42,503 nt of DNA, taken from a virus. Shown here piece after piece: positions 1-42,503 of this stretch. Each line of letters opens with the position of its first letter. Positions within the stretch are counted from its first letter, which is position 1. Under the pieces are notes generated by a model that saw only the letters and a list, made by a program, of their open reading frames with translations, ran no database searches and was not told where the DNA came from. The stretch is from IMG/VR virus record IMGVR_UViG_3300030333_002288, positions 1 through 42,503 of that record, one strand, 5' to 3'. A program made the position numbers and the translations under genes.

Positions 1-924
1 GATGCCAACGACACGCTGCAAGAACTAGGAAGTCATGCAGTTAATGAAGCGATTAAAGCTGCTAAAGAATTACGGCCTGATGGAATTAAATCTGCTTCGG
101 CCTATGCGGGGATAGTCAACAAACCACCTGATCGAAAAGCTACTAATTGTGCTTTTGGATTCTGGAATGACAAGACTCCTTTTTACGATAATCAACTCAT
201 CGTATTAATAGCGGGGTCAGGAATTGGTAAGACAACCTTTGCAAGGGCGTTGGCATTACATGACATCGAACGACGTATCAAAGTCGGGTGGATTGGCCTT
301 GAAGAAACAGCCGAAGAAGCGGTCTTTCGTTTCGTTGGTCAAGCAGCAGGGATTCAAATCCATGCCAGAGAAAACTATGCAGGGCTAACTGATGAGCAAG
401 TTCAAAACATTGCCCAAGCTGACAAGTTTGTTACTGGCTCTGGATACCTTGAGTTATTTGATCACTTTGGATCACTTGATGAAAAGGTCATCCTCCAGCG
501 GATGAATTACATGGTCAGAAGTCTTGGCTGCCAACACATTTACTTAGATCATTTAACGATCTTAGGAAGTGGATTAGCACAAGACACAAGACAGTTAGAC
601 GCTCTCGTTACAAAGATTAGAAGCTTTATTGCGGCTACTAAATGCACAGTATTCGCTATTAGTCATCTCAATCGCTCTTCTTCTGGAGAGAACTTTGAGA
701 ACGGAGCTGCCCCAGAGCTGCACAACATAAGGAACTCACATTCAATCGTCCAACTTGCAGACACGATATGGGCTTTAAACAGATCGAGGGGATCAAACCT
801 CACTCATTCCAAATGTCTGAAAAATCGAATGCTAGGCCGCTGTGGTTATGCAGGCTCTTTCGAGTTCGACGAAACAACTCAACAACTAGCTCACAAATGG
901 CACGACCAGGACACCCAGTTCTGA
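1..924 (+). CDS. Replicative DNA helicase (T7 gp4-type helicase domain), 5' end outside window
   Basis: RecA-like ring helicase that unwinds the fork during phage DNA replication. The reading frame is open from base 1, so the start and any primase domain lie outside the window. Within the visible 307 residues, a Walker A motif (GSGIGKTT) lies at about residues 72-79, an EE pair follows in GLEET, a Walker B-like segment (IYLDHLTIL) sits near 180, and the DnaB/gp4 segment AISHLNR follows near 220. This order is that of the SF4 helicase domain of T7 gp4 and DnaB. The gene leads a tightly packed rightward series ending in the exonuclease. T7 has DNA polymerase between gp4 and gp6; here only small genes intervene. 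Family assignment is firm; whether a primase is fused cannot be seen. Confidence 0.93.
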   Translation, partial: DANDTLQELGSHAVNEAIKAAKELRPDGIKSASAYAGIVNKPPDRKATNCAFGFWNDKTPFYDNQLIVLIAGSGIGKTTFARALALHDIERRIKVGWIGLEETAEEAVFRFVGQAAGIQIHARENYAGLTDEQVQNIAQADKFVTGSGYLELFDHFGSLDEKVILQRMNYMVRSLGCQHIYLDHLTILGSGLAQDTRQLDALVTKIRSFIAATKCTVFAISHLNRSSSGENFENGAAPELHNIRNSHSIVQLADTIWALNRSRGSNLTHSKCLKNRMLGRCGYAGSFEFDETTQQLAHKWHDQDTQF

Positions 925-1145
925 ACTGGAATCAGCTCAATCGAGCCCAAGCAGTATTCATCTTTTTCCGAGCATCACATTGGAAACAAGCAATGGTTAC
1001 TGAACTTTATCCAACCTCATGCACCGTTATCTACCAAGAAAATGACAGAGACCACTCCACAAGAATCGTTGACCTCGAAAACATCCGTAGCGTCAGAGAA
1101 ATTGACCGAGAGCCAACTGATTCTGGTGAAAGCTCTGAAGTATAA
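897..1145 (+). CDS. Small hypothetical protein, 82 aa
   Basis: Unrecognised 82-residue protein beginning MARPGHPVLNW. An upstream extension of this frame would lie inside the helicase gene, so the ATG at 897, overlapping the helicase end by 28 bases, is the better start. The middle (VTELYPTSCTVIYQEN) alternates hydrophobic residues as in a small beta barrel, and the tail is acidic (REPTDSGESSEV). Chained overlaps with both neighbours suggest translational coupling in the replication operon. No function is assigned. The next gene overlaps it by 104 bases if that gene starts at 1042, so one of the two starts may be wrong. Confidence 0.6.
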   Translation: MARPGHPVLNWNQLNRAQAVFIFFRASHWKQAMVTELYPTSCTVIYQENDRDHSTRIVDLENIRSVREIDREPTDSGESSEV

Positions 1146-1254
1146 GGCTTCTGAAAATTATCGCGAAGCTCATGTGGCTAAAAATTCGACTGCTTCTTTT
1201 TGGCATGACGGCTATATCACAGCCCTTAATCATGTCTTGGATGCTTACGGATGA
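1042..1254 (+). CDS. Small hypothetical protein, up to 70 aa
   Basis: Unrecognised. The first half is Ser/Thr-rich and overlaps the previous gene in another frame. The second half (KYKASENYREAHVAKN, then FWHDGYITALNHVLDAYG) looks like two amphipathic helices and is the convincing part. A GTG at 1126 would give a 42-residue product covering only that half and is a reasonable alternative start. The stop overlaps the next start as ATGA, typical of the compact replication operon. Confidence 0.55.
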   Translation: MTETTPQESLTSKTSVASEKLTESQLILVKALKYKASENYREAHVAKNSTASFWHDGYITALNHVLDAYG

Positions 1255-1472
1255 ACACCATGATTAAAGAACAACTTGGCCTCCGAATGGAAAGACCTTT
1301 CATTGCAATCCTCAGAGTATGGGCTACTGCAAACAGAATGGAAGATGAAAAGAATGAATGGGAAGATCGAGAACTAATTGAAATTGCTAAGAAAGCAAAC
1401 TTTAAAAGTACAACTGTTAGCGGGTTAGCAGCCGAAATATTGGAAGACGGTATTCGCCAAAGACTCCGATGA
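1251..1472 (+). CDS. Small hypothetical protein, 73 aa
   Basis: Unrecognised 73-residue protein coupled by ATGA overlaps to genes on both sides. It is largely helical, with a central acidic/basic segment (MEDEKNEWEDRELIEIAKKAN) and a C-terminal helix (VSGLAAEILEDGIRQRL) that recalls a small helix-turn-helix or ribbon-helix-helix fold. That resemblance is too weak to call DNA binding. Its position between helicase and exonuclease suggests an accessory role in replication or host takeover. Confidence 0.65.
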   Translation: MNTMIKEQLGLRMERPFIAILRVWATANRMEDEKNEWEDRELIEIAKKANFKSTTVSGLAAEILEDGIRQRLR

Positions 1473-1567
1473 ATACTGCTGAAAAAATCGCTCATGCAGA
1501 AGAGCGAATACGTCAACTCAAACTCTTAATCAAACATTGGAAAAAACATGAAAAAAGTTTTCTATGA
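1469..1567 (+). CDS. Very small helical protein, 32 aa
   Basis: A 32-codon frame with ATGA overlap to the previous stop and a 20-base overlap with the exonuclease start. The peptide is one charged amphipathic helix (AEKIAHAEERIRQLKLL, then IKHWKKHEK) with heptad-like spacing. It exactly fills the otherwise vacant space before the exonuclease, which argues for a real coupled gene. Function unknown. Confidence 0.55.
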   Translation: MNTAEKIAHAEERIRQLKLLIKHWKKHEKSFL

Positions 1568-2327
1568 CATCGAGCCTGATGCTTATCGGGCCATGACCTC
1601 CGCAGAATATGAGTGCGAGTGGAGTCCAGAAATATGGACTTATCAAACAAACCTAGACGAAGCTAAACATGCCGTTATCGCAGAGATTGATCGCGTCCAA
1701 AAACAATGCCCTGAACACGAAATACTCCTGGCCCTGGGCGACGCCAGTAACTTTAGGTACGGTGTCTATTCCAATTACAAATCAAACAGACGTAAGTTTA
1801 GAAAGCCAGCAGGGTATTCAATATTACGGCAATGGCTACGTGACACATTTGAAGTCATCTCGCTTCCATTAGCTGAAGCAGATGATGTTGTAGGAATCCT
1901 TGCTGATGAACAAAACGAAGATGTTATTTATTCCAGAGATAAAGATCTAAAAACTATTCCAGGTAATCATTTAAACGCTGAAGGCAAGATTGAAAAGATT
2001 CAACAATTTGATGCAGATCACGCCTTTTATCGAACGATTTTAACGGGCGATGCTACTGATGGATTCCCTGGATTAAGAGGTTTTGGCAAGGTAACTGCAA
2101 CTAAATTGCTTGATGGATGCACAAGTGAATTAGCTATGTGGGAGAAGGTTAGAGGAGCCTATTTGAAAGCAAGCGCTAAAGACCCAGAAACACCAGAGGT
2201 ACTTTCTCAAGCTAGATGCGCGAGGATCTTAAGACCAGGAGAATATGATTTTACGGCTGAGAAACCAATTGAGTGGCAACCACCAACGTCTATCGAAGGC
2301 GTTTTTATTCCTACATACCACGACTAA
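1548..2327 (+). CDS. 5'-3' exonuclease (T7 gp6 / FEN-like)
   Basis: Flap/5'-3' exonuclease that removes RNA primers, degrades host DNA and makes 3' overhangs for recombination. The 259-residue protein has the metal-binding acidic residues of the FEN fold in order: MKKVFYDIEPD at the N terminus, GDASNFRYGVYSNYK near 66-80, the signature AEADDVVG near 107-114, YSRDKDLKT near 127-135, and TGDATDGFPGLRGFGKVTA, the helix-hairpin-helix segment, near 163-181. Length is close to T7 gp6 (300 aa). It follows the helicase at the position gp6 takes relative to gp4 in T7, but without gp5 polymerase between them. Confidence 0.92.
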   Translation: MKKVFYDIEPDAYRAMTSAEYECEWSPEIWTYQTNLDEAKHAVIAEIDRVQKQCPEHEILLALGDASNFRYGVYSNYKSNRRKFRKPAGYSILRQWLRDTFEVISLPLAEADDVVGILADEQNEDVIYSRDKDLKTIPGNHLNAEGKIEKIQQFDADHAFYRTILTGDATDGFPGLRGFGKVTATKLLDGCTSELAMWEKVRGAYLKASAKDPETPEVLSQARCARILRPGEYDFTAEKPIEWQPPTSIEGVFIPTYHD

Positions 2328-2329
2328 CC

Positions 2330-2545
2330 ATGCCAGCAACTCCAAGATTCGCGATCGGTGATTCTGTAAACAAGAAAAGAACTTCTGGGATGTATACAGA
2401 AATTGGCCCTGCCGTTGGAGAAATTATCGAGATGAGGGTTAAACACGACAAAAGAGGACGTCCAGGTTATTACTGCACAGTCCGCTGGAAAAAAGATCTG
2501 AGGACGAGTGAGCATGCCCAGCACATGCTTACACCAGCTCCATGA
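2330..2545 (+). CDS. Small hypothetical protein, SH3-like, 71 aa
   Basis: Start chosen at the ATG two bases after the exonuclease stop, giving MPATPRFAIGDSV. A longer version starting inside the exonuclease is less likely. The sequence pattern (F.IGDSVN, then GEIIEMRV, then YYCTVRWKKD) is that of a small SH3/KOW-like beta barrel, as in many phage accessory proteins. The partner is unknown. It is the last gene of the replication series; a host-type promoter begins just after it. Confidence 0.7.
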   Translation: MPATPRFAIGDSVNKKRTSGMYTEIGPAVGEIIEMRVKHDKRGRPGYYCTVRWKKDLRTSEHAQHMLTPAP

Positions 2546-2549
2546 GCAA

Positions 2550-2577
2550 TTGAGGGGTGTTTATATCTACATATAAT
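2550..2577 (+). promoter_or_regulatory. Host-type sigma70 promoter for the secreted-protein cassette
   Basis: TTGAGG at 2550-2555 and a perfect TATAAT at 2572-2577, separated by 16 bases, lie in the only gap of this rightward arm within the first 5 kb. The predicted start is near 2584, 31 bases before the membrane-protein gene at 2615. A phage-type motif lies just downstream (2593-2607), so the cassette may be transcribed by both host and phage polymerases. Confidence 0.65.
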
Positions 2578-2592
2578 GCTTAAAATAACATC

Positions 2593-2607
2593 AACGTCCC
2601 TGTAGAC
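2593..2607 (+). promoter_or_regulatory. Candidate phage-RNAP promoter, copy A
   Basis: AACGTCCCTGTAGAC, a member of the recurrent 15-base family (C at position 3, G-T-A at 10-12, A at 14). It is 7 bases before the ATG at 2615 and on the same strand. Thirteen of 15 bases match the copy near 5.9 kb. Confidence 0.5.
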
Positions 2608-2614
2608 CTCGCTT

Positions 2615-3013
2615 ATGGCTGACAAAGACCAAACTCAAAGCATAGAAGTAAAGGACGAAGATGATATACCTGAGTATCAAGATATGATCCTATTTTATTT
2701 ATCAAATGGGGTCAAAACGCTAGTGTTGGTCTGGAGTCTCAGTATTCTGAGCTTGGCGTACATCTCTTTTCCACCAGTAATAAAAATAGGAAATATAGAA
2801 TTTGAAATGCCTGATCAACGACCTGATACCAGTTTTGCGAGCGCGATGTTAGGCACAGTCCTGACAAGTTATGGACTGAATGTATCGAAGGGTGCAACGG
2901 CTAAAAAGAAAAACGGCGAAGGTGGAGGAGGTAACACGCACACTATTCTTGTTAAATATCCTCCAACTGAGGTGCAAGTTGTTACTAAAAAACCTGATTC
3001 AAATAACGCATGA
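2615..3013 (+). CDS. Membrane protein, possible holin, 132 aa
   Basis: After an acidic N terminus (about residues 1-25), residues 33-52 form a clear transmembrane helix (VKTLVLVWSLSILSLAYISF). A second weakly hydrophobic segment (SFASAMLGTVLTSYGLNV) lies near 73-90, followed by a Gly/Lys-rich tail. This topology and size fit a holin or an inner-membrane anchor protein, but no holin family motif is certain. It is first in a four-gene rightward cassette whose other three products carry signal peptides, and its stop overlaps the next start (ATGA). From memory, similar proteins occur in marine T4-like cyanophages. Confidence 0.75.
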   Translation: MADKDQTQSIEVKDEDDIPEYQDMILFYLSNGVKTLVLVWSLSILSLAYISFPPVIKIGNIEFEMPDQRPDTSFASAMLGTVLTSYGLNVSKGATAKKKNGEGGGGNTHTILVKYPPTEVQVVTKKPDSNNA

Positions 3014-3504
3014 AAAAGCTATTTCTTCTTTTGCTATTAGCAGCTCCAGCTAATGCCGATATTTATCACACCATTTCCAAGTCAACAGCTTTAAAGGTTA
3101 ATGCTGGTGCAACTCAGACGACCAGGCTGGGGACAAGTTATTCGGTAAGCGGATCAGGTGTGGATACAAGCTACACGCCGTCAGGAGGAAGTGCTGTTAG
3201 TGATGGCATTGGTTCTTTGACTATTAGTTCAGGAGTTGGTGCCATTCCATCGTTAACAGTAACACAAAAAACTGCTGGAAATTCTTTTACTTTTTCACAA
3301 AATTTCCGACAAGGAGATGCCCTAAGTACCTCTGCGCCAACAGTAGGAACAGTTGGCAACTTCTCAGAGCAGACCTCGACTCTCGCAGGTTCGGCTGGGT
3401 CGTTGGCAGGCACAATTACTGATACTGGTATTACATTAACAGCAGGAAATTCTGGGACAGAGGCCGTTGGTCAAATTATTAATGAACTCCGAATCGTGGA
3501 TTAA
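3010..3504 (+). CDS. Secreted Ser/Thr/Gly-rich protein with signal peptide, 164 aa
   Basis: Begins with a textbook signal peptide (MKKLFLLLLLAAPANA, cleavage after about residue 16). The mature part is rich in Ser, Thr, Gly and Ala and predicted all-beta, with segments such as TRLGTSYSVSGSGVD, ISSGVGAIPSL, FTFSQNFRQGDAL and GSAGSLAGTIT. It has no cysteines. The pattern resembles, from memory, a family of exported proteins encoded together in T4-like marine cyanophages; function unknown. It should reach the periplasm or outer surface through Sec. It overlaps both neighbours, consistent with coupled translation. Confidence 0.82.
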   Translation: MKKLFLLLLLAAPANADIYHTISKSTALKVNAGATQTTRLGTSYSVSGSGVDTSYTPSGGSAVSDGIGSLTISSGVGAIPSLTVTQKTAGNSFTFSQNFRQGDALSTSAPTVGTVGNFSEQTSTLAGSAGSLAGTITDTGITLTAGNSGTEAVGQIINELRIVD

Positions 3505-3922
3505 ATTTGCTTTTTTATTTATTACTTTTGCCCCACAAGTTAGGGCAGAAAAGATAGTGCCAAACTTCCAACAGGGAGTTTTAAATAATCACACCGAAAC
3601 TAAAACAATTTTAAAACGGGATTTAACCATTTTTGAATTTAGGAATGGTTATGAATTTACTGTTGGCGGTTCTGGAATTAAGCCATCAACAAATAATATT
3701 GCACCTTCAGGGTTTGTTAAAACGCCTGGAACAGTTTCAGGAACAGCTACAACTTACGTCATGCCAGATCTCTCAACCAAGCCTCAGTACTCAATAGTTA
3801 ACGAAGGCGCAGCCTTTAGTTACTACGAAACACTAGAAACTCCAGGGATTAAATCTATGACAAAAATAATAGAAGAACAAACCATAGAAAGTATCTCAGA
3901 TAGTACGAGTACTTTTCAATGA
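3482..3922 (+). CDS. Secreted beta-rich protein with signal peptide, 146 aa
   Basis: The ATG at 3482 is preferred because it puts a signal peptide (KFAFLFITFAPQVRA, cleavage near residue 22) at the N terminus; an earlier in-frame ATG at 3467 adds five residues. The mature part begins near EKIVPNFQQGVLNN and includes FEFRNGYEFTVGGSGI, STKPQYSIVNEGAAFSYYE and a C terminus ending ESISDSTSTFQ. From memory, these segments match an exported protein family of T4-like cyanophages encoded next to the preceding family. No catalytic motif is visible. It overlaps the previous gene by 23 bases and the next by 4. Confidence 0.8.
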   Translation: MNSESWIKFAFLFITFAPQVRAEKIVPNFQQGVLNNHTETKTILKRDLTIFEFRNGYEFTVGGSGIKPSTNNIAPSGFVKTPGTVSGTATTYVMPDLSTKPQYSIVNEGAAFSYYETLETPGIKSMTKIIEEQTIESISDSTSTFQ

Positions 3923-4599
3923 AAAATATATATTTAGCTCTTTTATTTATTACTTTGCCTGTTAAATCCTTCGCACAAAGTATTAACACATCATCCCAAT
4001 CAACGGGGTCAGTTGTTAACCAAGCAGTACAAGTTGTACCTTCGAGGCAGTTCCAATATCAACTTGGGGCAAATCAAGTTTGCCAAGGAATGACATTAAA
4101 TATATCGCCATTCCTCAGTCATACCAATAGCTTTGGGTCGCCTTATCAGCCCTATTATTCTAGACCTATCTATTCAACGAAAGATATAGAGGGGGCATTT
4201 GATGATAATAATAATCCTATTGGAGATGGCGAACCAGATGAACCCACAAAGATAATTAGAACAGAACAAGTAAGAACAGGGATGCAAGAATCGAACACAA
4301 GTTTAAACGGGGGTATAACCGCCACGCTGTCCATACCGTTAAGTTTTAGATACCAGAAGCTTTGCCGCAAAGGATTAGAAAGACAAGTCGAAATGTATGA
4401 AGCTTCTTTAGCATCATCAAGACTTACTTATGAGCTTCAGAGATTGGCTACCTGTGGTAAGAGAATTAGAGAAGGTACTATTTTTGTTGGAGAAATGGCA
4501 AAGATTTGTGCAGATGTAAAAGTAGTTTCGCCTCCTAATGTTGAACATACTCACGCTATTTCTTCCGATCTCTCTGTAACTTCCGACGCTCAAAAGTAG
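3919..4599 (+). CDS. Secreted protein with signal peptide and helical C-terminal part, 226 aa
   Basis: Signal peptide MKNIYLALLFITLPVKSFA (cleavage near residue 19), then a beta-rich half (YQLGANQVCQGMTLNISPF, TATLSIPLSFRYQKLC) and a helical segment (ERQVEMYEASLASSRLTYEL) ending near MAKICADVKVV. Four cysteines lie in the mature part (CQGM, KLCRKG, LATCGK, KICADV), so periplasmic disulfides are plausible. The combination recalls, from memory, another member of the exported cluster of T4-like cyanophages. The outer-membrane-like strand pattern is suggestive only. Its last 44 bases overlap the end of the opposing gene. Confidence 0.8.
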   Translation: MKNIYLALLFITLPVKSFAQSINTSSQSTGSVVNQAVQVVPSRQFQYQLGANQVCQGMTLNISPFLSHTNSFGSPYQPYYSRPIYSTKDIEGAFDDNNNPIGDGEPDEPTKIIRTEQVRTGMQESNTSLNGGITATLSIPLSFRYQKLCRKGLERQVEMYEASLASSRLTYELQRLATCGKRIREGTIFVGEMAKICADVKVVSPPNVEHTHAISSDLSVTSDAQK

Positions 4600-5182
4600 A
4601 TAAAACTTTTTGTTTTTTACCAATCATTTTTTTAACTTTAGCTATTAATTTTTTAAATATAGGCTTCAAAGCTTTAGTTAAAATAGGCGTGATTGTAGCG
4701 GCGGTTGTAGCCACAACAGTTATTCCGAATGTTGTTGATGCAACTGAGGCACTAGGGAGGTACTTGTCTGCAATATTAGTTGGCCCCCATATCTCAAAGC
4801 ACTTATCCCCGACCAGCTCGAACCCGATTACCTTCTCTTTTGCCTTTGCATTTCTTATATCCCCTAACCGATACTGTTGATCTTTCGCAGGACATTCAAT
4901 TTCTATGTCTCCTGTGTCAACTAAACCTGTATCTACATCTGTATTATTATTCTTGTTTTTTTGTGATTTTGTTTCGTCGTCAGGGGGTGTAGGGGTAGGA
5001 GGTTTTTTTAAAGTTTGCATTTTTATAGGGTTATATCTCATCGGTTCAAAGAACGGAAAGATAAAATCAAACCCTGGCTTTTCTACATTTAATTCTCTTG
5101 TTATCTGACGAGTAGTAGGAAGACTATTTATTTTTGGTATTCCAACTTTCTCTACTTCTATCTTTTCAATCTTCACTAGCAA
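4556..5182 (-). CDS. Membrane-anchored protein with Pro-rich linker and basic tail, 208 aa
   Basis: Unrecognised. Residues 1-60 are mixed and followed by a proline/acidic linker (KKPPTPTPPDDETK, about 60-73). A compact region with two cysteines (IECPAKDQQYRLGDIRN, then VGDKCFEIWGP) comes next, then one hydrophobic segment (TTFGITVVATTAATITPIL, about 150-168) and a strongly basic tail (KKLIAKVKKMIGKKQK). Most of the protein probably lies on the far side of the membrane from the basic tail. It is last of three leftward membrane-protein genes. It collides with the secreted cassette, its end overlapping the opposing gene by 44 bases. Confidence 0.75.
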   Translation of the reverse strand: MLVKIEKIEVEKVGIPKINSLPTTRQITRELNVEKPGFDFIFPFFEPMRYNPIKMQTLKKPPTPTPPDDETKSQKNKNNNTDVDTGLVDTGDIEIECPAKDQQYRLGDIRNAKAKEKVIGFELVGDKCFEIWGPTNIADKYLPSASVASTTFGITVVATTAATITPILTKALKPIFKKLIAKVKKMIGKKQKVLSTFERRKLQRDRKK

Positions 5183-5691
5183 TCTACGAAGTCGCCACCT
5201 ATCTCTTTCCCTAATTCGCCCGCCTTTTTGGTGGCTAATGCGCTGGCAATCCAGCCCACCACAGGTATCCCAGACAAAGTACTAGCTGCTGGAGTGGCAG
5301 TAACCAATGAGGTTCCAACTATCTCTCCTTGTGATTCTGCGCTGCCTTTATTCTTTATACATTGGAGATAGCTGGCTGCTAACTCTGCATCTCCTCCAGG
5401 TCGATGGGCAACATATTCTTTTCTTACATAGTCAGTCTTACCATTCCATTTTGTTTTCTCAGAAGAGAATAAAGTTGTCTTAGGTTGGTGCATGTTATGT
5501 GTAACTACTACCTCTAAATCCCCAGACTCAGATCGGTTGTATCGCAGTTGACTTGCGCTATCTCTAGATGTGGCTAATCGCGCTAAATCTGGTATGCCAT
5601 CTTTACTAGAATTAGATAGCAAAGTTAAGGACATCAAGTTACTAGAAATCAATCCTATTCCTAGTAGGCCAGGTAAAAAATATTCTTTCAT
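5176..5691 (-). CDS. Membrane/secreted hypothetical protein, 171 aa
   Basis: An N-terminal hydrophobic stretch (FLPGLLGIGLISSNLMSLTLL, about residues 5-25) looks like an uncleaved signal anchor. A second hydrophobic segment (TLSGIPVVGWIASALA) near 138-153 is followed by a short tail ending in Cys (GGDFVDC). The middle is soluble (NRSESGDLEVVVTHNMH). Unrecognised. Overlaps of 7 bases downstream and 1 base upstream (stop/start TAATG) place it in one unit with its neighbours. Confidence 0.75.
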   Translation of the reverse strand: MKEYFLPGLLGIGLISSNLMSLTLLSNSSKDGIPDLARLATSRDSASQLRYNRSESGDLEVVVTHNMHQPKTTLFSSEKTKWNGKTDYVRKEYVAHRPGGDAELAASYLQCIKNKGSAESQGEIVGTSLVTATPAASTLSGIPVVGWIASALATKKAGELGKEIGGDFVDC

Positions 5692-5894
5692 TACTTAAAT
5701 GGCAGCGCTGGCCCAGTAGCACTAGGCATTTTGATTTGATGTTGAATAACATCAATCATTTGATCTTGAAGAGTTGAAAGTATATGGTTTGTAAATTCAA
5801 CTCGTTTCATGTATATATATCCTCCTCCTGTTACGACCATTAAGGACATAACAAACGATGCTACTGACATAGCATTACAAATTTTTTGCAGCAT
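5691..5894 (-). CDS. Small single-span membrane protein, 67 aa
   Basis: MLQKICNAMSVASFVMSLMV begins a single transmembrane helix (about residues 8-28), followed by an amphipathic helix (FTNHILSTLQDQMIDVIQHQ) and a short tail ending TGPALPFK. From memory, small proteins of this architecture, including a TGPALPF-like end, are common in T4-like marine cyanophages; function unknown. It is first of three leftward membrane-protein genes after the tail fibre, and a phage-type promoter motif lies immediately upstream. Confidence 0.75.
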   Translation of the reverse strand: MLQKICNAMSVASFVMSLMVVTGGGYIYMKRVEFTNHILSTLQDQMIDVIQHQIKMPSATGPALPFK

Positions 5895-5898
5895 TAAA

Positions 5899-5916
5899 CT
5901 TTACGACCCTGTAGAC
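5899..5916. promoter_or_regulatory. Candidate phage-RNAP promoter, copy B (reads on both strands)
   Basis: On the minus strand, 5913-5899 reads TACAGGGTCGTAAAG, ending 4 bases before the ATG at 5894. On the plus strand, 5902-5916 reads TACGACCCTGTAGAC, nearly identical to copy A. The element is partly self-complementary, so its direction is ambiguous. Plus-strand use would make RNA antisense to the 3' end of the tail fibre gene. Confidence 0.45.
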
Positions 5917-5952
5917 ATAGCCTAGCTCTTATTTATATCTATGCAATTCTTG

Positions 5953-8900
5953 CTAGCCAGGTTGTCCTACAAGTAATTTACTAGAAGATAATGCCAATCC
6001 AGCGAAACCAGCACCAGAAGCAAACGTACTTATATTTGAAGTTCCAAGAGTTCCATCACCCTGAACGTAATATTTAGTACCAGCACTTAAGCCTGACAAA
6101 GTATCTACATTATTGCCATAAGTTTTGATGGTTACTGTCTCACCGTTGCTATAAGCTTGATCTGCAAAACCTACAAAACGATGTGATTCTGTATAGTTTG
6201 AAGTAACAGATTGAGTCTTTACAGTAAAAATTTGTTGACGCCTTAAAGCCGAGTTATTGTTTCGATCATCCCAGATTGCTGTTACATGTAACCTGTTAAC
6301 TGTGTCATAGCAACCTTTTATCATCTGCTCCTCTTCAACTTTGTATGTATTGCTTCCTGTTGCAATAGTAGTTTTAGCAACAGAAATACTTGTACCACTA
6401 ACAGTAAAGACAGCAACTATTACATTGGCATCATTGTTAGAACTACTTTGTCTTAATGGATAAATACAAACTACTTTTCCAATGCCAGAATCATAAGTCA
6501 GGCTATTCTCGTTCATATAACTTCCGCTAGTCAAGTTGTATTCGATATGTGCGTAACTTCCCAAGCTAAGTGAATTGCTATTTACTGTTAAAGCTTGACA
6601 TCCAAAGTTTTTTGACGAAGGAGATATACCACCCGCATTATTACCTCTATAAACAAGAATTGTTTTTCCTGAAGTAGGGTCGTGTATACATTTCGGTTTG
6701 TAAATTGTGTCATTAACAGAAGTTAGTCGTGTCTTATTTCGCCAAGTTATAGTATTTGAACTGCTACTTATTTCGCCAACAATATAGTGGGCTTGGTAAC
6801 TACCGCCTGATCTGCCCGATTGATAATCACCAAAAAACCAAACTATGCAATTACTAGTATTGTTAAAACACATGTCAGACCGATCACTATCAATTTTTCT
6901 TATTGATGTATCGATTTGACTTCTGCTACCCCATGTATAAGTAGTCCCTGAACTATGACTACCTATCTGAACAAATGGATAGCCCTCACCGTATCCATGA
7001 CTTAAACTTCCTTCGTCTCTATCTTGTGCATAAATTATACAAAACTTGTTGACATTAGTATCATATGCAAATCCAACAATCCAAAACCTTTGATTGTTGC
7101 TGGTGTTAGCAGCAGGTGAAACGGCTTGAGCCCCTGTTATGGAAGTGCTTCTATCAGCATTGATATTAACTACTATGTAATTAATTTTTCTATTATTTGA
7201 ACTTGAAGCATCATCGTAACCAACTACTACTATTTGTTCTTGGTCGGGATCATAAACAGCCCTAAATGCGTGATAACGATTGCCACTAACATTTACTTCA
7301 TCAGCCCAAGTAATTGTTCCTGAAGTATTTAATGATCCAACTCTACCTTTAATGTATGCTTGAGAAGTTTGCGAATCAGTATTATCTTTCCAGAACATCA
7401 TAAACATTTGCCTTGCAGCGTGATAAACAATTACTGTCCCTCTACGCCGATAACCATTTTGAGATTGAGCCGCTTCTGTTATTGAGGCATCATCAGGAGA
7501 AGATAGTGTGGTAACGGATTCTGCTATTTCTTTAACTTTGCCGTCTGTACCAATTTGTAAGGCTTTGTTATTAGCAATAGCTCCATCAGCTACAGCAGTA
7601 AATGTATTGCCACCTGGGGGAAGATTAGTTAAATTAGCACCACTAATTGCTGGTAATGTTCCTGTTAAATTTGCTGCTGGTAAGTTAGTTAAATTTGCAC
7701 CTGATCCGCTAAAGGTAGTCGCTGTTACCGTTCCTCCAAAAGTGGCATTTCCCGCAGAAGAAATCGTTAATCTAGTTGCACTAGCTTTTGAATCTATTAA
7801 AGCTAACGAGCAATCAGTACCAGCATCATTAAATAACTGAAAATCATATTTACCATTAGCTGTCCCTTCACGTTCAAACCTTGCAACAACACCTGTAGAA
7901 GTTGCGTGCAACATTCCAGTAGTTTTTATATTTTGATTAAAATCCCAACTATCTGTAGCGTTTGTCCAAGTAATTGTCTTATCTGTAGCACCCTTAAGTG
8001 TAATACCACCTCCATCGGCAGTTGCATCTGAAGGAGATGAGACGCTGCCCAGTTCAATATTTTTATCATCTACCGAAATCGTCGTAGAATTTATCGTAGT
8101 AGTTGTACCATTTACTGTGAGGTCTCCCGATAGTATTAAATTCGCTCCATTCGCTGTACCTGTAAGAGTAGTGTTGTTTATCTTGGCGTAAGTAAGAGCA
8201 TCAGCATCACTAACTGTTTGTATATAAGCTTTTACTGATTGTTGACTTGGTGGTTTGGTAGCACTATCAGATGCAAAGTTATCTTCATCTAGCAGATCAG
8301 AGGAGATTGAATAGTTATTAGCTGACGCCGCAATACCGTCTAATTTTGTATGATCTGCATCTGTGAAAACATTGCTATCACTAGCATTTGCTACGAGTGT
8401 TCTAATTTCTGCTGCTGTTTGATCTGCTGTTGCATTGCTCTCAATATTATTTAATTTTGTGTGATCAGCATCAGTAAATACATTTGAATCGCTGGCACTT
8501 TCTACAAGTGTTCTAATTTCTGCTGCTGTTTGATCTGCTGTTGCATTACTCTCGATAGTATCTAGTTTTGTTCCATCACTCGCTATATCTCTTCCATCGA
8601 CTGTTCCAGAAACAGAAATATTTCCTGTGATAGTCGCACCGCTAGAACCGACTTGAAAAACATTTGTTCCACTAGCTGTTATTGCTAAAAGGTTTGCACC
8701 AGGGCTGTAAACACCTGTATCAGTATCACCAGCAATAAAGAATCCTGGTGCCGAATTTGTTCCTGCTGGAACACCAACATTTCCTGTGAAAGTTTGTCCT
8801 GTTGATACAGCAAACCCTGTTGTATCGGTAACACCTGTATTCCAATTACTACCGTCATAGACTTTTAAAACATTTGAAGTTGTATTGAAGTATTGATCCC

Positions 8901-10818
8901 CCTCTTGTAGTGAACTTCCATCTGCTCTAGTTGATGGATCTGAAGATGCTATTTGATAACGATCTGCATAATTACTAACGTCTGTAAGGTTGGTAGCGAC
9001 TGTATTAACATTTGCAATTGATCCACCTACGCTATTAACATTTGTTATCGCATTTCCAACTGTATTGACGTTGGCAATGTTTACAGCAACAGTATTAATT
9101 TCACTTGTAGTTTCGTTTAAATCGTTAGCGACAGTATTAACATTTGCGATAGCACCCCCTACTGTATTTACGTTTGCGATATTTGTAGCAACGGTGTCTA
9201 TCTCACTTGTTGTTTCATTAAGGTCACTAGCGACAGTATTTATATTGGCAATATTTGTAGCTGTTGTATTAACATTAGCGATTGCATTTCCAACTGTATT
9301 AACATTAGCAATTGCATTGGCAACAGTATCTATTTCGCTTGTGGTTTCGTTTAAGTCACTTGCGACTGTATTGATGTTTGCAATATTCGTAGCGACAGTT
9401 GTGATGTTGGTATTGTTTCCTGCAACCGTAGTAACTTCCGTTGCCTTCGGTGTTAAGCGATGGAACGTATATGTATGAAGAGTCGAAGTTGTCTCAACAA
9501 TGACTCCAAAGCCAGCAGGCAAGGTTGTTGTACCCACGCCTGAAATGGTTACGGTGTTTCCAGAACCAGCACCATTCGAAATAGTGACGCTACCACCTGA
9601 AGGAGTATGACTACTTGCTAAAACTTGAATGCTAACTAAAGTTCCAGCACCATTATTTACATCAGGGTTTGCAGCAGGGAATGATGTCTCGTTTGCTATA
9701 GGAACAAAGCCACCAACATCATCAACCAAGTCAATTATTCTTGCGTCAATCGCTGCTGTAGTTGCAATCTTGTTATCAGCAGCAGTCCATGTTTCACCAG
9801 ACTGAATCTCTTCTCCACTAGATAAGTTGTAAAACCTTGCGTCTGCTTCTGTTTCTGTGTAATAACGAGAATCTAGAGAGCCATTTAATAGTTCTGTTTC
9901 TGTGAAATATCTATTGTCTAATTGACCAGCATCTAATTCTGTCTCTGTGTAATAGCGAGTATCTAAATCAAGACTTCCATGACCTGTTATATGACCTCTA
10001 GGATTAATCGTTAAATCTTGAAGGACAACACCATTTGAATTATTTACTGAAGACGCACCTGTAACACCATGGTTAAGAGTTACCTGACCGCCTGTTTGAG
10101 TCTTAGTTAAATCAGTACCAGCTAGTACATCTCCTTCAATAGCTGTATCAATCTTGCTATCTATTCGACCATCAATTGCTCCTGTGGTTGCGATCTTTGT
10201 ATTATTTCCAGCCCAAGTTTCATCACTTGCAATTGTCTCTGTTGTGTTATCCCAAGATTGTGCTTCAAAGTAGCTTTTAATAACTGGCTCACTACCACTA
10301 GCAGGATTAGTTAAACCTGTAATTCTATTGCCACCCATGACGATATCACCCGTCATGCTGCCCCCGCCTCTACTGAGGGCTGCGTTTGCTGTTTGCTGCG
10401 CTGAGTTCGCTGTATTTGTCGCTGAATTAGATGCTGTTGTTGCGTTTCGAGCTTCGGTTGCTCCTAATGAGTTTCTATCTTTTTGCTCCTGGACGATATA
10501 TAGGTTTTGTAAATCAGCGTTATTTAATTCTTCAGCAGTCAGGTTTGAACCATCAGACCAAGGCGATAACTGTGAAGCACTTGGAGTTTGTCTTTCAATC
10601 GTTAATATTTCTCCAGATCCAAGAGCTGAACTCAAAGTGATCTGAGTCCCTGAAGTGTTAAAGGTATAATCAGAGGTCTCTGACAAGGTTGCCGTTTGAG
10701 TATCCGCAACAATATCTCTGCCCTTATAAACCTTTACATGAGATTTATTCAGATAAGGGAATGGAACAGAGAACGTAGTCTGACCAGCATTTGAATAAGA
10801 CTGATATGTATCTGCCAT
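5953..10818 (-). CDS. Tail fibre (T7 gp17-like N terminus, repeat shaft, propeller-like receptor-binding end)
   Basis: The 1621-residue host-recognition fibre. Residues 1-115 are the conserved T7-type tail-fibre attachment domain (YQSYSNAGQTTFSVPFPYL, DTQTATLSETSDYTF, AEELNNADLQNLYI). An Ala-rich coiled coil follows near 120-150. YYTETELDAGQL-type repeats lie near 285-330 and long IANVNTVA/SDLNETTSEIDTVA repeats near 459-609. Two 43-residue ADHTKL...DSNVFTD repeats lie near 750-835. From about 1100 to 1540 a blade pattern recurs (YDPDQEQIVVVGYDD, YDTNVNKFCIIYAQD, DPTSGKTILVYRG, YDTVNRLHVTAIWDD), suggesting a beta-propeller receptor-binding domain. The C terminus (GLSAGTKYYVQGDGTLG, then LALSSSKLLVGQPG) is a cap seen in other marine phage fibres. 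T7 gp17 is only 553 aa. Confidence 0.93.
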   Translation of the reverse strand: MADTYQSYSNAGQTTFSVPFPYLNKSHVKVYKGRDIVADTQTATLSETSDYTFNTSGTQITLSSALGSGEILTIERQTPSASQLSPWSDGSNLTAEELNNADLQNLYIVQEQKDRNSLGATEARNATTASNSATNTANSAQQTANAALSRGGGSMTGDIVMGGNRITGLTNPASGSEPVIKSYFEAQSWDNTTETIASDETWAGNNTKIATTGAIDGRIDSKIDTAIEGDVLAGTDLTKTQTGGQVTLNHGVTGASSVNNSNGVVLQDLTINPRGHITGHGSLDLDTRYYTETELDAGQLDNRYFTETELLNGSLDSRYYTETEADARFYNLSSGEEIQSGETWTAADNKIATTAAIDARIIDLVDDVGGFVPIANETSFPAANPDVNNGAGTLVSIQVLASSHTPSGGSVTISNGAGSGNTVTISGVGTTTLPAGFGVIVETTSTLHTYTFHRLTPKATEVTTVAGNNTNITTVATNIANINTVASDLNETTSEIDTVANAIANVNTVGNAIANVNTTATNIANINTVASDLNETTSEIDTVATNIANVNTVGGAIANVNTVANDLNETTSEINTVAVNIANVNTVGNAITNVNSVGGSIANVNTVATNLTDVSNYADRYQIASSDPSTRADGSSLQEGDQYFNTTSNVLKVYDGSNWNTGVTDTTGFAVSTGQTFTGNVGVPAGTNSAPGFFIAGDTDTGVYSPGANLLAITASGTNVFQVGSSGATITGNISVSGTVDGRDIASDGTKLDTIESNATADQTAAEIRTLVESASDSNVFTDADHTKLNNIESNATADQTAAEIRTLVANASDSNVFTDADHTKLDGIAASANNYSISSDLLDEDNFASDSATKPPSQQSVKAYIQTVSDADALTYAKINNTTLTGTANGANLILSGDLTVNGTTTTINSTTISVDDKNIELGSVSSPSDATADGGGITLKGATDKTITWTNATDSWDFNQNIKTTGMLHATSTGVVARFEREGTANGKYDFQLFNDAGTDCSLALIDSKASATRLTISSAGNATFGGTVTATTFSGSGANLTNLPAANLTGTLPAISGANLTNLPPGGNTFTAVADGAIANNKALQIGTDGKVKEIAESVTTLSSPDDASITEAAQSQNGYRRRGTVIVYHAARQMFMMFWKDNTDSQTSQAYIKGRVGSLNTSGTITWADEVNVSGNRYHAFRAVYDPDQEQIVVVGYDDASSSNNRKINYIVVNINADRSTSITGAQAVSPAANTSNNQRFWIVGFAYDTNVNKFCIIYAQDRDEGSLSHGYGEGYPFVQIGSHSSGTTYTWGSRSQIDTSIRKIDSDRSDMCFNNTSNCIVWFFGDYQSGRSGGSYQAHYIVGEISSSSNTITWRNKTRLTSVNDTIYKPKCIHDPTSGKTILVYRGNNAGGISPSSKNFGCQALTVNSNSLSLGSYAHIEYNLTSGSYMNENSLTYDSGIGKVVCIYPLRQSSSNNDANVIVAVFTVSGTSISVAKTTIATGSNTYKVEEEQMIKGCYDTVNRLHVTAIWDDRNNNSALRRQQIFTVKTQSVTSNYTESHRFVGFADQAYSNGETVTIKTYGNNVDTLSGLSAGTKYYVQGDGTLGTSNISTFASGAGFAGLALSSSKLLVGQPG
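8330..8580 (-). repeat. Tandem coding repeat in fibre shaft (about 43 aa x 2)
   Basis: Two near-identical in-frame copies encode DHTKL, (N/D)xIESNATADQTAAEIR, TLV(E/A)(S/N)ASDSNVFTDA. They are part of the tail fibre gene. High DNA identity between copies makes this stretch prone to recombination and length change. Confidence 0.8.
8990..9440 (-). repeat. Imperfect coding repeats in fibre shaft (IANVNTVA / SDLNETTSEIDTVA)
   Basis: About a dozen short in-frame units with core NTVA or DTVA, interrupted by SDLNETTSEI or NDLNETTSEI blocks roughly every 40-60 residues. They presumably form an elongated trimeric fibre shaft. The minus-strand coding repeats create a long antisense open frame that is not a gene. 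Confidence 0.8.
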
Positions 10819-10825
10819 TGTGGAG

Positions 10826-10840
10826 TTCTACAAGACCGTA
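10826..10840 (-). promoter_or_regulatory. Candidate phage-RNAP promoter, copy C (tail fibre)
   Basis: Minus strand reads TACGGTCTTGTAGAA, 7 bases before the tail fibre ATG, in the 46-base gap after the preceding internal virion protein gene. It matches the family at positions 1-4, 10-12 and 14. Confidence 0.5.
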
Positions 10841-10864
10841 GCCCTATTGTGACACGCTCTCAGA

Positions 10865-13800
10865 TTATTTGCCTCTAAACACTTCTAAGGCTTCCATAAT
10901 TCCTTCGTTTTGTTCTGCATCTCTGGCTGTATTCGCCGCTTCTATAGAATCTCTCATTTCTCGCCATTGAATAGCATGAGGATTATCGCTGACATTTAAA
11001 GCATTTACAGTTAATAAATGAAAATACTCTTTAACAGTCTCCATCATTTTATAAGGAATCATTTTTTTCATTTCTCTCTTAGTTCTATCTTGAACTCTGA
11101 GGTCCGCTGTTGTTGATTTTTGCTCCATTAATTTTCTATAAAAAGGATCATTCATTACCGATCTAAACGCTTCAATTGGTGTGTTATTTCGTACGTGTTT
11201 TACAAGAAACAAAGGCACATCAAGCTCAAAAGTTTGACCCCCTTCCATATCACTAACTTTCCTAATAAATCGCTGACCAGAGATCTTACCCCCTCCTTGA
11301 TTTATCACGCTAAAGACAACTGGATCAAATCTATATTTTGGATTTCTTGCCGCTTCTTTTAATATCATCAACATGCCTTCATTTCCTTTGTTTTGGAAAT
11401 AAGTATTGTTATATAGCTCTTGCAAATCATCACTCATAGGAACACCTTCAAGAGTTTTATTTAATAAAGGTCCAGGAGGATTTAACAGATTTAATCTATT
11501 TAATTCTGCATATACTTTCTCTCCTTCAGGATGCTGCCCAGGGAAATATTTGTATTTAAGATAACGACCAAAATGTTCACCCCAACTCAACCTGATTTTT
11601 GATCCTAACCAATCGTAATTTTTAAACTTTCCTCCAGCTACAGAAGCTATTGAGAACATATTCATAACCCTATCTCTAAGCCCATCTTCGAAATCTCTAA
11701 ATTTAAACTCATCAAACATTTCTTTTTCTTCCTCTGAGAGAGGTCTTGGTCTGTAAACCTGACTAGCTTTTGCACCTATTAATCTTTCTGTTTCCCTAAG
11801 AGGGCCAATAAGAGGATTTAATTGTCCTGAAGCCATATAACCAGCATATTTCCCTGGCCTTCTTTGCCCAAAATCATCTCCATAAGCTAGATCCATTATT
11901 TGTTTCACGTTACCTACTGCTGTATGTCTAGTTAAATGTCCAACCAAAACAGCAAAGATTCCATCTAAAACTCCTTGGGTGTCGTACTTACTAACATTGC
12001 CCCGCTTGATTGCATCTTCTACATCCTTTAAGAGGAACATAGTTGAGATAACAGGAAGACCACCAACCATCGGAACACCACCTATTGAGTTAGGTCTTTT
12101 TCCGTCAAGCTTTAGCTGAGTCAACCATTCTTCTCTTTCTGCCCCTGGTGGAGGGCCATTACCAACAATCTGATCACTAGCAGACAACAGCCCATAAGTA
12201 GCCCAAACAAAACCAGCCATTGCAGCATTGGATTTTACTCGCGCTATTTCCTTAGGTGTCCAAGCATCTGATCGGTTGAAACTTATTCTTAGGAAATCAA
12301 GCAATGGCCCCATTCCCGTCAACGTAAAATCTAAACTATTACCTTTAAATGGAGCTTGCAGATAAGGGAACATCACATCTGCCATCCAAAAATCTTTTCT
12401 CAAATTATCAATAGTGTTATACAAAGGTTTCCCAGGGTTCCTTTTGCCAGGCTTGGTCTGGAAACGCATCTCCTCTGAGAATCTTCCTGCATCTCTTACA
12501 AACTCATTGTCAACAACTGGAGCTCCATAAGTTTCTCCAATCTTCTCTTCTCTAATCATATTTTCTATCTCAACATCATCCACTATGTCTGGAGTTAGAC
12601 CGTTTTCTCTTCTATATTGAAGACGCATTTTCTCGGTAACTTGATGGCTATAACTTGCCTCATCAAATTGCTTATTAATCCAATCATCCATTTTCATTCG
12701 ATCTAAATTTCCATCCTTATCTATCAGTCCTAGCTGAACTCCATCACGCCTTGCTCTTAGTTCTAAATCAGTTCTTAGATGATAATTATGAAAGAAGAAT
12801 CCAGCTAAATTATCAACCGCAGTTAGATTTGTTAGCCCTGGTCTAAGGAAATAAGGGTGCTTAAGTTTTTCATATAACCAAAGACGGCTAGTTGCATGTG
12901 CCCATCTTCTCCACCAGACGGGATTAGCAGCCATTAATTGTCTCGATCTTTTTGTCTTGGGCCTCCAATCCCTCAACATTTTTAATTCTTGTATTTGCTG
13001 TTCTGTTGATTTGAAATATTTTCCGTAAGTATCAATCTGCCCTGCATAGTGCATTGATTTATTGTTCCAAGAATCTAAGAAAATTTCCTTTCCAGACTCC
13101 CGAAGCATTTTTATTGCTTGTCCATAACCTTTAAGACCAGCCTGTAAATTCTCATAATAAGAATCCATCAAGCTTGTTCCTACTGGTCTATAGGCAACGC
13201 CCTCATGTAATTTCCTTGCTGGCCCAAACAAAGCCATGATGAAATTAGATCCAGCGTTTAAACCCTGAGTTCTTAAATTCCAAAGTTGCGAATCCTTGGC
13301 CAATACATTTGTCAGCCTGTGCATCCTGTCAACGTAGTTACTAGGGTCGTAGATCTTGAACGGATCAAACCCTCTAATTCTTGCTGTATTAATCTCCAGC
13401 TCCAACTGCTTTAGTCCTGCTTCCCTATTAGTTCTATAAGTATCTGCCGCTGCTAAAATTCTTCCAATAGGAGAGTCTTCACTAAAATCTTCCGGCTTCA
13501 TATCTCTAGCTTCTTGAACCGTAGATATATCCATTGAGTTATCTATATTCTCCTCTAATTTGCCGCTAACAAAATCAACTTCGAGGTCATTAAAGCCAGC
13601 TCCCTGCATAGCTTTACCCTGTTTTGACCAACTGTTTCTTACAAAGTCATATTGCCTTTCAGACATCAAAGCAATCTTATAAGTTGCAACAGTTTTCTTT
13701 AGTAAATCAGAAGGAAATTGTGTTGGCTTAGTATTGTTTGTTGCAAAGTTTTCAAGGTCATCAAATACATCTAATAACGCTTTATGACTAACTTGATATA

Positions 13801-14320
13801 TAGCTCTAATTCTCATTGTTTTTTCTACAACAGAATTAAAACCAACCGCATCTCTATTCATCATTCCTAAAACTTCTTCAGCGTTCATCCTCCCTGTGAT
13901 CATTTCGGAGATCTGTTGAGCCGCCATGCCAGGGTTGTCTTTAATAAATTCCCATTGCTCTGGACTTAATTCCTTCCCCCTATTCATCAATGCCTTAGAC
14001 ATTAAAGCTTGATCTTTTACAAACTCTTCAGGGTAATACCTGATCATTTGAGCAATATTTGTAGGCTGTCCTCCAGGAATATTGACTTGAGGGTTTGGCT
14101 TTGACTTATCAAGGGTGTCTTGTATTAAGTCATCTATCTCGCCTGATTGTTCTAACTTATCAATTTCGTCGCCAAACTTACCTCCTATTTCATCCGTCCA
14201 AGGATCATCAGGGACTTTAGATGCTTGAAGTGTTTTAACTCTTTTTAAGTCGGCTTCGACATCTGCTCTTTCTTTAAGAAGGCGTTGTCTTTTTTGAAAT
14301 AAATCTCCGCAGCTAGTCAT
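10865..14320 (-). CDS. Large internal virion protein (gp16 position), second part, 1151 aa
   Basis: Very large, mostly helical protein between another giant internal protein and the tail fibre, the place of T7 gp16, an ejected core protein that helps DNA cross the cell envelope. The start MTSCGDLFQKRQ is chosen because AGGAGGG precedes it at good spacing and its ATG overlaps the previous stop (TAATG). The N terminus has charged helices (RLLKERADVEADLKRVKTL), and there is a basic Arg/Trp-rich stretch near residues 455-490 (WRRWAHATSRLWLYEKLKHP). A region GFVWATYGLLSASDQIVG near 700 is hydrophobic. No transglycosylase motif is seen, unlike T7 gp16. Assignment rests on position, size and composition. 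Confidence 0.8.
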   Translation of the reverse strand: MTSCGDLFQKRQRLLKERADVEADLKRVKTLQASKVPDDPWTDEIGGKFGDEIDKLEQSGEIDDLIQDTLDKSKPNPQVNIPGGQPTNIAQMIRYYPEEFVKDQALMSKALMNRGKELSPEQWEFIKDNPGMAAQQISEMITGRMNAEEVLGMMNRDAVGFNSVVEKTMRIRAIYQVSHKALLDVFDDLENFATNNTKPTQFPSDLLKKTVATYKIALMSERQYDFVRNSWSKQGKAMQGAGFNDLEVDFVSGKLEENIDNSMDISTVQEARDMKPEDFSEDSPIGRILAAADTYRTNREAGLKQLELEINTARIRGFDPFKIYDPSNYVDRMHRLTNVLAKDSQLWNLRTQGLNAGSNFIMALFGPARKLHEGVAYRPVGTSLMDSYYENLQAGLKGYGQAIKMLRESGKEIFLDSWNNKSMHYAGQIDTYGKYFKSTEQQIQELKMLRDWRPKTKRSRQLMAANPVWWRRWAHATSRLWLYEKLKHPYFLRPGLTNLTAVDNLAGFFFHNYHLRTDLELRARRDGVQLGLIDKDGNLDRMKMDDWINKQFDEASYSHQVTEKMRLQYRRENGLTPDIVDDVEIENMIREEKIGETYGAPVVDNEFVRDAGRFSEEMRFQTKPGKRNPGKPLYNTIDNLRKDFWMADVMFPYLQAPFKGNSLDFTLTGMGPLLDFLRISFNRSDAWTPKEIARVKSNAAMAGFVWATYGLLSASDQIVGNGPPPGAEREEWLTQLKLDGKRPNSIGGVPMVGGLPVISTMFLLKDVEDAIKRGNVSKYDTQGVLDGIFAVLVGHLTRHTAVGNVKQIMDLAYGDDFGQRRPGKYAGYMASGQLNPLIGPLRETERLIGAKASQVYRPRPLSEEEKEMFDEFKFRDFEDGLRDRVMNMFSIASVAGGKFKNYDWLGSKIRLSWGEHFGRYLKYKYFPGQHPEGEKVYAELNRLNLLNPPGPLLNKTLEGVPMSDDLQELYNNTYFQNKGNEGMLMILKEAARNPKYRFDPVVFSVINQGGGKISGQRFIRKVSDMEGGQTFELDVPLFLVKHVRNNTPIEAFRSVMNDPFYRKLMEQKSTTADLRVQDRTKREMKKMIPYKMMETVKEYFHLLTVNALNVSDNPHAIQWREMRDSIEAANTARDAEQNEGIMEALEVFRGK

Positions 14321-17300
14321 TAGCAACCCTCCTTAGTAAATTGGTTATTTGCACCGAAAATCAAGTTGTCATAATCGGCTTTCTTAGTTTCAAGATACTC
14401 AAAGACTCTCATAGTTAGTTGAGGTGCATGTTGATGGCTCCAAGCATTAAGTTTTGAAGTCATAAAGAAAAGTTGGTGATCAGATAATCCTTCGATAGCC
14501 GCTGCCTTTGCAATATTGCCCTTTGCTGCTATTTCAAAAATATCCGTATAACCCAGGCTTTTCTTTCTCATAAGGTCATATTTAATTCGTAAGCTTTGTA
14601 TAAATTTCTTTATGCGCTCAAAGGTTGTTTTTACAACTCCTCCTTTTGTAAGTTTTATTTTTCTATTCGTTGCCCATATGCCGAAAGCCTCAGCCTGTAT
14701 CTCATTATTCGACATCCCAGGCTGGTAATTGCCCCCGTGTTTTTTAATAATACCTACCATCTCAGTTATGCCTTCTACACTATCTAATGAATGTGCATCA
14801 AGATTCATTCGTTTGATAAGATCTTGAACACCATGAAAAGCTTCGTGATACAAAGTCCATGAGAAAGGTCTTCCTCCCTGTGGCGCGTGCGATAGCAAGC
14901 CTCCAAGTCTTTGGTTTAAGGCGGGGTATAAAGCGAGATAAATCGACTGCTGAACTTTCTCCGAATAATCAATCGGAACATAAAGTCCTCCGGTTTCACC
15001 CGCTGCCGTCTTCGCTAATGGATCATCAGGATTTCGAGAAATAAATGTTGCTCTTCCTGCATCCCATTCAGCAGTAGTTCTCGCTAATTCCTCAGGTCCA
15101 AACTTATCTAAAAGATTTATATCATCGAAAACTTTTAAGTTATTAAGAGGTATTCCAGAAATATGTAGAGCATCTTTCATGGCTGCTAATAATTCATTTG
15201 TTAATACTTTTGATTGGAATATTCGTCCGTTCAATTCATCTGAAATGCGAGCTCCATATTCTGCTAAAGAATCTGCTGCCATAATTGCTTTTCTATCTTG
15301 AAGGTTCTTTAAATATCTTCTGTAATACATTTCGTCGTAATTACCATTTGTGTAATCAATACCAGTAACAGACGATTGTAATTTCTTCTGCTTTCTCAGT
15401 CTCCTCTCTTCTTTTAAACGCGCTCTGTAATCAGCATCTTTACTGAAAAATGGTTTTATAAATGGGAATTGTTCGTCAACATTTAATCTTCTACCACTCT
15501 TAGAAGTAGTAACTTTTTCAAAATCTTCTAGTGCCTTAATTACAACAACTTCTGAAGATCTTCTCGCTACATCTAAAACATTTAAAATATCGCCAGCAGT
15601 ATCAAGACCACCTTTCCACTCATGGCCTAGAGTCCTGTCCATTGCAGCAACTAAACGATTAAATGCTTTTCCAGTTGCACCTTCAAATATCTTTTTATTC
15701 TCTACTTCAAATTCAATAATTTCTCTTCTCCACTTTTCACGTTGTAAAGCTTGATAGTAATTGTGTTGCCTAAGCTCTTCCTCTGCTTTGTCTAATCTTA
15801 GTTTTTCTCTCTGCTTTACTATTTCCATTGCTTCATCCATTTGAGCGTCTAATGCTGTTCTTTCTTCCGCGCTCATCAATCTTGTATTTCCCTCTTGACT
15901 TAATTGAAACTCCCTATCCATATCTTTATTAATTTCATAAAATCTTTCCTGTTTAGGCTCAAAATCAGTTATTTTTTTCAATCTATTTTGGATCTTTCTA
16001 TCTGTTAATTTCTTTTTCGTAAATTTATCAATTTGACCAGCAAGAGTCTTATCGTCCATCTTGTTAATTTTAACTATTAATTCTTCGGGAACTTGTGTTG
16101 AATCAATACCAAACATTGCTCTGGTATTTCTTTCGACTTCTTGAAAACCTTCGTTTAGTTTTACGTCTTCTCTAAACGCATCTAAAACACCAGCCTTTTT
16201 CTTTTCCTCGTAAGTTTTCTCGTAGTAGCCATCATCAGCTCTTTTTTTAGCTAATTTATCTGCTTCGACAGATTCATCTATACGACCTTGTTCTTCTCTT
16301 AGGCGAGTTTCAGTATCTATTAGTTTTTGATATTCTGCGTTGTCTACTGTTGATAAATTTGTAAAGGCTTTGTTTAAATCAATATCTTCTACTTCAGGAG
16401 TTGGAACGATAGGAGTCGAAGGAGCTCTTGTTTCTCCTTTCTCTAAAGTTTTAACAGCTATATCTTTTAATATCTCTTTCTTGGTTGGAGCTGGTGGCTC
16501 TGGAGCTGGAGGAACTTCTATAGCTTTCTGAAGTTCTGCATCACCTAAACTCTCAACAAATTGCTGTTGGATTCTGCTTTTAATAGGGCCAATCTTGCCT
16601 CCTTGTTGTAGCTCAATCGCGCCTTCATTTAGTAATTGGCTTAAACGTGTTTGTGTATATTTCTGTGCTTTAAATTGCTCAACCGCTAATCCTGTATCAG
16701 AAACAATTTGAGTGGTTCCTTCTCCAACTTTTGTACCTTTTGCAGCTAATTTTTTCTTATTATCTAAAACTTTTTTAAATAAAATTTTGTCGCTCCTTAA
16801 GTCCTTTTCAATACGATCTGCAAGCTTGGCTTTCTCAACCATCAAATTCAAAGTTTCTGTATTGCCAAACAAATCAACCTGATCTCCTTTGACTGTTGGT
16901 GATAACTTTGCTTGTTCAATTACTTGAGCAAAAGTTCCATCCGACATATCTCTGGACTGCAACATCTTGTATGCCTGTTGCATCCCTGCGTCATCCATCT
17001 CACTAGCACCTAAAGCCATAGCCTTAGATCTTGTTAATTTGCCATCAATAAAATCTTGGAAAATATTGTCGGGTAATTTTGAAAGAGCTAATCCCTCTGA
17101 AGCTTTTCCTGAAGCTAAAGGAAGACCTAAATTCGTTAAATCTTCTACGGAATTAAATCCTTTTGATTTAAAGAATTTTGCTGCATCAACACCAGTACCA
17201 GACCCAGAAGCAATATTGGCTAAAGCACCTTTAATCTTTGCTTCCTCTGCTGACTTGGCAACTATGTAATTAACTCTTAAACTTGGTATCCCTAATTTCT

Positions 17301-19200
17301 CTGCTAATTGTCTTCGATTGTGACCATTAACAATATAAGTTTTACCATCAGCCGGATCTTTCCATACATCAACCGCATCTTCTAAATCAGTATTCCATTT
17401 TTGAACACCAGCTAAAGAAGCACCTTTTTGAACACCAACCTCATCTACTCCTTGCTTGTACTGAAAGCGAAGTGGATCAGTAAATAATTCAGCAATAGAC
17501 GCTACTTGTTGGCCTGCCAAACGATTAGGTAATACTGAAATTCCTTTTGTTTCTTCTAAATTTTTAAAGGCATCAATTAGATCTAAACGATTTAATTCAG
17601 ACGGTCTTCTGCCTTCGAGAGATAAAACATCTAAAACAAATCCATCATCAGAACTTGCCATAGCTCTAAGAGTTGGCAAATCTATTGATTCAAGATCTTC
17701 ATAATATTTAGACCCAGACAAAGAAGAAGTTGGAGCTGTACTTAAAGAAAACTTTGCGTCTGGAGCTGCCGCAATTTCTTCTCTTCCAGTTACATCAGCA
17801 ACAACTTCTACTGAATTTTCTCCAGCATCAATTCTTTGTTGAATTTCTGCCGCGCCTTCAACAGTTGTCTTGTCATCAATTGTCTCAATGACAGTTGTTA
17901 CTTCTGGCTTGCTATTGTCTGCCGGAATAAATTTATTAACTAAAGACGCTTCTGCTTCCTCCGCAGTCTCAGGTCTTACGGCATCTCCAGTTCGATATTT
18001 ACCATCAGCATCTTTGGCAAGTACACCTTCTGTCACTAAGAAATCTCTTGTTTCTGTAGCCTTTCTTGTATAAGACTTACTTCTTTTAGACCTCGTATAA
18101 CTAGAACTAACGTTATCTATGGCTTGATTCTTTAAGGAACCAAGCGTTTCAAGTGCTTGTTTGAATTGTAAATTCTGATCAAGCTTAAGCTTAGCCGCAA
18201 GATCATTAGCACCACTAATGAATATTCCTAACGGTGCATCAATAGCAACTTTTCTCACATAAGCCTGCTTTCTGCTAACCCCTTGCTGCATTGCAGGGTC
18301 TATTTTTTCACTAAAAAAGCTAACAGCACTACCTGTAATCCTGGGATCAGTAGACATTGCAGTTGTTAGCTCTTCTACTAAAGCAAACCCCGCACCTTTT
18401 CTCATTAATCCCCATCCTGTCTTGGCAGTCCTTGGGTCAATTAATGAAGCAAGACCTTTTGTATATTTCAACTTACCTAACCAACTAAGGGCGTTAAACC
18501 ACGCTTTACCAGACACTATTGCTGCAACAAATTCAGTTCTACCCGCATCTCCTTGTCTTTCCTCCTTTGTCATTTCACCTTGAAGCGGTGTCGTTAAACC
18601 TCCTGCTCCTGCATAAAAAGCATCGTTTATACGTTGTTCGAGTTCGTTAACGTCATCTCTAATTTTTGGAAATGTTTCACCAACCAAAAATGAAAGAGTA
18701 CCAGTAGCCGCAGTTGAAGTGCCTAGATAAGCAGTATTAGAAATATCTCTTCCAAAAGGAAGTACTCTTGTTGCACCATATATAGGTCTAGTTAATAACT
18801 GGCCCCAGTTTCCTTCTTTAAGGTTTTCACTTAAAATATTGAACTCAGTTATGGCATCATCTTTCGCTCTATCCAGTAGCATATTCGAGAAATCTCTAGT
18901 AGATAGCTCCTTAAGTTCTGACTTCGTGTGATCTAAATAAGGCTTTCCTCCTACTTCTAAACCTGTTAATTGAGAAGGATGATAATCGCCAAATAGAAGT
19001 GTATGCCCAAACTTCTGAAACCAATTCGCTTTTTTCATAACCGACGGATCGGTTGTCCATTTCGGCAAAGTTTCTCTTAAAGTTTTTTCTTCTTCTTTCG
19101 GTTTCTCGACTACTGGCTCAACTGTTGGCTTTTTTTCTTCCTCATCTTCCAAAACTTCATTGCCGAGCTGAGGGGCATCTCCATAAGGTGTTGTTGTCAT
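14320..19200 (-). CDS. Giant internal virion protein with ParB-like and zinc-peptidase-like segments, 1626 aa
   Basis: Ejected core protein by position between the gp15-like and second gp16-like genes. About residues 600-650 carry a ParB/sulfiredoxin-type segment: DVWKDPADGKTYIVNGHNRRQ, then AEKLGIPSLRVNYIV. The GHNR motif is the hallmark of the ParB-like CTPase/nuclease fold. Near residues 1451-1455 is HEAFH, a zincin HExxH site, in the context SWTLYHEAFHGVQDL, with a candidate third ligand in NNEIQAEAFGIWA about 50 residues later. Long charged helical regions fill 900-1250. Both enzymatic segments are inferred from motifs; activity is not shown. The N terminus is acidic and Lys/Pro-rich (EEEKKPTVEPVVEKPKEEEK), probably disordered. 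Confidence 0.85.
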   Translation of the reverse strand: MTTTPYGDAPQLGNEVLEDEEEKKPTVEPVVEKPKEEEKTLRETLPKWTTDPSVMKKANWFQKFGHTLLFGDYHPSQLTGLEVGGKPYLDHTKSELKELSTRDFSNMLLDRAKDDAITEFNILSENLKEGNWGQLLTRPIYGATRVLPFGRDISNTAYLGTSTAATGTLSFLVGETFPKIRDDVNELEQRINDAFYAGAGGLTTPLQGEMTKEERQGDAGRTEFVAAIVSGKAWFNALSWLGKLKYTKGLASLIDPRTAKTGWGLMRKGAGFALVEELTTAMSTDPRITGSAVSFFSEKIDPAMQQGVSRKQAYVRKVAIDAPLGIFISGANDLAAKLKLDQNLQFKQALETLGSLKNQAIDNVSSSYTRSKRSKSYTRKATETRDFLVTEGVLAKDADGKYRTGDAVRPETAEEAEASLVNKFIPADNSKPEVTTVIETIDDKTTVEGAAEIQQRIDAGENSVEVVADVTGREEIAAAPDAKFSLSTAPTSSLSGSKYYEDLESIDLPTLRAMASSDDGFVLDVLSLEGRRPSELNRLDLIDAFKNLEETKGISVLPNRLAGQQVASIAELFTDPLRFQYKQGVDEVGVQKGASLAGVQKWNTDLEDAVDVWKDPADGKTYIVNGHNRRQLAEKLGIPSLRVNYIVAKSAEEAKIKGALANIASGSGTGVDAAKFFKSKGFNSVEDLTNLGLPLASGKASEGLALSKLPDNIFQDFIDGKLTRSKAMALGASEMDDAGMQQAYKMLQSRDMSDGTFAQVIEQAKLSPTVKGDQVDLFGNTETLNLMVEKAKLADRIEKDLRSDKILFKKVLDNKKKLAAKGTKVGEGTTQIVSDTGLAVEQFKAQKYTQTRLSQLLNEGAIELQQGGKIGPIKSRIQQQFVESLGDAELQKAIEVPPAPEPPAPTKKEILKDIAVKTLEKGETRAPSTPIVPTPEVEDIDLNKAFTNLSTVDNAEYQKLIDTETRLREEQGRIDESVEADKLAKKRADDGYYEKTYEEKKKAGVLDAFREDVKLNEGFQEVERNTRAMFGIDSTQVPEELIVKINKMDDKTLAGQIDKFTKKKLTDRKIQNRLKKITDFEPKQERFYEINKDMDREFQLSQEGNTRLMSAEERTALDAQMDEAMEIVKQREKLRLDKAEEELRQHNYYQALQREKWRREIIEFEVENKKIFEGATGKAFNRLVAAMDRTLGHEWKGGLDTAGDILNVLDVARRSSEVVVIKALEDFEKVTTSKSGRRLNVDEQFPFIKPFFSKDADYRARLKEERRLRKQKKLQSSVTGIDYTNGNYDEMYYRRYLKNLQDRKAIMAADSLAEYGARISDELNGRIFQSKVLTNELLAAMKDALHISGIPLNNLKVFDDINLLDKFGPEELARTTAEWDAGRATFISRNPDDPLAKTAAGETGGLYVPIDYSEKVQQSIYLALYPALNQRLGGLLSHAPQGGRPFSWTLYHEAFHGVQDLIKRMNLDAHSLDSVEGITEMVGIIKKHGGNYQPGMSNNEIQAEAFGIWATNRKIKLTKGGVVKTTFERIKKFIQSLRIKYDLMRKKSLGYTDIFEIAAKGNIAKAAAIEGLSDHQLFFMTSKLNAWSHQHAPQLTMRVFEYLETKKADYDNLIFGANNQFTKEGC

Positions 19201-19203
19201 CAG

Positions 19204-21474
19204 TTAAACCCCAAAAAGAACGTTTTCAAGTAAGCGACTCGTTTGTGCCAGAGCCGTTGACCCTGGTGCAGCCGTAATTATTCCTTCCGTCATTCCTTGC
19301 GCTTGGTTTCCTAAGATTTCTAGGTTTCTTAATTCATCTTCATCAGGGAACCAATCTTTAACTTTGGGATTATCTTTGTAGTAATTTAAGTGAATTAATA
19401 AGAGCTGTTCTGGACTAATACCTAACCTTGTAGCTGCATCTCTGAAATGATAATTATAATTACCAGGCTTCTCATTTTGTCTATTATAAATACGCTCAAT
19501 AGCATCAATATTATAAATAGGTTGTGTCTCAAAGTTGCTTAAATCTTCATCTTTAATTGACATATTAAAACCATATTTGCCTTCTACGATTACTTTTTGT
19601 CCTTCTTTTGGAGGGTCTAAATCAAAACTACCAGGCAAAATTTGTTTCATTATCTGTTCATTACCAGTAATATCATCAGTAACTTTTCTAACAATATTAG
19701 CTACTTCTTGCTGTGAAACTGAACCACCTGGGCCTATTTTTTGTAGTCTGTCATCAATCTCATTGAGCACCCCACTTGTTATTTTAGTTGTTATATTTCT
19801 AATCCCTTCCGCTTCATCTAAATCATTATTTACCATATATTCAAGCACATCTTGGTCTCCACCTTCAGATAATATCCTCTTCATTAATTCAGGATAGAAT
19901 CTTTTAGTAATTACTTTAATTTCTTCTTTTATTCTTTTATTCATCTCTGCATTATTATACGCTTTATTCTTATTTTCTATTTGAGATTTGAACAAAGCTT
20001 TTTTCTGTTTCAAGAGCTCAAGCTTATATTTAGTAGATGGAATCCTTTCGTAAAAGGAATTAAATTCTTTATTTGCTTGTTCTGGATTCCATTCGTTTCC
20101 AGCAGTTAAAGACCACTTGTTATACCAATCATTCCATTCTTTATCATTAGTAAGCTTTACTTTTCTTTCCTTTTCTTTTTCCGCTGCTTCAGTTATTTCT
20201 GAAATAAAATTTGCTTTCTGAGACTTATCAAAAGTTGGGAATAATGTCTCATTCTTATATATATCGTTTACGATTTTCTGAACAGTTGTTGAATCACCCA
20301 AGGCAACAGCATCAAATAATTTATCACCATAATTTTCCTCAAAAGTTGCATATCCATTTTTCTGATCTTCTGTTCTTAATTTATGAAAAGACTCCTCAAC
20401 TTTACTTCTGTTAATCTCTAATTCTGAACCAAACAAATCACCTATTAAATATCTCATATCTTCAGGGTTCTCTCCTCTTGCTGATGCGTAAGATTTGCCT
20501 GGCTTTAAGCCATGACCAGCAGGCATTAAAGAAAAAAGACTTAATGCTCTCATAGCTCTTGGATCATCTTTGCTTCTTAGTTGTAGATTTTTTGCAGTCG
20601 TAAGTATTGATCTTTTGATCATTGGCAATCCATCTGCACCAAGACCAGCCTCTAATAATGCTTGCTCTATAAACCCGTGAACCTTTTCTTTTAGTAGATC
20701 TAAATCTTCATAATTTGGCCCTACTTTATTGTTCAACATGATCTGCTCAAGTCCATAAGCAGTTTGATATTCTTTTGTGTATTTCTTTAATTTTAAATTT
20801 GCTCGAAAATGTTTCTCTTGGAAATTTGCAAATTCCTTATTAATTTCTGGTACGACTTTTGTTGTGAAACCTGGAGAACTTTCATCAATACCAAAAATAT
20901 TCATCAAGGCCGTTGTTACTCTTGCCTTCGTTTTAAGAACGTCTGGATGACCATGATCTAAAGAAGCTAATTTTGATCCCTCAGTTGCCCATGCATGATT
21001 AAACATAGGCTTCACAAACTGAGCTGTTATCGTGCTTGCTTGATTTAAAACTCCAGCTCTTCTGTAATAGTTAAGCTCATCCATTTGGATGCCAGCTATT
21101 GCATCCTGTTTCTCTACTTCCCTATTGGTGGTTGCATATTCAATTCCTTTAAATACCTGTTCTCTATTGATATTGTCAAAAGCTCTTTGAAGTTGATTTT
21201 TACCTTGCTCATATTCATGGCTGGCATACATTTTCATGCCTGCATCCATAGCAGGAATCAACTTTCCAACTGCTTCAGCTAACTGATCAAAACTGTTGTA
21301 ACCCTGAACGTTTTGAACATTGCCACGTTGAATAATATTGATTCCTTTTGGACTACTAAATTGCCTTAACGGACCAACACCAGCAACATCTTTAACTTTT
21401 GGGCTGGTAAAAGTATCTACAGGTTTTGCAGAAGGAGTGATTTTACCAGGATCGATTCGTTGTTGTTTAGCCAT
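19204..21474 (-). CDS. Internal virion protein (gp15-like), 756 aa
   Basis: Located between the gp14-like and giant gp16-like genes, where T7 encodes gp15 (747 aa, almost the same length), a core protein ejected into the cell with gp14 and gp16. The protein is soluble and mostly helical: residues 1-60 (RIDPGKITPSAKPVD, FSSPKGINIIQRGN) lead into long charged helices (EKEKERKVKLTNDKEWNDWY near 405-425). The C terminus ends RLLENVLFGV. No catalytic motif is visible. Gaps to both neighbours are only 3 bases, so it belongs to the continuous internal-core operon. Confidence 0.82.
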   Translation of the reverse strand: MAKQQRIDPGKITPSAKPVDTFTSPKVKDVAGVGPLRQFSSPKGINIIQRGNVQNVQGYNSFDQLAEAVGKLIPAMDAGMKMYASHEYEQGKNQLQRAFDNINREQVFKGIEYATTNREVEKQDAIAGIQMDELNYYRRAGVLNQASTITAQFVKPMFNHAWATEGSKLASLDHGHPDVLKTKARVTTALMNIFGIDESSPGFTTKVVPEINKEFANFQEKHFRANLKLKKYTKEYQTAYGLEQIMLNNKVGPNYEDLDLLKEKVHGFIEQALLEAGLGADGLPMIKRSILTTAKNLQLRSKDDPRAMRALSLFSLMPAGHGLKPGKSYASARGENPEDMRYLIGDLFGSELEINRSKVEESFHKLRTEDQKNGYATFEENYGDKLFDAVALGDSTTVQKIVNDIYKNETLFPTFDKSQKANFISEITEAAEKEKERKVKLTNDKEWNDWYNKWSLTAGNEWNPEQANKEFNSFYERIPSTKYKLELLKQKKALFKSQIENKNKAYNNAEMNKRIKEEIKVITKRFYPELMKRILSEGGDQDVLEYMVNNDLDEAEGIRNITTKITSGVLNEIDDRLQKIGPGGSVSQQEVANIVRKVTDDITGNEQIMKQILPGSFDLDPPKEGQKVIVEGKYGFNMSIKDEDLSNFETQPIYNIDAIERIYNRQNEKPGNYNYHFRDAATRLGISPEQLLLIHLNYYKDNPKVKDWFPDEDELRNLEILGNQAQGMTEGIITAAPGSTALAQTSRLLENVLFGV

Positions 21475-21477
21475 TAA

Positions 21478-22284
21478 TTAAGACTTTTTAAGGCCGATGT
21501 AAGTGTTCAAGCCAGCGGAGAAACCACCAGCGACAGAACTTAAGAACGCAGCAGAAGCACTTGGCGCACTTCCAACCATTGATGGAGGCACAGCTCCAAC
21601 CAATGCAGGAATTGGTGGGAACGGCGGCAATGGGTCCATAATTTCTTGAGCCTCGTAAAACTGTTGAGAATTAAATTCTTTTAAATATCCGGCAATTGCT
21701 CCGGCCTGATCTCTGGTGTACTGACCATCTCTAAACTTTTGGTTGATCTGAGAAATAGTTGCTTTATTACCTACTTGTCTTTGCACATCCATTTGCATGG
21801 CATCAACCATTCCAACTCCATTTGCTCCGAGTGCTCCAATAGATGCTCTATTCCTTAAGCCTTGAACCTTGGTGTGAAACATAGCCATAGCTTCAGACAT
21901 CGCTTCTTGCTCATGTCTTGCCTGTATTGCTGATGCTTTATTTATATAGTTAGCTCCTGCCGCTGTTCTTGTTTCCGCTACAAGATCAGCCTGTGCAATT
22001 GACTTAGATAATTCAACAGCTCTTAAGTTATAAGCATGTGTTACTTGCTGACCATAATTTAATTTCTCTACCCAATAAGAATAATTCTGATTGACATTCG
22101 TTTGCTTGGCTTGCATCCCTGCCGCCCAACCTGAATATTCATCCATCGCCTCTTTGTAGGCGACATCATTTATATACTTTTGCTGTTGAGCTTTGTATTG
22201 CAACCCACCCTGGAGAAGTCCAAGGCCACCTGAAACTAATGCTCCTCCCGCAGGGGTAGCTAAAAAAGCAAGTGGACCAGGCAT
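21478..22284 (-). CDS. Internal virion protein (gp14-like), 268 aa
   Basis: Corresponds to T7 gp14 by position and features: ejected protein thought to form the channel in the outer membrane. A hydrophobic Gly/Ala N terminus (PLAFLATPAGGALVSGGLGLL, about 3-23) is followed by a long helical Gln/Ala-rich part (YKAQQQKYINDVAYKEAM) and a hydrophobic Pro/Ala C-terminal third (LPPFPPIPALVGAVPP, then AAFLSSVAGGFSAGLNTYIG). Length is near that of T7 gp14 (196 aa) plus a C-terminal extension. It directly follows the gp13-like gene. Confidence 0.82.
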   Translation of the reverse strand: MPGPLAFLATPAGGALVSGGLGLLQGGLQYKAQQQKYINDVAYKEAMDEYSGWAAGMQAKQTNVNQNYSYWVEKLNYGQQVTHAYNLRAVELSKSIAQADLVAETRTAAGANYINKASAIQARHEQEAMSEAMAMFHTKVQGLRNRASIGALGANGVGMVDAMQMDVQRQVGNKATISQINQKFRDGQYTRDQAGAIAGYLKEFNSQQFYEAQEIMDPLPPFPPIPALVGAVPPSMVGSAPSASAAFLSSVAGGFSAGLNTYIGLKKS

Positions 22285-22731
22285 TTACACTTCCCTCCAA
22301 AAATGACAGAACAATTGATCTTCAACCCCGTAAGGTTTCGGTTCTTCAATAGTGAAGCCCAAATGTTTTAACCAACGGATTGATTGTCTGTTCTTTGAAT
22401 AAACATAATTTTCCACCATTCCACCTGCTTTTTCAAGACAATACTCTACCCATTCTCGACCATAAAGTGATAGTTGCCACCTGTGATGTTTGGTCGCTGT
22501 AAGCTTGTCTGTACCTAGTAACCAGATATAAGAACCCACCACCCCTGTAATACCAACGGGATCACCATCATCTCCTTCAATTCCTTGAATAACATTAGAG
22601 CTTAAAAAACATTTTTTACATGCTTCAAGCCCAGATATTCCATGACTTAAATTCACTTCAATTTCATCTTCTTGCCTTATGTTATCTCCGACCTCGTAAA
22701 TAACATTAGCGTCCGCTTTAATCCACTTCAT
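22285..22731 (-). CDS. gp13-like protein, GNAT-like fold, 148 aa
   Basis: Begins MKWIKADANVIYEVGDN. This start overlaps the tail-tube B stop as ATGA and is preferred to an earlier ATG inside that gene. The second half (WVEYCLEKAGGMVENYVYSKN, then RQSIRWLKHLGFTIEEPKPYG, then FCHFWREV) has the N..S..WL..LGF pattern of GNAT acyltransferases that marks the T7 gp13 family, needed for virion assembly or infectivity. Position between gp12 and gp14 genes agrees. Whether it binds acetyl-CoA is unknown. Confidence 0.85.
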   Translation of the reverse strand: MKWIKADANVIYEVGDNIRQEDEIEVNLSHGISGLEACKKCFLSSNVIQGIEGDDGDPVGITGVVGSYIWLLGTDKLTATKHHRWQLSLYGREWVEYCLEKAGGMVENYVYSKNRQSIRWLKHLGFTIEEPKPYGVEDQLFCHFWREV

Positions 22732-25223
22732 CTTAAAGCACTTGCCTTTCCTGTTATCAACGCAACCCATTCACAAGTAGAGAATTTACATGGATGTGGC
22801 GTATCATTTTGTATCTCAACCATGCACCTTTCACCTCTACTCATAATCGGAACATTAAATACTCCTTCAAAAATTCTTTCATCATCTATCGACCATCCAT
22901 TAGGCAATGCACTTCCTAAAGTTGAATCCCTAGATCCAAGAATTGTTCCGTCAAATTTATAAACACCTGTATCTCTTCCTTCAGGTAAAACGTGTACTTC
23001 AAAATAATGAGACTCGTGATACCGAAGTTTAGCGTGACGAACTTGAGTTCTCTCAACGTTCGCCGCTGCCTTGCCTCCTCCTATCTCTTTATAAAGTTTA
23101 AAACGTGTAAAACGATATCTAAAGTTATAAGTTTCTCCAAAATAAATGGGAACAGCAGACCAATCACCATTAGCAACAATCTGATTTCCACTTGTTGCTT
23201 TACCGAGATATACACCTCCATTGTGTGTCGTGCTGTAACCACTCCATGCCTGCGTTTCCGATGCAACCGTGTATGGCAATGTCCATGTCGTTTTCTTTGT
23301 ATTTGCGTCATAACTACCCGCTGAAACTCTCATTGCTGTTGGGGTTTCAGTTGTAGTTGAGACACGCCTATCCAATAGAAGAGGATATGGAGAGCCGGCT
23401 AAAGGCTCTTGAGATCTATCCATGACAGAGATAGTTTCCAAGTAAACCTTTGTTCCATATCTCATCAAGCAATAAAGAGTTTCCCTAATGGCTAGCACCT
23501 GGAGCACTTCATCAACTCCTGAAAATTCCCAGTAACTCCAACTTGATTGAGCTCTTTCAGTACCTTGGCCTGAATTTCTAAAAAAGTATTTATAAACATA
23601 AATTTTATTTTTATGGCCTGTTTTTCCACTTATTCCAAACATCACATTCGACGTATCATTAACCGTCATTTTGAACATTTCACTTGGAACGTATGCCGAT
23701 ACATAACCAGTTAAATCCTGTGCATCTGCGGTTAAAGCCGTTCCAGCTCCACGAACACTAAATTCTCTAAACTGAGAGAAATCACCGTTTGATTGTGCAA
23801 AGATAATGCCCCCACCTGCCAGTTGTGGCCTTACATCTGTATCAACTTCAAACTGTGTTAAAACTGTTATTTGTGCTGTTGCTGGAGTTAAAATAGTTTC
23901 AGCAGCGTTAAATCTAAATTGATATTGCGAGCTAAATAATATCAATTCATCCTGATATGGAACAGCATATTTAAGAACAGATACCCTGTTGTTACTTGCT
24001 ACAACATCAATAGGATCAGTATCTAATATTGTCGTTACAGTTTCAGGGAAAAATTCAAAGAAAGATCGGACTCTACTCAGGATTACATTTTCATCAGACA
24101 AGAATCCAAGCCTGTTCTTATAAATAAAAATGTCGTTAATAGGAAAACCTATAAAGCTCGGATCAGGAGAAGTTAAATAATCACCAGCTATTCGATCTCC
24201 CCACTTAGGCATTTCAGTTCCAGCCTGAGTGCTCTTATCAGCAGGCCCAAAATAAAACTGACCATTTGCCAACCTCACCAAAATATGAGGCATTGTGTCC
24301 TCATCGATCTCGTATTCAACGCCAGGACTAACAGTTTCAGTCCATGCACCTTCTCCAAACGTTCCACTCTTTGGTTTGAACTCGACGTAATAACCGTCAT
24401 AGTTATTCCCTGGATCTCCAATAATTGATATTTGATAACCAACAGGAGCAATAGTTGGTAATTCTGTAAACGCCTGGACCTCGTTCAGGAAAACAGTTAT
24501 GTCTTGGTTAGCTCTGGCATCTGTGGCCTCAAGTGTGATTGCGTTTGCAGACGTTAAATGAAGGACCGAACCACTCTGAGTAATAGTTACACCACTTGGA
24601 CTAATATTATTTTTTAAATTCTCAGCAATCTCTCTTGAGCTGATTCTATTTTCAGTAACACTTCCACCAGAGGAAACAACAGCAGCAACAGCAGTTTGAA
24701 CTGTTGCACTACTTCCGTTAACAGTCAATTTGTATTCATTCCCGTAACTTGCCCCCTTGACCCATACCAATGCTTCATGAGCGCTAGGCCGAGCTGTCTT
24801 AGGAGCCGTAGCGGCTTTCATCGCAGGAATCTTTTTTACATTCGTAATAAATGTGTAATCAGCAATTGTTACACAGCGAATATCAGAACGAGCATTGCTA
24901 ACAGTACTTAAATATCCAACTCCACTAGGCTTATTAACAGTTTTTTGGTTTCCCTCAAGGTCAAAAACTTTAACGTCGTTATTACTTACAACTGCAAGAT
25001 ATTCTTCAGTATTATCCCTAAGAATACTATGGATGAAACTGTCTCCAAAACTGGAGGTAGCAACTTCAGCCAAGACTTGCGAGGAGTCTCTCTTTCGTAA
25101 ACCCTCGACAATTGACGACATTCCATTGATTTGTATCTCTCCTTGTGATGGATCTCTTTGAGCGTCAGGTTGTTGTGAGATTCCCTGAGAAAGATTAGGA
25201 ATCGAATAAGAACGTAATGCCAT
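22728..25223 (-). CDS. Tail tubular protein B (gp12-like nozzle), 831 aa
   Basis: Forms the tip of the short tail. Length (831 vs 794 aa in T7) and place after gp11 agree. The N terminus (SYSIPNLSQGISQQPDAQR) is characteristic of the family, as is DEYLAVV-type propeller sequence (SILRDNTEEYLAVVSNNDVKVF). It is all-beta, with motifs such as PSFIGFPINDIFIYKNRLGFL near 355-375 and NVILSRVRSFFEFFPETV just after, typical of gp12. Start and stop are coupled to neighbours by TAATG and ATGA overlaps. Confidence 0.94.
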   Translation of the reverse strand: MALRSYSIPNLSQGISQQPDAQRDPSQGEIQINGMSSIVEGLRKRDSSQVLAEVATSSFGDSFIHSILRDNTEEYLAVVSNNDVKVFDLEGNQKTVNKPSGVGYLSTVSNARSDIRCVTIADYTFITNVKKIPAMKAATAPKTARPSAHEALVWVKGASYGNEYKLTVNGSSATVQTAVAAVVSSGGSVTENRISSREIAENLKNNISPSGVTITQSGSVLHLTSANAITLEATDARANQDITVFLNEVQAFTELPTIAPVGYQISIIGDPGNNYDGYYVEFKPKSGTFGEGAWTETVSPGVEYEIDEDTMPHILVRLANGQFYFGPADKSTQAGTEMPKWGDRIAGDYLTSPDPSFIGFPINDIFIYKNRLGFLSDENVILSRVRSFFEFFPETVTTILDTDPIDVVASNNRVSVLKYAVPYQDELILFSSQYQFRFNAAETILTPATAQITVLTQFEVDTDVRPQLAGGGIIFAQSNGDFSQFREFSVRGAGTALTADAQDLTGYVSAYVPSEMFKMTVNDTSNVMFGISGKTGHKNKIYVYKYFFRNSGQGTERAQSSWSYWEFSGVDEVLQVLAIRETLYCLMRYGTKVYLETISVMDRSQEPLAGSPYPLLLDRRVSTTTETPTAMRVSAGSYDANTKKTTWTLPYTVASETQAWSGYSTTHNGGVYLGKATSGNQIVANGDWSAVPIYFGETYNFRYRFTRFKLYKEIGGGKAAANVERTQVRHAKLRYHESHYFEVHVLPEGRDTGVYKFDGTILGSRDSTLGSALPNGWSIDDERIFEGVFNVPIMSRGERCMVEIQNDTPHPCKFSTCEWVALITGKASALR

Positions 25224-25885
25224 TAGAGTCGAATACCAAGACTTGTTCTACGAGTAGCTAATCCTTTGGCAGGGGCATAAGTTGGGAAAGGTAAGTAGTT
25301 TCTATCTCCTGTTAACAAGTTTGGTTGCTGTTGTTGAAGCTCCATTCTTTCAAGAACAACTTGAGCAGCTCTTTCATCCTCTGCTGTATATCTAAATGAA
25401 TCGGTTGAGCCTAAAACCCTTGCCGAGAAAACTCTTGCAGCTCTAATTGTTATCCATCTGTTGAACGCCTCTGGTGAATCATCCCAAGAGAAACCCCAAA
25501 TTACATTGGCTAAAATTTCATCAATATGATCCTCTAAAACTGTCGTCCTTCTTTCGGTGTCATATAACTTTTGACCTCTTAAAACGTAACGATTGGCATA
25601 TATATATTCATCTAACTGCCACCTCAAAACATTAGCTGGAATCGTTACCTCTCCAGTCGATGAGTTTTTACTAAACGGATAATCATTCTCTGTGTTCCAG
25701 CTCCATCCTTTAATCTGACCTTCCTTGTGCATTTCGAGAAGCGTTCTCTCAGCAATACGAGCATCCGTAATTTGCTCGTCTTCCAAGGTGTTTATTGGTT
25801 GCTCGCCAATATTTTCTAAAAGAATATTTACCGCATCTAAAAGAGTTGATCTCCCTGGAACGGCTGATTGGTTTTGTAGACCCAT
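25223..25885 (-). CDS. Tail tubular protein A (gp11-like adaptor), 220 aa
   Basis: Head-to-tail adaptor ring below the portal. The family pattern is visible: TLLDAVNILLENIGEQPINTL near residues 14-34, LLEMHKEGQIKGWSWNTEND near 50-70, and late RAARVFSARVLGSTDSFRYT near 148-167. T7 gp11 is 196 aa. A candidate phage promoter lies 5 bases upstream, after the capsid terminator, so tail genes may form a separate late unit. Confidence 0.93.
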   Translation of the reverse strand: MGLQNQSAVPGRSTLLDAVNILLENIGEQPINTLEDEQITDARIAERTLLEMHKEGQIKGWSWNTENDYPFSKNSSTGEVTIPANVLRWQLDEYIYANRYVLRGQKLYDTERRTTVLEDHIDEILANVIWGFSWDDSPEAFNRWITIRAARVFSARVLGSTDSFRYTAEDERAAQVVLERMELQQQQPNLLTGDRNYLPFPTYAPAKGLATRRTSLGIRL

Positions 25886-25890
25886 AAGAC

Positions 25891-25905
25891 TATTACAAGG
25901 GCGTT
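25891..25905 (-). promoter_or_regulatory. Candidate phage-RNAP promoter, copy H (tail genes)
   Basis: Minus strand reads AACGCCCTTGTAATA, with conserved A2 C3 G4, G10 T11 A12 of the family. It lies between the capsid terminator and the tail adaptor ATG at 25885. Confidence 0.5.
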
Positions 25906-25926
25906 GCGTTCATTGTATTAGGTAGC

Positions 25927-25954
25927 AAAAAAAAGAGCCAGCTTTCGCTGGCCC
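25927..25954 (-). terminator. Intrinsic terminator after the major capsid gene (Tphi-like)
   Basis: On the minus strand, GGGCCAGC-GAAA-GCTGGCTC forms an 8-bp stem (one G-U pair) with a GNRA tetraloop, followed by eight or more U residues. It lies 31 bases after the capsid stop, the same place T7 puts its late terminator Tphi. It should raise capsid mRNA relative to tail mRNA. Confidence 0.92.
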
Positions 25955-25984
25955 TGCTTTGCAATCTTCCCAAATTTAACTTAA

Positions 25985-27010
25985 TTAAGGGATTACGATT
26001 TTACAAGCTGACTCAGCTCTAAGAACTCCCATTCCCAGAGCTTGTCTTGCGACAAGTAAATCCGCCTGGTGAACAACCCGCCATTCTTCGCCGGTCATTT
26101 GCAAACTCGGTGAGAGGAGAGACACCACTCCCACGGCCTCTTTATTAAAAATGAGCCCTTTGCATTTGCTCAAATCTTGCTGGTAATCAGAGTTGTGATC
26201 ACCCGCTACAAGCGTGTAAGCACTTTGAGTTACGTGATTCGATGAAAGTATAGGAATACCAGCAACACGCAATGTGCGGCCATCTGCAATGGTTCCAGCT
26301 CCACCAAAGTCAGCGTTGATAGCACGACTTGATTGTGAGATGAGGTAATAATCCTCTGGAGTAAATACCGCGTACATGTCGTCGATACTTACATCCTTCT
26401 CTTCAAAGCCAACACGAGCGTCAAAGATCGCGTTAACTAGAGCATCACCTTTTGCCTGACGAGTAGCACCTGACGCTGTGTAGTCAGTACCAAGTGTGAT
26501 TCCTTGACCAGTTCTTCCGCTGTTAGAAGACTTGTTCAAAGGCTCAGTTGAATTACTTGCCGCTGCAAAGATTAATCTTGCAACACGCTTGTCATATTCA
26601 ACGGCCAAGGCTCTTCCTAATTCCTTGGTATAAATCTGCCTAACGTCGAAATACGACATTAATTCATCGACGTTATATATAGCAGCATCGGCTACCATCA
26701 ACGCATCTAGACTTATTACGCGCTCATTAATATCGCTGGGATCGTTGATGGTGCCTGTAAGTTCGGTGCCCGGCTGGTGGTAGGAAGCGACCATTTTCCC
26801 CGTGATTGGGAAGGCGACGCTCTTGCCTCCTCTTATGTTTCTTTCGCGGGTTTTTCCTTTGAAAACCGTTGCAGTCATGAACGCATCAAGAATCTCGGCA
26901 GAACCGAGCTTGAGCATCATGGCTCTATCCGTATCTAAGCCAGAAGCACCAGCGCCCCAAGTAGCGGCTGCGCCTTTAATCTGGCCAATACGGCTGAGTG
27001 TGACAGCCAT
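25985..27010 (-). CDS. Major capsid protein (gp10-like), 341 aa
   Basis: HK97-fold shell protein of T7 gp10A length (345 aa). Recognised by position after the scaffold gene and by family segments: FKGKTRERNIRGGKSVAFPIT near 50-70, a P-domain stretch ISLDALMVADAAIYNVDELM near 98-117, DMYAVFTPEDYYLISQSSRA near 206-225, and the C-terminal LLVARQALGMGVLRAESACK near 318-337. A strong terminator follows. No frameshift extension like gp10B is apparent: the stop is followed quickly by the terminator. The 111-base gap upstream has two A/T-rich runs and GC-rich palindromes but no clear promoter. Confidence 0.95.
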   Translation of the reverse strand: MAVTLSRIGQIKGAAATWGAGASGLDTDRAMMLKLGSAEILDAFMTATVFKGKTRERNIRGGKSVAFPITGKMVASYHQPGTELTGTINDPSDINERVISLDALMVADAAIYNVDELMSYFDVRQIYTKELGRALAVEYDKRVARLIFAAASNSTEPLNKSSNSGRTGQGITLGTDYTASGATRQAKGDALVNAIFDARVGFEEKDVSIDDMYAVFTPEDYYLISQSSRAINADFGGAGTIADGRTLRVAGIPILSSNHVTQSAYTLVAGDHNSDYQQDLSKCKGLIFNKEAVGVVSLLSPSLQMTGEEWRVVHQADLLVARQALGMGVLRAESACKIVIP

Positions 27011-27121
27011 AGTTAGCTAATTTTTTTTGAAAAAATACTTTTTTAGACCGCCTCTTCCTTCTCTCATGGGTTATCCGCTATTCACGGGCCCACAGCGCTC
27101 GGTTTGCGTTCTGGCTAAATG

Positions 27122-27997
27122 CTAGAACAAGTCTGGGCTTCTTGCCAATATTTCTTTAACACTTTGCTGATAAGCTTCGTCAATATCATATATTTTTTGT
27201 CCTCTTTCATTCCTCTTATTCATTGCATCAAGCACTTGTTGTTGACTTCTAAATACTGTTTCGCTTGGTACATCTCCACCCCCGATAAGTTTCGGCTCTA
27301 CAACTGATCTAGGATTTGCCATGTCTAGCTGCATAGATCTAATAGCCCAACGTATTGACTCAAGATTCCCTCCATCCATCGTTTTGTTGAACTCTTTAAT
27401 CATTTCCTCAGGCATATTCTTATTAGCCCACTCACCCATTTGTTTATAAGCTTCTGGTCCTCCTACCTCATTAATAATTTGCTCCTCATCTGCTGCTGTT
27501 AATTCATTCGACGTATCTACAGGTTGGCCCGATTTGCCATAGGTATTAACAAAACCTTCTACAAGTGATCTAGGAACATTGAATGTCTCAGCAAGAGTAT
27601 CGTAATGCTCGCTTATATCTCCGCCATTATCGGCAGAGTGCATCAACTCTTCCATCTTTAAACCTTTTGAAGCCAAAGCCTCAACGCCTGCCTCTCCATA
27701 AATAGAAACAGCCTGATCTCGCGTATAAGATTCCGTTGGTTGTGGCGTTTCAGTTTGAGTTTCAGTCTGGGTTTCAGTCTGAGGCTCAGATTTTTGCTGC
27801 TGACTCTTTGTGTATTGCCTTTGCAACTCCGCATAGGACTTTGCTAAATCCTCAGTACTATTAAACTTTTGTAGAACTTTTTGAGTCTCTTCAGAAATCT
27901 GATCTTGTTGTTGTAGCTCCTGGACCAGCTCTTGCTGGGCAGGACTAGCCAAACCCTCCTGTCCTTCAGGAGTAGATAGTTGTGGCGTTTCGGTCAT
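27122..27997 (-). CDS. Capsid scaffolding protein (gp9-like), 291 aa
   Basis: Internal scaffold for prohead assembly, absent from mature virions. Acidic, Gln/Glu-rich and helical as in T7 gp9 (307 aa): an N-terminal disordered part (TETPQLSTPEGQEGLASPAQ), helices with EDLAKSYAELQRQYTKSQQQ, a Thr/Gln/Glu repeat (TQTETQTETQTE, about 77-88) and a conserved basic C-terminal end (NKRNERGQKIYDIDEAYQQS) likely to bind the capsid. It lies between portal and capsid genes. The ATG overlaps the portal stop by 4 bases. Confidence 0.92.
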   Translation of the reverse strand: MTETPQLSTPEGQEGLASPAQQELVQELQQQDQISEETQKVLQKFNSTEDLAKSYAELQRQYTKSQQQKSEPQTETQTETQTETPQPTESYTRDQAVSIYGEAGVEALASKGLKMEELMHSADNGGDISEHYDTLAETFNVPRSLVEGFVNTYGKSGQPVDTSNELTAADEEQIINEVGGPEAYKQMGEWANKNMPEEMIKEFNKTMDGGNLESIRWAIRSMQLDMANPRSVVEPKLIGGGDVPSETVFRSQQQVLDAMNKRNERGQKIYDIDEAYQQSVKEILARSPDLF

Positions 27998-29598
27998 GGT
28001 TGTTCTTGAGGTTGATTATTAGAAATGTCTTGGGAAGTTTGGGCAGCATCAGCTAATTTTTTAGGATCTGCCATTGCTGATTGAAGTAACGCAGCTTGTT
28101 GAGCTTGCTCTTGCTGAGCCTGTTGCTCTTGCTGCAACTCCTGTTCAGTCTTGATTAGCCCAAGAGTGTCTATGCCCATTGAATAGGCAAGACGAGTAAT
28201 TAACTCAGTAGGCTTTAAGTACTGAGCTAATCCCTCTGGGCCTATGGTCTGACCCAGAGTTGTTGTAAATCTGACTAATTGTTCTAAATCATTTCCTCTT
28301 CCAACAGCGGCAAGACCAACAGTCATGACTACTGAAACCAAGTCATCTGGTAATTCAGGAACCTTCTTCTCTCTAGTTAAAATATCTAACTTCCTGGCAA
28401 CATAAGGCACTTGGAAAGTAGTCGTCAAAATTGAATATATTGAGCCGAGGCTTTGTTCCGTTTGGAGCTGGCTCATTCTCACTTCTTCCGCGGTCACGCG
28501 CTCCGCGTTTCGCTGATCAGCCAACATGAAAGCCTGTGCCAGCCTACGTTCTATCTGTTCTTTACCTTGCATCGCTACCGCAAGATCCTGTGATTTCTGC
28601 ATTTGCAGACTAAGCACATCGGTAGGATCTCCTGTAACAAAGGAGCCATTTGCGGCCCTTGCAAGATCAGAAGCTTTCGTAACTCCGCTTGGTTTTACAA
28701 GGAACAAGCACTTACTCGACGCTAATGCTGCTTCTGCTATTGCCTGACATAAAGCTTCTACTGTTTGAAGGTCAGCAATTGCCGCCTGTTCGATATATCC
28801 CACTCCATAACTCTGTCCTGCAACCGCTGTCATCCGCAATGCAAGCCAAGGACTCTTATCTTTTGGTGCTTTGCCTTCTGATCCAGGTACAATCTTATTT
28901 TTTACTTGCTGATTCCACTTAACAAAGTTCCCTTCCCACTTGATATGGGTGTAAACCTTGCAAGTATCCTGTTCATCCCCATTAATCTCAACTTGATTGT
29001 CGTAAAAACCTTTTAATTCTTCTTCTTTCTCTTCTTCGAGTATCTTCTTAACGCTTTCTGGCAGCATTTCATAAGGAATTTCCTCGCAAACAACGACCTC
29101 ATTGGGTTCGCCCATTGGATCGCGAAAACATACATAGCGATTTAAGTGATATAGCTTTAATCCCTCTGGAGCAATGTATAAAAGAGCATTTCCTGTAACG
29201 ATTAAATGTAATAACGCCTCATGCAATACAACTCGATCATTGCTCGCTTCAATCTCACGCAAAACCATACGCTCAATTTTGCTTAAAGCCTCTTCATATC
29301 TTGTTTTTTCTTCTGGTCCGACTCCTTGCTGCGCTAATTGAGCCTCGTCTAACGAAAATCTAAAAAATTGTTGCGTTGGAGGTAGTAAAGCAAGAAGCAT
29401 ACGACTCGCTAAATTCAGAGTTCCACGAGCACCTATCCCATTCCACGGAACGGGGTATGTATCTTTGTTGTTTAACCTTGGATCATTCGAGGCTGGTACG
29501 AGATAGGGAATGGTTAATCTCGCAGAATGTCGAGCACGATCTAAGTGCCAGTTACGGTCATTTTCGCCATCCCTAAAACGTTGTTCGGCAGTTCTCAT
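27994..29598 (-). CDS. Portal / head-tail connector (gp8-like), 534 aa
   Basis: Dodecameric portal through which DNA is packaged and ejected. Nearly identical in length to T7 gp8 (536 aa). Family segments: LTIPYLVPASNDPRLNNKDT near 27-46, GARGTLNLASRMLLALLPPT near 56-75, GNALLYIAPEGLKLYHLNRY near 132-151, MTAVAGQSYGVGYIEQAAIA near 258-277 and NAERVTAEEVRMSQLQTEQS near 362-381. The C terminus is Gln-rich (ELQQEQQAQQEQAQQ), typical of podovirus portals. It is followed directly by scaffold and capsid genes. Confidence 0.95.
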   Translation of the reverse strand: MRTAEQRFRDGENDRNWHLDRARHSARLTIPYLVPASNDPRLNNKDTYPVPWNGIGARGTLNLASRMLLALLPPTQQFFRFSLDEAQLAQQGVGPEEKTRYEEALSKIERMVLREIEASNDRVVLHEALLHLIVTGNALLYIAPEGLKLYHLNRYVCFRDPMGEPNEVVVCEEIPYEMLPESVKKILEEEKEEELKGFYDNQVEINGDEQDTCKVYTHIKWEGNFVKWNQQVKNKIVPGSEGKAPKDKSPWLALRMTAVAGQSYGVGYIEQAAIADLQTVEALCQAIAEAALASSKCLFLVKPSGVTKASDLARAANGSFVTGDPTDVLSLQMQKSQDLAVAMQGKEQIERRLAQAFMLADQRNAERVTAEEVRMSQLQTEQSLGSIYSILTTTFQVPYVARKLDILTREKKVPELPDDLVSVVMTVGLAAVGRGNDLEQLVRFTTTLGQTIGPEGLAQYLKPTELITRLAYSMGIDTLGLIKTEQELQQEQQAQQEQAQQAALLQSAMADPKKLADAAQTSQDISNNQPQEQP

Positions 29599-29600
29599 AA

Positions 29601-30101
29601 TTAAATAGCGAGGTTAGTACCTGTTCCTGTGGACTGACTTTGACCTTCGATTTGTAAATCTGCTTTTGTAGATTTCGGTCCACGATCTCCTTGTTTCCGC
29701 TTAGACGGTGAATATGGAATTTTTAAAGCTCCCTTCTTCTTTTTCTTTTCTCTGTTTAAAACACTTTGAGAAGCTTGAGCCGCGCCTCTTGCGGCAAGCT
29801 CGCTTGGACTAGGACCAGTAGGACCAGGATTAACAACAATCTGGTCCATCAACCCAGTATTTTTAGTGTTAATGTCATCCAACTGTCCTCCTAAAGTTTG
29901 CGAAATATTGGCTTTATCTGCCGCTGCCGCTGCTATAACTTCTTGTTTCTTTTGCTCTAGCTCTGCTTGCCGTGTAGCTTCAGCCTCGGCTGCTGCTTTA
30001 GCTTTCTCTTGAGCTTCTTTAAATTCGTTTTGAGCTTTGTCTTTAGCAGCCGTTATGCCAGTAACATCCTCATAAAGGTTTTTAACAGGTCCAGCACACA
30101 T
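29601..30101 (-). CDS. Small virion-type protein, member of an MC...GTGxN family (gp7.3/6.7-like), 166 aa
   Basis: One of three adjacent proteins that start with Met-Cys and end with a short Leu-Ile, then GTG-N pattern (here KKKGALKIPY and a final TGTGTNLAI). The middle is a long Ala/Lys/Glu coiled coil (DKAQNEFKEAQEKAKAAAEA). T7 genes 6.7 (starting MCF) and 7.3 (ending SLSVARSSGGGINI, from memory) lie at the same place before the portal and encode small virion/tail-assembly proteins. Homology is therefore likely but based on terminal motifs only. Confidence 0.7.
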   Translation of the reverse strand: MCAGPVKNLYEDVTGITAAKDKAQNEFKEAQEKAKAAAEAEATRQAELEQKKQEVIAAAAADKANISQTLGGQLDDINTKNTGLMDQIVVNPGPTGPSPSELAARGAAQASQSVLNREKKKKKGALKIPYSPSKRKQGDRGPKSTKADLQIEGQSQSTGTGTNLAI

Positions 30102-30103
30102 AA

Positions 30104-30514
30104 TTAAACTCCGTAGTTAACGCCTGTACCAGCAGAGGATTGGATTCCACTCTGGGTAATTTTCAAAGAACCTGTTGGTTTTTTCTTGTCTTTAATAGTT
30201 GCTGTCGTTTGAGCTAAATCTGTTTGATCAGCGTTATCTTCAGTCGTGATGGCATAAGGAGCTGAAGTTAAACCACTATCCGCTGCGGCTGCGGCTTGAG
30301 CATTCATTTCTGAAATTTTGGTCATAAGATTAGTAGTAGATTCGTTTGCTTTGGTAATTTGGTTTTGAATATTGGTTTGGAATGTCTGGTTATTTGCGGT
30401 TAACGTATTTTGAAAATCTGTAAGAGCTTGATTCTGAGCATCAATATCATCTTGGGATGGCCCAACATATTCAACCGTGGGCATTTGAATTTCAGGCATT
30501 TTAAAGAAGCACAT
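30104..30514 (-). CDS. Small virion-type protein, MCFF...GTGxN family, 136 aa
   Basis: Second of the three related small proteins. N terminus MCFFKMPEIQMPTVEYVG, a helical Asn/Gln-rich middle (TANNQTFQTNIQNQITKANE), and C terminus KKPTGSLKITQ leading to a final SAGTGVNYGV. The terminal motifs match its neighbours and recall T7 gp6.7/gp7.3. The middle is not conserved, suggesting duplicated anchors with different spacers. It is separated by 2 and 9 bases from its neighbours. Confidence 0.72.
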   Translation of the reverse strand: MCFFKMPEIQMPTVEYVGPSQDDIDAQNQALTDFQNTLTANNQTFQTNIQNQITKANESTTNLMTKISEMNAQAAAAADSGLTSAPYAITTEDNADQTDLAQTTATIKDKKKPTGSLKITQSGIQSSAGTGVNYGV

Positions 30515-30523
30515 GATGGATAC

Positions 30524-30922
30524 CTAAGTAATGTTGAGGCCAGAGCCTTGACTATTTGTAGTTGATGTTTTTCCTATTCTTAAAGAACTTTTTCCTTTCT
30601 TCGTCTTAACACCTCTATCTTCCATACCTATTTTTGGAGGTTCCGCATGTTTCTCTCTTGGTGGAGGTCCAGCAACTTGAGATAAACGCATAGCAGCCTG
30701 GCTTGTTGCATTAGCTCTAGCTTGTGAGGCAATAGCTAACTGAGACAACGCATCTTGTTTATCGCTTAAAGCAGTATGCAAAGTATTTTGCAAAGTTGTA
30801 TTTTGATTTGTTATTTGATTTTCAATTGCAGCCTTTTGTAAATCAAATTGCTGATTATAAGCCGTGTAATCAGGCTTAGTAATAGTCGCTGGCTCTCCAC
30901 CACCGCCTCCAAAAAAACACAT
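30524..30922 (-). CDS. Small virion-type protein, MCFF...GSGLN family, 132 aa
   Basis: Third related protein: N terminus MCFFGGGGGEPATITKPDY, coiled-coil middle (DLQKAAIENQITNQNTTLQN, then QLAIASQARANATSQAAMRL) and C terminus KGKSSLRIGKTS ending QGSGLNIT. The C-terminal motif is the closest of the three to the T7 gp7.3 end (KKSLSV...GGGINI, from memory). Probably a minor tail or connector protein. The ATG overlaps the stop of the preceding small gene by one base. Confidence 0.75.
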   Translation of the reverse strand: MCFFGGGGGEPATITKPDYTAYNQQFDLQKAAIENQITNQNTTLQNTLHTALSDKQDALSQLAIASQARANATSQAAMRLSQVAGPPPREKHAEPPKIGMEDRGVKTKKGKSSLRIGKTSTTNSQGSGLNIT

Positions 30923-31113
30923 CAGACTGCCTCCAGTTGATAAACGTCATTTTCCTGTTCTTCCAAACGGCGTTTTAACCACTTGACGACAGATGCCTGG
31001 CCTGCCTTAAACCAAACTTCTTTTTCAGAAAGACTCAAATCAGGACATTGATCTGGAAACTGCTCGTCCAAAGCAGCTACAAATCTTTCATCTATGTTTG
31101 GGAAATAAGCCAC
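30922..31113 (-). CDS. Small hypothetical protein, GTG start, 63 aa
   Basis: Begins with GTG; no in-frame ATG is available near the N terminus (AYFPNIDERFVAALDEQFPD). The second half is amphipathic (FKAGQASVVKWLKRRLEEQE). T7-type phages keep a small protein at this place (gene 6.5), and the pattern AAL.E.FP resembles such proteins, but homology is not certain. The promoter-like motif reaches the start codon, so either the transcript is leaderless or the motif is not the promoter here. Confidence 0.7.
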   Translation of the reverse strand: MAYFPNIDERFVAALDEQFPDQCPDLSLSEKEVWFKAGQASVVKWLKRRLEEQENDVYQLEAV

Positions 31114-31127
31114 TCTCCAAGGACGTA
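31113..31127 (-). promoter_or_regulatory. Candidate phage-RNAP promoter, copy D (weak)
   Basis: Minus strand reads TACGTCCTTGGAGAG. It matches family positions 1-4, 10, 12, 14 and 15 but has G instead of T at 11, and its last base coincides with the GTG start at 31113. This is the weakest position among the copies. Confidence 0.35.
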
Positions 31128-31201
31128 GACCTTTACAGCCTACCGATAATCGGGAATATATACCATAGTAGAGAAGTTATTCCACTTCCCCGTAATTGTT
31201 T

Positions 31202-31465
31202 ATGGATTTACAAGAACAATTAGCAGAGATTCATTCTGAATTAATAAGCCAAGTGCTTGAAGATCTAAGGAATGGAGATCGCAAAGCAAGATCAGACGCA
31301 ATGGCTCTACTAAAACAAAATAATGTGACTGCTGTTGCGGCTGAAGGTAGCACTTTGAAGAAACTTGCCAACAAACTTGACTTCTCAAGCATGGATGACA
31401 AGGTAATTCCTCTTAAGATCCCATCGTCAAACGTTGAATCCCTCCATAAGAACGTCCAGAAGTAG
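31202..31465 (+). CDS. Terminase small subunit (gp18-like), on the opposite strand to the large subunit
   Basis: DNA-packaging protein that recognises concatemer ends and hands DNA to the large terminase. The ATG at 31202 gives 87 aa (T7 gp18: 89 aa). Helical N terminus (MDLQEQLAEIHSELISQVLE) and a middle RSDAMALLKQNNVTAVAAEG followed by LKKLANKLDF fit, from memory, the small-terminase family of cyanopodoviruses. It is the only rightward gene inside the leftward virion arm, and its last 53 bases overlap the end of the large terminase gene. A possible host promoter (TTTACA at 31132, TATATA at 31157, spacer 19) is weak. Confidence 0.75.
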   Translation: MDLQEQLAEIHSELISQVLEDLRNGDRKARSDAMALLKQNNVTAVAAEGSTLKKLANKLDFSSMDDKVIPLKIPSSNVESLHKNVQK

Positions 31466-33188
31466 TTTTCTTCTTAAAACCAAACGCTATTCGATCAATA
31501 GAACCTGTTGTTTCATCCATCCAGGCTTCTAATTCATCTTCAAATAGCTGATCTTTCCTTGCTTGTTGTTGTATTTGCTGGTCCTGGGCCGCAGATTCAA
31601 CAAAAAATGCACAAGCTATAGCGAGAGCATCGAGCCGATCATCATACGGGATGCAATTTTTTTCCTCTGTCAGCCTTGAGGCTTGCCAAAAAAGGCTGCG
31701 TGAATATCCATGTTCAGGATCTTCGTCAGTAAGACGATAATCATTTTTAATTACTCGGCTATTAATAATAAGACGATGCTGCTGAATCAAAGGAGCAAGA
31801 GTGTCACATAATCTCCGTTCTTTTTGAATGTTATGTCTAACTTCTTCAATAGTGCAGGGATGAGTTCTTGCAAGGTGCGGCTTTAGTAGGGCACTAAACA
31901 TGCCATCGCCCATATTCGACTCAGCCACCACATAATTGACATCCCATTTCTTCGCTATATCAGCTAAATACCGCAAAACTTCATCGGCATAGCCCAAAGT
32001 AGACCCACCCGACTCAAGTAAAAACATATTTCCGTTTAATTCTGCTAAAACTGCCCAAGCTAATTCGTCAGACCTAACGCCTCCTCTGCCAGCGGGATCA
32101 ATTGCTAAGACACACCGCCATGATTCGGTTTTTGATACCCATCCATTTTGAAATATTGGGCGATGGTAGAACCTATCAGCTCCAAGTCCGACACAAACAA
32201 GCTCTTGCAATCTCATATCAGGTTGGTTAGACCATATACAAGTCTCGGGCAGAGCTTTCCCATCAAGATCCATGACCATGAGATCCCCAAGCCTGATTGG
32301 ATACTTGTCTAAAGTAGACAATCGGGTATTGAGCATGAACTGAAGTTCAAAGCTCGCCTTAGTCATGGATGCTTTTCTTTGAAGGATGTCCTCATGCCCA
32401 AATCTTTCTGGATCAGTCGGCTCTTCCACGAGGCTGCTATTCGCGATGACCTCTTGTTCAATCGTCGGATCGAGGCTGCCCTCGTAGCAATCGAACTCCT
32501 TCGGATAGAGCGCAGGCCAGTAACGAGCAGAATAGTTCCGTTCTCTCACAAGCCTTAAATATATCGAAGTCTCCGTATGTGGCGTTCCTAAATATAAAAT
32601 TTTACGGGGCAAAACCTGGCCCTCTTCTGGCTTTATGATACTTTGTATTTCTTCAACAGCGTGTGCAACTCTGTCTTGTTTTAGCTGTGTAATTACGTTA
32701 GCTAAAGTTTCAACATCATCAAGAATTGCACAAGTACATCTTTGTCCAGTTGTTTGTCCCATGACACCCATAGATCGAACAGACGGAGACTGTTCAACTT
32801 GAGCTGGCCCTACATCAAAAGCAACATTAGAGAATCTATTCTCTGGCCCAGGCATAAGACATTGAAGAATATCAACTTCTCCAATGCAGCGAAGCATAAA
32901 AGACGAAAAGTCAGTTGATTTAACTGCTGTAGCAGAGACAATCAGAATTTTTTCATTCGGATCTACTCTTAATCTCCATAAAGCATAAAAAGACGCAAGA
33001 ATTGACTTACCTAATCCACGAAAAGCAACAGTAAGACTTCGATCTGGTCCATTTTGCATCCAATTACAGACAGAAATCTGCTGCTTAGTTGGGGCATCGG
33101 CTAACCCCAACTCTCGCAACAAATAACAAGTGAAATTAGGAAAACTATCTCTTAATTGAGGTGGTAACTCTTCCCATAAACTATTCAC
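31413..33188 (-). CDS. Terminase large subunit (gp19-like), 591 aa
   Basis: ATP-driven packaging motor and nuclease, 586 aa in T7. Segments: SLTVAFRGLGKSILASFYAL near 52-71 with the Walker A-like GLGKS, CTCAILDDVETLAN near 150-163 as Walker B (LDD), LYLGTPHTETSIYLRLVRER near 198-217 as coupling motif, and the RNase H-type nuclease acidic residue in VLAIDPAGRGGVRSDE near 362-377. A further acidic motif VVAESNMGDGMF lies near 419-430, and YDDRLDALAIACAFF near 527-541. In T7 terminases follow the tail fibre; here they precede the portal block. Its ATG overlaps the preceding small gene (ATGA). Confidence 0.95.
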   Translation of the reverse strand: MNSLWEELPPQLRDSFPNFTCYLLRELGLADAPTKQQISVCNWMQNGPDRSLTVAFRGLGKSILASFYALWRLRVDPNEKILIVSATAVKSTDFSSFMLRCIGEVDILQCLMPGPENRFSNVAFDVGPAQVEQSPSVRSMGVMGQTTGQRCTCAILDDVETLANVITQLKQDRVAHAVEEIQSIIKPEEGQVLPRKILYLGTPHTETSIYLRLVRERNYSARYWPALYPKEFDCYEGSLDPTIEQEVIANSSLVEEPTDPERFGHEDILQRKASMTKASFELQFMLNTRLSTLDKYPIRLGDLMVMDLDGKALPETCIWSNQPDMRLQELVCVGLGADRFYHRPIFQNGWVSKTESWRCVLAIDPAGRGGVRSDELAWAVLAELNGNMFLLESGGSTLGYADEVLRYLADIAKKWDVNYVVAESNMGDGMFSALLKPHLARTHPCTIEEVRHNIQKERRLCDTLAPLIQQHRLIINSRVIKNDYRLTDEDPEHGYSRSLFWQASRLTEEKNCIPYDDRLDALAIACAFFVESAAQDQQIQQQARKDQLFEDELEAWMDETTGSIDRIAFGFKKKTTSGRSYGGIQRLTMGS

Positions 33189-33379
33189 TCTTCTGTTTCT
33201 AAATCGGCTTTTTCAACTGTAACTGGCTCTGGTCTAACTGGTGGAGCTAGTAGCTGTTCTTGAACTTCCTCGTCCACGTAGACATTAGACGTATCTGCCT
33301 TTTTTAAAGTCTCAGGCTTAACACAGCAAGCACCTTCAAGACCTAACTCCATTCTTTGATTGTTGGTGAGGTAAGGCAT
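33185..33379 (-). CDS. Small hypothetical protein before terminase, 64 aa
   Basis: First gene of the leftward arm. MPYLTNNQRMELGLEGACCV, then an acidic tail (APPVRPEPVTVEKADLETEE). Unrecognised. AAGGA lies 6 bases before the ATG, and a good promoter-family motif lies just upstream. Probably coupled to the terminase gene by a 4-base overlap. Confidence 0.7.
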   Translation of the reverse strand: MPYLTNNQRMELGLEGACCVKPETLKKADTSNVYVDEEVQEQLLAPPVRPEPVTVEKADLETEE

Positions 33380-33396
33380 AGTCCTTTTTTAACTTT

Positions 33397-33411
33397 CTCT
33401 ATTCTGACGTA
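33397..33411 (-). promoter_or_regulatory. Candidate phage-RNAP promoter, copy P (head of leftward arm)
   Basis: Minus strand reads TACGTCAGAATAGAG, matching T1 A2 C3 G4, T11 A12, A14 G15 of the family (A instead of G at 10). It ends 17 bases before the first leftward ATG, leaving room for the visible AAGGA ribosome site. It is the natural late promoter for terminase and virion genes. Confidence 0.55.
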
Positions 33412-33530
33412 ACTATGGCTAGATACAACAAAACCCTGCATTGACCAATCAGAGAACGTATCTCTTTCAAGGTTTACAGAGTTCTGTGCTGACGCTCCAT
33501 CAGAGCAGCGGTTGAGTCAACAACTTGGTA

Positions 33531-33656
33531 ATGGGTCTTATTAAGATTGCGGCTACGACTTACGCATACCAGAGGAATTCTGGACTAGCTAATAAATGGT
33601 TTCCGCAACAAAATTACTATACATCAAACTTCTTTAAAGACAACAAAACCCCCTAA
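33531..33656 (+). CDS. Possible tiny gene, 41 aa (low confidence)
   Basis: Open frame MGLIKIAATTYAYQRNSGLA ending DNKTP, whose TAA lies in the left arm of the terminator hairpin. The termination arrangement favours a real gene, but there is no clear ribosome site or promoter. The rest of 33412-33743 shows nothing else besides the terminator and one ACCACGACC box at 33696-33704. Confidence 0.3.
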   Translation: MGLIKIAATTYAYQRNSGLANKWFPQQNYYTSNFFKDNKTP

Positions 33657-33680
33657 CGGCGCGATTAGTTAGGAGGCTTC
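33645..33680. terminator. Probable bidirectional terminator
   Basis: AAAACCCCCTAAC (33645-33657) pairs imperfectly with GTTAGGAGGCTT (33668-33679) around a 10-base loop; the inner 6 bp, CCTAAC/GTTAGG, are perfect. A-rich flanks on the left and T residues on the right fit use from either side. It separates the terminase promoter from the small leftward genes upstream. Confidence 0.6.
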
Positions 33681-33743
33681 ATCTAGCCCTAGCTGACCAC
33701 GACCAAGCAGCAAGCATCGTAGGGATAACTTCAGTTTAACTCA

Positions 33744-33911
33744 CTATTTGTATTGAGCCTCTAATTCTTCTGCTTTTTCTGCTAAACCCGTATAAAGACC
33801 ATGCATCGGAGAATCCTTATGGTGTCTACCATCTAAGACATACCACCTCTCCATATTTAACATCCTCTGCCGGTCTTCCTCTAACCATTCAGTCTTATAT
33901 CCACTCATCAT
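33744..33911 (-). CDS. Small hypothetical protein, 55 aa
   Basis: Reads MMSGYKTEWLEEDRQRMLNM, then WYVLDGRHHKDSPMHGLYTG, ending ELEAQYK. A near-perfect ribosome site (AAAGGAGGAAAGAA) precedes the ATG, and the start overlaps the previous stop as ATGATGA. Unrecognised; the charged helices and HH/GLYTGLA middle resemble small T7-like accessory proteins. The two adjacent ATG codons make the exact start ambiguous by one residue. Confidence 0.65.
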   Translation of the reverse strand: MMSGYKTEWLEEDRQRMLNMERWYVLDGRHHKDSPMHGLYTGLAEKAEELEAQYK

Positions 33912-33976
33912 TTCTTTCCTCCTTTCTTTGGTGGTCTTCCTACCTTCGATCCATAAGTCCCTTTACCTTTCGGCAT
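33908..33976 (-). CDS. Tiny basic protein, 22 aa (KGTYGSKVGRPPKK type)
   Basis: MPKGKGTYGSKVGRPPKKGG followed by KK and a stop that overlaps the next start. Peptides with the core TYGSKVGRPPKK occur, from memory, as separate tiny genes in many marine phages, so it is probably real despite its size. It is very basic with an AT-hook-like GRPPK; nucleic-acid binding is possible. Its coding sequence also supplies the ribosome site of the next gene. Confidence 0.6.
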   Translation of the reverse strand: MPKGKGTYGSKVGRPPKKGGKK

Positions 33977-34008
33977 AACTCTTAACTTAAAAGACGACTA
34001 CACAATAA

Positions 34009-34254
34009 CTAATATCCTCTTGCTTTTCTATCCTTTTCTCTACGCTCCCTCAGATATTTACTAAACCCTTCTTGATCAGTTCTTAATCCATCTACTAATC
34101 CATACTTCGCTCGATAACTTCTCATGTAACTTCCATACGCTGCTCTCTCACTCCTGGTAAAATCTCTCGCTAATTCTCCTCCACTTGGATCTCTCTCTAC
34201 TCCAACCCTATCTTTCATTATTTTCATCAAATACGTTTCCTTTCTTTTAATCAT
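34009..34254 (-). CDS. Small basic hypothetical protein, up to 81 aa
   Basis: Unrecognised, strongly basic and helical: LARDFTRSERAAYGSYMRSY, then YGLVDGLRTDQEGFSKYLRE and a tail KDRKARGY. An ATG at 34227, after AAAGGA with 10-base spacing, would give 72 aa (MKIMKDRVGVE) and is at least as likely as 34254. It leads the small leftward group 33744-34254, which a terminator separates from the terminase unit. Confidence 0.6.
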   Translation of the reverse strand: MIKRKETYLMKIMKDRVGVERDPSGGELARDFTRSERAAYGSYMRSYRAKYGLVDGLRTDQEGFSKYLRERREKDRKARGY

Positions 34255-34344
34255 AATCCTTAATGCTTGGTCGCTTCAGTACCTTACACCCCCCATCAAA
34301 CTAACTCAACCCCTCAGATTGTTTCAACATGTAAACACGGAACA

Positions 34345-34371
34345 TTGACTTTTAACCTGAACGCCTATAAA
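34345..34371 (+). promoter_or_regulatory. Host-type sigma70 promoter
   Basis: TTGACT at 34345-34350 and TATAAA at 34366-34371 with a 15-base spacer (short, but both boxes are near consensus). The predicted start is near 34378. It points right, into a non-coding stretch closed by a terminator, so it could drive a small RNA and, by readthrough, the early genes. Confidence 0.5.
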
Positions 34372-34377
34372 AACAGA

Positions 34378-34475
34378 CGGCAGGGTCTTTCATCGAAACG
34401 CACCGATACTCCTCACCCTTACCTCGATATATTTAACAGAATTGCCGCGCTCTTCCTTGCACTAGCGCGGCTTTT
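34378..34475 (+). ncRNA. Candidate small RNA, about 98 nt
   Basis: Between the host-type promoter and a strong terminator there is no convincing reading frame with a start and ribosome site. The 5' part contains ACGGCAGGGTCTTTCATCG, and the 3' end is the terminator hairpin. The unit has the size and layout of a bacterial small RNA. Targets are unknown. Confidence 0.4.
34444..34475 (+). terminator. Strong intrinsic terminator
   Basis: GCCGCGC (34444-34450) pairs perfectly with GCGCGGC (34465-34471) around a 14-base loop and is followed by TTTT. It is GC-rich in an AT-rich neighbourhood. Confidence 0.8.
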
Positions 34476-34786
34476 CCATTTTGCTGCTCGCGATTAAGTA
34501 GGGTTCGTCGTCGTTCAAAACCTAATATCCCCCCTTGGCCCCCCTAATCCGCTGAAAAAATCAAAAAAAAATTCTAAAAAGCATATATTTTGCAAGTTTG
34601 GGCCGAGGGGGCAGGGTGGGGGCTGGACTTCGTCGAATCATTAATTCGCCGGAGTATTTCTGCCCCTGGTCGAATGGCTGGACCAGCTCCAGAGGAGCCC
34701 GCCAGGCAAACGGACAAGTGAGAGCCCGCCGCGGGAGGCTGAGAGGCAGGGAATACAACAGAATGTTAAGTTTTAAAGGCTAAGTC
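34476..34786 (+). other. Non-coding divergent region: C-runs, A-tract, G4 motif and GC-rich structured block
   Basis: No credible gene. Two runs of six C separated by TTGG (34529-34544) are followed by an A-rich tract (34554-34580), then a G-quadruplex motif and a GC-rich block (34623-34750). That block holds several self-complementary stretches, such as CTGGTC/GACCAG (34665-34686) and CCCGCCGCGGG. It lies between the two arms and just before the first rightward promoter motif, as would suit an origin, a structured leader RNA or an early control region. Open frames across it have atypical Arg/Gly/Pro composition and no ribosome site. Confidence 0.5.
34600..34622 (+). other. Canonical G-quadruplex motif
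   Basis: Four G-runs of at least three (GGG, GGGGG, GGG, GGGGG) with loops of 4, 2 and 1 bases, directly after the A-rich tract. Such short loops predict a stable G4 in DNA or RNA. Confidence 0.7.
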
Positions 34787-34801
34787 TACGGGGGCGAAGA
34801 G
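34787..34801 (+). promoter_or_regulatory. Candidate phage-RNAP promoter, copy O (early rightward genes)
   Basis: TACGGGGGCGAAGAG fits positions 1-4, 10, 12, 14 and 15 of the family (A instead of T at 11). The first rightward gene starts 57 bases downstream. Confidence 0.4.
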
Positions 34802-34819
34802 TGCTAGCTATTGTTAGGG

Positions 34820-34842
34820 AGTGCTTAGGCACTACCACGACC
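34820..34842 (+). promoter_or_regulatory. Hairpin + TACCACGACC element, copy 1
   Basis: AGTGC-TTAG-GCACT hairpin (34820-34833) running directly into ACCACGACC (34834-34842), 15 bases before the ATG at 34858. One of five copies of ACCACGACC between 33.7 and 37.8 kb. Confidence 0.6.
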
Positions 34843-34857
34843 ACAGAATCTAGACAA

Positions 34858-35145
34858 ATGAAAATTACTGAGAAGTCTTACAAGGCTGATATTTACGCAG
34901 CCTGGTGTGAGGCCAGGACAGAAGTTGAACTAGTCAAGCAAGAGCTTGAAGCCTTAAAACAAATTGATAGGACTTTAGGCAAGAAAACCAAGCTCATTAG
35001 TTGGTCAGCTCAAAGGGACAACTTACAAGCCCGTTATCAGATCCACCAAGAGGAAGTTGAATCGCTCAAGCTTGATGTTGTTGCTTTCTCTGCCTGGTTT
35101 GAGAGGGCAGTTAAAAACCTTAGTCAGCAATTGGCTCAAGGTTAA
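34858..35145 (+). CDS. Small coiled-coil hypothetical protein, 95 aa
   Basis: Start chosen at the ATG that follows the hairpin/ACCACGACC element; an in-frame GTG at 34801 is at the end of the promoter motif and is unlikely. The protein is almost all helix (YAAWCEARTEVELVKQELEA, then HQEEVESLKLDVVAFSAWFE), likely a coiled-coil dimer. Unrecognised. As the first rightward gene after the control region it is a candidate early host-takeover protein. Confidence 0.7.
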   Translation: MKITEKSYKADIYAAWCEARTEVELVKQELEALKQIDRTLGKKTKLISWSAQRDNLQARYQIHQEEVESLKLDVVAFSAWFERAVKNLSQQLAQG

Positions 35146-35157
35146 CGATCTCAGCAT

Positions 35158-35209
35158 GGAGGGCTTGCGAGCCTTCCACGCTGGGCTCTGGTCCAGCATT
35201 ACCACGACC
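35158..35209 (+). promoter_or_regulatory. Double hairpin + TACCACGACC element, copy 2
   Basis: First hairpin GGAGGGCT-TGCG-AGCCTTCC (35158-35177, 8 bp), second GCTGG...CCAGC (35180-35197), then TACCACGACC at 35200-35209, 12 bases before the ATG at 35222. No U-run follows either hairpin, so it is not a simple terminator. Confidence 0.65.
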
Positions 35210-35221
35210 AAAAGGTATCAA

Positions 35222-35728
35222 ATGTCTACTCGCTCAAGGATTGGGATTTTAAATTCTGATGGCTCAATTGACTCTGTGTATCATCATTTTGACGGATACC
35301 CAGAATGGCTAGGAGTCAAATTAAAAAGAAATTACAAGACATCTGCAAAAGTTAGAGCATTAATTGAAGGGGGAGACATTTCCTGTATTGAATCCTATAA
35401 GGATTGGTCCAGGAACAAACTTGATAAACCAATTGTTCTTACTTATGCAATGAGAGGTGAGAAATGCAAAGCAGCTCACCACGAGGACTTGAAAGACTTT
35501 TTAATGTATGACACTTGCCAAACAGAGTTTTCTTATGTGTGGAATGGCTCTCTGTCTATTCTTGAATGGACTTGTTGGAAGGCTAATTTTGATTATGAAT
35601 GGAGAATCCCAAAAGCTCCAGAAATAGTTGCAATACCTAGCCAAACAATAGAAGAGAAAGAAGCAGAAAAGAAAGCAATGGCAGCCATAGGAGTCGGACC
35701 AAAAGCTATCAAAGCCATTTACGGCTGA
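35222..35728 (+). CDS. Conserved phage hypothetical protein (MSTRSRIG family), 168 aa
   Basis: MSTRSRIGILNSDGSIDSVY, followed by HHFDGYPEWLGVKLKRNY, is the start of a conserved protein family found, from memory, in many phages and some bacteria. Function is unknown. Upstream extension of the frame would cross the control element and the previous gene, so ATG 35222 is used. The middle contains MRGEKCKAAHHEDLKDFLMY and WNGSLSILEWTCWKANFDYE; the C terminus is charged (TIEEKEAEKKAMAAIGVGPK). Confidence 0.82.
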   Translation: MSTRSRIGILNSDGSIDSVYHHFDGYPEWLGVKLKRNYKTSAKVRALIEGGDISCIESYKDWSRNKLDKPIVLTYAMRGEKCKAAHHEDLKDFLMYDTCQTEFSYVWNGSLSILEWTCWKANFDYEWRIPKAPEIVAIPSQTIEEKEAEKKAMAAIGVGPKAIKAIYG

Positions 35729-35737
35729 TGGTATCCC

Positions 35738-35782
35738 AGAGCCCTGCGGGGCTCTCTGATGCTTTCAGCATCTACCACGACC
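35738..35782 (+). promoter_or_regulatory. Double hairpin + TACCACGACC element, copy 3
   Basis: AGAGCCC-TGCG-GGGCTCT hairpin (35738-35755), then GATGCT-TTC-AGCATC (35758-35772), then TACCACGACC (35773-35782) and a T-rich stretch before the ATG at 35797. Same architecture and same TGCG loop as copy 2 with different stem sequences, so the structure rather than the stem sequence is conserved. Confidence 0.65.
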
Positions 35783-35796
35783 TTTGTTTTTTTTAA

Positions 35797-35958
35797 ATGA
35801 AAAAGAAATTACTAGAGGAACAAGAAAACCTTTTACATGGAGCTCCAGAGCGAGCCGCGATTAATTCCGGCAACAACTGGAAGCAATCACTAATCAGGAC
35901 GGATGGACTTACCAAAGTTCAAAGCGAAAAACAAAACACTATCTGGGAGGTTAAGTAA
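35797..35958 (+). CDS. Small hypothetical protein, 53 aa
   Basis: MKKKLLEEQENLLHGAPERA, then AINSGNNWKQSLIRTDGLTK. Starts 14 bases after the control element; the stop overlaps the next ATG (TAATG). Unrecognised. The NNWKQSLIRTDG segment looks like a soluble loop-rich fold. Probably an early gene. Confidence 0.6.
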   Translation: MKKKLLEEQENLLHGAPERAAINSGNNWKQSLIRTDGLTKVQSEKQNTIWEVK

Positions 35959-36314
35959 TGGGCTTACATGTCTACATCTACAGGGACGATCTAGGAGACT
36001 GCACCGCCAATGGTGTGACCTCACCTGAAAGAAACCACAGAGGTTTATGCCTGACTAATGTTGATGGGCCTTTTGATCCTTGCGCTGATTATCCAGCGGC
36101 AAAATTAGTTGCTGAAACTTATTCATGGGGAGAAACTACAGTAAGAGTTGTTCCTGATGAAACAGAAGGCAAATGGTCAATGTTTGGCGGCAACTATGCA
36201 GCAACATCTGATGGTCGATTCAATGAAGCGATTGCAAAGTTATTAGGTCATAAATTTTATGGTGCTTTACCTGTTCACGACAGAGTAGAAACCGTAGATG
36301 GAGGAGGAAACTAA
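35958..36314 (+). CDS. Conserved phage hypothetical protein, 118 aa
   Basis: MGLHVYIYRDDLGDCTANGV begins a compact protein with PFDPCADYPAAKLVAETYSW and RVVPDETEGKWSMFGGNYAA. It resembles, from memory, hypothetical proteins of marine phages; no function is known. Start and stop overlap both neighbours by one base (TAATG), indicating coupled translation in a run of six small genes. Confidence 0.72.
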   Translation: MGLHVYIYRDDLGDCTANGVTSPERNHRGLCLTNVDGPFDPCADYPAAKLVAETYSWGETTVRVVPDETEGKWSMFGGNYAATSDGRFNEAIAKLLGHKFYGALPVHDRVETVDGGGN

Positions 36315-36436
36315 TGGCTACTAATCACGACGACGAGTATTTCATCTATTACCCAAGGCCGGAAGGCTGGTATTTTCTGAGCGATAGTGAACAAAGAGCT
36401 ATCGAAGCAGAGGAGGAGCACGAAGCTAATGGATGA
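36314..36436 (+). CDS. Tiny acidic protein, 40 aa
   Basis: MATNHDDEYFIYYPRPEGWY, then FLSDSEQRAIEAEEEHEANG. GGAGGA before the ATG is a good ribosome site, and the gene is coupled at both ends. Strongly acidic; DNA mimicry is conceivable but unsupported. Confidence 0.6.
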   Translation: MATNHDDEYFIYYPRPEGWYFLSDSEQRAIEAEEEHEANG

Positions 36437-36557
36437 AGCTTTCGAGGATATGGCGAACACCGCCGAGAATTATTACCAGGACCAGGAGCCGCCTCACTAC
36501 CCTGAGAGCTGGCAAGCGGCGGCTGATGGCTACGAACTTAGTGAGGATGTTATCTAA
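36429..36557 (+). CDS. Tiny acidic protein, 42 aa
   Basis: MDEAFEDMANTAENYYQDQE, then PPHYPESWQAAADGYELSED. Overlaps the previous gene by 8 bases and the next by one. The upstream GAGGAGGAGC serves as ribosome site. Acidic like its neighbour; unknown function. Confidence 0.6.
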   Translation: MDEAFEDMANTAENYYQDQEPPHYPESWQAAADGYELSEDVI

Positions 36558-36718
36558 TGGCTAGACAATACAACTCAGAGATTGAAAGAGAGCTGCACCT
36601 GATGCGGCTCTCTATCGAACGAGTAGAAAAAAAACTTGAAAAGCTTTTGAATCTTAAATTCAGAGAGTTTTACGAGGAAGAACAAAAACCAAAGGAGGTT
36701 AAACGTGAAAAGAAATGA
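36557..36718 (+). CDS. Small coiled-coil protein, 53 aa
   Basis: MARQYNSEIERELHLMRLSI, then ERVEKKLEKLLNLKFREFYE: one long heptad-patterned helix with a Lys/Glu tail. Overlaps the following membrane-protein gene by 14 bases; AAGGAGG inside this gene is the next gene's ribosome site. Unknown function. Confidence 0.62.
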   Translation: MARQYNSEIERELHLMRLSIERVEKKLEKLLNLKFREFYEEEQKPKEVKREKK

Positions 36719-36872
36719 TCTACCCAAGGCTTTAGTAGGTCATTCATTATTATTAATGGGGGGCGTAGTCATACTCCCCGCTTTTATTTATTTAGTGATG
36801 TTCCTATTGGAGCCGTTTGTTGTTTTTGGATTTGGATCTTATTTGATATGGACATGCCTGAAGAAAAATTAA
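36705..36872 (+). CDS. Small membrane protein, GTG start, 55 aa
   Basis: GTG start behind a perfect AAAGGAGG ribosome site 6 bases upstream. After a short basic N terminus (MKRNDLPKALVGHS), two adjacent hydrophobic segments (LLLMGGVVILPAFIYLVMFL, then PFVVFGFGSYLIW) form a hairpin or one long span; the tail is TCLKKN. Overlaps the start of the winged-helix regulator gene by 25 bases. A small inner-membrane effector or superinfection-exclusion protein is possible; no family is recognised. Confidence 0.65.
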   Translation: MKRNDLPKALVGHSLLLMGGVVILPAFIYLVMFLLEPFVVFGFGSYLIWTCLKKN

Positions 36873-37204
36873 ACACTTTCTCTTTGTTACTAAAAACATT
36901 GAGACATAACAGTAGAAGACACACATGCCCTTCGGCGCTCCAGGTCGAAGTCTTATTACATGTTGCGGTAAAGCCTAGAACTTATGAAGAGCTGGCCACT
37001 TTAACCAATACATCTAATGGGCCTATCTCCAGAGCAATTGCGAGCATGGCCCCAAGAGTTCATAAAGGGGAATTTATTATGCCCAACATTTATTTACTAA
37101 ATAGAGACTACGATTCATCAAAGAAAAGATTCAAGGTTTCTTTATCCACACCTGGAAAAGAACTGATGAAGGAAATTGGTCTCATTAGTTCTACAAGGGC
37201 GTAA
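36848..37204 (+). CDS. Winged-helix (MarR-like) regulator 1, 118 aa
   Basis: Helix-turn-helix with wing: LQVEVLLHVAVKPRTYEELA, then TLTNTSNGPISRAIASMAPR (recognition helix about 55-70), then the wing NIYLLNRDYDSSKKRFKVSL and PGKELMKEI. The order matches MarR-type regulators, and the protein aligns along its length with the second regulator at 37471. Placed before the integrase, it is a candidate regulator of integration or of the RNA polymerase gene. An ATG two codons later (36854) is an alternative start. Confidence 0.75.
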   Translation: MDMPEEKLNTFSLLLKTLRHNSRRHTCPSALQVEVLLHVAVKPRTYEELATLTNTSNGPISRAIASMAPRVHKGEFIMPNIYLLNRDYDSSKKRFKVSLSTPGKELMKEIGLISSTRA

Positions 37205-37206
37205 CA
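37192..37206 (+). promoter_or_regulatory. Candidate phage-RNAP promoter, copy G (weak)
   Basis: TACAAGGGCGTAACA has T1 A2 C3 and G10 T11 A12 of the family but straddles the stop codon of the first regulator. It could be a tandem partner of copy F 75 bases downstream or a chance match. Confidence 0.3.
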
Positions 37207-37238
37207 AATGGCACATATAGTTAGATCGCCTATTTCTA

Positions 37239-37255
37239 CTAGTTGTATTAACTAG
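37239..37255 (+). promoter_or_regulatory. Inverted repeat, candidate operator
   Basis: CTAGTT-GTATT-AACTAG, a perfect 6-bp inverted repeat with 5-base spacer, ends 10 bases before the promoter motif at 37266. Its spacing between the two regulator genes suits a dimeric winged-helix protein. Confidence 0.45.
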
Positions 37256-37265
37256 CAGGGAGAAC

Positions 37266-37280
37266 CACGGCCCTGTAAAG
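37266..37280 (+). promoter_or_regulatory. Candidate phage-RNAP promoter, copy F
   Basis: CACGGCCCTGTAAAG matches family positions 2-4, 10-12, 14 and 15. It has 9 of 15 positions in common with the T7 promoter core TACGACTCACTATAG. A leader of about 190 bases separates it from the regulator at 37471; that leader has a 14-codon open frame from 37282 but no convincing gene. Confidence 0.5.
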
Positions 37281-37470
37281 TATGTTTTCTTTTTATAAGC
37301 AGATGTCGCATGAACCACACAAATAATAGCGTTGCCCTTATATTGAGCTTGATTTGCCCACTTCGTACTGGGGAGATCCATCTTGCCGTTTACAAGCATC
37401 CCCTCCAGGATCGTAAACGTATCCGAATAGAAGGAACCGTGAGTCGCAAGAGATCACCTCCTAATGAAAA

Positions 37471-37788
37471 ATGGATTTATCTAAACTCTCAACTGCTCTT
37501 GAATCATTGGGCTCTCTTGCCCCGGGTAATTTTCCTGTGCATCACGCCCAAGTTCTTTTATTCATTGCGGAAAAAGGGAGTTGCACGTATCGAGATATAG
37601 AAAAAAGGTTTGATGTAACAAATGCATCAGCCTCAAGAATTGTCCACACCCTCAGCGAAACTGTTCGCCATAGAGAGACTTGTTTAGGGCTCTGTGAGAT
37701 CTACATAGACCCAGAAGAAGGGAGAAGGTACAGAGTCAGGCTCTCTAAAAAAGGCAAAGCAAAGATCAGGTCGCTTGAGGGTATCTAA
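37471..37788 (+). CDS. Winged-helix (MarR-like) regulator 2, 105 aa
   Basis: Paralogue of regulator 1: HHAQVLLFIAEKGSCTYRDI, then EKRFDVTNASASRIVHTLSE (recognition helix about 51-63) and wing EIYIDPEEGRRYRVRLSKKG. Only 18 bases separate its stop from the integrase start, so the two are probably co-transcribed. This suits a role in the lysogeny decision or excision. The 5' leader ends with an unusual anti-Shine-Dalgarno-like stretch (37452-37462) rather than a ribosome site. Confidence 0.78.
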   Translation: MDLSKLSTALESLGSLAPGNFPVHHAQVLLFIAEKGSCTYRDIEKRFDVTNASASRIVHTLSETVRHRETCLGLCEIYIDPEEGRRYRVRLSKKGKAKIRSLEGI

Positions 37789-37805
37789 CCCACAAAACCA
37801 CGACC
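37779..37805 (+). promoter_or_regulatory. Hairpin + ACCACGACC element, copy 4 (before integrase)
   Basis: GGGT-ATCTA-ACCC hairpin at 37779-37791, then ACCACGACC at 37797-37805, one base before the integrase ATG. The small hairpin spans the stop codon of regulator 2. Confidence 0.5.
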
Positions 37806-37806
37806 A

Positions 37807-38844
37807 ATGGCCCACGTTATTGATACAAGCGTCACCCTTCGAAAGATCGGTTGGGTGGTTGATGTTAGGTACAGCGACGGAAAGAGAAAGCAGTTAACTA
37901 GCAAGAAATGGACGAAAAAAGAAGCCATAGCCAGGGAACTTGCTATTCAAATGCTCGACTCCTCTATGCCTGGAGCTGGAGCGGAAGGTTTATACACCCT
38001 TCAACAAGGTTTTAATGACGCAGTTAAATATGTCTGGTCAAATTGCGAAGATGAAAAAACTCTTACAGGAAGAGGCAAAGATGTATTGAATTACTTTGGC
38101 CCTAATGCAGATATCACTTCAATTAATGCTGCAAAAGTAATTGAATACAGAAAATATTTAATAGAAAGAAAAAATAATTCAAACTCAACCGCTAATTACA
38201 AGACAAGTGCCCTCAGAGTGATGAGAGAAATGGCAATTGTTCACGGTGGAGTCGAAAGCGTACCTGTATTACCAAAGAATCTAAAAATTAATAAAAAACA
38301 AATCGAAGTTTGGGAAGATGAAGAAAGAAACAGGGTTGAAGAGTTTTTAAGAAGAATTAACAGGAAAGATGTTGTTCGTCATTTTGAATTTCTATGTGAA
38401 ATGGGATGCAGGCCCATTGAAATGGAGAGAACAACAAAAGCGAGTTACAACTTGGAGGCAAATCCTCCAACAGTAACTTTTTTCAAGGCAAATAATGACA
38501 ACAAGAATGGAAACAGAACACTCCCTCTAACACCAAAGGCTTACAAAATGCTGGTGGAGCAAATCTTAAATATGCGACAGGGCCAGGAGAAGGTTTGGCC
38601 TTCAACATGCGATGCTCTCAGATTTCAAATAGAAAAAGCATGTAGAGAATTAAAGATTGAAAAGAGCTCAGTCGTGAAGATTACAAGACATACCTGCGGA
38701 TCACGTTTAGGCAATCAAGGATGCACAGCCCTAGAGATTGCAAACTGGTTGGGCCACTCTTCAACTCAAATGTGCGAAAAGTACGTCAAGATGAATAGTG
38801 AAAAACATGCGACAGCATATAGAATCTTGTCTGAGCGGGTCTAG
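37807..38844 (+). CDS. int: Tyrosine-recombinase integrase, 345 aa
   Basis: Site-specific recombinase for integration into the host chromosome. The catalytic domain shows R202 (EMGCRPIEME), K227 in the beta hairpin (TFFKANN), R294 (KITRHTCGSR), H317 (WLGHSS) and nucleophile Y326 (EKYVKM). The usual His three residues before the second Arg is K291, a tolerated but uncommon change. The N terminus has an arm-binding-like part (WVVDVRYSDGKRKQLTSKKW) and a SAM-like core-binding domain near 70-150. The last ten bases lie inside the tRNA gene: the stop codon TAG is tRNA sequence. The tRNA is therefore the likely attachment site. Confidence 0.95.
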   Translation: MAHVIDTSVTLRKIGWVVDVRYSDGKRKQLTSKKWTKKEAIARELAIQMLDSSMPGAGAEGLYTLQQGFNDAVKYVWSNCEDEKTLTGRGKDVLNYFGPNADITSINAAKVIEYRKYLIERKNNSNSTANYKTSALRVMREMAIVHGGVESVPVLPKNLKINKKQIEVWEDEERNRVEEFLRRINRKDVVRHFEFLCEMGCRPIEMERTTKASYNLEANPPTVTFFKANNDNKNGNRTLPLTPKAYKMLVEQILNMRQGQEKVWPSTCDALRFQIEKACRELKIEKSSVVKITRHTCGSRLGNQGCTALEIANWLGHSSTQMCEKYVKMNSEKHATAYRILSERV

Positions 38845-38907
38845 CGATCTGGTGAACGCACCAAACTCATAATTTGGCTCAGGCGAGTTCGATCCTCGCG
38901 ACCCGCA
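38835..38907 (+). tRNA. tRNA with CAU anticodon (elongator Met or Ile2), probable att site
   Basis: A complete 73-base cloverleaf: acceptor GCGGGTC/GACCCGC (7 bp, perfect), D stem GCG/CGC with GG in the loop, anticodon stem CCAAA/TTTGG with loop CTCATAA (anticodon 38868-38870), variable CTCAG, T stem GCGAG/CTCGC with loop TTCGATC, discriminator A, no encoded CCA. It lacks the initiator features (G-C triplets in the anticodon stem, mismatch at 1-72), so it is elongator tRNA-Met or the tRNA-Ile whose CAU is modified to read AUA. It overlaps the integrase stop, as for a phage using a tRNA as attachment site; it could equally be a working phage tRNA. Confidence 0.93.
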
Positions 38908-39160
38908 TTGCAACATTTTTGTAAAGTTAGTTCGATGAATTCGACCATGCAGAGTGTTTGCATCAAAGTCTTGCAAGTTTGCAAAAAAATATGCTGAAAT
39001 CAATTGGTATTACTGGGCTCCTTCGACCTCATAATTCGACGAAACAACATCTTAGCCCCCGTGGAGCAAATAATTCGAGTCCTTGCGTAGCATTTGATCC
39101 TGGCAATACGACCAAGTAACGAATAACTTGCATTTGCAAGTGAGTTTTTTTGAGTTGCAA
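38908..39160 (+). promoter_or_regulatory. RNA polymerase leader with five TTGCAA palindromes
   Basis: TTGCAA occurs at 38908, 38971, 38979, 39134 and 39155, with TTGCAT at 38957 and 39128. CTTGCA-TT-TGCAAG (39127-39140) forms a perfect hairpin at the polymerase start. Three (A/G)AATTCGA copies (near 38936, 39032 and 39071) also lie here. The region between tRNA and polymerase holds no gene. It is a plausible site for repressor operators and integrase arm sites. Confidence 0.5.
39107..39121 (+). promoter_or_regulatory. Candidate phage-RNAP promoter, copy I (self-promoter of RNAP gene)
   Basis: TACGACCAAGTAACG; its first six bases equal the T7 promoter segment TACGAC, and G10 T11 A12 are kept. 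It lies just before the polymerase start and would allow autogenous transcription. Confidence 0.45.
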
Positions 39161-41563
39161 GATATTCGGACCCTTGAAGAGGAGCAAATAGCACGACAAT
39201 TACGTGCAGAAAAAAGGGCTGAAGAAACACACAAAAGTAATGAAAGAAAACTTAAACAGATAGGAAAAGAGAGCGCATTAATTTATGGCAGGAAGTTATA
39301 TGGATTATTAGTTGATGAATTAACCAGCAGATTAAATAAGACTTTTATTGAGTTTGTAGGGAATCCAAACAAGGCAAGATTTCATGGAGCTGCGATTCCA
39401 TTCTTTGATCCTTTTAAGTCTCCAGAGCACGTTGCAACCATCGCCCTGGTCGCGACCCTTGATCAATTAAGCAGAAGACAAAGAATTGCCACGTTTTGCC
39501 AAGGGCTAGGAGCTGCGGTTGAGAAAGAGATCCGATTAATGAGGCTGGCTAATAAAAGTCCGATGGAGCTGCGGCACCTAATGAGGCAAGGCTTAAGCAG
39601 GAACAAGATCAGCACAATGGAGATAATGCGGAAAATGGGATGCCCTGTTCTTCCTTTTAATGATTTAAGCAGGCTTCATATTGGTCAGTTTCTTTTAGAT
39701 CACTTAATCCATACAGGTCTGATCAAGGTTGTAACTCGAAAGATTGGTAGAACTACCCCCAAGTTTGTACTTCCTACTGATCATGCAGAGAAAATAATTA
39801 AGAGCTGCCCACCCTCAACTTATAAGGTGGCTTATTCGGCAATGGTATCTCCTCCAGTTCCTTGGCCTGGGTTATATGGAGGAGGCAGGCCAGGCAACGA
39901 GGAATGTTTTGTCAGAGTCCCAATTCACGACGCTGAAGAAAAAGACACCACAGCAATAGAGCATTACAGGCAAGCAGACCTAACAAAGACATTTGTAGCG
40001 ACAAATCACCTCCAGGCGACGGGACTACGCGTTAAAGGGGATCTTATCGGATGGGAGAGAAACACTTGGGAGAATGGGACAGAAGGCTTATGGTCATGCG
40101 CGAAAGTCCCCTTAGATGTTCCTGAACGGTTAGGGCGAGATCCAGATCCAGAGGACTTAAAGATTAGGAATCGTCTTGCTTCGATGGCTCATCGAGACAG
40201 AGAGCAAAACAGACCCAAAAGGATCAAGATTGAGCGCTCGCTTCAAGAGGCCGAGGCGTTAGCCGATAGGGTTGTTTACCAGGCTTACCACGCTGATCAC
40301 AGGTCGAGGCTTTATACGTCCAATAAATATGTATCCAGCCAAGGCCCAGACTATGAAAAGGCCATGCTGGACTTTGCTGAAAAGTTACCAGTAAATGACG
40401 AGGCTTTTGATTGGTTGCTTAAGGGAGCTGCCGGGCACTATGGACATGGGAGAAAATCATGGGATGAACGCCTGAACTGGGGAAGAAAGAATATTAATTT
40501 GATGAAAGCAGCGGCAGAAGATCCACTTGGAAGGCTTGAATTGTGGCGAAACGCTAACGATCCCTGGCAATTCTTACAGGCGTGCCAAGGGGTAAAAGAG
40601 GTACTTGAAACAGGTAAAACAGGATGCCCCGTGAGGTTCGATCAGACCACCTCAGGCTGCGGGATAATTGCGGCCCTGTTGAGGTCAGAGAAGGTTGGGA
40701 AGGAGTGCAATTTGTTTGGCAACGAGCGCAGGGATCTTTACACCCTCGTCGCTGAAAAAGTTACAGAAAGATTGGTCCACGATCTGCAATTTGGTGAAAC
40801 AAAAAACAAAGCGTTAGCAGAAATATGGCTTCAGAAAGGAATTACTAGGTCTTTATGTAAGCAGCCAATACTTGCAGCTCCTTATGGCGGTTCATATATG
40901 TCCCTATGTGATGCGCTAGTTGAAAGGCTCGACGAGCACCTGGGCTATGTCCCACTTGAAAATTTCACTTACGAAGTTGCTATCCCTGCGAAATATTTAG
41001 CAAGTCATTTATGGGCTGAAACAAAAATGAGAATTAAGCCTTGCCTTGATTTTAAAAAATGGCTTCAAAAAGTAACAAGAAAAGTAATGTCCAAAGGTCA
41101 CGCCCTGGAGTGGACAACTCAAAGCGGTTGGCCCATGAGAATTGCAGATAGAGAGCCACAAATTAAAAGGATTCAGACAATGTTATTCGGGAAACATTCA
41201 ACGATGAATATTAAAGATCAACCAAAAGATGCACCCTTATGTGCGACACAGGCCAATAAAGGAATAGCCGCGAACTTCACACATAGTTGGGATTCTGCCT
41301 TTTGCGTAAACTTCGTTTACAAGGCCGTAGAACAAAATATACAAGTGCTGACAAATCACGATTGTTTTGCTGTTCATGCGGCTAACGCTGGCAAGGCACA
41401 TGAGACACTTCACGATACTTTTAATGAGCTTTATGCCCCTAACTGGCTGATAGGTTTTGTCGATGAAATCCAGATGTCTACAGGGGTGTTGTTACCTGAG
41501 TTACCCAAGCAAGGAAGTCTAGATCCAAGACTAATTGGGACAAATCCTTACTTATTTTCTTGA
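39140..41563 (+). CDS. T7-type single-subunit DNA-directed RNA polymerase, 807 aa
   Basis: Phage polymerase that transcribes middle and late genes. Palm and finger motifs are in order: motif A RFDQTTSGCGIIAALLRS with catalytic Asp near residue 501 (T7 D537); motif B ITRSLCKQPILAAPYGGSYM with Lys and Tyr equivalents; and motif C LTNHDCFAVHAA with the second catalytic Asp near 741 (T7 HDSF, D812). AANFTHSWDSAFCVNFVYKA just before it matches T7 PNFVHSQD. T7 RNAP is 883 aa. There is no ATG for about 130 codons; GTG 39140 (then SFFELQDIRTLEEEQ) is favoured, with TTG 39128 or 39134 as alternatives inside the hairpin. The weak start and TTGCAA-rich leader suggest tight control. Confidence 0.95.
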   Translation: MSFFELQDIRTLEEEQIARQLRAEKRAEETHKSNERKLKQIGKESALIYGRKLYGLLVDELTSRLNKTFIEFVGNPNKARFHGAAIPFFDPFKSPEHVATIALVATLDQLSRRQRIATFCQGLGAAVEKEIRLMRLANKSPMELRHLMRQGLSRNKISTMEIMRKMGCPVLPFNDLSRLHIGQFLLDHLIHTGLIKVVTRKIGRTTPKFVLPTDHAEKIIKSCPPSTYKVAYSAMVSPPVPWPGLYGGGRPGNEECFVRVPIHDAEEKDTTAIEHYRQADLTKTFVATNHLQATGLRVKGDLIGWERNTWENGTEGLWSCAKVPLDVPERLGRDPDPEDLKIRNRLASMAHRDREQNRPKRIKIERSLQEAEALADRVVYQAYHADHRSRLYTSNKYVSSQGPDYEKAMLDFAEKLPVNDEAFDWLLKGAAGHYGHGRKSWDERLNWGRKNINLMKAAAEDPLGRLELWRNANDPWQFLQACQGVKEVLETGKTGCPVRFDQTTSGCGIIAALLRSEKVGKECNLFGNERRDLYTLVAEKVTERLVHDLQFGETKNKALAEIWLQKGITRSLCKQPILAAPYGGSYMSLCDALVERLDEHLGYVPLENFTYEVAIPAKYLASHLWAETKMRIKPCLDFKKWLQKVTRKVMSKGHALEWTTQSGWPMRIADREPQIKRIQTMLFGKHSTMNIKDQPKDAPLCATQANKGIAANFTHSWDSAFCVNFVYKAVEQNIQVLTNHDCFAVHAANAGKAHETLHDTFNELYAPNWLIGFVDEIQMSTGVLLPELPKQGSLDPRLIGTNPYLFS

Positions 41564-41589
41564 TATAAATATATTCCTCATGCGACTTG

Positions 41590-41604
41590 ATCGGGGCCGT
41601 AGAA
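41590..41604 (+). promoter_or_regulatory. Candidate phage-RNAP promoter, copy E (SSB unit)
   Basis: ATCGGGGCCGTAGAA keeps C3 G4, G10 T11 A12 and A14. It lies in the 84-base gap between the polymerase stop and the SSB start, 43 bases before the SSB. Confidence 0.45.
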
Positions 41605-41647
41605 GTATGTATGTTTAATAGGCAAACTTATTGATGGGGGCATCAAA

Positions 41648-42208
41648 TTGGAACTCTACAAAGCACCGCTAGGTGAAGTACGATGGTTCAAATGCTTAGG
41701 TGAAGCAAGAAAAGCGTACGACGAGGGCAACCCTAACGAATGGACGCTGGAATTATTACACGATGAAAACGATAGAGAGTTCAAAAAATGGTACGAATCT
41801 ATGGAAGATAAGTTCTACGAATTACATGGAAAAGATGCTAAAAAAAATACTTATTGGTTTAACTGTTTCCCAGACAAAAAAGATCCAACCAAGTCTGTTA
41901 CTAAATTCAAAAAGATTTGTTGGGTTAATGACAACGGCACAAAAACTGTTGGCCCTAATGTTATTGATTCAACCTGTGAAAAGTGGCCTATTAATAAAGA
42001 AATAGGCAATGGATCTAAGGTTCTAGTTGGTTACACCATAAGAAAGTGGACCAACAAATCAGGATGTGGAATGACATTTGATCCTGTAAAAATAATGATT
42101 ATGGATTACGTGGAGTATTCAGGCGGTTCTGTCCCTTCTGATGATGAGTTCTTTGGCAACGTCCAGGGCGGGTATTCATTAAAGGAAGACGCTGAAAAGT
42201 CCTTTTAA
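41648..42208 (+). CDS. Single-stranded DNA-binding protein (gp2.5-like), TTG start, 186 aa
   Basis: Coats single-stranded DNA and recruits replication proteins. Start is TTG, 7 bases after GGGGG; no in-frame ATG fits. N terminus ELYKAPLGEVRWFKCLGEAR, central OB-fold strands (TYWFNCFPDKKDPTKSVTKF, then VLVGYTIRKWTNKSGCGMTF) and a C-terminal acidic region (SGGSVPSDDEFFGNV) ending EDAEKSF: an acidic tail with terminal Phe as in T7 gp2.5 (232 aa). It is followed by the resolvase with a TAATG overlap, as SSB precedes gp3 endonuclease in T7. Confidence 0.88.
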   Translation: MELYKAPLGEVRWFKCLGEARKAYDEGNPNEWTLELLHDENDREFKKWYESMEDKFYELHGKDAKKNTYWFNCFPDKKDPTKSVTKFKKICWVNDNGTKTVGPNVIDSTCEKWPINKEIGNGSKVLVGYTIRKWTNKSGCGMTFDPVKIMIMDYVEYSGGSVPSDDEFFGNVQGGYSLKEDAEKSF

Positions 42209-42503
42209 TGCTGAAGTTTAAGCAGATTGATTTACCTATACGTCCAATATCGAAGCCAAGACCAAGATCATTTATGGGCCAAAAGCGTCCATACAATCCA
42301 CCTCAGTACAAGAATTGGTTAAAAGAAGCCAAGGTTCACTTAAAAGAACAATGGAAACTTGAACCACTCACGAAAGTACATCGATTAGACATCTTCTTTC
42401 GTGGTGCAGAGATGGGAGATCTTGATAACAAATCTGGCTCAGTTATGGACGCAGCTAAAAACATTCTGTGGACAGATGACAGCGTAAAAGTCATTCCTCA
42501 CCT
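42208..42503 (+). CDS. rusA: RusA-type Holliday junction resolvase, 3' end outside window
   Basis: Cleaves branched DNA, needed for concatemer resolution. The visible 98 residues contain LPIRPISKPRPRSFMGQKRP, then FFRGAEMGDLDNKSGSVMDA and LWTDDSVKVIPHL. The pattern PRPR...GDLDN..K...D...WTDDS.V matches RusA, with its catalytic Asp residues in GDLDN and the WTDD segment. It occupies the position of T7 endonuclease I (gp3), a non-homologous replacement. The gene runs off the end of the window. Confidence 0.92.
   Translation, partial: MLKFKQIDLPIRPISKPRPRSFMGQKRPYNPPQYKNWLKEAKVHLKEQWKLEPLTKVHRLDIFFRGAEMGDLDNKSGSVMDAAKNILWTDDSVKVIPH

Follow-up and report, generated by a model that had tools for sequence, protein, structure and literature searches.

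Seven genes that face one another at positions 2550-5894 of a viral contig of 42,503 nucleotides (the window, that is, the whole stretch of DNA analyzed here) raise the question of what a compact set of predicted membrane and exported proteins does for a cyanophage. Much of the ocean's primary production is set free by cyanophage lysis, and in the cyanophage literature searched no lysis genes are named for phages carrying the fourth gene of this set (g4). We propose that the cassette is a mobile, cyanophage-specific envelope module that would carry out host lysis or be essential to it, so that many marine cyanophages would have it in place of an ordinary endolysin cassette, a reading to which we give an even chance; envelope disruption (lysis) is favored over lysogenic conversion. 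The cassette is a concrete, testable lysis candidate, found across families, moving as a block and excluding known endolysins in the genomes tested, and a lysis role, if true, would account for gene families labeled just hypothetical, OMP1, or plasmid stability.

Genes of the cassette

All seven open reading frames were confirmed by an ORF check of the window, and the arrangement given in the preliminary description, four rightward genes against three leftward ones with three Sec signal peptides, is present at these coordinates. The rightward group is headed by g1 (2615-3013, + strand), encoding a predicted inner-membrane protein (DUF6450/phrog_2714), followed by g2 (3010-3504, +), which encodes a beta/Gly-rich product with a signal peptide (phrog_564, "OMP1") and is a probable paralogue of g3 (3482-3922, +; signal peptide, DUF6322/phrog_650), whose ATG start lies inside a longer TTG ORF that begins at 3467. 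The product of g4 (3919-4599, +; phrog_848) has a signal peptide, four conserved cysteines, an acidic DxxGNPIGDG-type loop, and a C-terminal long helix. On the opposite strand, g5 (4556-5182, -; phrog_570) encodes a Pro-rich N-domain, a C-terminal transmembrane (TM) segment, and a basic tail, its 3' end overlapping that of g4 by 44 nt (4556-4599); the product of g6 (5176-5691, -; phrog_605), frequently undetected in other lineages, has an N-terminal TM segment and a glycine-zipper-like C-terminus between Cys residues. The last gene, g7 (5691-5894, -), encodes a 67-aa single-TM protein ending in TGPALPFK; the library name of its family phrog_568, "plasmid stability," is uninformative.

All seven products match cyanophage PHROG families, at E values of ~1e-10 to 2e-49, and the gene order and orientation are repeated in about 140 loci; for these two reasons the cassette stands above chance. 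Hydrophobic segments occur in the products of g1, g5, g6, and g7, whereas those of g2, g3, and g4 have Sec-type N-termini, as judged by eye and by a hydropathy scan rather than with SignalP, and every product of the cassette is predicted to be a membrane or an exported protein. A scan of the N-terminal 40 residues revealed no lipobox in any of the seven proteins, the three exported ones included, and the cassette therefore lacks a classical two-component spanin. A Pfam search for function returned DUF6450 and DUF6322 only, two domains on which the literature searched had no paper; no recognized enzymatic or known lytic domain was detected in any of the proteins, and no DNA-level match turned up in the phage collection.

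Distribution among cyanophage families

The resemblance to T4-like cyanophages that had been noted in the preliminary description is borne out by PHROG and HMM matches in the window and Syn9: The gp161-gp167 block of Syn9 encodes homologues of all seven families, with g2-g3-g4 converging on g5-g6-g7 and a g4/g5 3' overlap, as in the window. This block sits between hsp20 and regA, likewise in P-TIM40, and it differs from the window in having g1 at the g7 end (the regA side) instead of at the head of the g2-g4 run, and in having no T7-type context. The same genes and convergent g4/g5 junction occur in the siphovirus MED4-184 and several podovirus lineages, and S-TIM5, a non-T4 myovirus, encodes g4 within a similar convergent set; the module is common to unrelated phage families, as had been suggested, and extends beyond that suggestion to S-TIM5 and siphovirus-like phages. 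The ends of g4 and g5 overlap in 127 of 140 loci, and g5 is convergent with g4 in nearly all loci that encode it (67/69).

MedDCM-OCT-S37-C6 (AP013546), a uvMED podovirus, is like the window in its exonuclease/tail fiber slot, its integrase, and its backbone, and here too g1-g4 converge on g5 and g7; it differs in that g6 is undetected and a secreted beta-rich ORF is found there (L004:9628-9993), and its g4 shares 43% identity with that of the window. Ordinary T7-like cyanophages encode a reduced g1-g3-g4 core of the same families in the same order (P-SSP7, PSSP7_043-045; S-TIP37; 9515-10a; P-SCSP1/2), located in the late region between tail fiber and terminase. The refuting alternative set in the preliminary description, a normal T7-like set, holds in part, namely for this core; the T7-like cluster differs from the window in its short g4 without the acidic insert, in the undetected g2, g6, and g7, and in not being convergent with g5.

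The cassette is inherited and moved as a unit that unrelated cyanophage families swap, and near-alike copies on differing podovirus backbones show recent block transfer. Our trees nest the window copy in a clade of siphovirus-like and podovirus copies, the T4-like copies not being the closest, and lend no support to its direct origin from T4-like phages. Chromosomal homologues of g2-g3-g4/g5 were found in three freshwater Synechococcaceae, so these parts need not be lethal, a point against the lysis reading. In roughly 700 genome searches such copies were confined to these three closely related genomes, which are therefore not an evident source of the cassette, and we rejected a host-chromosome origin. 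The three copies had no detected phage genes around them, the other bacterial-genome matches being mis-binned phage contigs and one T4-like contig in a single-cell genome; no prophage carrying the cassette was found in the sample of bacterial genomes searched.

Endolysin slots and a proposed model of lysis

The cassette often fills the endolysin slot of relatives. Between exonuclease and tail fiber, S31-C1 encodes a GH19-type lysozyme, and the window and S37-C6 have the cassette in that slot; P60 encodes a GH19 lysozyme after the tail fiber, the place of g1-g3-g4 in P-SSP7-type phages. S38-C3 likewise encodes a GH19 enzyme, and its relatives of the L013/L021/L029 type carry the cassette without a GH19 match; these three encode an endolysin-like partial domain within a 934-966-aa protein, which counts against the proposal. 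Among the myo- and podoviruses tested, g4 is excluded from genomes with known endolysins: In a 21-genome panel, which is small, contains related members, and was partly picked when such a pattern was already suspected, endolysins of the GH19 or C39 type were encoded in 0/12 genomes with g4 and 7/9 without it (exact p 3e-4). None of the 17 large endolysin-bearing contigs encoded g4, and no peptidoglycan hydrolase was detected in the window by Pfam, PHROG, or phrog_10051 matches. Siphovirus-like contigs can have the cassette directly beside an endolysin gene, and 8 of the 13 carry it together with a C39 endolysin; strict replacement is therefore not a rule, and we reject it as a universal one. 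As a block swapped across families, often in place of a cell-wall-cutting enzyme, the cassette is therefore a probable means of host lysis.

Classical lysis cassettes (T7 17.5/18.5/18.7 and lambda S-R-Rz/Rz1) also consist of small membrane and exported proteins near the tail fiber, and the cyanophage cassette trades places with endolysin genes in relatives; it differs in having neither an endolysin nor a lipoprotein o-spanin and in its more numerous secreted components, its part in lysis being putative. In the model that follows, we infer that the cassette lyses the host, what each protein contributes, and that this happens late. Both halves of the cassette would be made late in infection, and the resulting complex would then breach the envelope. 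The product of g1 would act as a holin-like inner-membrane protein; by hydropathy, Syn9 gp161 and P-SSP7_043 of its family show a holin-like layout, a pair of hydrophobic segments plus a charged tail, and the window protein shows one strong TM segment; it gave no match to holin families. The g5, g6, and g7 products would be inner-membrane partners. The products of g2 and g3 would come together at the outer membrane or within it; both would have very long beta strands, which are seen in the AF2 model of g3 and are suggestive of pore-stem beta hairpins; a Foldseek search with this model gave no match at E below 0.001. With its cysteines and long helix, g4 would connect the envelope layers (its AlphaFold model is of low confidence and had no Foldseek match). 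Taken together, the AlphaFold evidence is weak. More tentatively, many marine T4-like, S-TIM5-like, and T7-like phages of picocyanobacteria may need no classical endolysin for lysis and may rely on this trans-envelope complex, with g1 as its holin-like part, g2/g3 as beta proteins of the outer membrane, g4 as a connector in the periplasm, and g5-g7 in the inner membrane, the block being interchangeable with GH19/C39 endolysin genes, a generalization that we consider possible though doubtful.

Upstream elements and other functions

Just 5' of g1, between a TATAAT hexamer and the gene, lies the element CGTCCCTGTAGAC (2595..2607, +), which matches CGACCCTG(C/T)AGAC with one mismatch. Its degenerate form, CG[AT]CC[CT][CT]G[CT]AGAC, was found in 15/15 loci of the window lineage, and this conserved candidate is probably a phage-RNA-polymerase promoter. 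Such an element and the late-gene neighborhood are unlike the needs of an immediate-early gene for superinfection exclusion, a reading that, with envelope remodeling included, we consider rather unlikely, with the proteins altering the infected cell surface and blocking rivals or stabilizing the envelope over a long latent period. The multi-layer envelope location predicted from sequence, the frequent phage-to-phage exchange, the glycine-zipper-like g6, and the rare chromosomal copies in cyanobacteria would fit it, but it predicts neither the exclusion of endolysins nor the repeated use of their slot.

Virion or entry components, carried by or assembling the tail or adsorption apparatus, would be consistent with the tail-fiber genes adjoining the cassette in several podoviruses and with phage tail proteins among the Foldseek top matches for the g3 model. 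This has a low probability, as Sec signal peptides, present in three products, are unusual in virion proteins and the T4-like block lies away from the tail genes; more weakly, in S-TIM5 the neighboring genes bear the label virion structural, whereas those in the cassette region are labeled hypothetical. S-CREM2 and S-SZBM1, whose virion proteomes were checked for virion membership, were not found to encode g4. Equally improbable is an outer-membrane channel or a transport or nutrient aid, auxiliary to the infected cell: The annotation of g2 as "OMP1" in S-RSM2 and others, the long-strand beta model of g3, and the known chromosomal copies point to it, but it does not predict endolysin exclusion, and MPP-C phages, reported to be without auxiliary metabolic genes (PMC9860041), retain g1-g3-g4.

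The sigma70-like promoter noted in the preliminary description is present (2550..2577, +; TTGAGG at 2550-2555, 16 bp, TATAAT at 2572-2577), with 10/12 consensus bases, but it is not conserved: TATAAT, of which the window has nine exact copies on both strands, occurs here in 1/15 loci of the window lineage, the site being confined to this contig. The proposal of lysogenic conversion, in which a silent prophage would express the cassette from this near-consensus site and for which the integrase and tRNA-Met in the window also speak, was rejected as very improbable given the private site, the conserved phage-type element, and the lack of a carrier prophage among the genomes searched; the cassette genes also occur in Syn9 and S-TIM5, phages not known as temperate, and S-TIP37, a T7-like cyanophage with an integrase that carries g1-g3-g4, integrates yet formed no stable lysogens in experiment (PMC8776855). 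Sites similar to the phage-type element recur in the window, as a second copy, CGACCCTGTAGAC, at 5904..5916 (+) and as a further resembling site at 34784(-).

The cassette and its relatives among cyanophages

The IMG/VR virus record (42,503 bp) is that of a T7-like podovirus, as judged from its T7-type RNA polymerase (39128-41563), its portal (27994-29598), terminase (31413-33188) and integrase (37807-38844), together with scaffold, capsid and tail tubular proteins. The closest portals are those of the uvMED group G9 phages S37-C6 (69%), S31-C1 (66%) and S38-C3 (51%) and of the freshwater isolate S-SRP02 (56%). As in the MPP-C cyanopodoviruses, no DNA polymerase gene was recognised in the window (1-42503), only an exonuclease. 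Some 1 kb seems to be absent from the contig, between RusA and the start of the primase, so the window is nearly, not fully, complete. A full-length tRNA-Met (CAT; 38835-38907) overlaps the integrase gene at its 3' end and is a candidate attP; two regulator genes of the same family, phrog_9665 (36848-37204 and 37471-37788), lie just upstream of the integrase.

The seven open reading frames of the preliminary description were confirmed at their positions: g1 to g4 on the plus strand (2615-3013, 3010-3504, 3482-3922 and 3919-4599), and g5 to g7 on the minus strand (4556-5182, 5176-5691 and 5691-5894). Every product matches a PHROG family, and g1 and g3 match the Pfam families DUF6450 and DUF6322 over the curated cut-offs. 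Using tblastn, g4 was found in 415 phage records and g2 in 406, by name all cyanophage or uncultured marine; with a third-group g4 query the set grows to 462 records and now includes T7-like cyanophages. The cassette is built of hypothetical cyanophage families already in databases, which together constitute a module that moves between phage families. Syn9 encodes all seven as gp161-gp167, flanked by hsp20 and regA, with gp167-166-165 converging on gp164-163-162-161; compared with the window only g1 is displaced, to the opposite end, and P-TIM40 shares this layout. The siphovirus MED4-184 has g7-g5 converging on g4-g3-g2-g1, and in the non-T4-like myovirus S-TIM5, g4 (the sole cassette gene individually confirmed) lies within a similarly convergent gene set. 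P-SSP7, 9515-10a, S-TIP37 and P-SCSP1/2 have g1-g3-g4, with g2, g6 and g7 not detected; in the T7-like cyanophage genomes examined, these genes lie near the tail-fibre and terminase genes. S37-C6 encodes an extra predicted secreted beta-rich protein at the position of g6 (L004:9628-9993, minus strand).

Transfer of the block between backbones

The convergent block was seen repeatedly among IMG/VR loci. Among 69 g5 loci of judgeable length, g4 is nearby in 68 and convergent in 67 of those, and the g4 and g5 3' ends overlap in 127 of 140 loci (4556-4599 in the window); retention of this overlap across phage families possibly reflects a regulatory or linkage constraint. Three podovirus loci (L013, L021 and L029) have a T7-like portal but a backbone different from that of the window, L021 and L029 being similar to S38-C3 (antirestriction-like protein, integrase, MarR-like regulators); in all three the terminase is upstream of the cassette. 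Their cassette DNA is ~77-86% identical to that of the window, and similarity is limited to the cassette (window 3009-5886) plus a 65% terminase match. In protein trees the two backbone types are intermixed, and over the domain matched, L021 and L161 (a contig of the window lineage) have identical g3 proteins. By these sequence comparisons, the block moved recently as one unit. The trees also nest the window lineage beside siphovirus-like contigs (L084, L085 and L094), not beside T4-like ones; the group labels rest on few markers each, and "siphovirus-like" is provisional, denoting tail-tip J or RecT homologues in the contigs examined and absence of a T7-like portal in 13/13.

Association with endolysin genes

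In the sister phage S31-C1, a GH19-type lysozyme lies between the exonuclease and tail-fibre genes, the slot of the cassette in the window and S37-C6; it is labelled from its lysozyme annotation and a conserved motif in alignment A8, with no Pfam match at 0.01. P60 (MPP-A) has a related lysozyme directly after the tail fibre, and other T7-like cyanophages carry g1-g3-g4 farther along the same region.

To compare distributions, 20 cyanophage records were queried with g4 (alignment A13), GH19 (A15) and phrog_10051, a family of C39-type endolysins; the window was added for phrog_10051, its GH19 status coming from an HMM scan of its ORFs. Neither endolysin was found in any of the 12 members with g4 (the window, P-TIM40, Syn9, P-SSM2, S-TIM5, S37-C6, P-SSP7, 9515-10a, S-TIP37, P-SCSP1a, P-SCSP2 and MED4-184), and seven members lacking g4 encode one (S-SRP02, S31-C1, S38-C3, S-CREM2, S-SZBM1, S-PM2 and P60); in Syn5 and S-CRM01, also lacking g4, neither was convincingly detected. 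The exact probability of this exclusion across the 21 genomes is 3e-4, with members related and some picked once such a pattern was already suspected; the g4 status of S-PM2, P-SSM2, Syn5, P60 and S-CRM01 was not known when they were picked. S-PM2 and several phages with g4 were all isolated on Synechococcus WH7803, so host strain alone does not account for the exclusion. Moreover, g4 is absent from all 17 contigs (99-247 kb) bearing the S-PM2-type endolysin, which is absent in turn from all six T4-like contigs with g4, several of them fragments. The C39-type endolysin of S-PM2, S-PM2p153 (L190:3535-4230), is annotated as hypothetical, and its short neighbour S-PM2p154 as a putative lysin.

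Strict replacement of an endolysin by the cassette is weakened by the siphovirus-like contigs, in 8 of 13 searched of which a C39 endolysin (PHROG category lysis) adjoins g1 divergently; the two can therefore coexist, yet this adjacency speaks for a link between the cassette and lysis. In L013, L021 and L029, part of phrog_10051 is matched within a 934-966-aa protein. Endolysin exclusion and slot use tie the module to lysis, and a lysis role is the best-supported reading, although we would put it at about an even chance. The g3 model (pLDDT 83, pTM 0.45) has fair local and poor global confidence, with strands of 23-24 residues; Foldseek ranked phage tail proteins, anthrax PA, lysenin and binary-toxin pores at the top, none significant. 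The low-confidence g4 model, which combines a beta region with a 43-residue helix, gave no match in the structure search. These models would allow, rather than demonstrate, an outer-membrane beta assembly and a periplasmic helix.

Promoter elements, lysogeny and bacterial copies

The sigma70-like TTGAGG-N16-TATAAT from which expression in a lysogen had been proposed is present, but its TATAAT occurs in only 1/15 window-lineage loci, whereas CGACCCTG(C/T)AGAC, allowing a few variable positions, directly precedes g1 in 15/15 and is a candidate phage-polymerase promoter. Similar CGACCCTG-type sites lie at 34784 (minus strand), oriented towards the late operon, and at 5904. The T7-like cyanophage S-TIP37, which encodes an integrase, integrates, yet forms no stable lysogens (PMC8776855); together with the promoter distribution, this disfavours lysogenic conversion.

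Matches in bacterial genomes are mostly phage contigs within unrelated MAGs, and one, in a single-cell genome of Prochlorococcus, is a T4-like contig. Cyanophage contigs L161-L164 and L166-L169 were binned into Gammaproteobacteria, Bacteroidota, archaea or Chloroflexota MAGs or assemblies; of these misplaced contigs, L161 is a window-like podovirus (g4 identity 89%). Chromosomal copies in cyanobacteria are rare: three related freshwater Synechococcaceae MAGs have g2-g3-g4 homologues (L170:8821-11496, L171:8711-11230 and L172:8673-10432), which adjoin apparent housekeeping genes (citrate synthase-like and NDH subunit-like, identified by eye) and, in L170 and L171, converge on a g5-like gene; these copies may represent a domesticated cassette.
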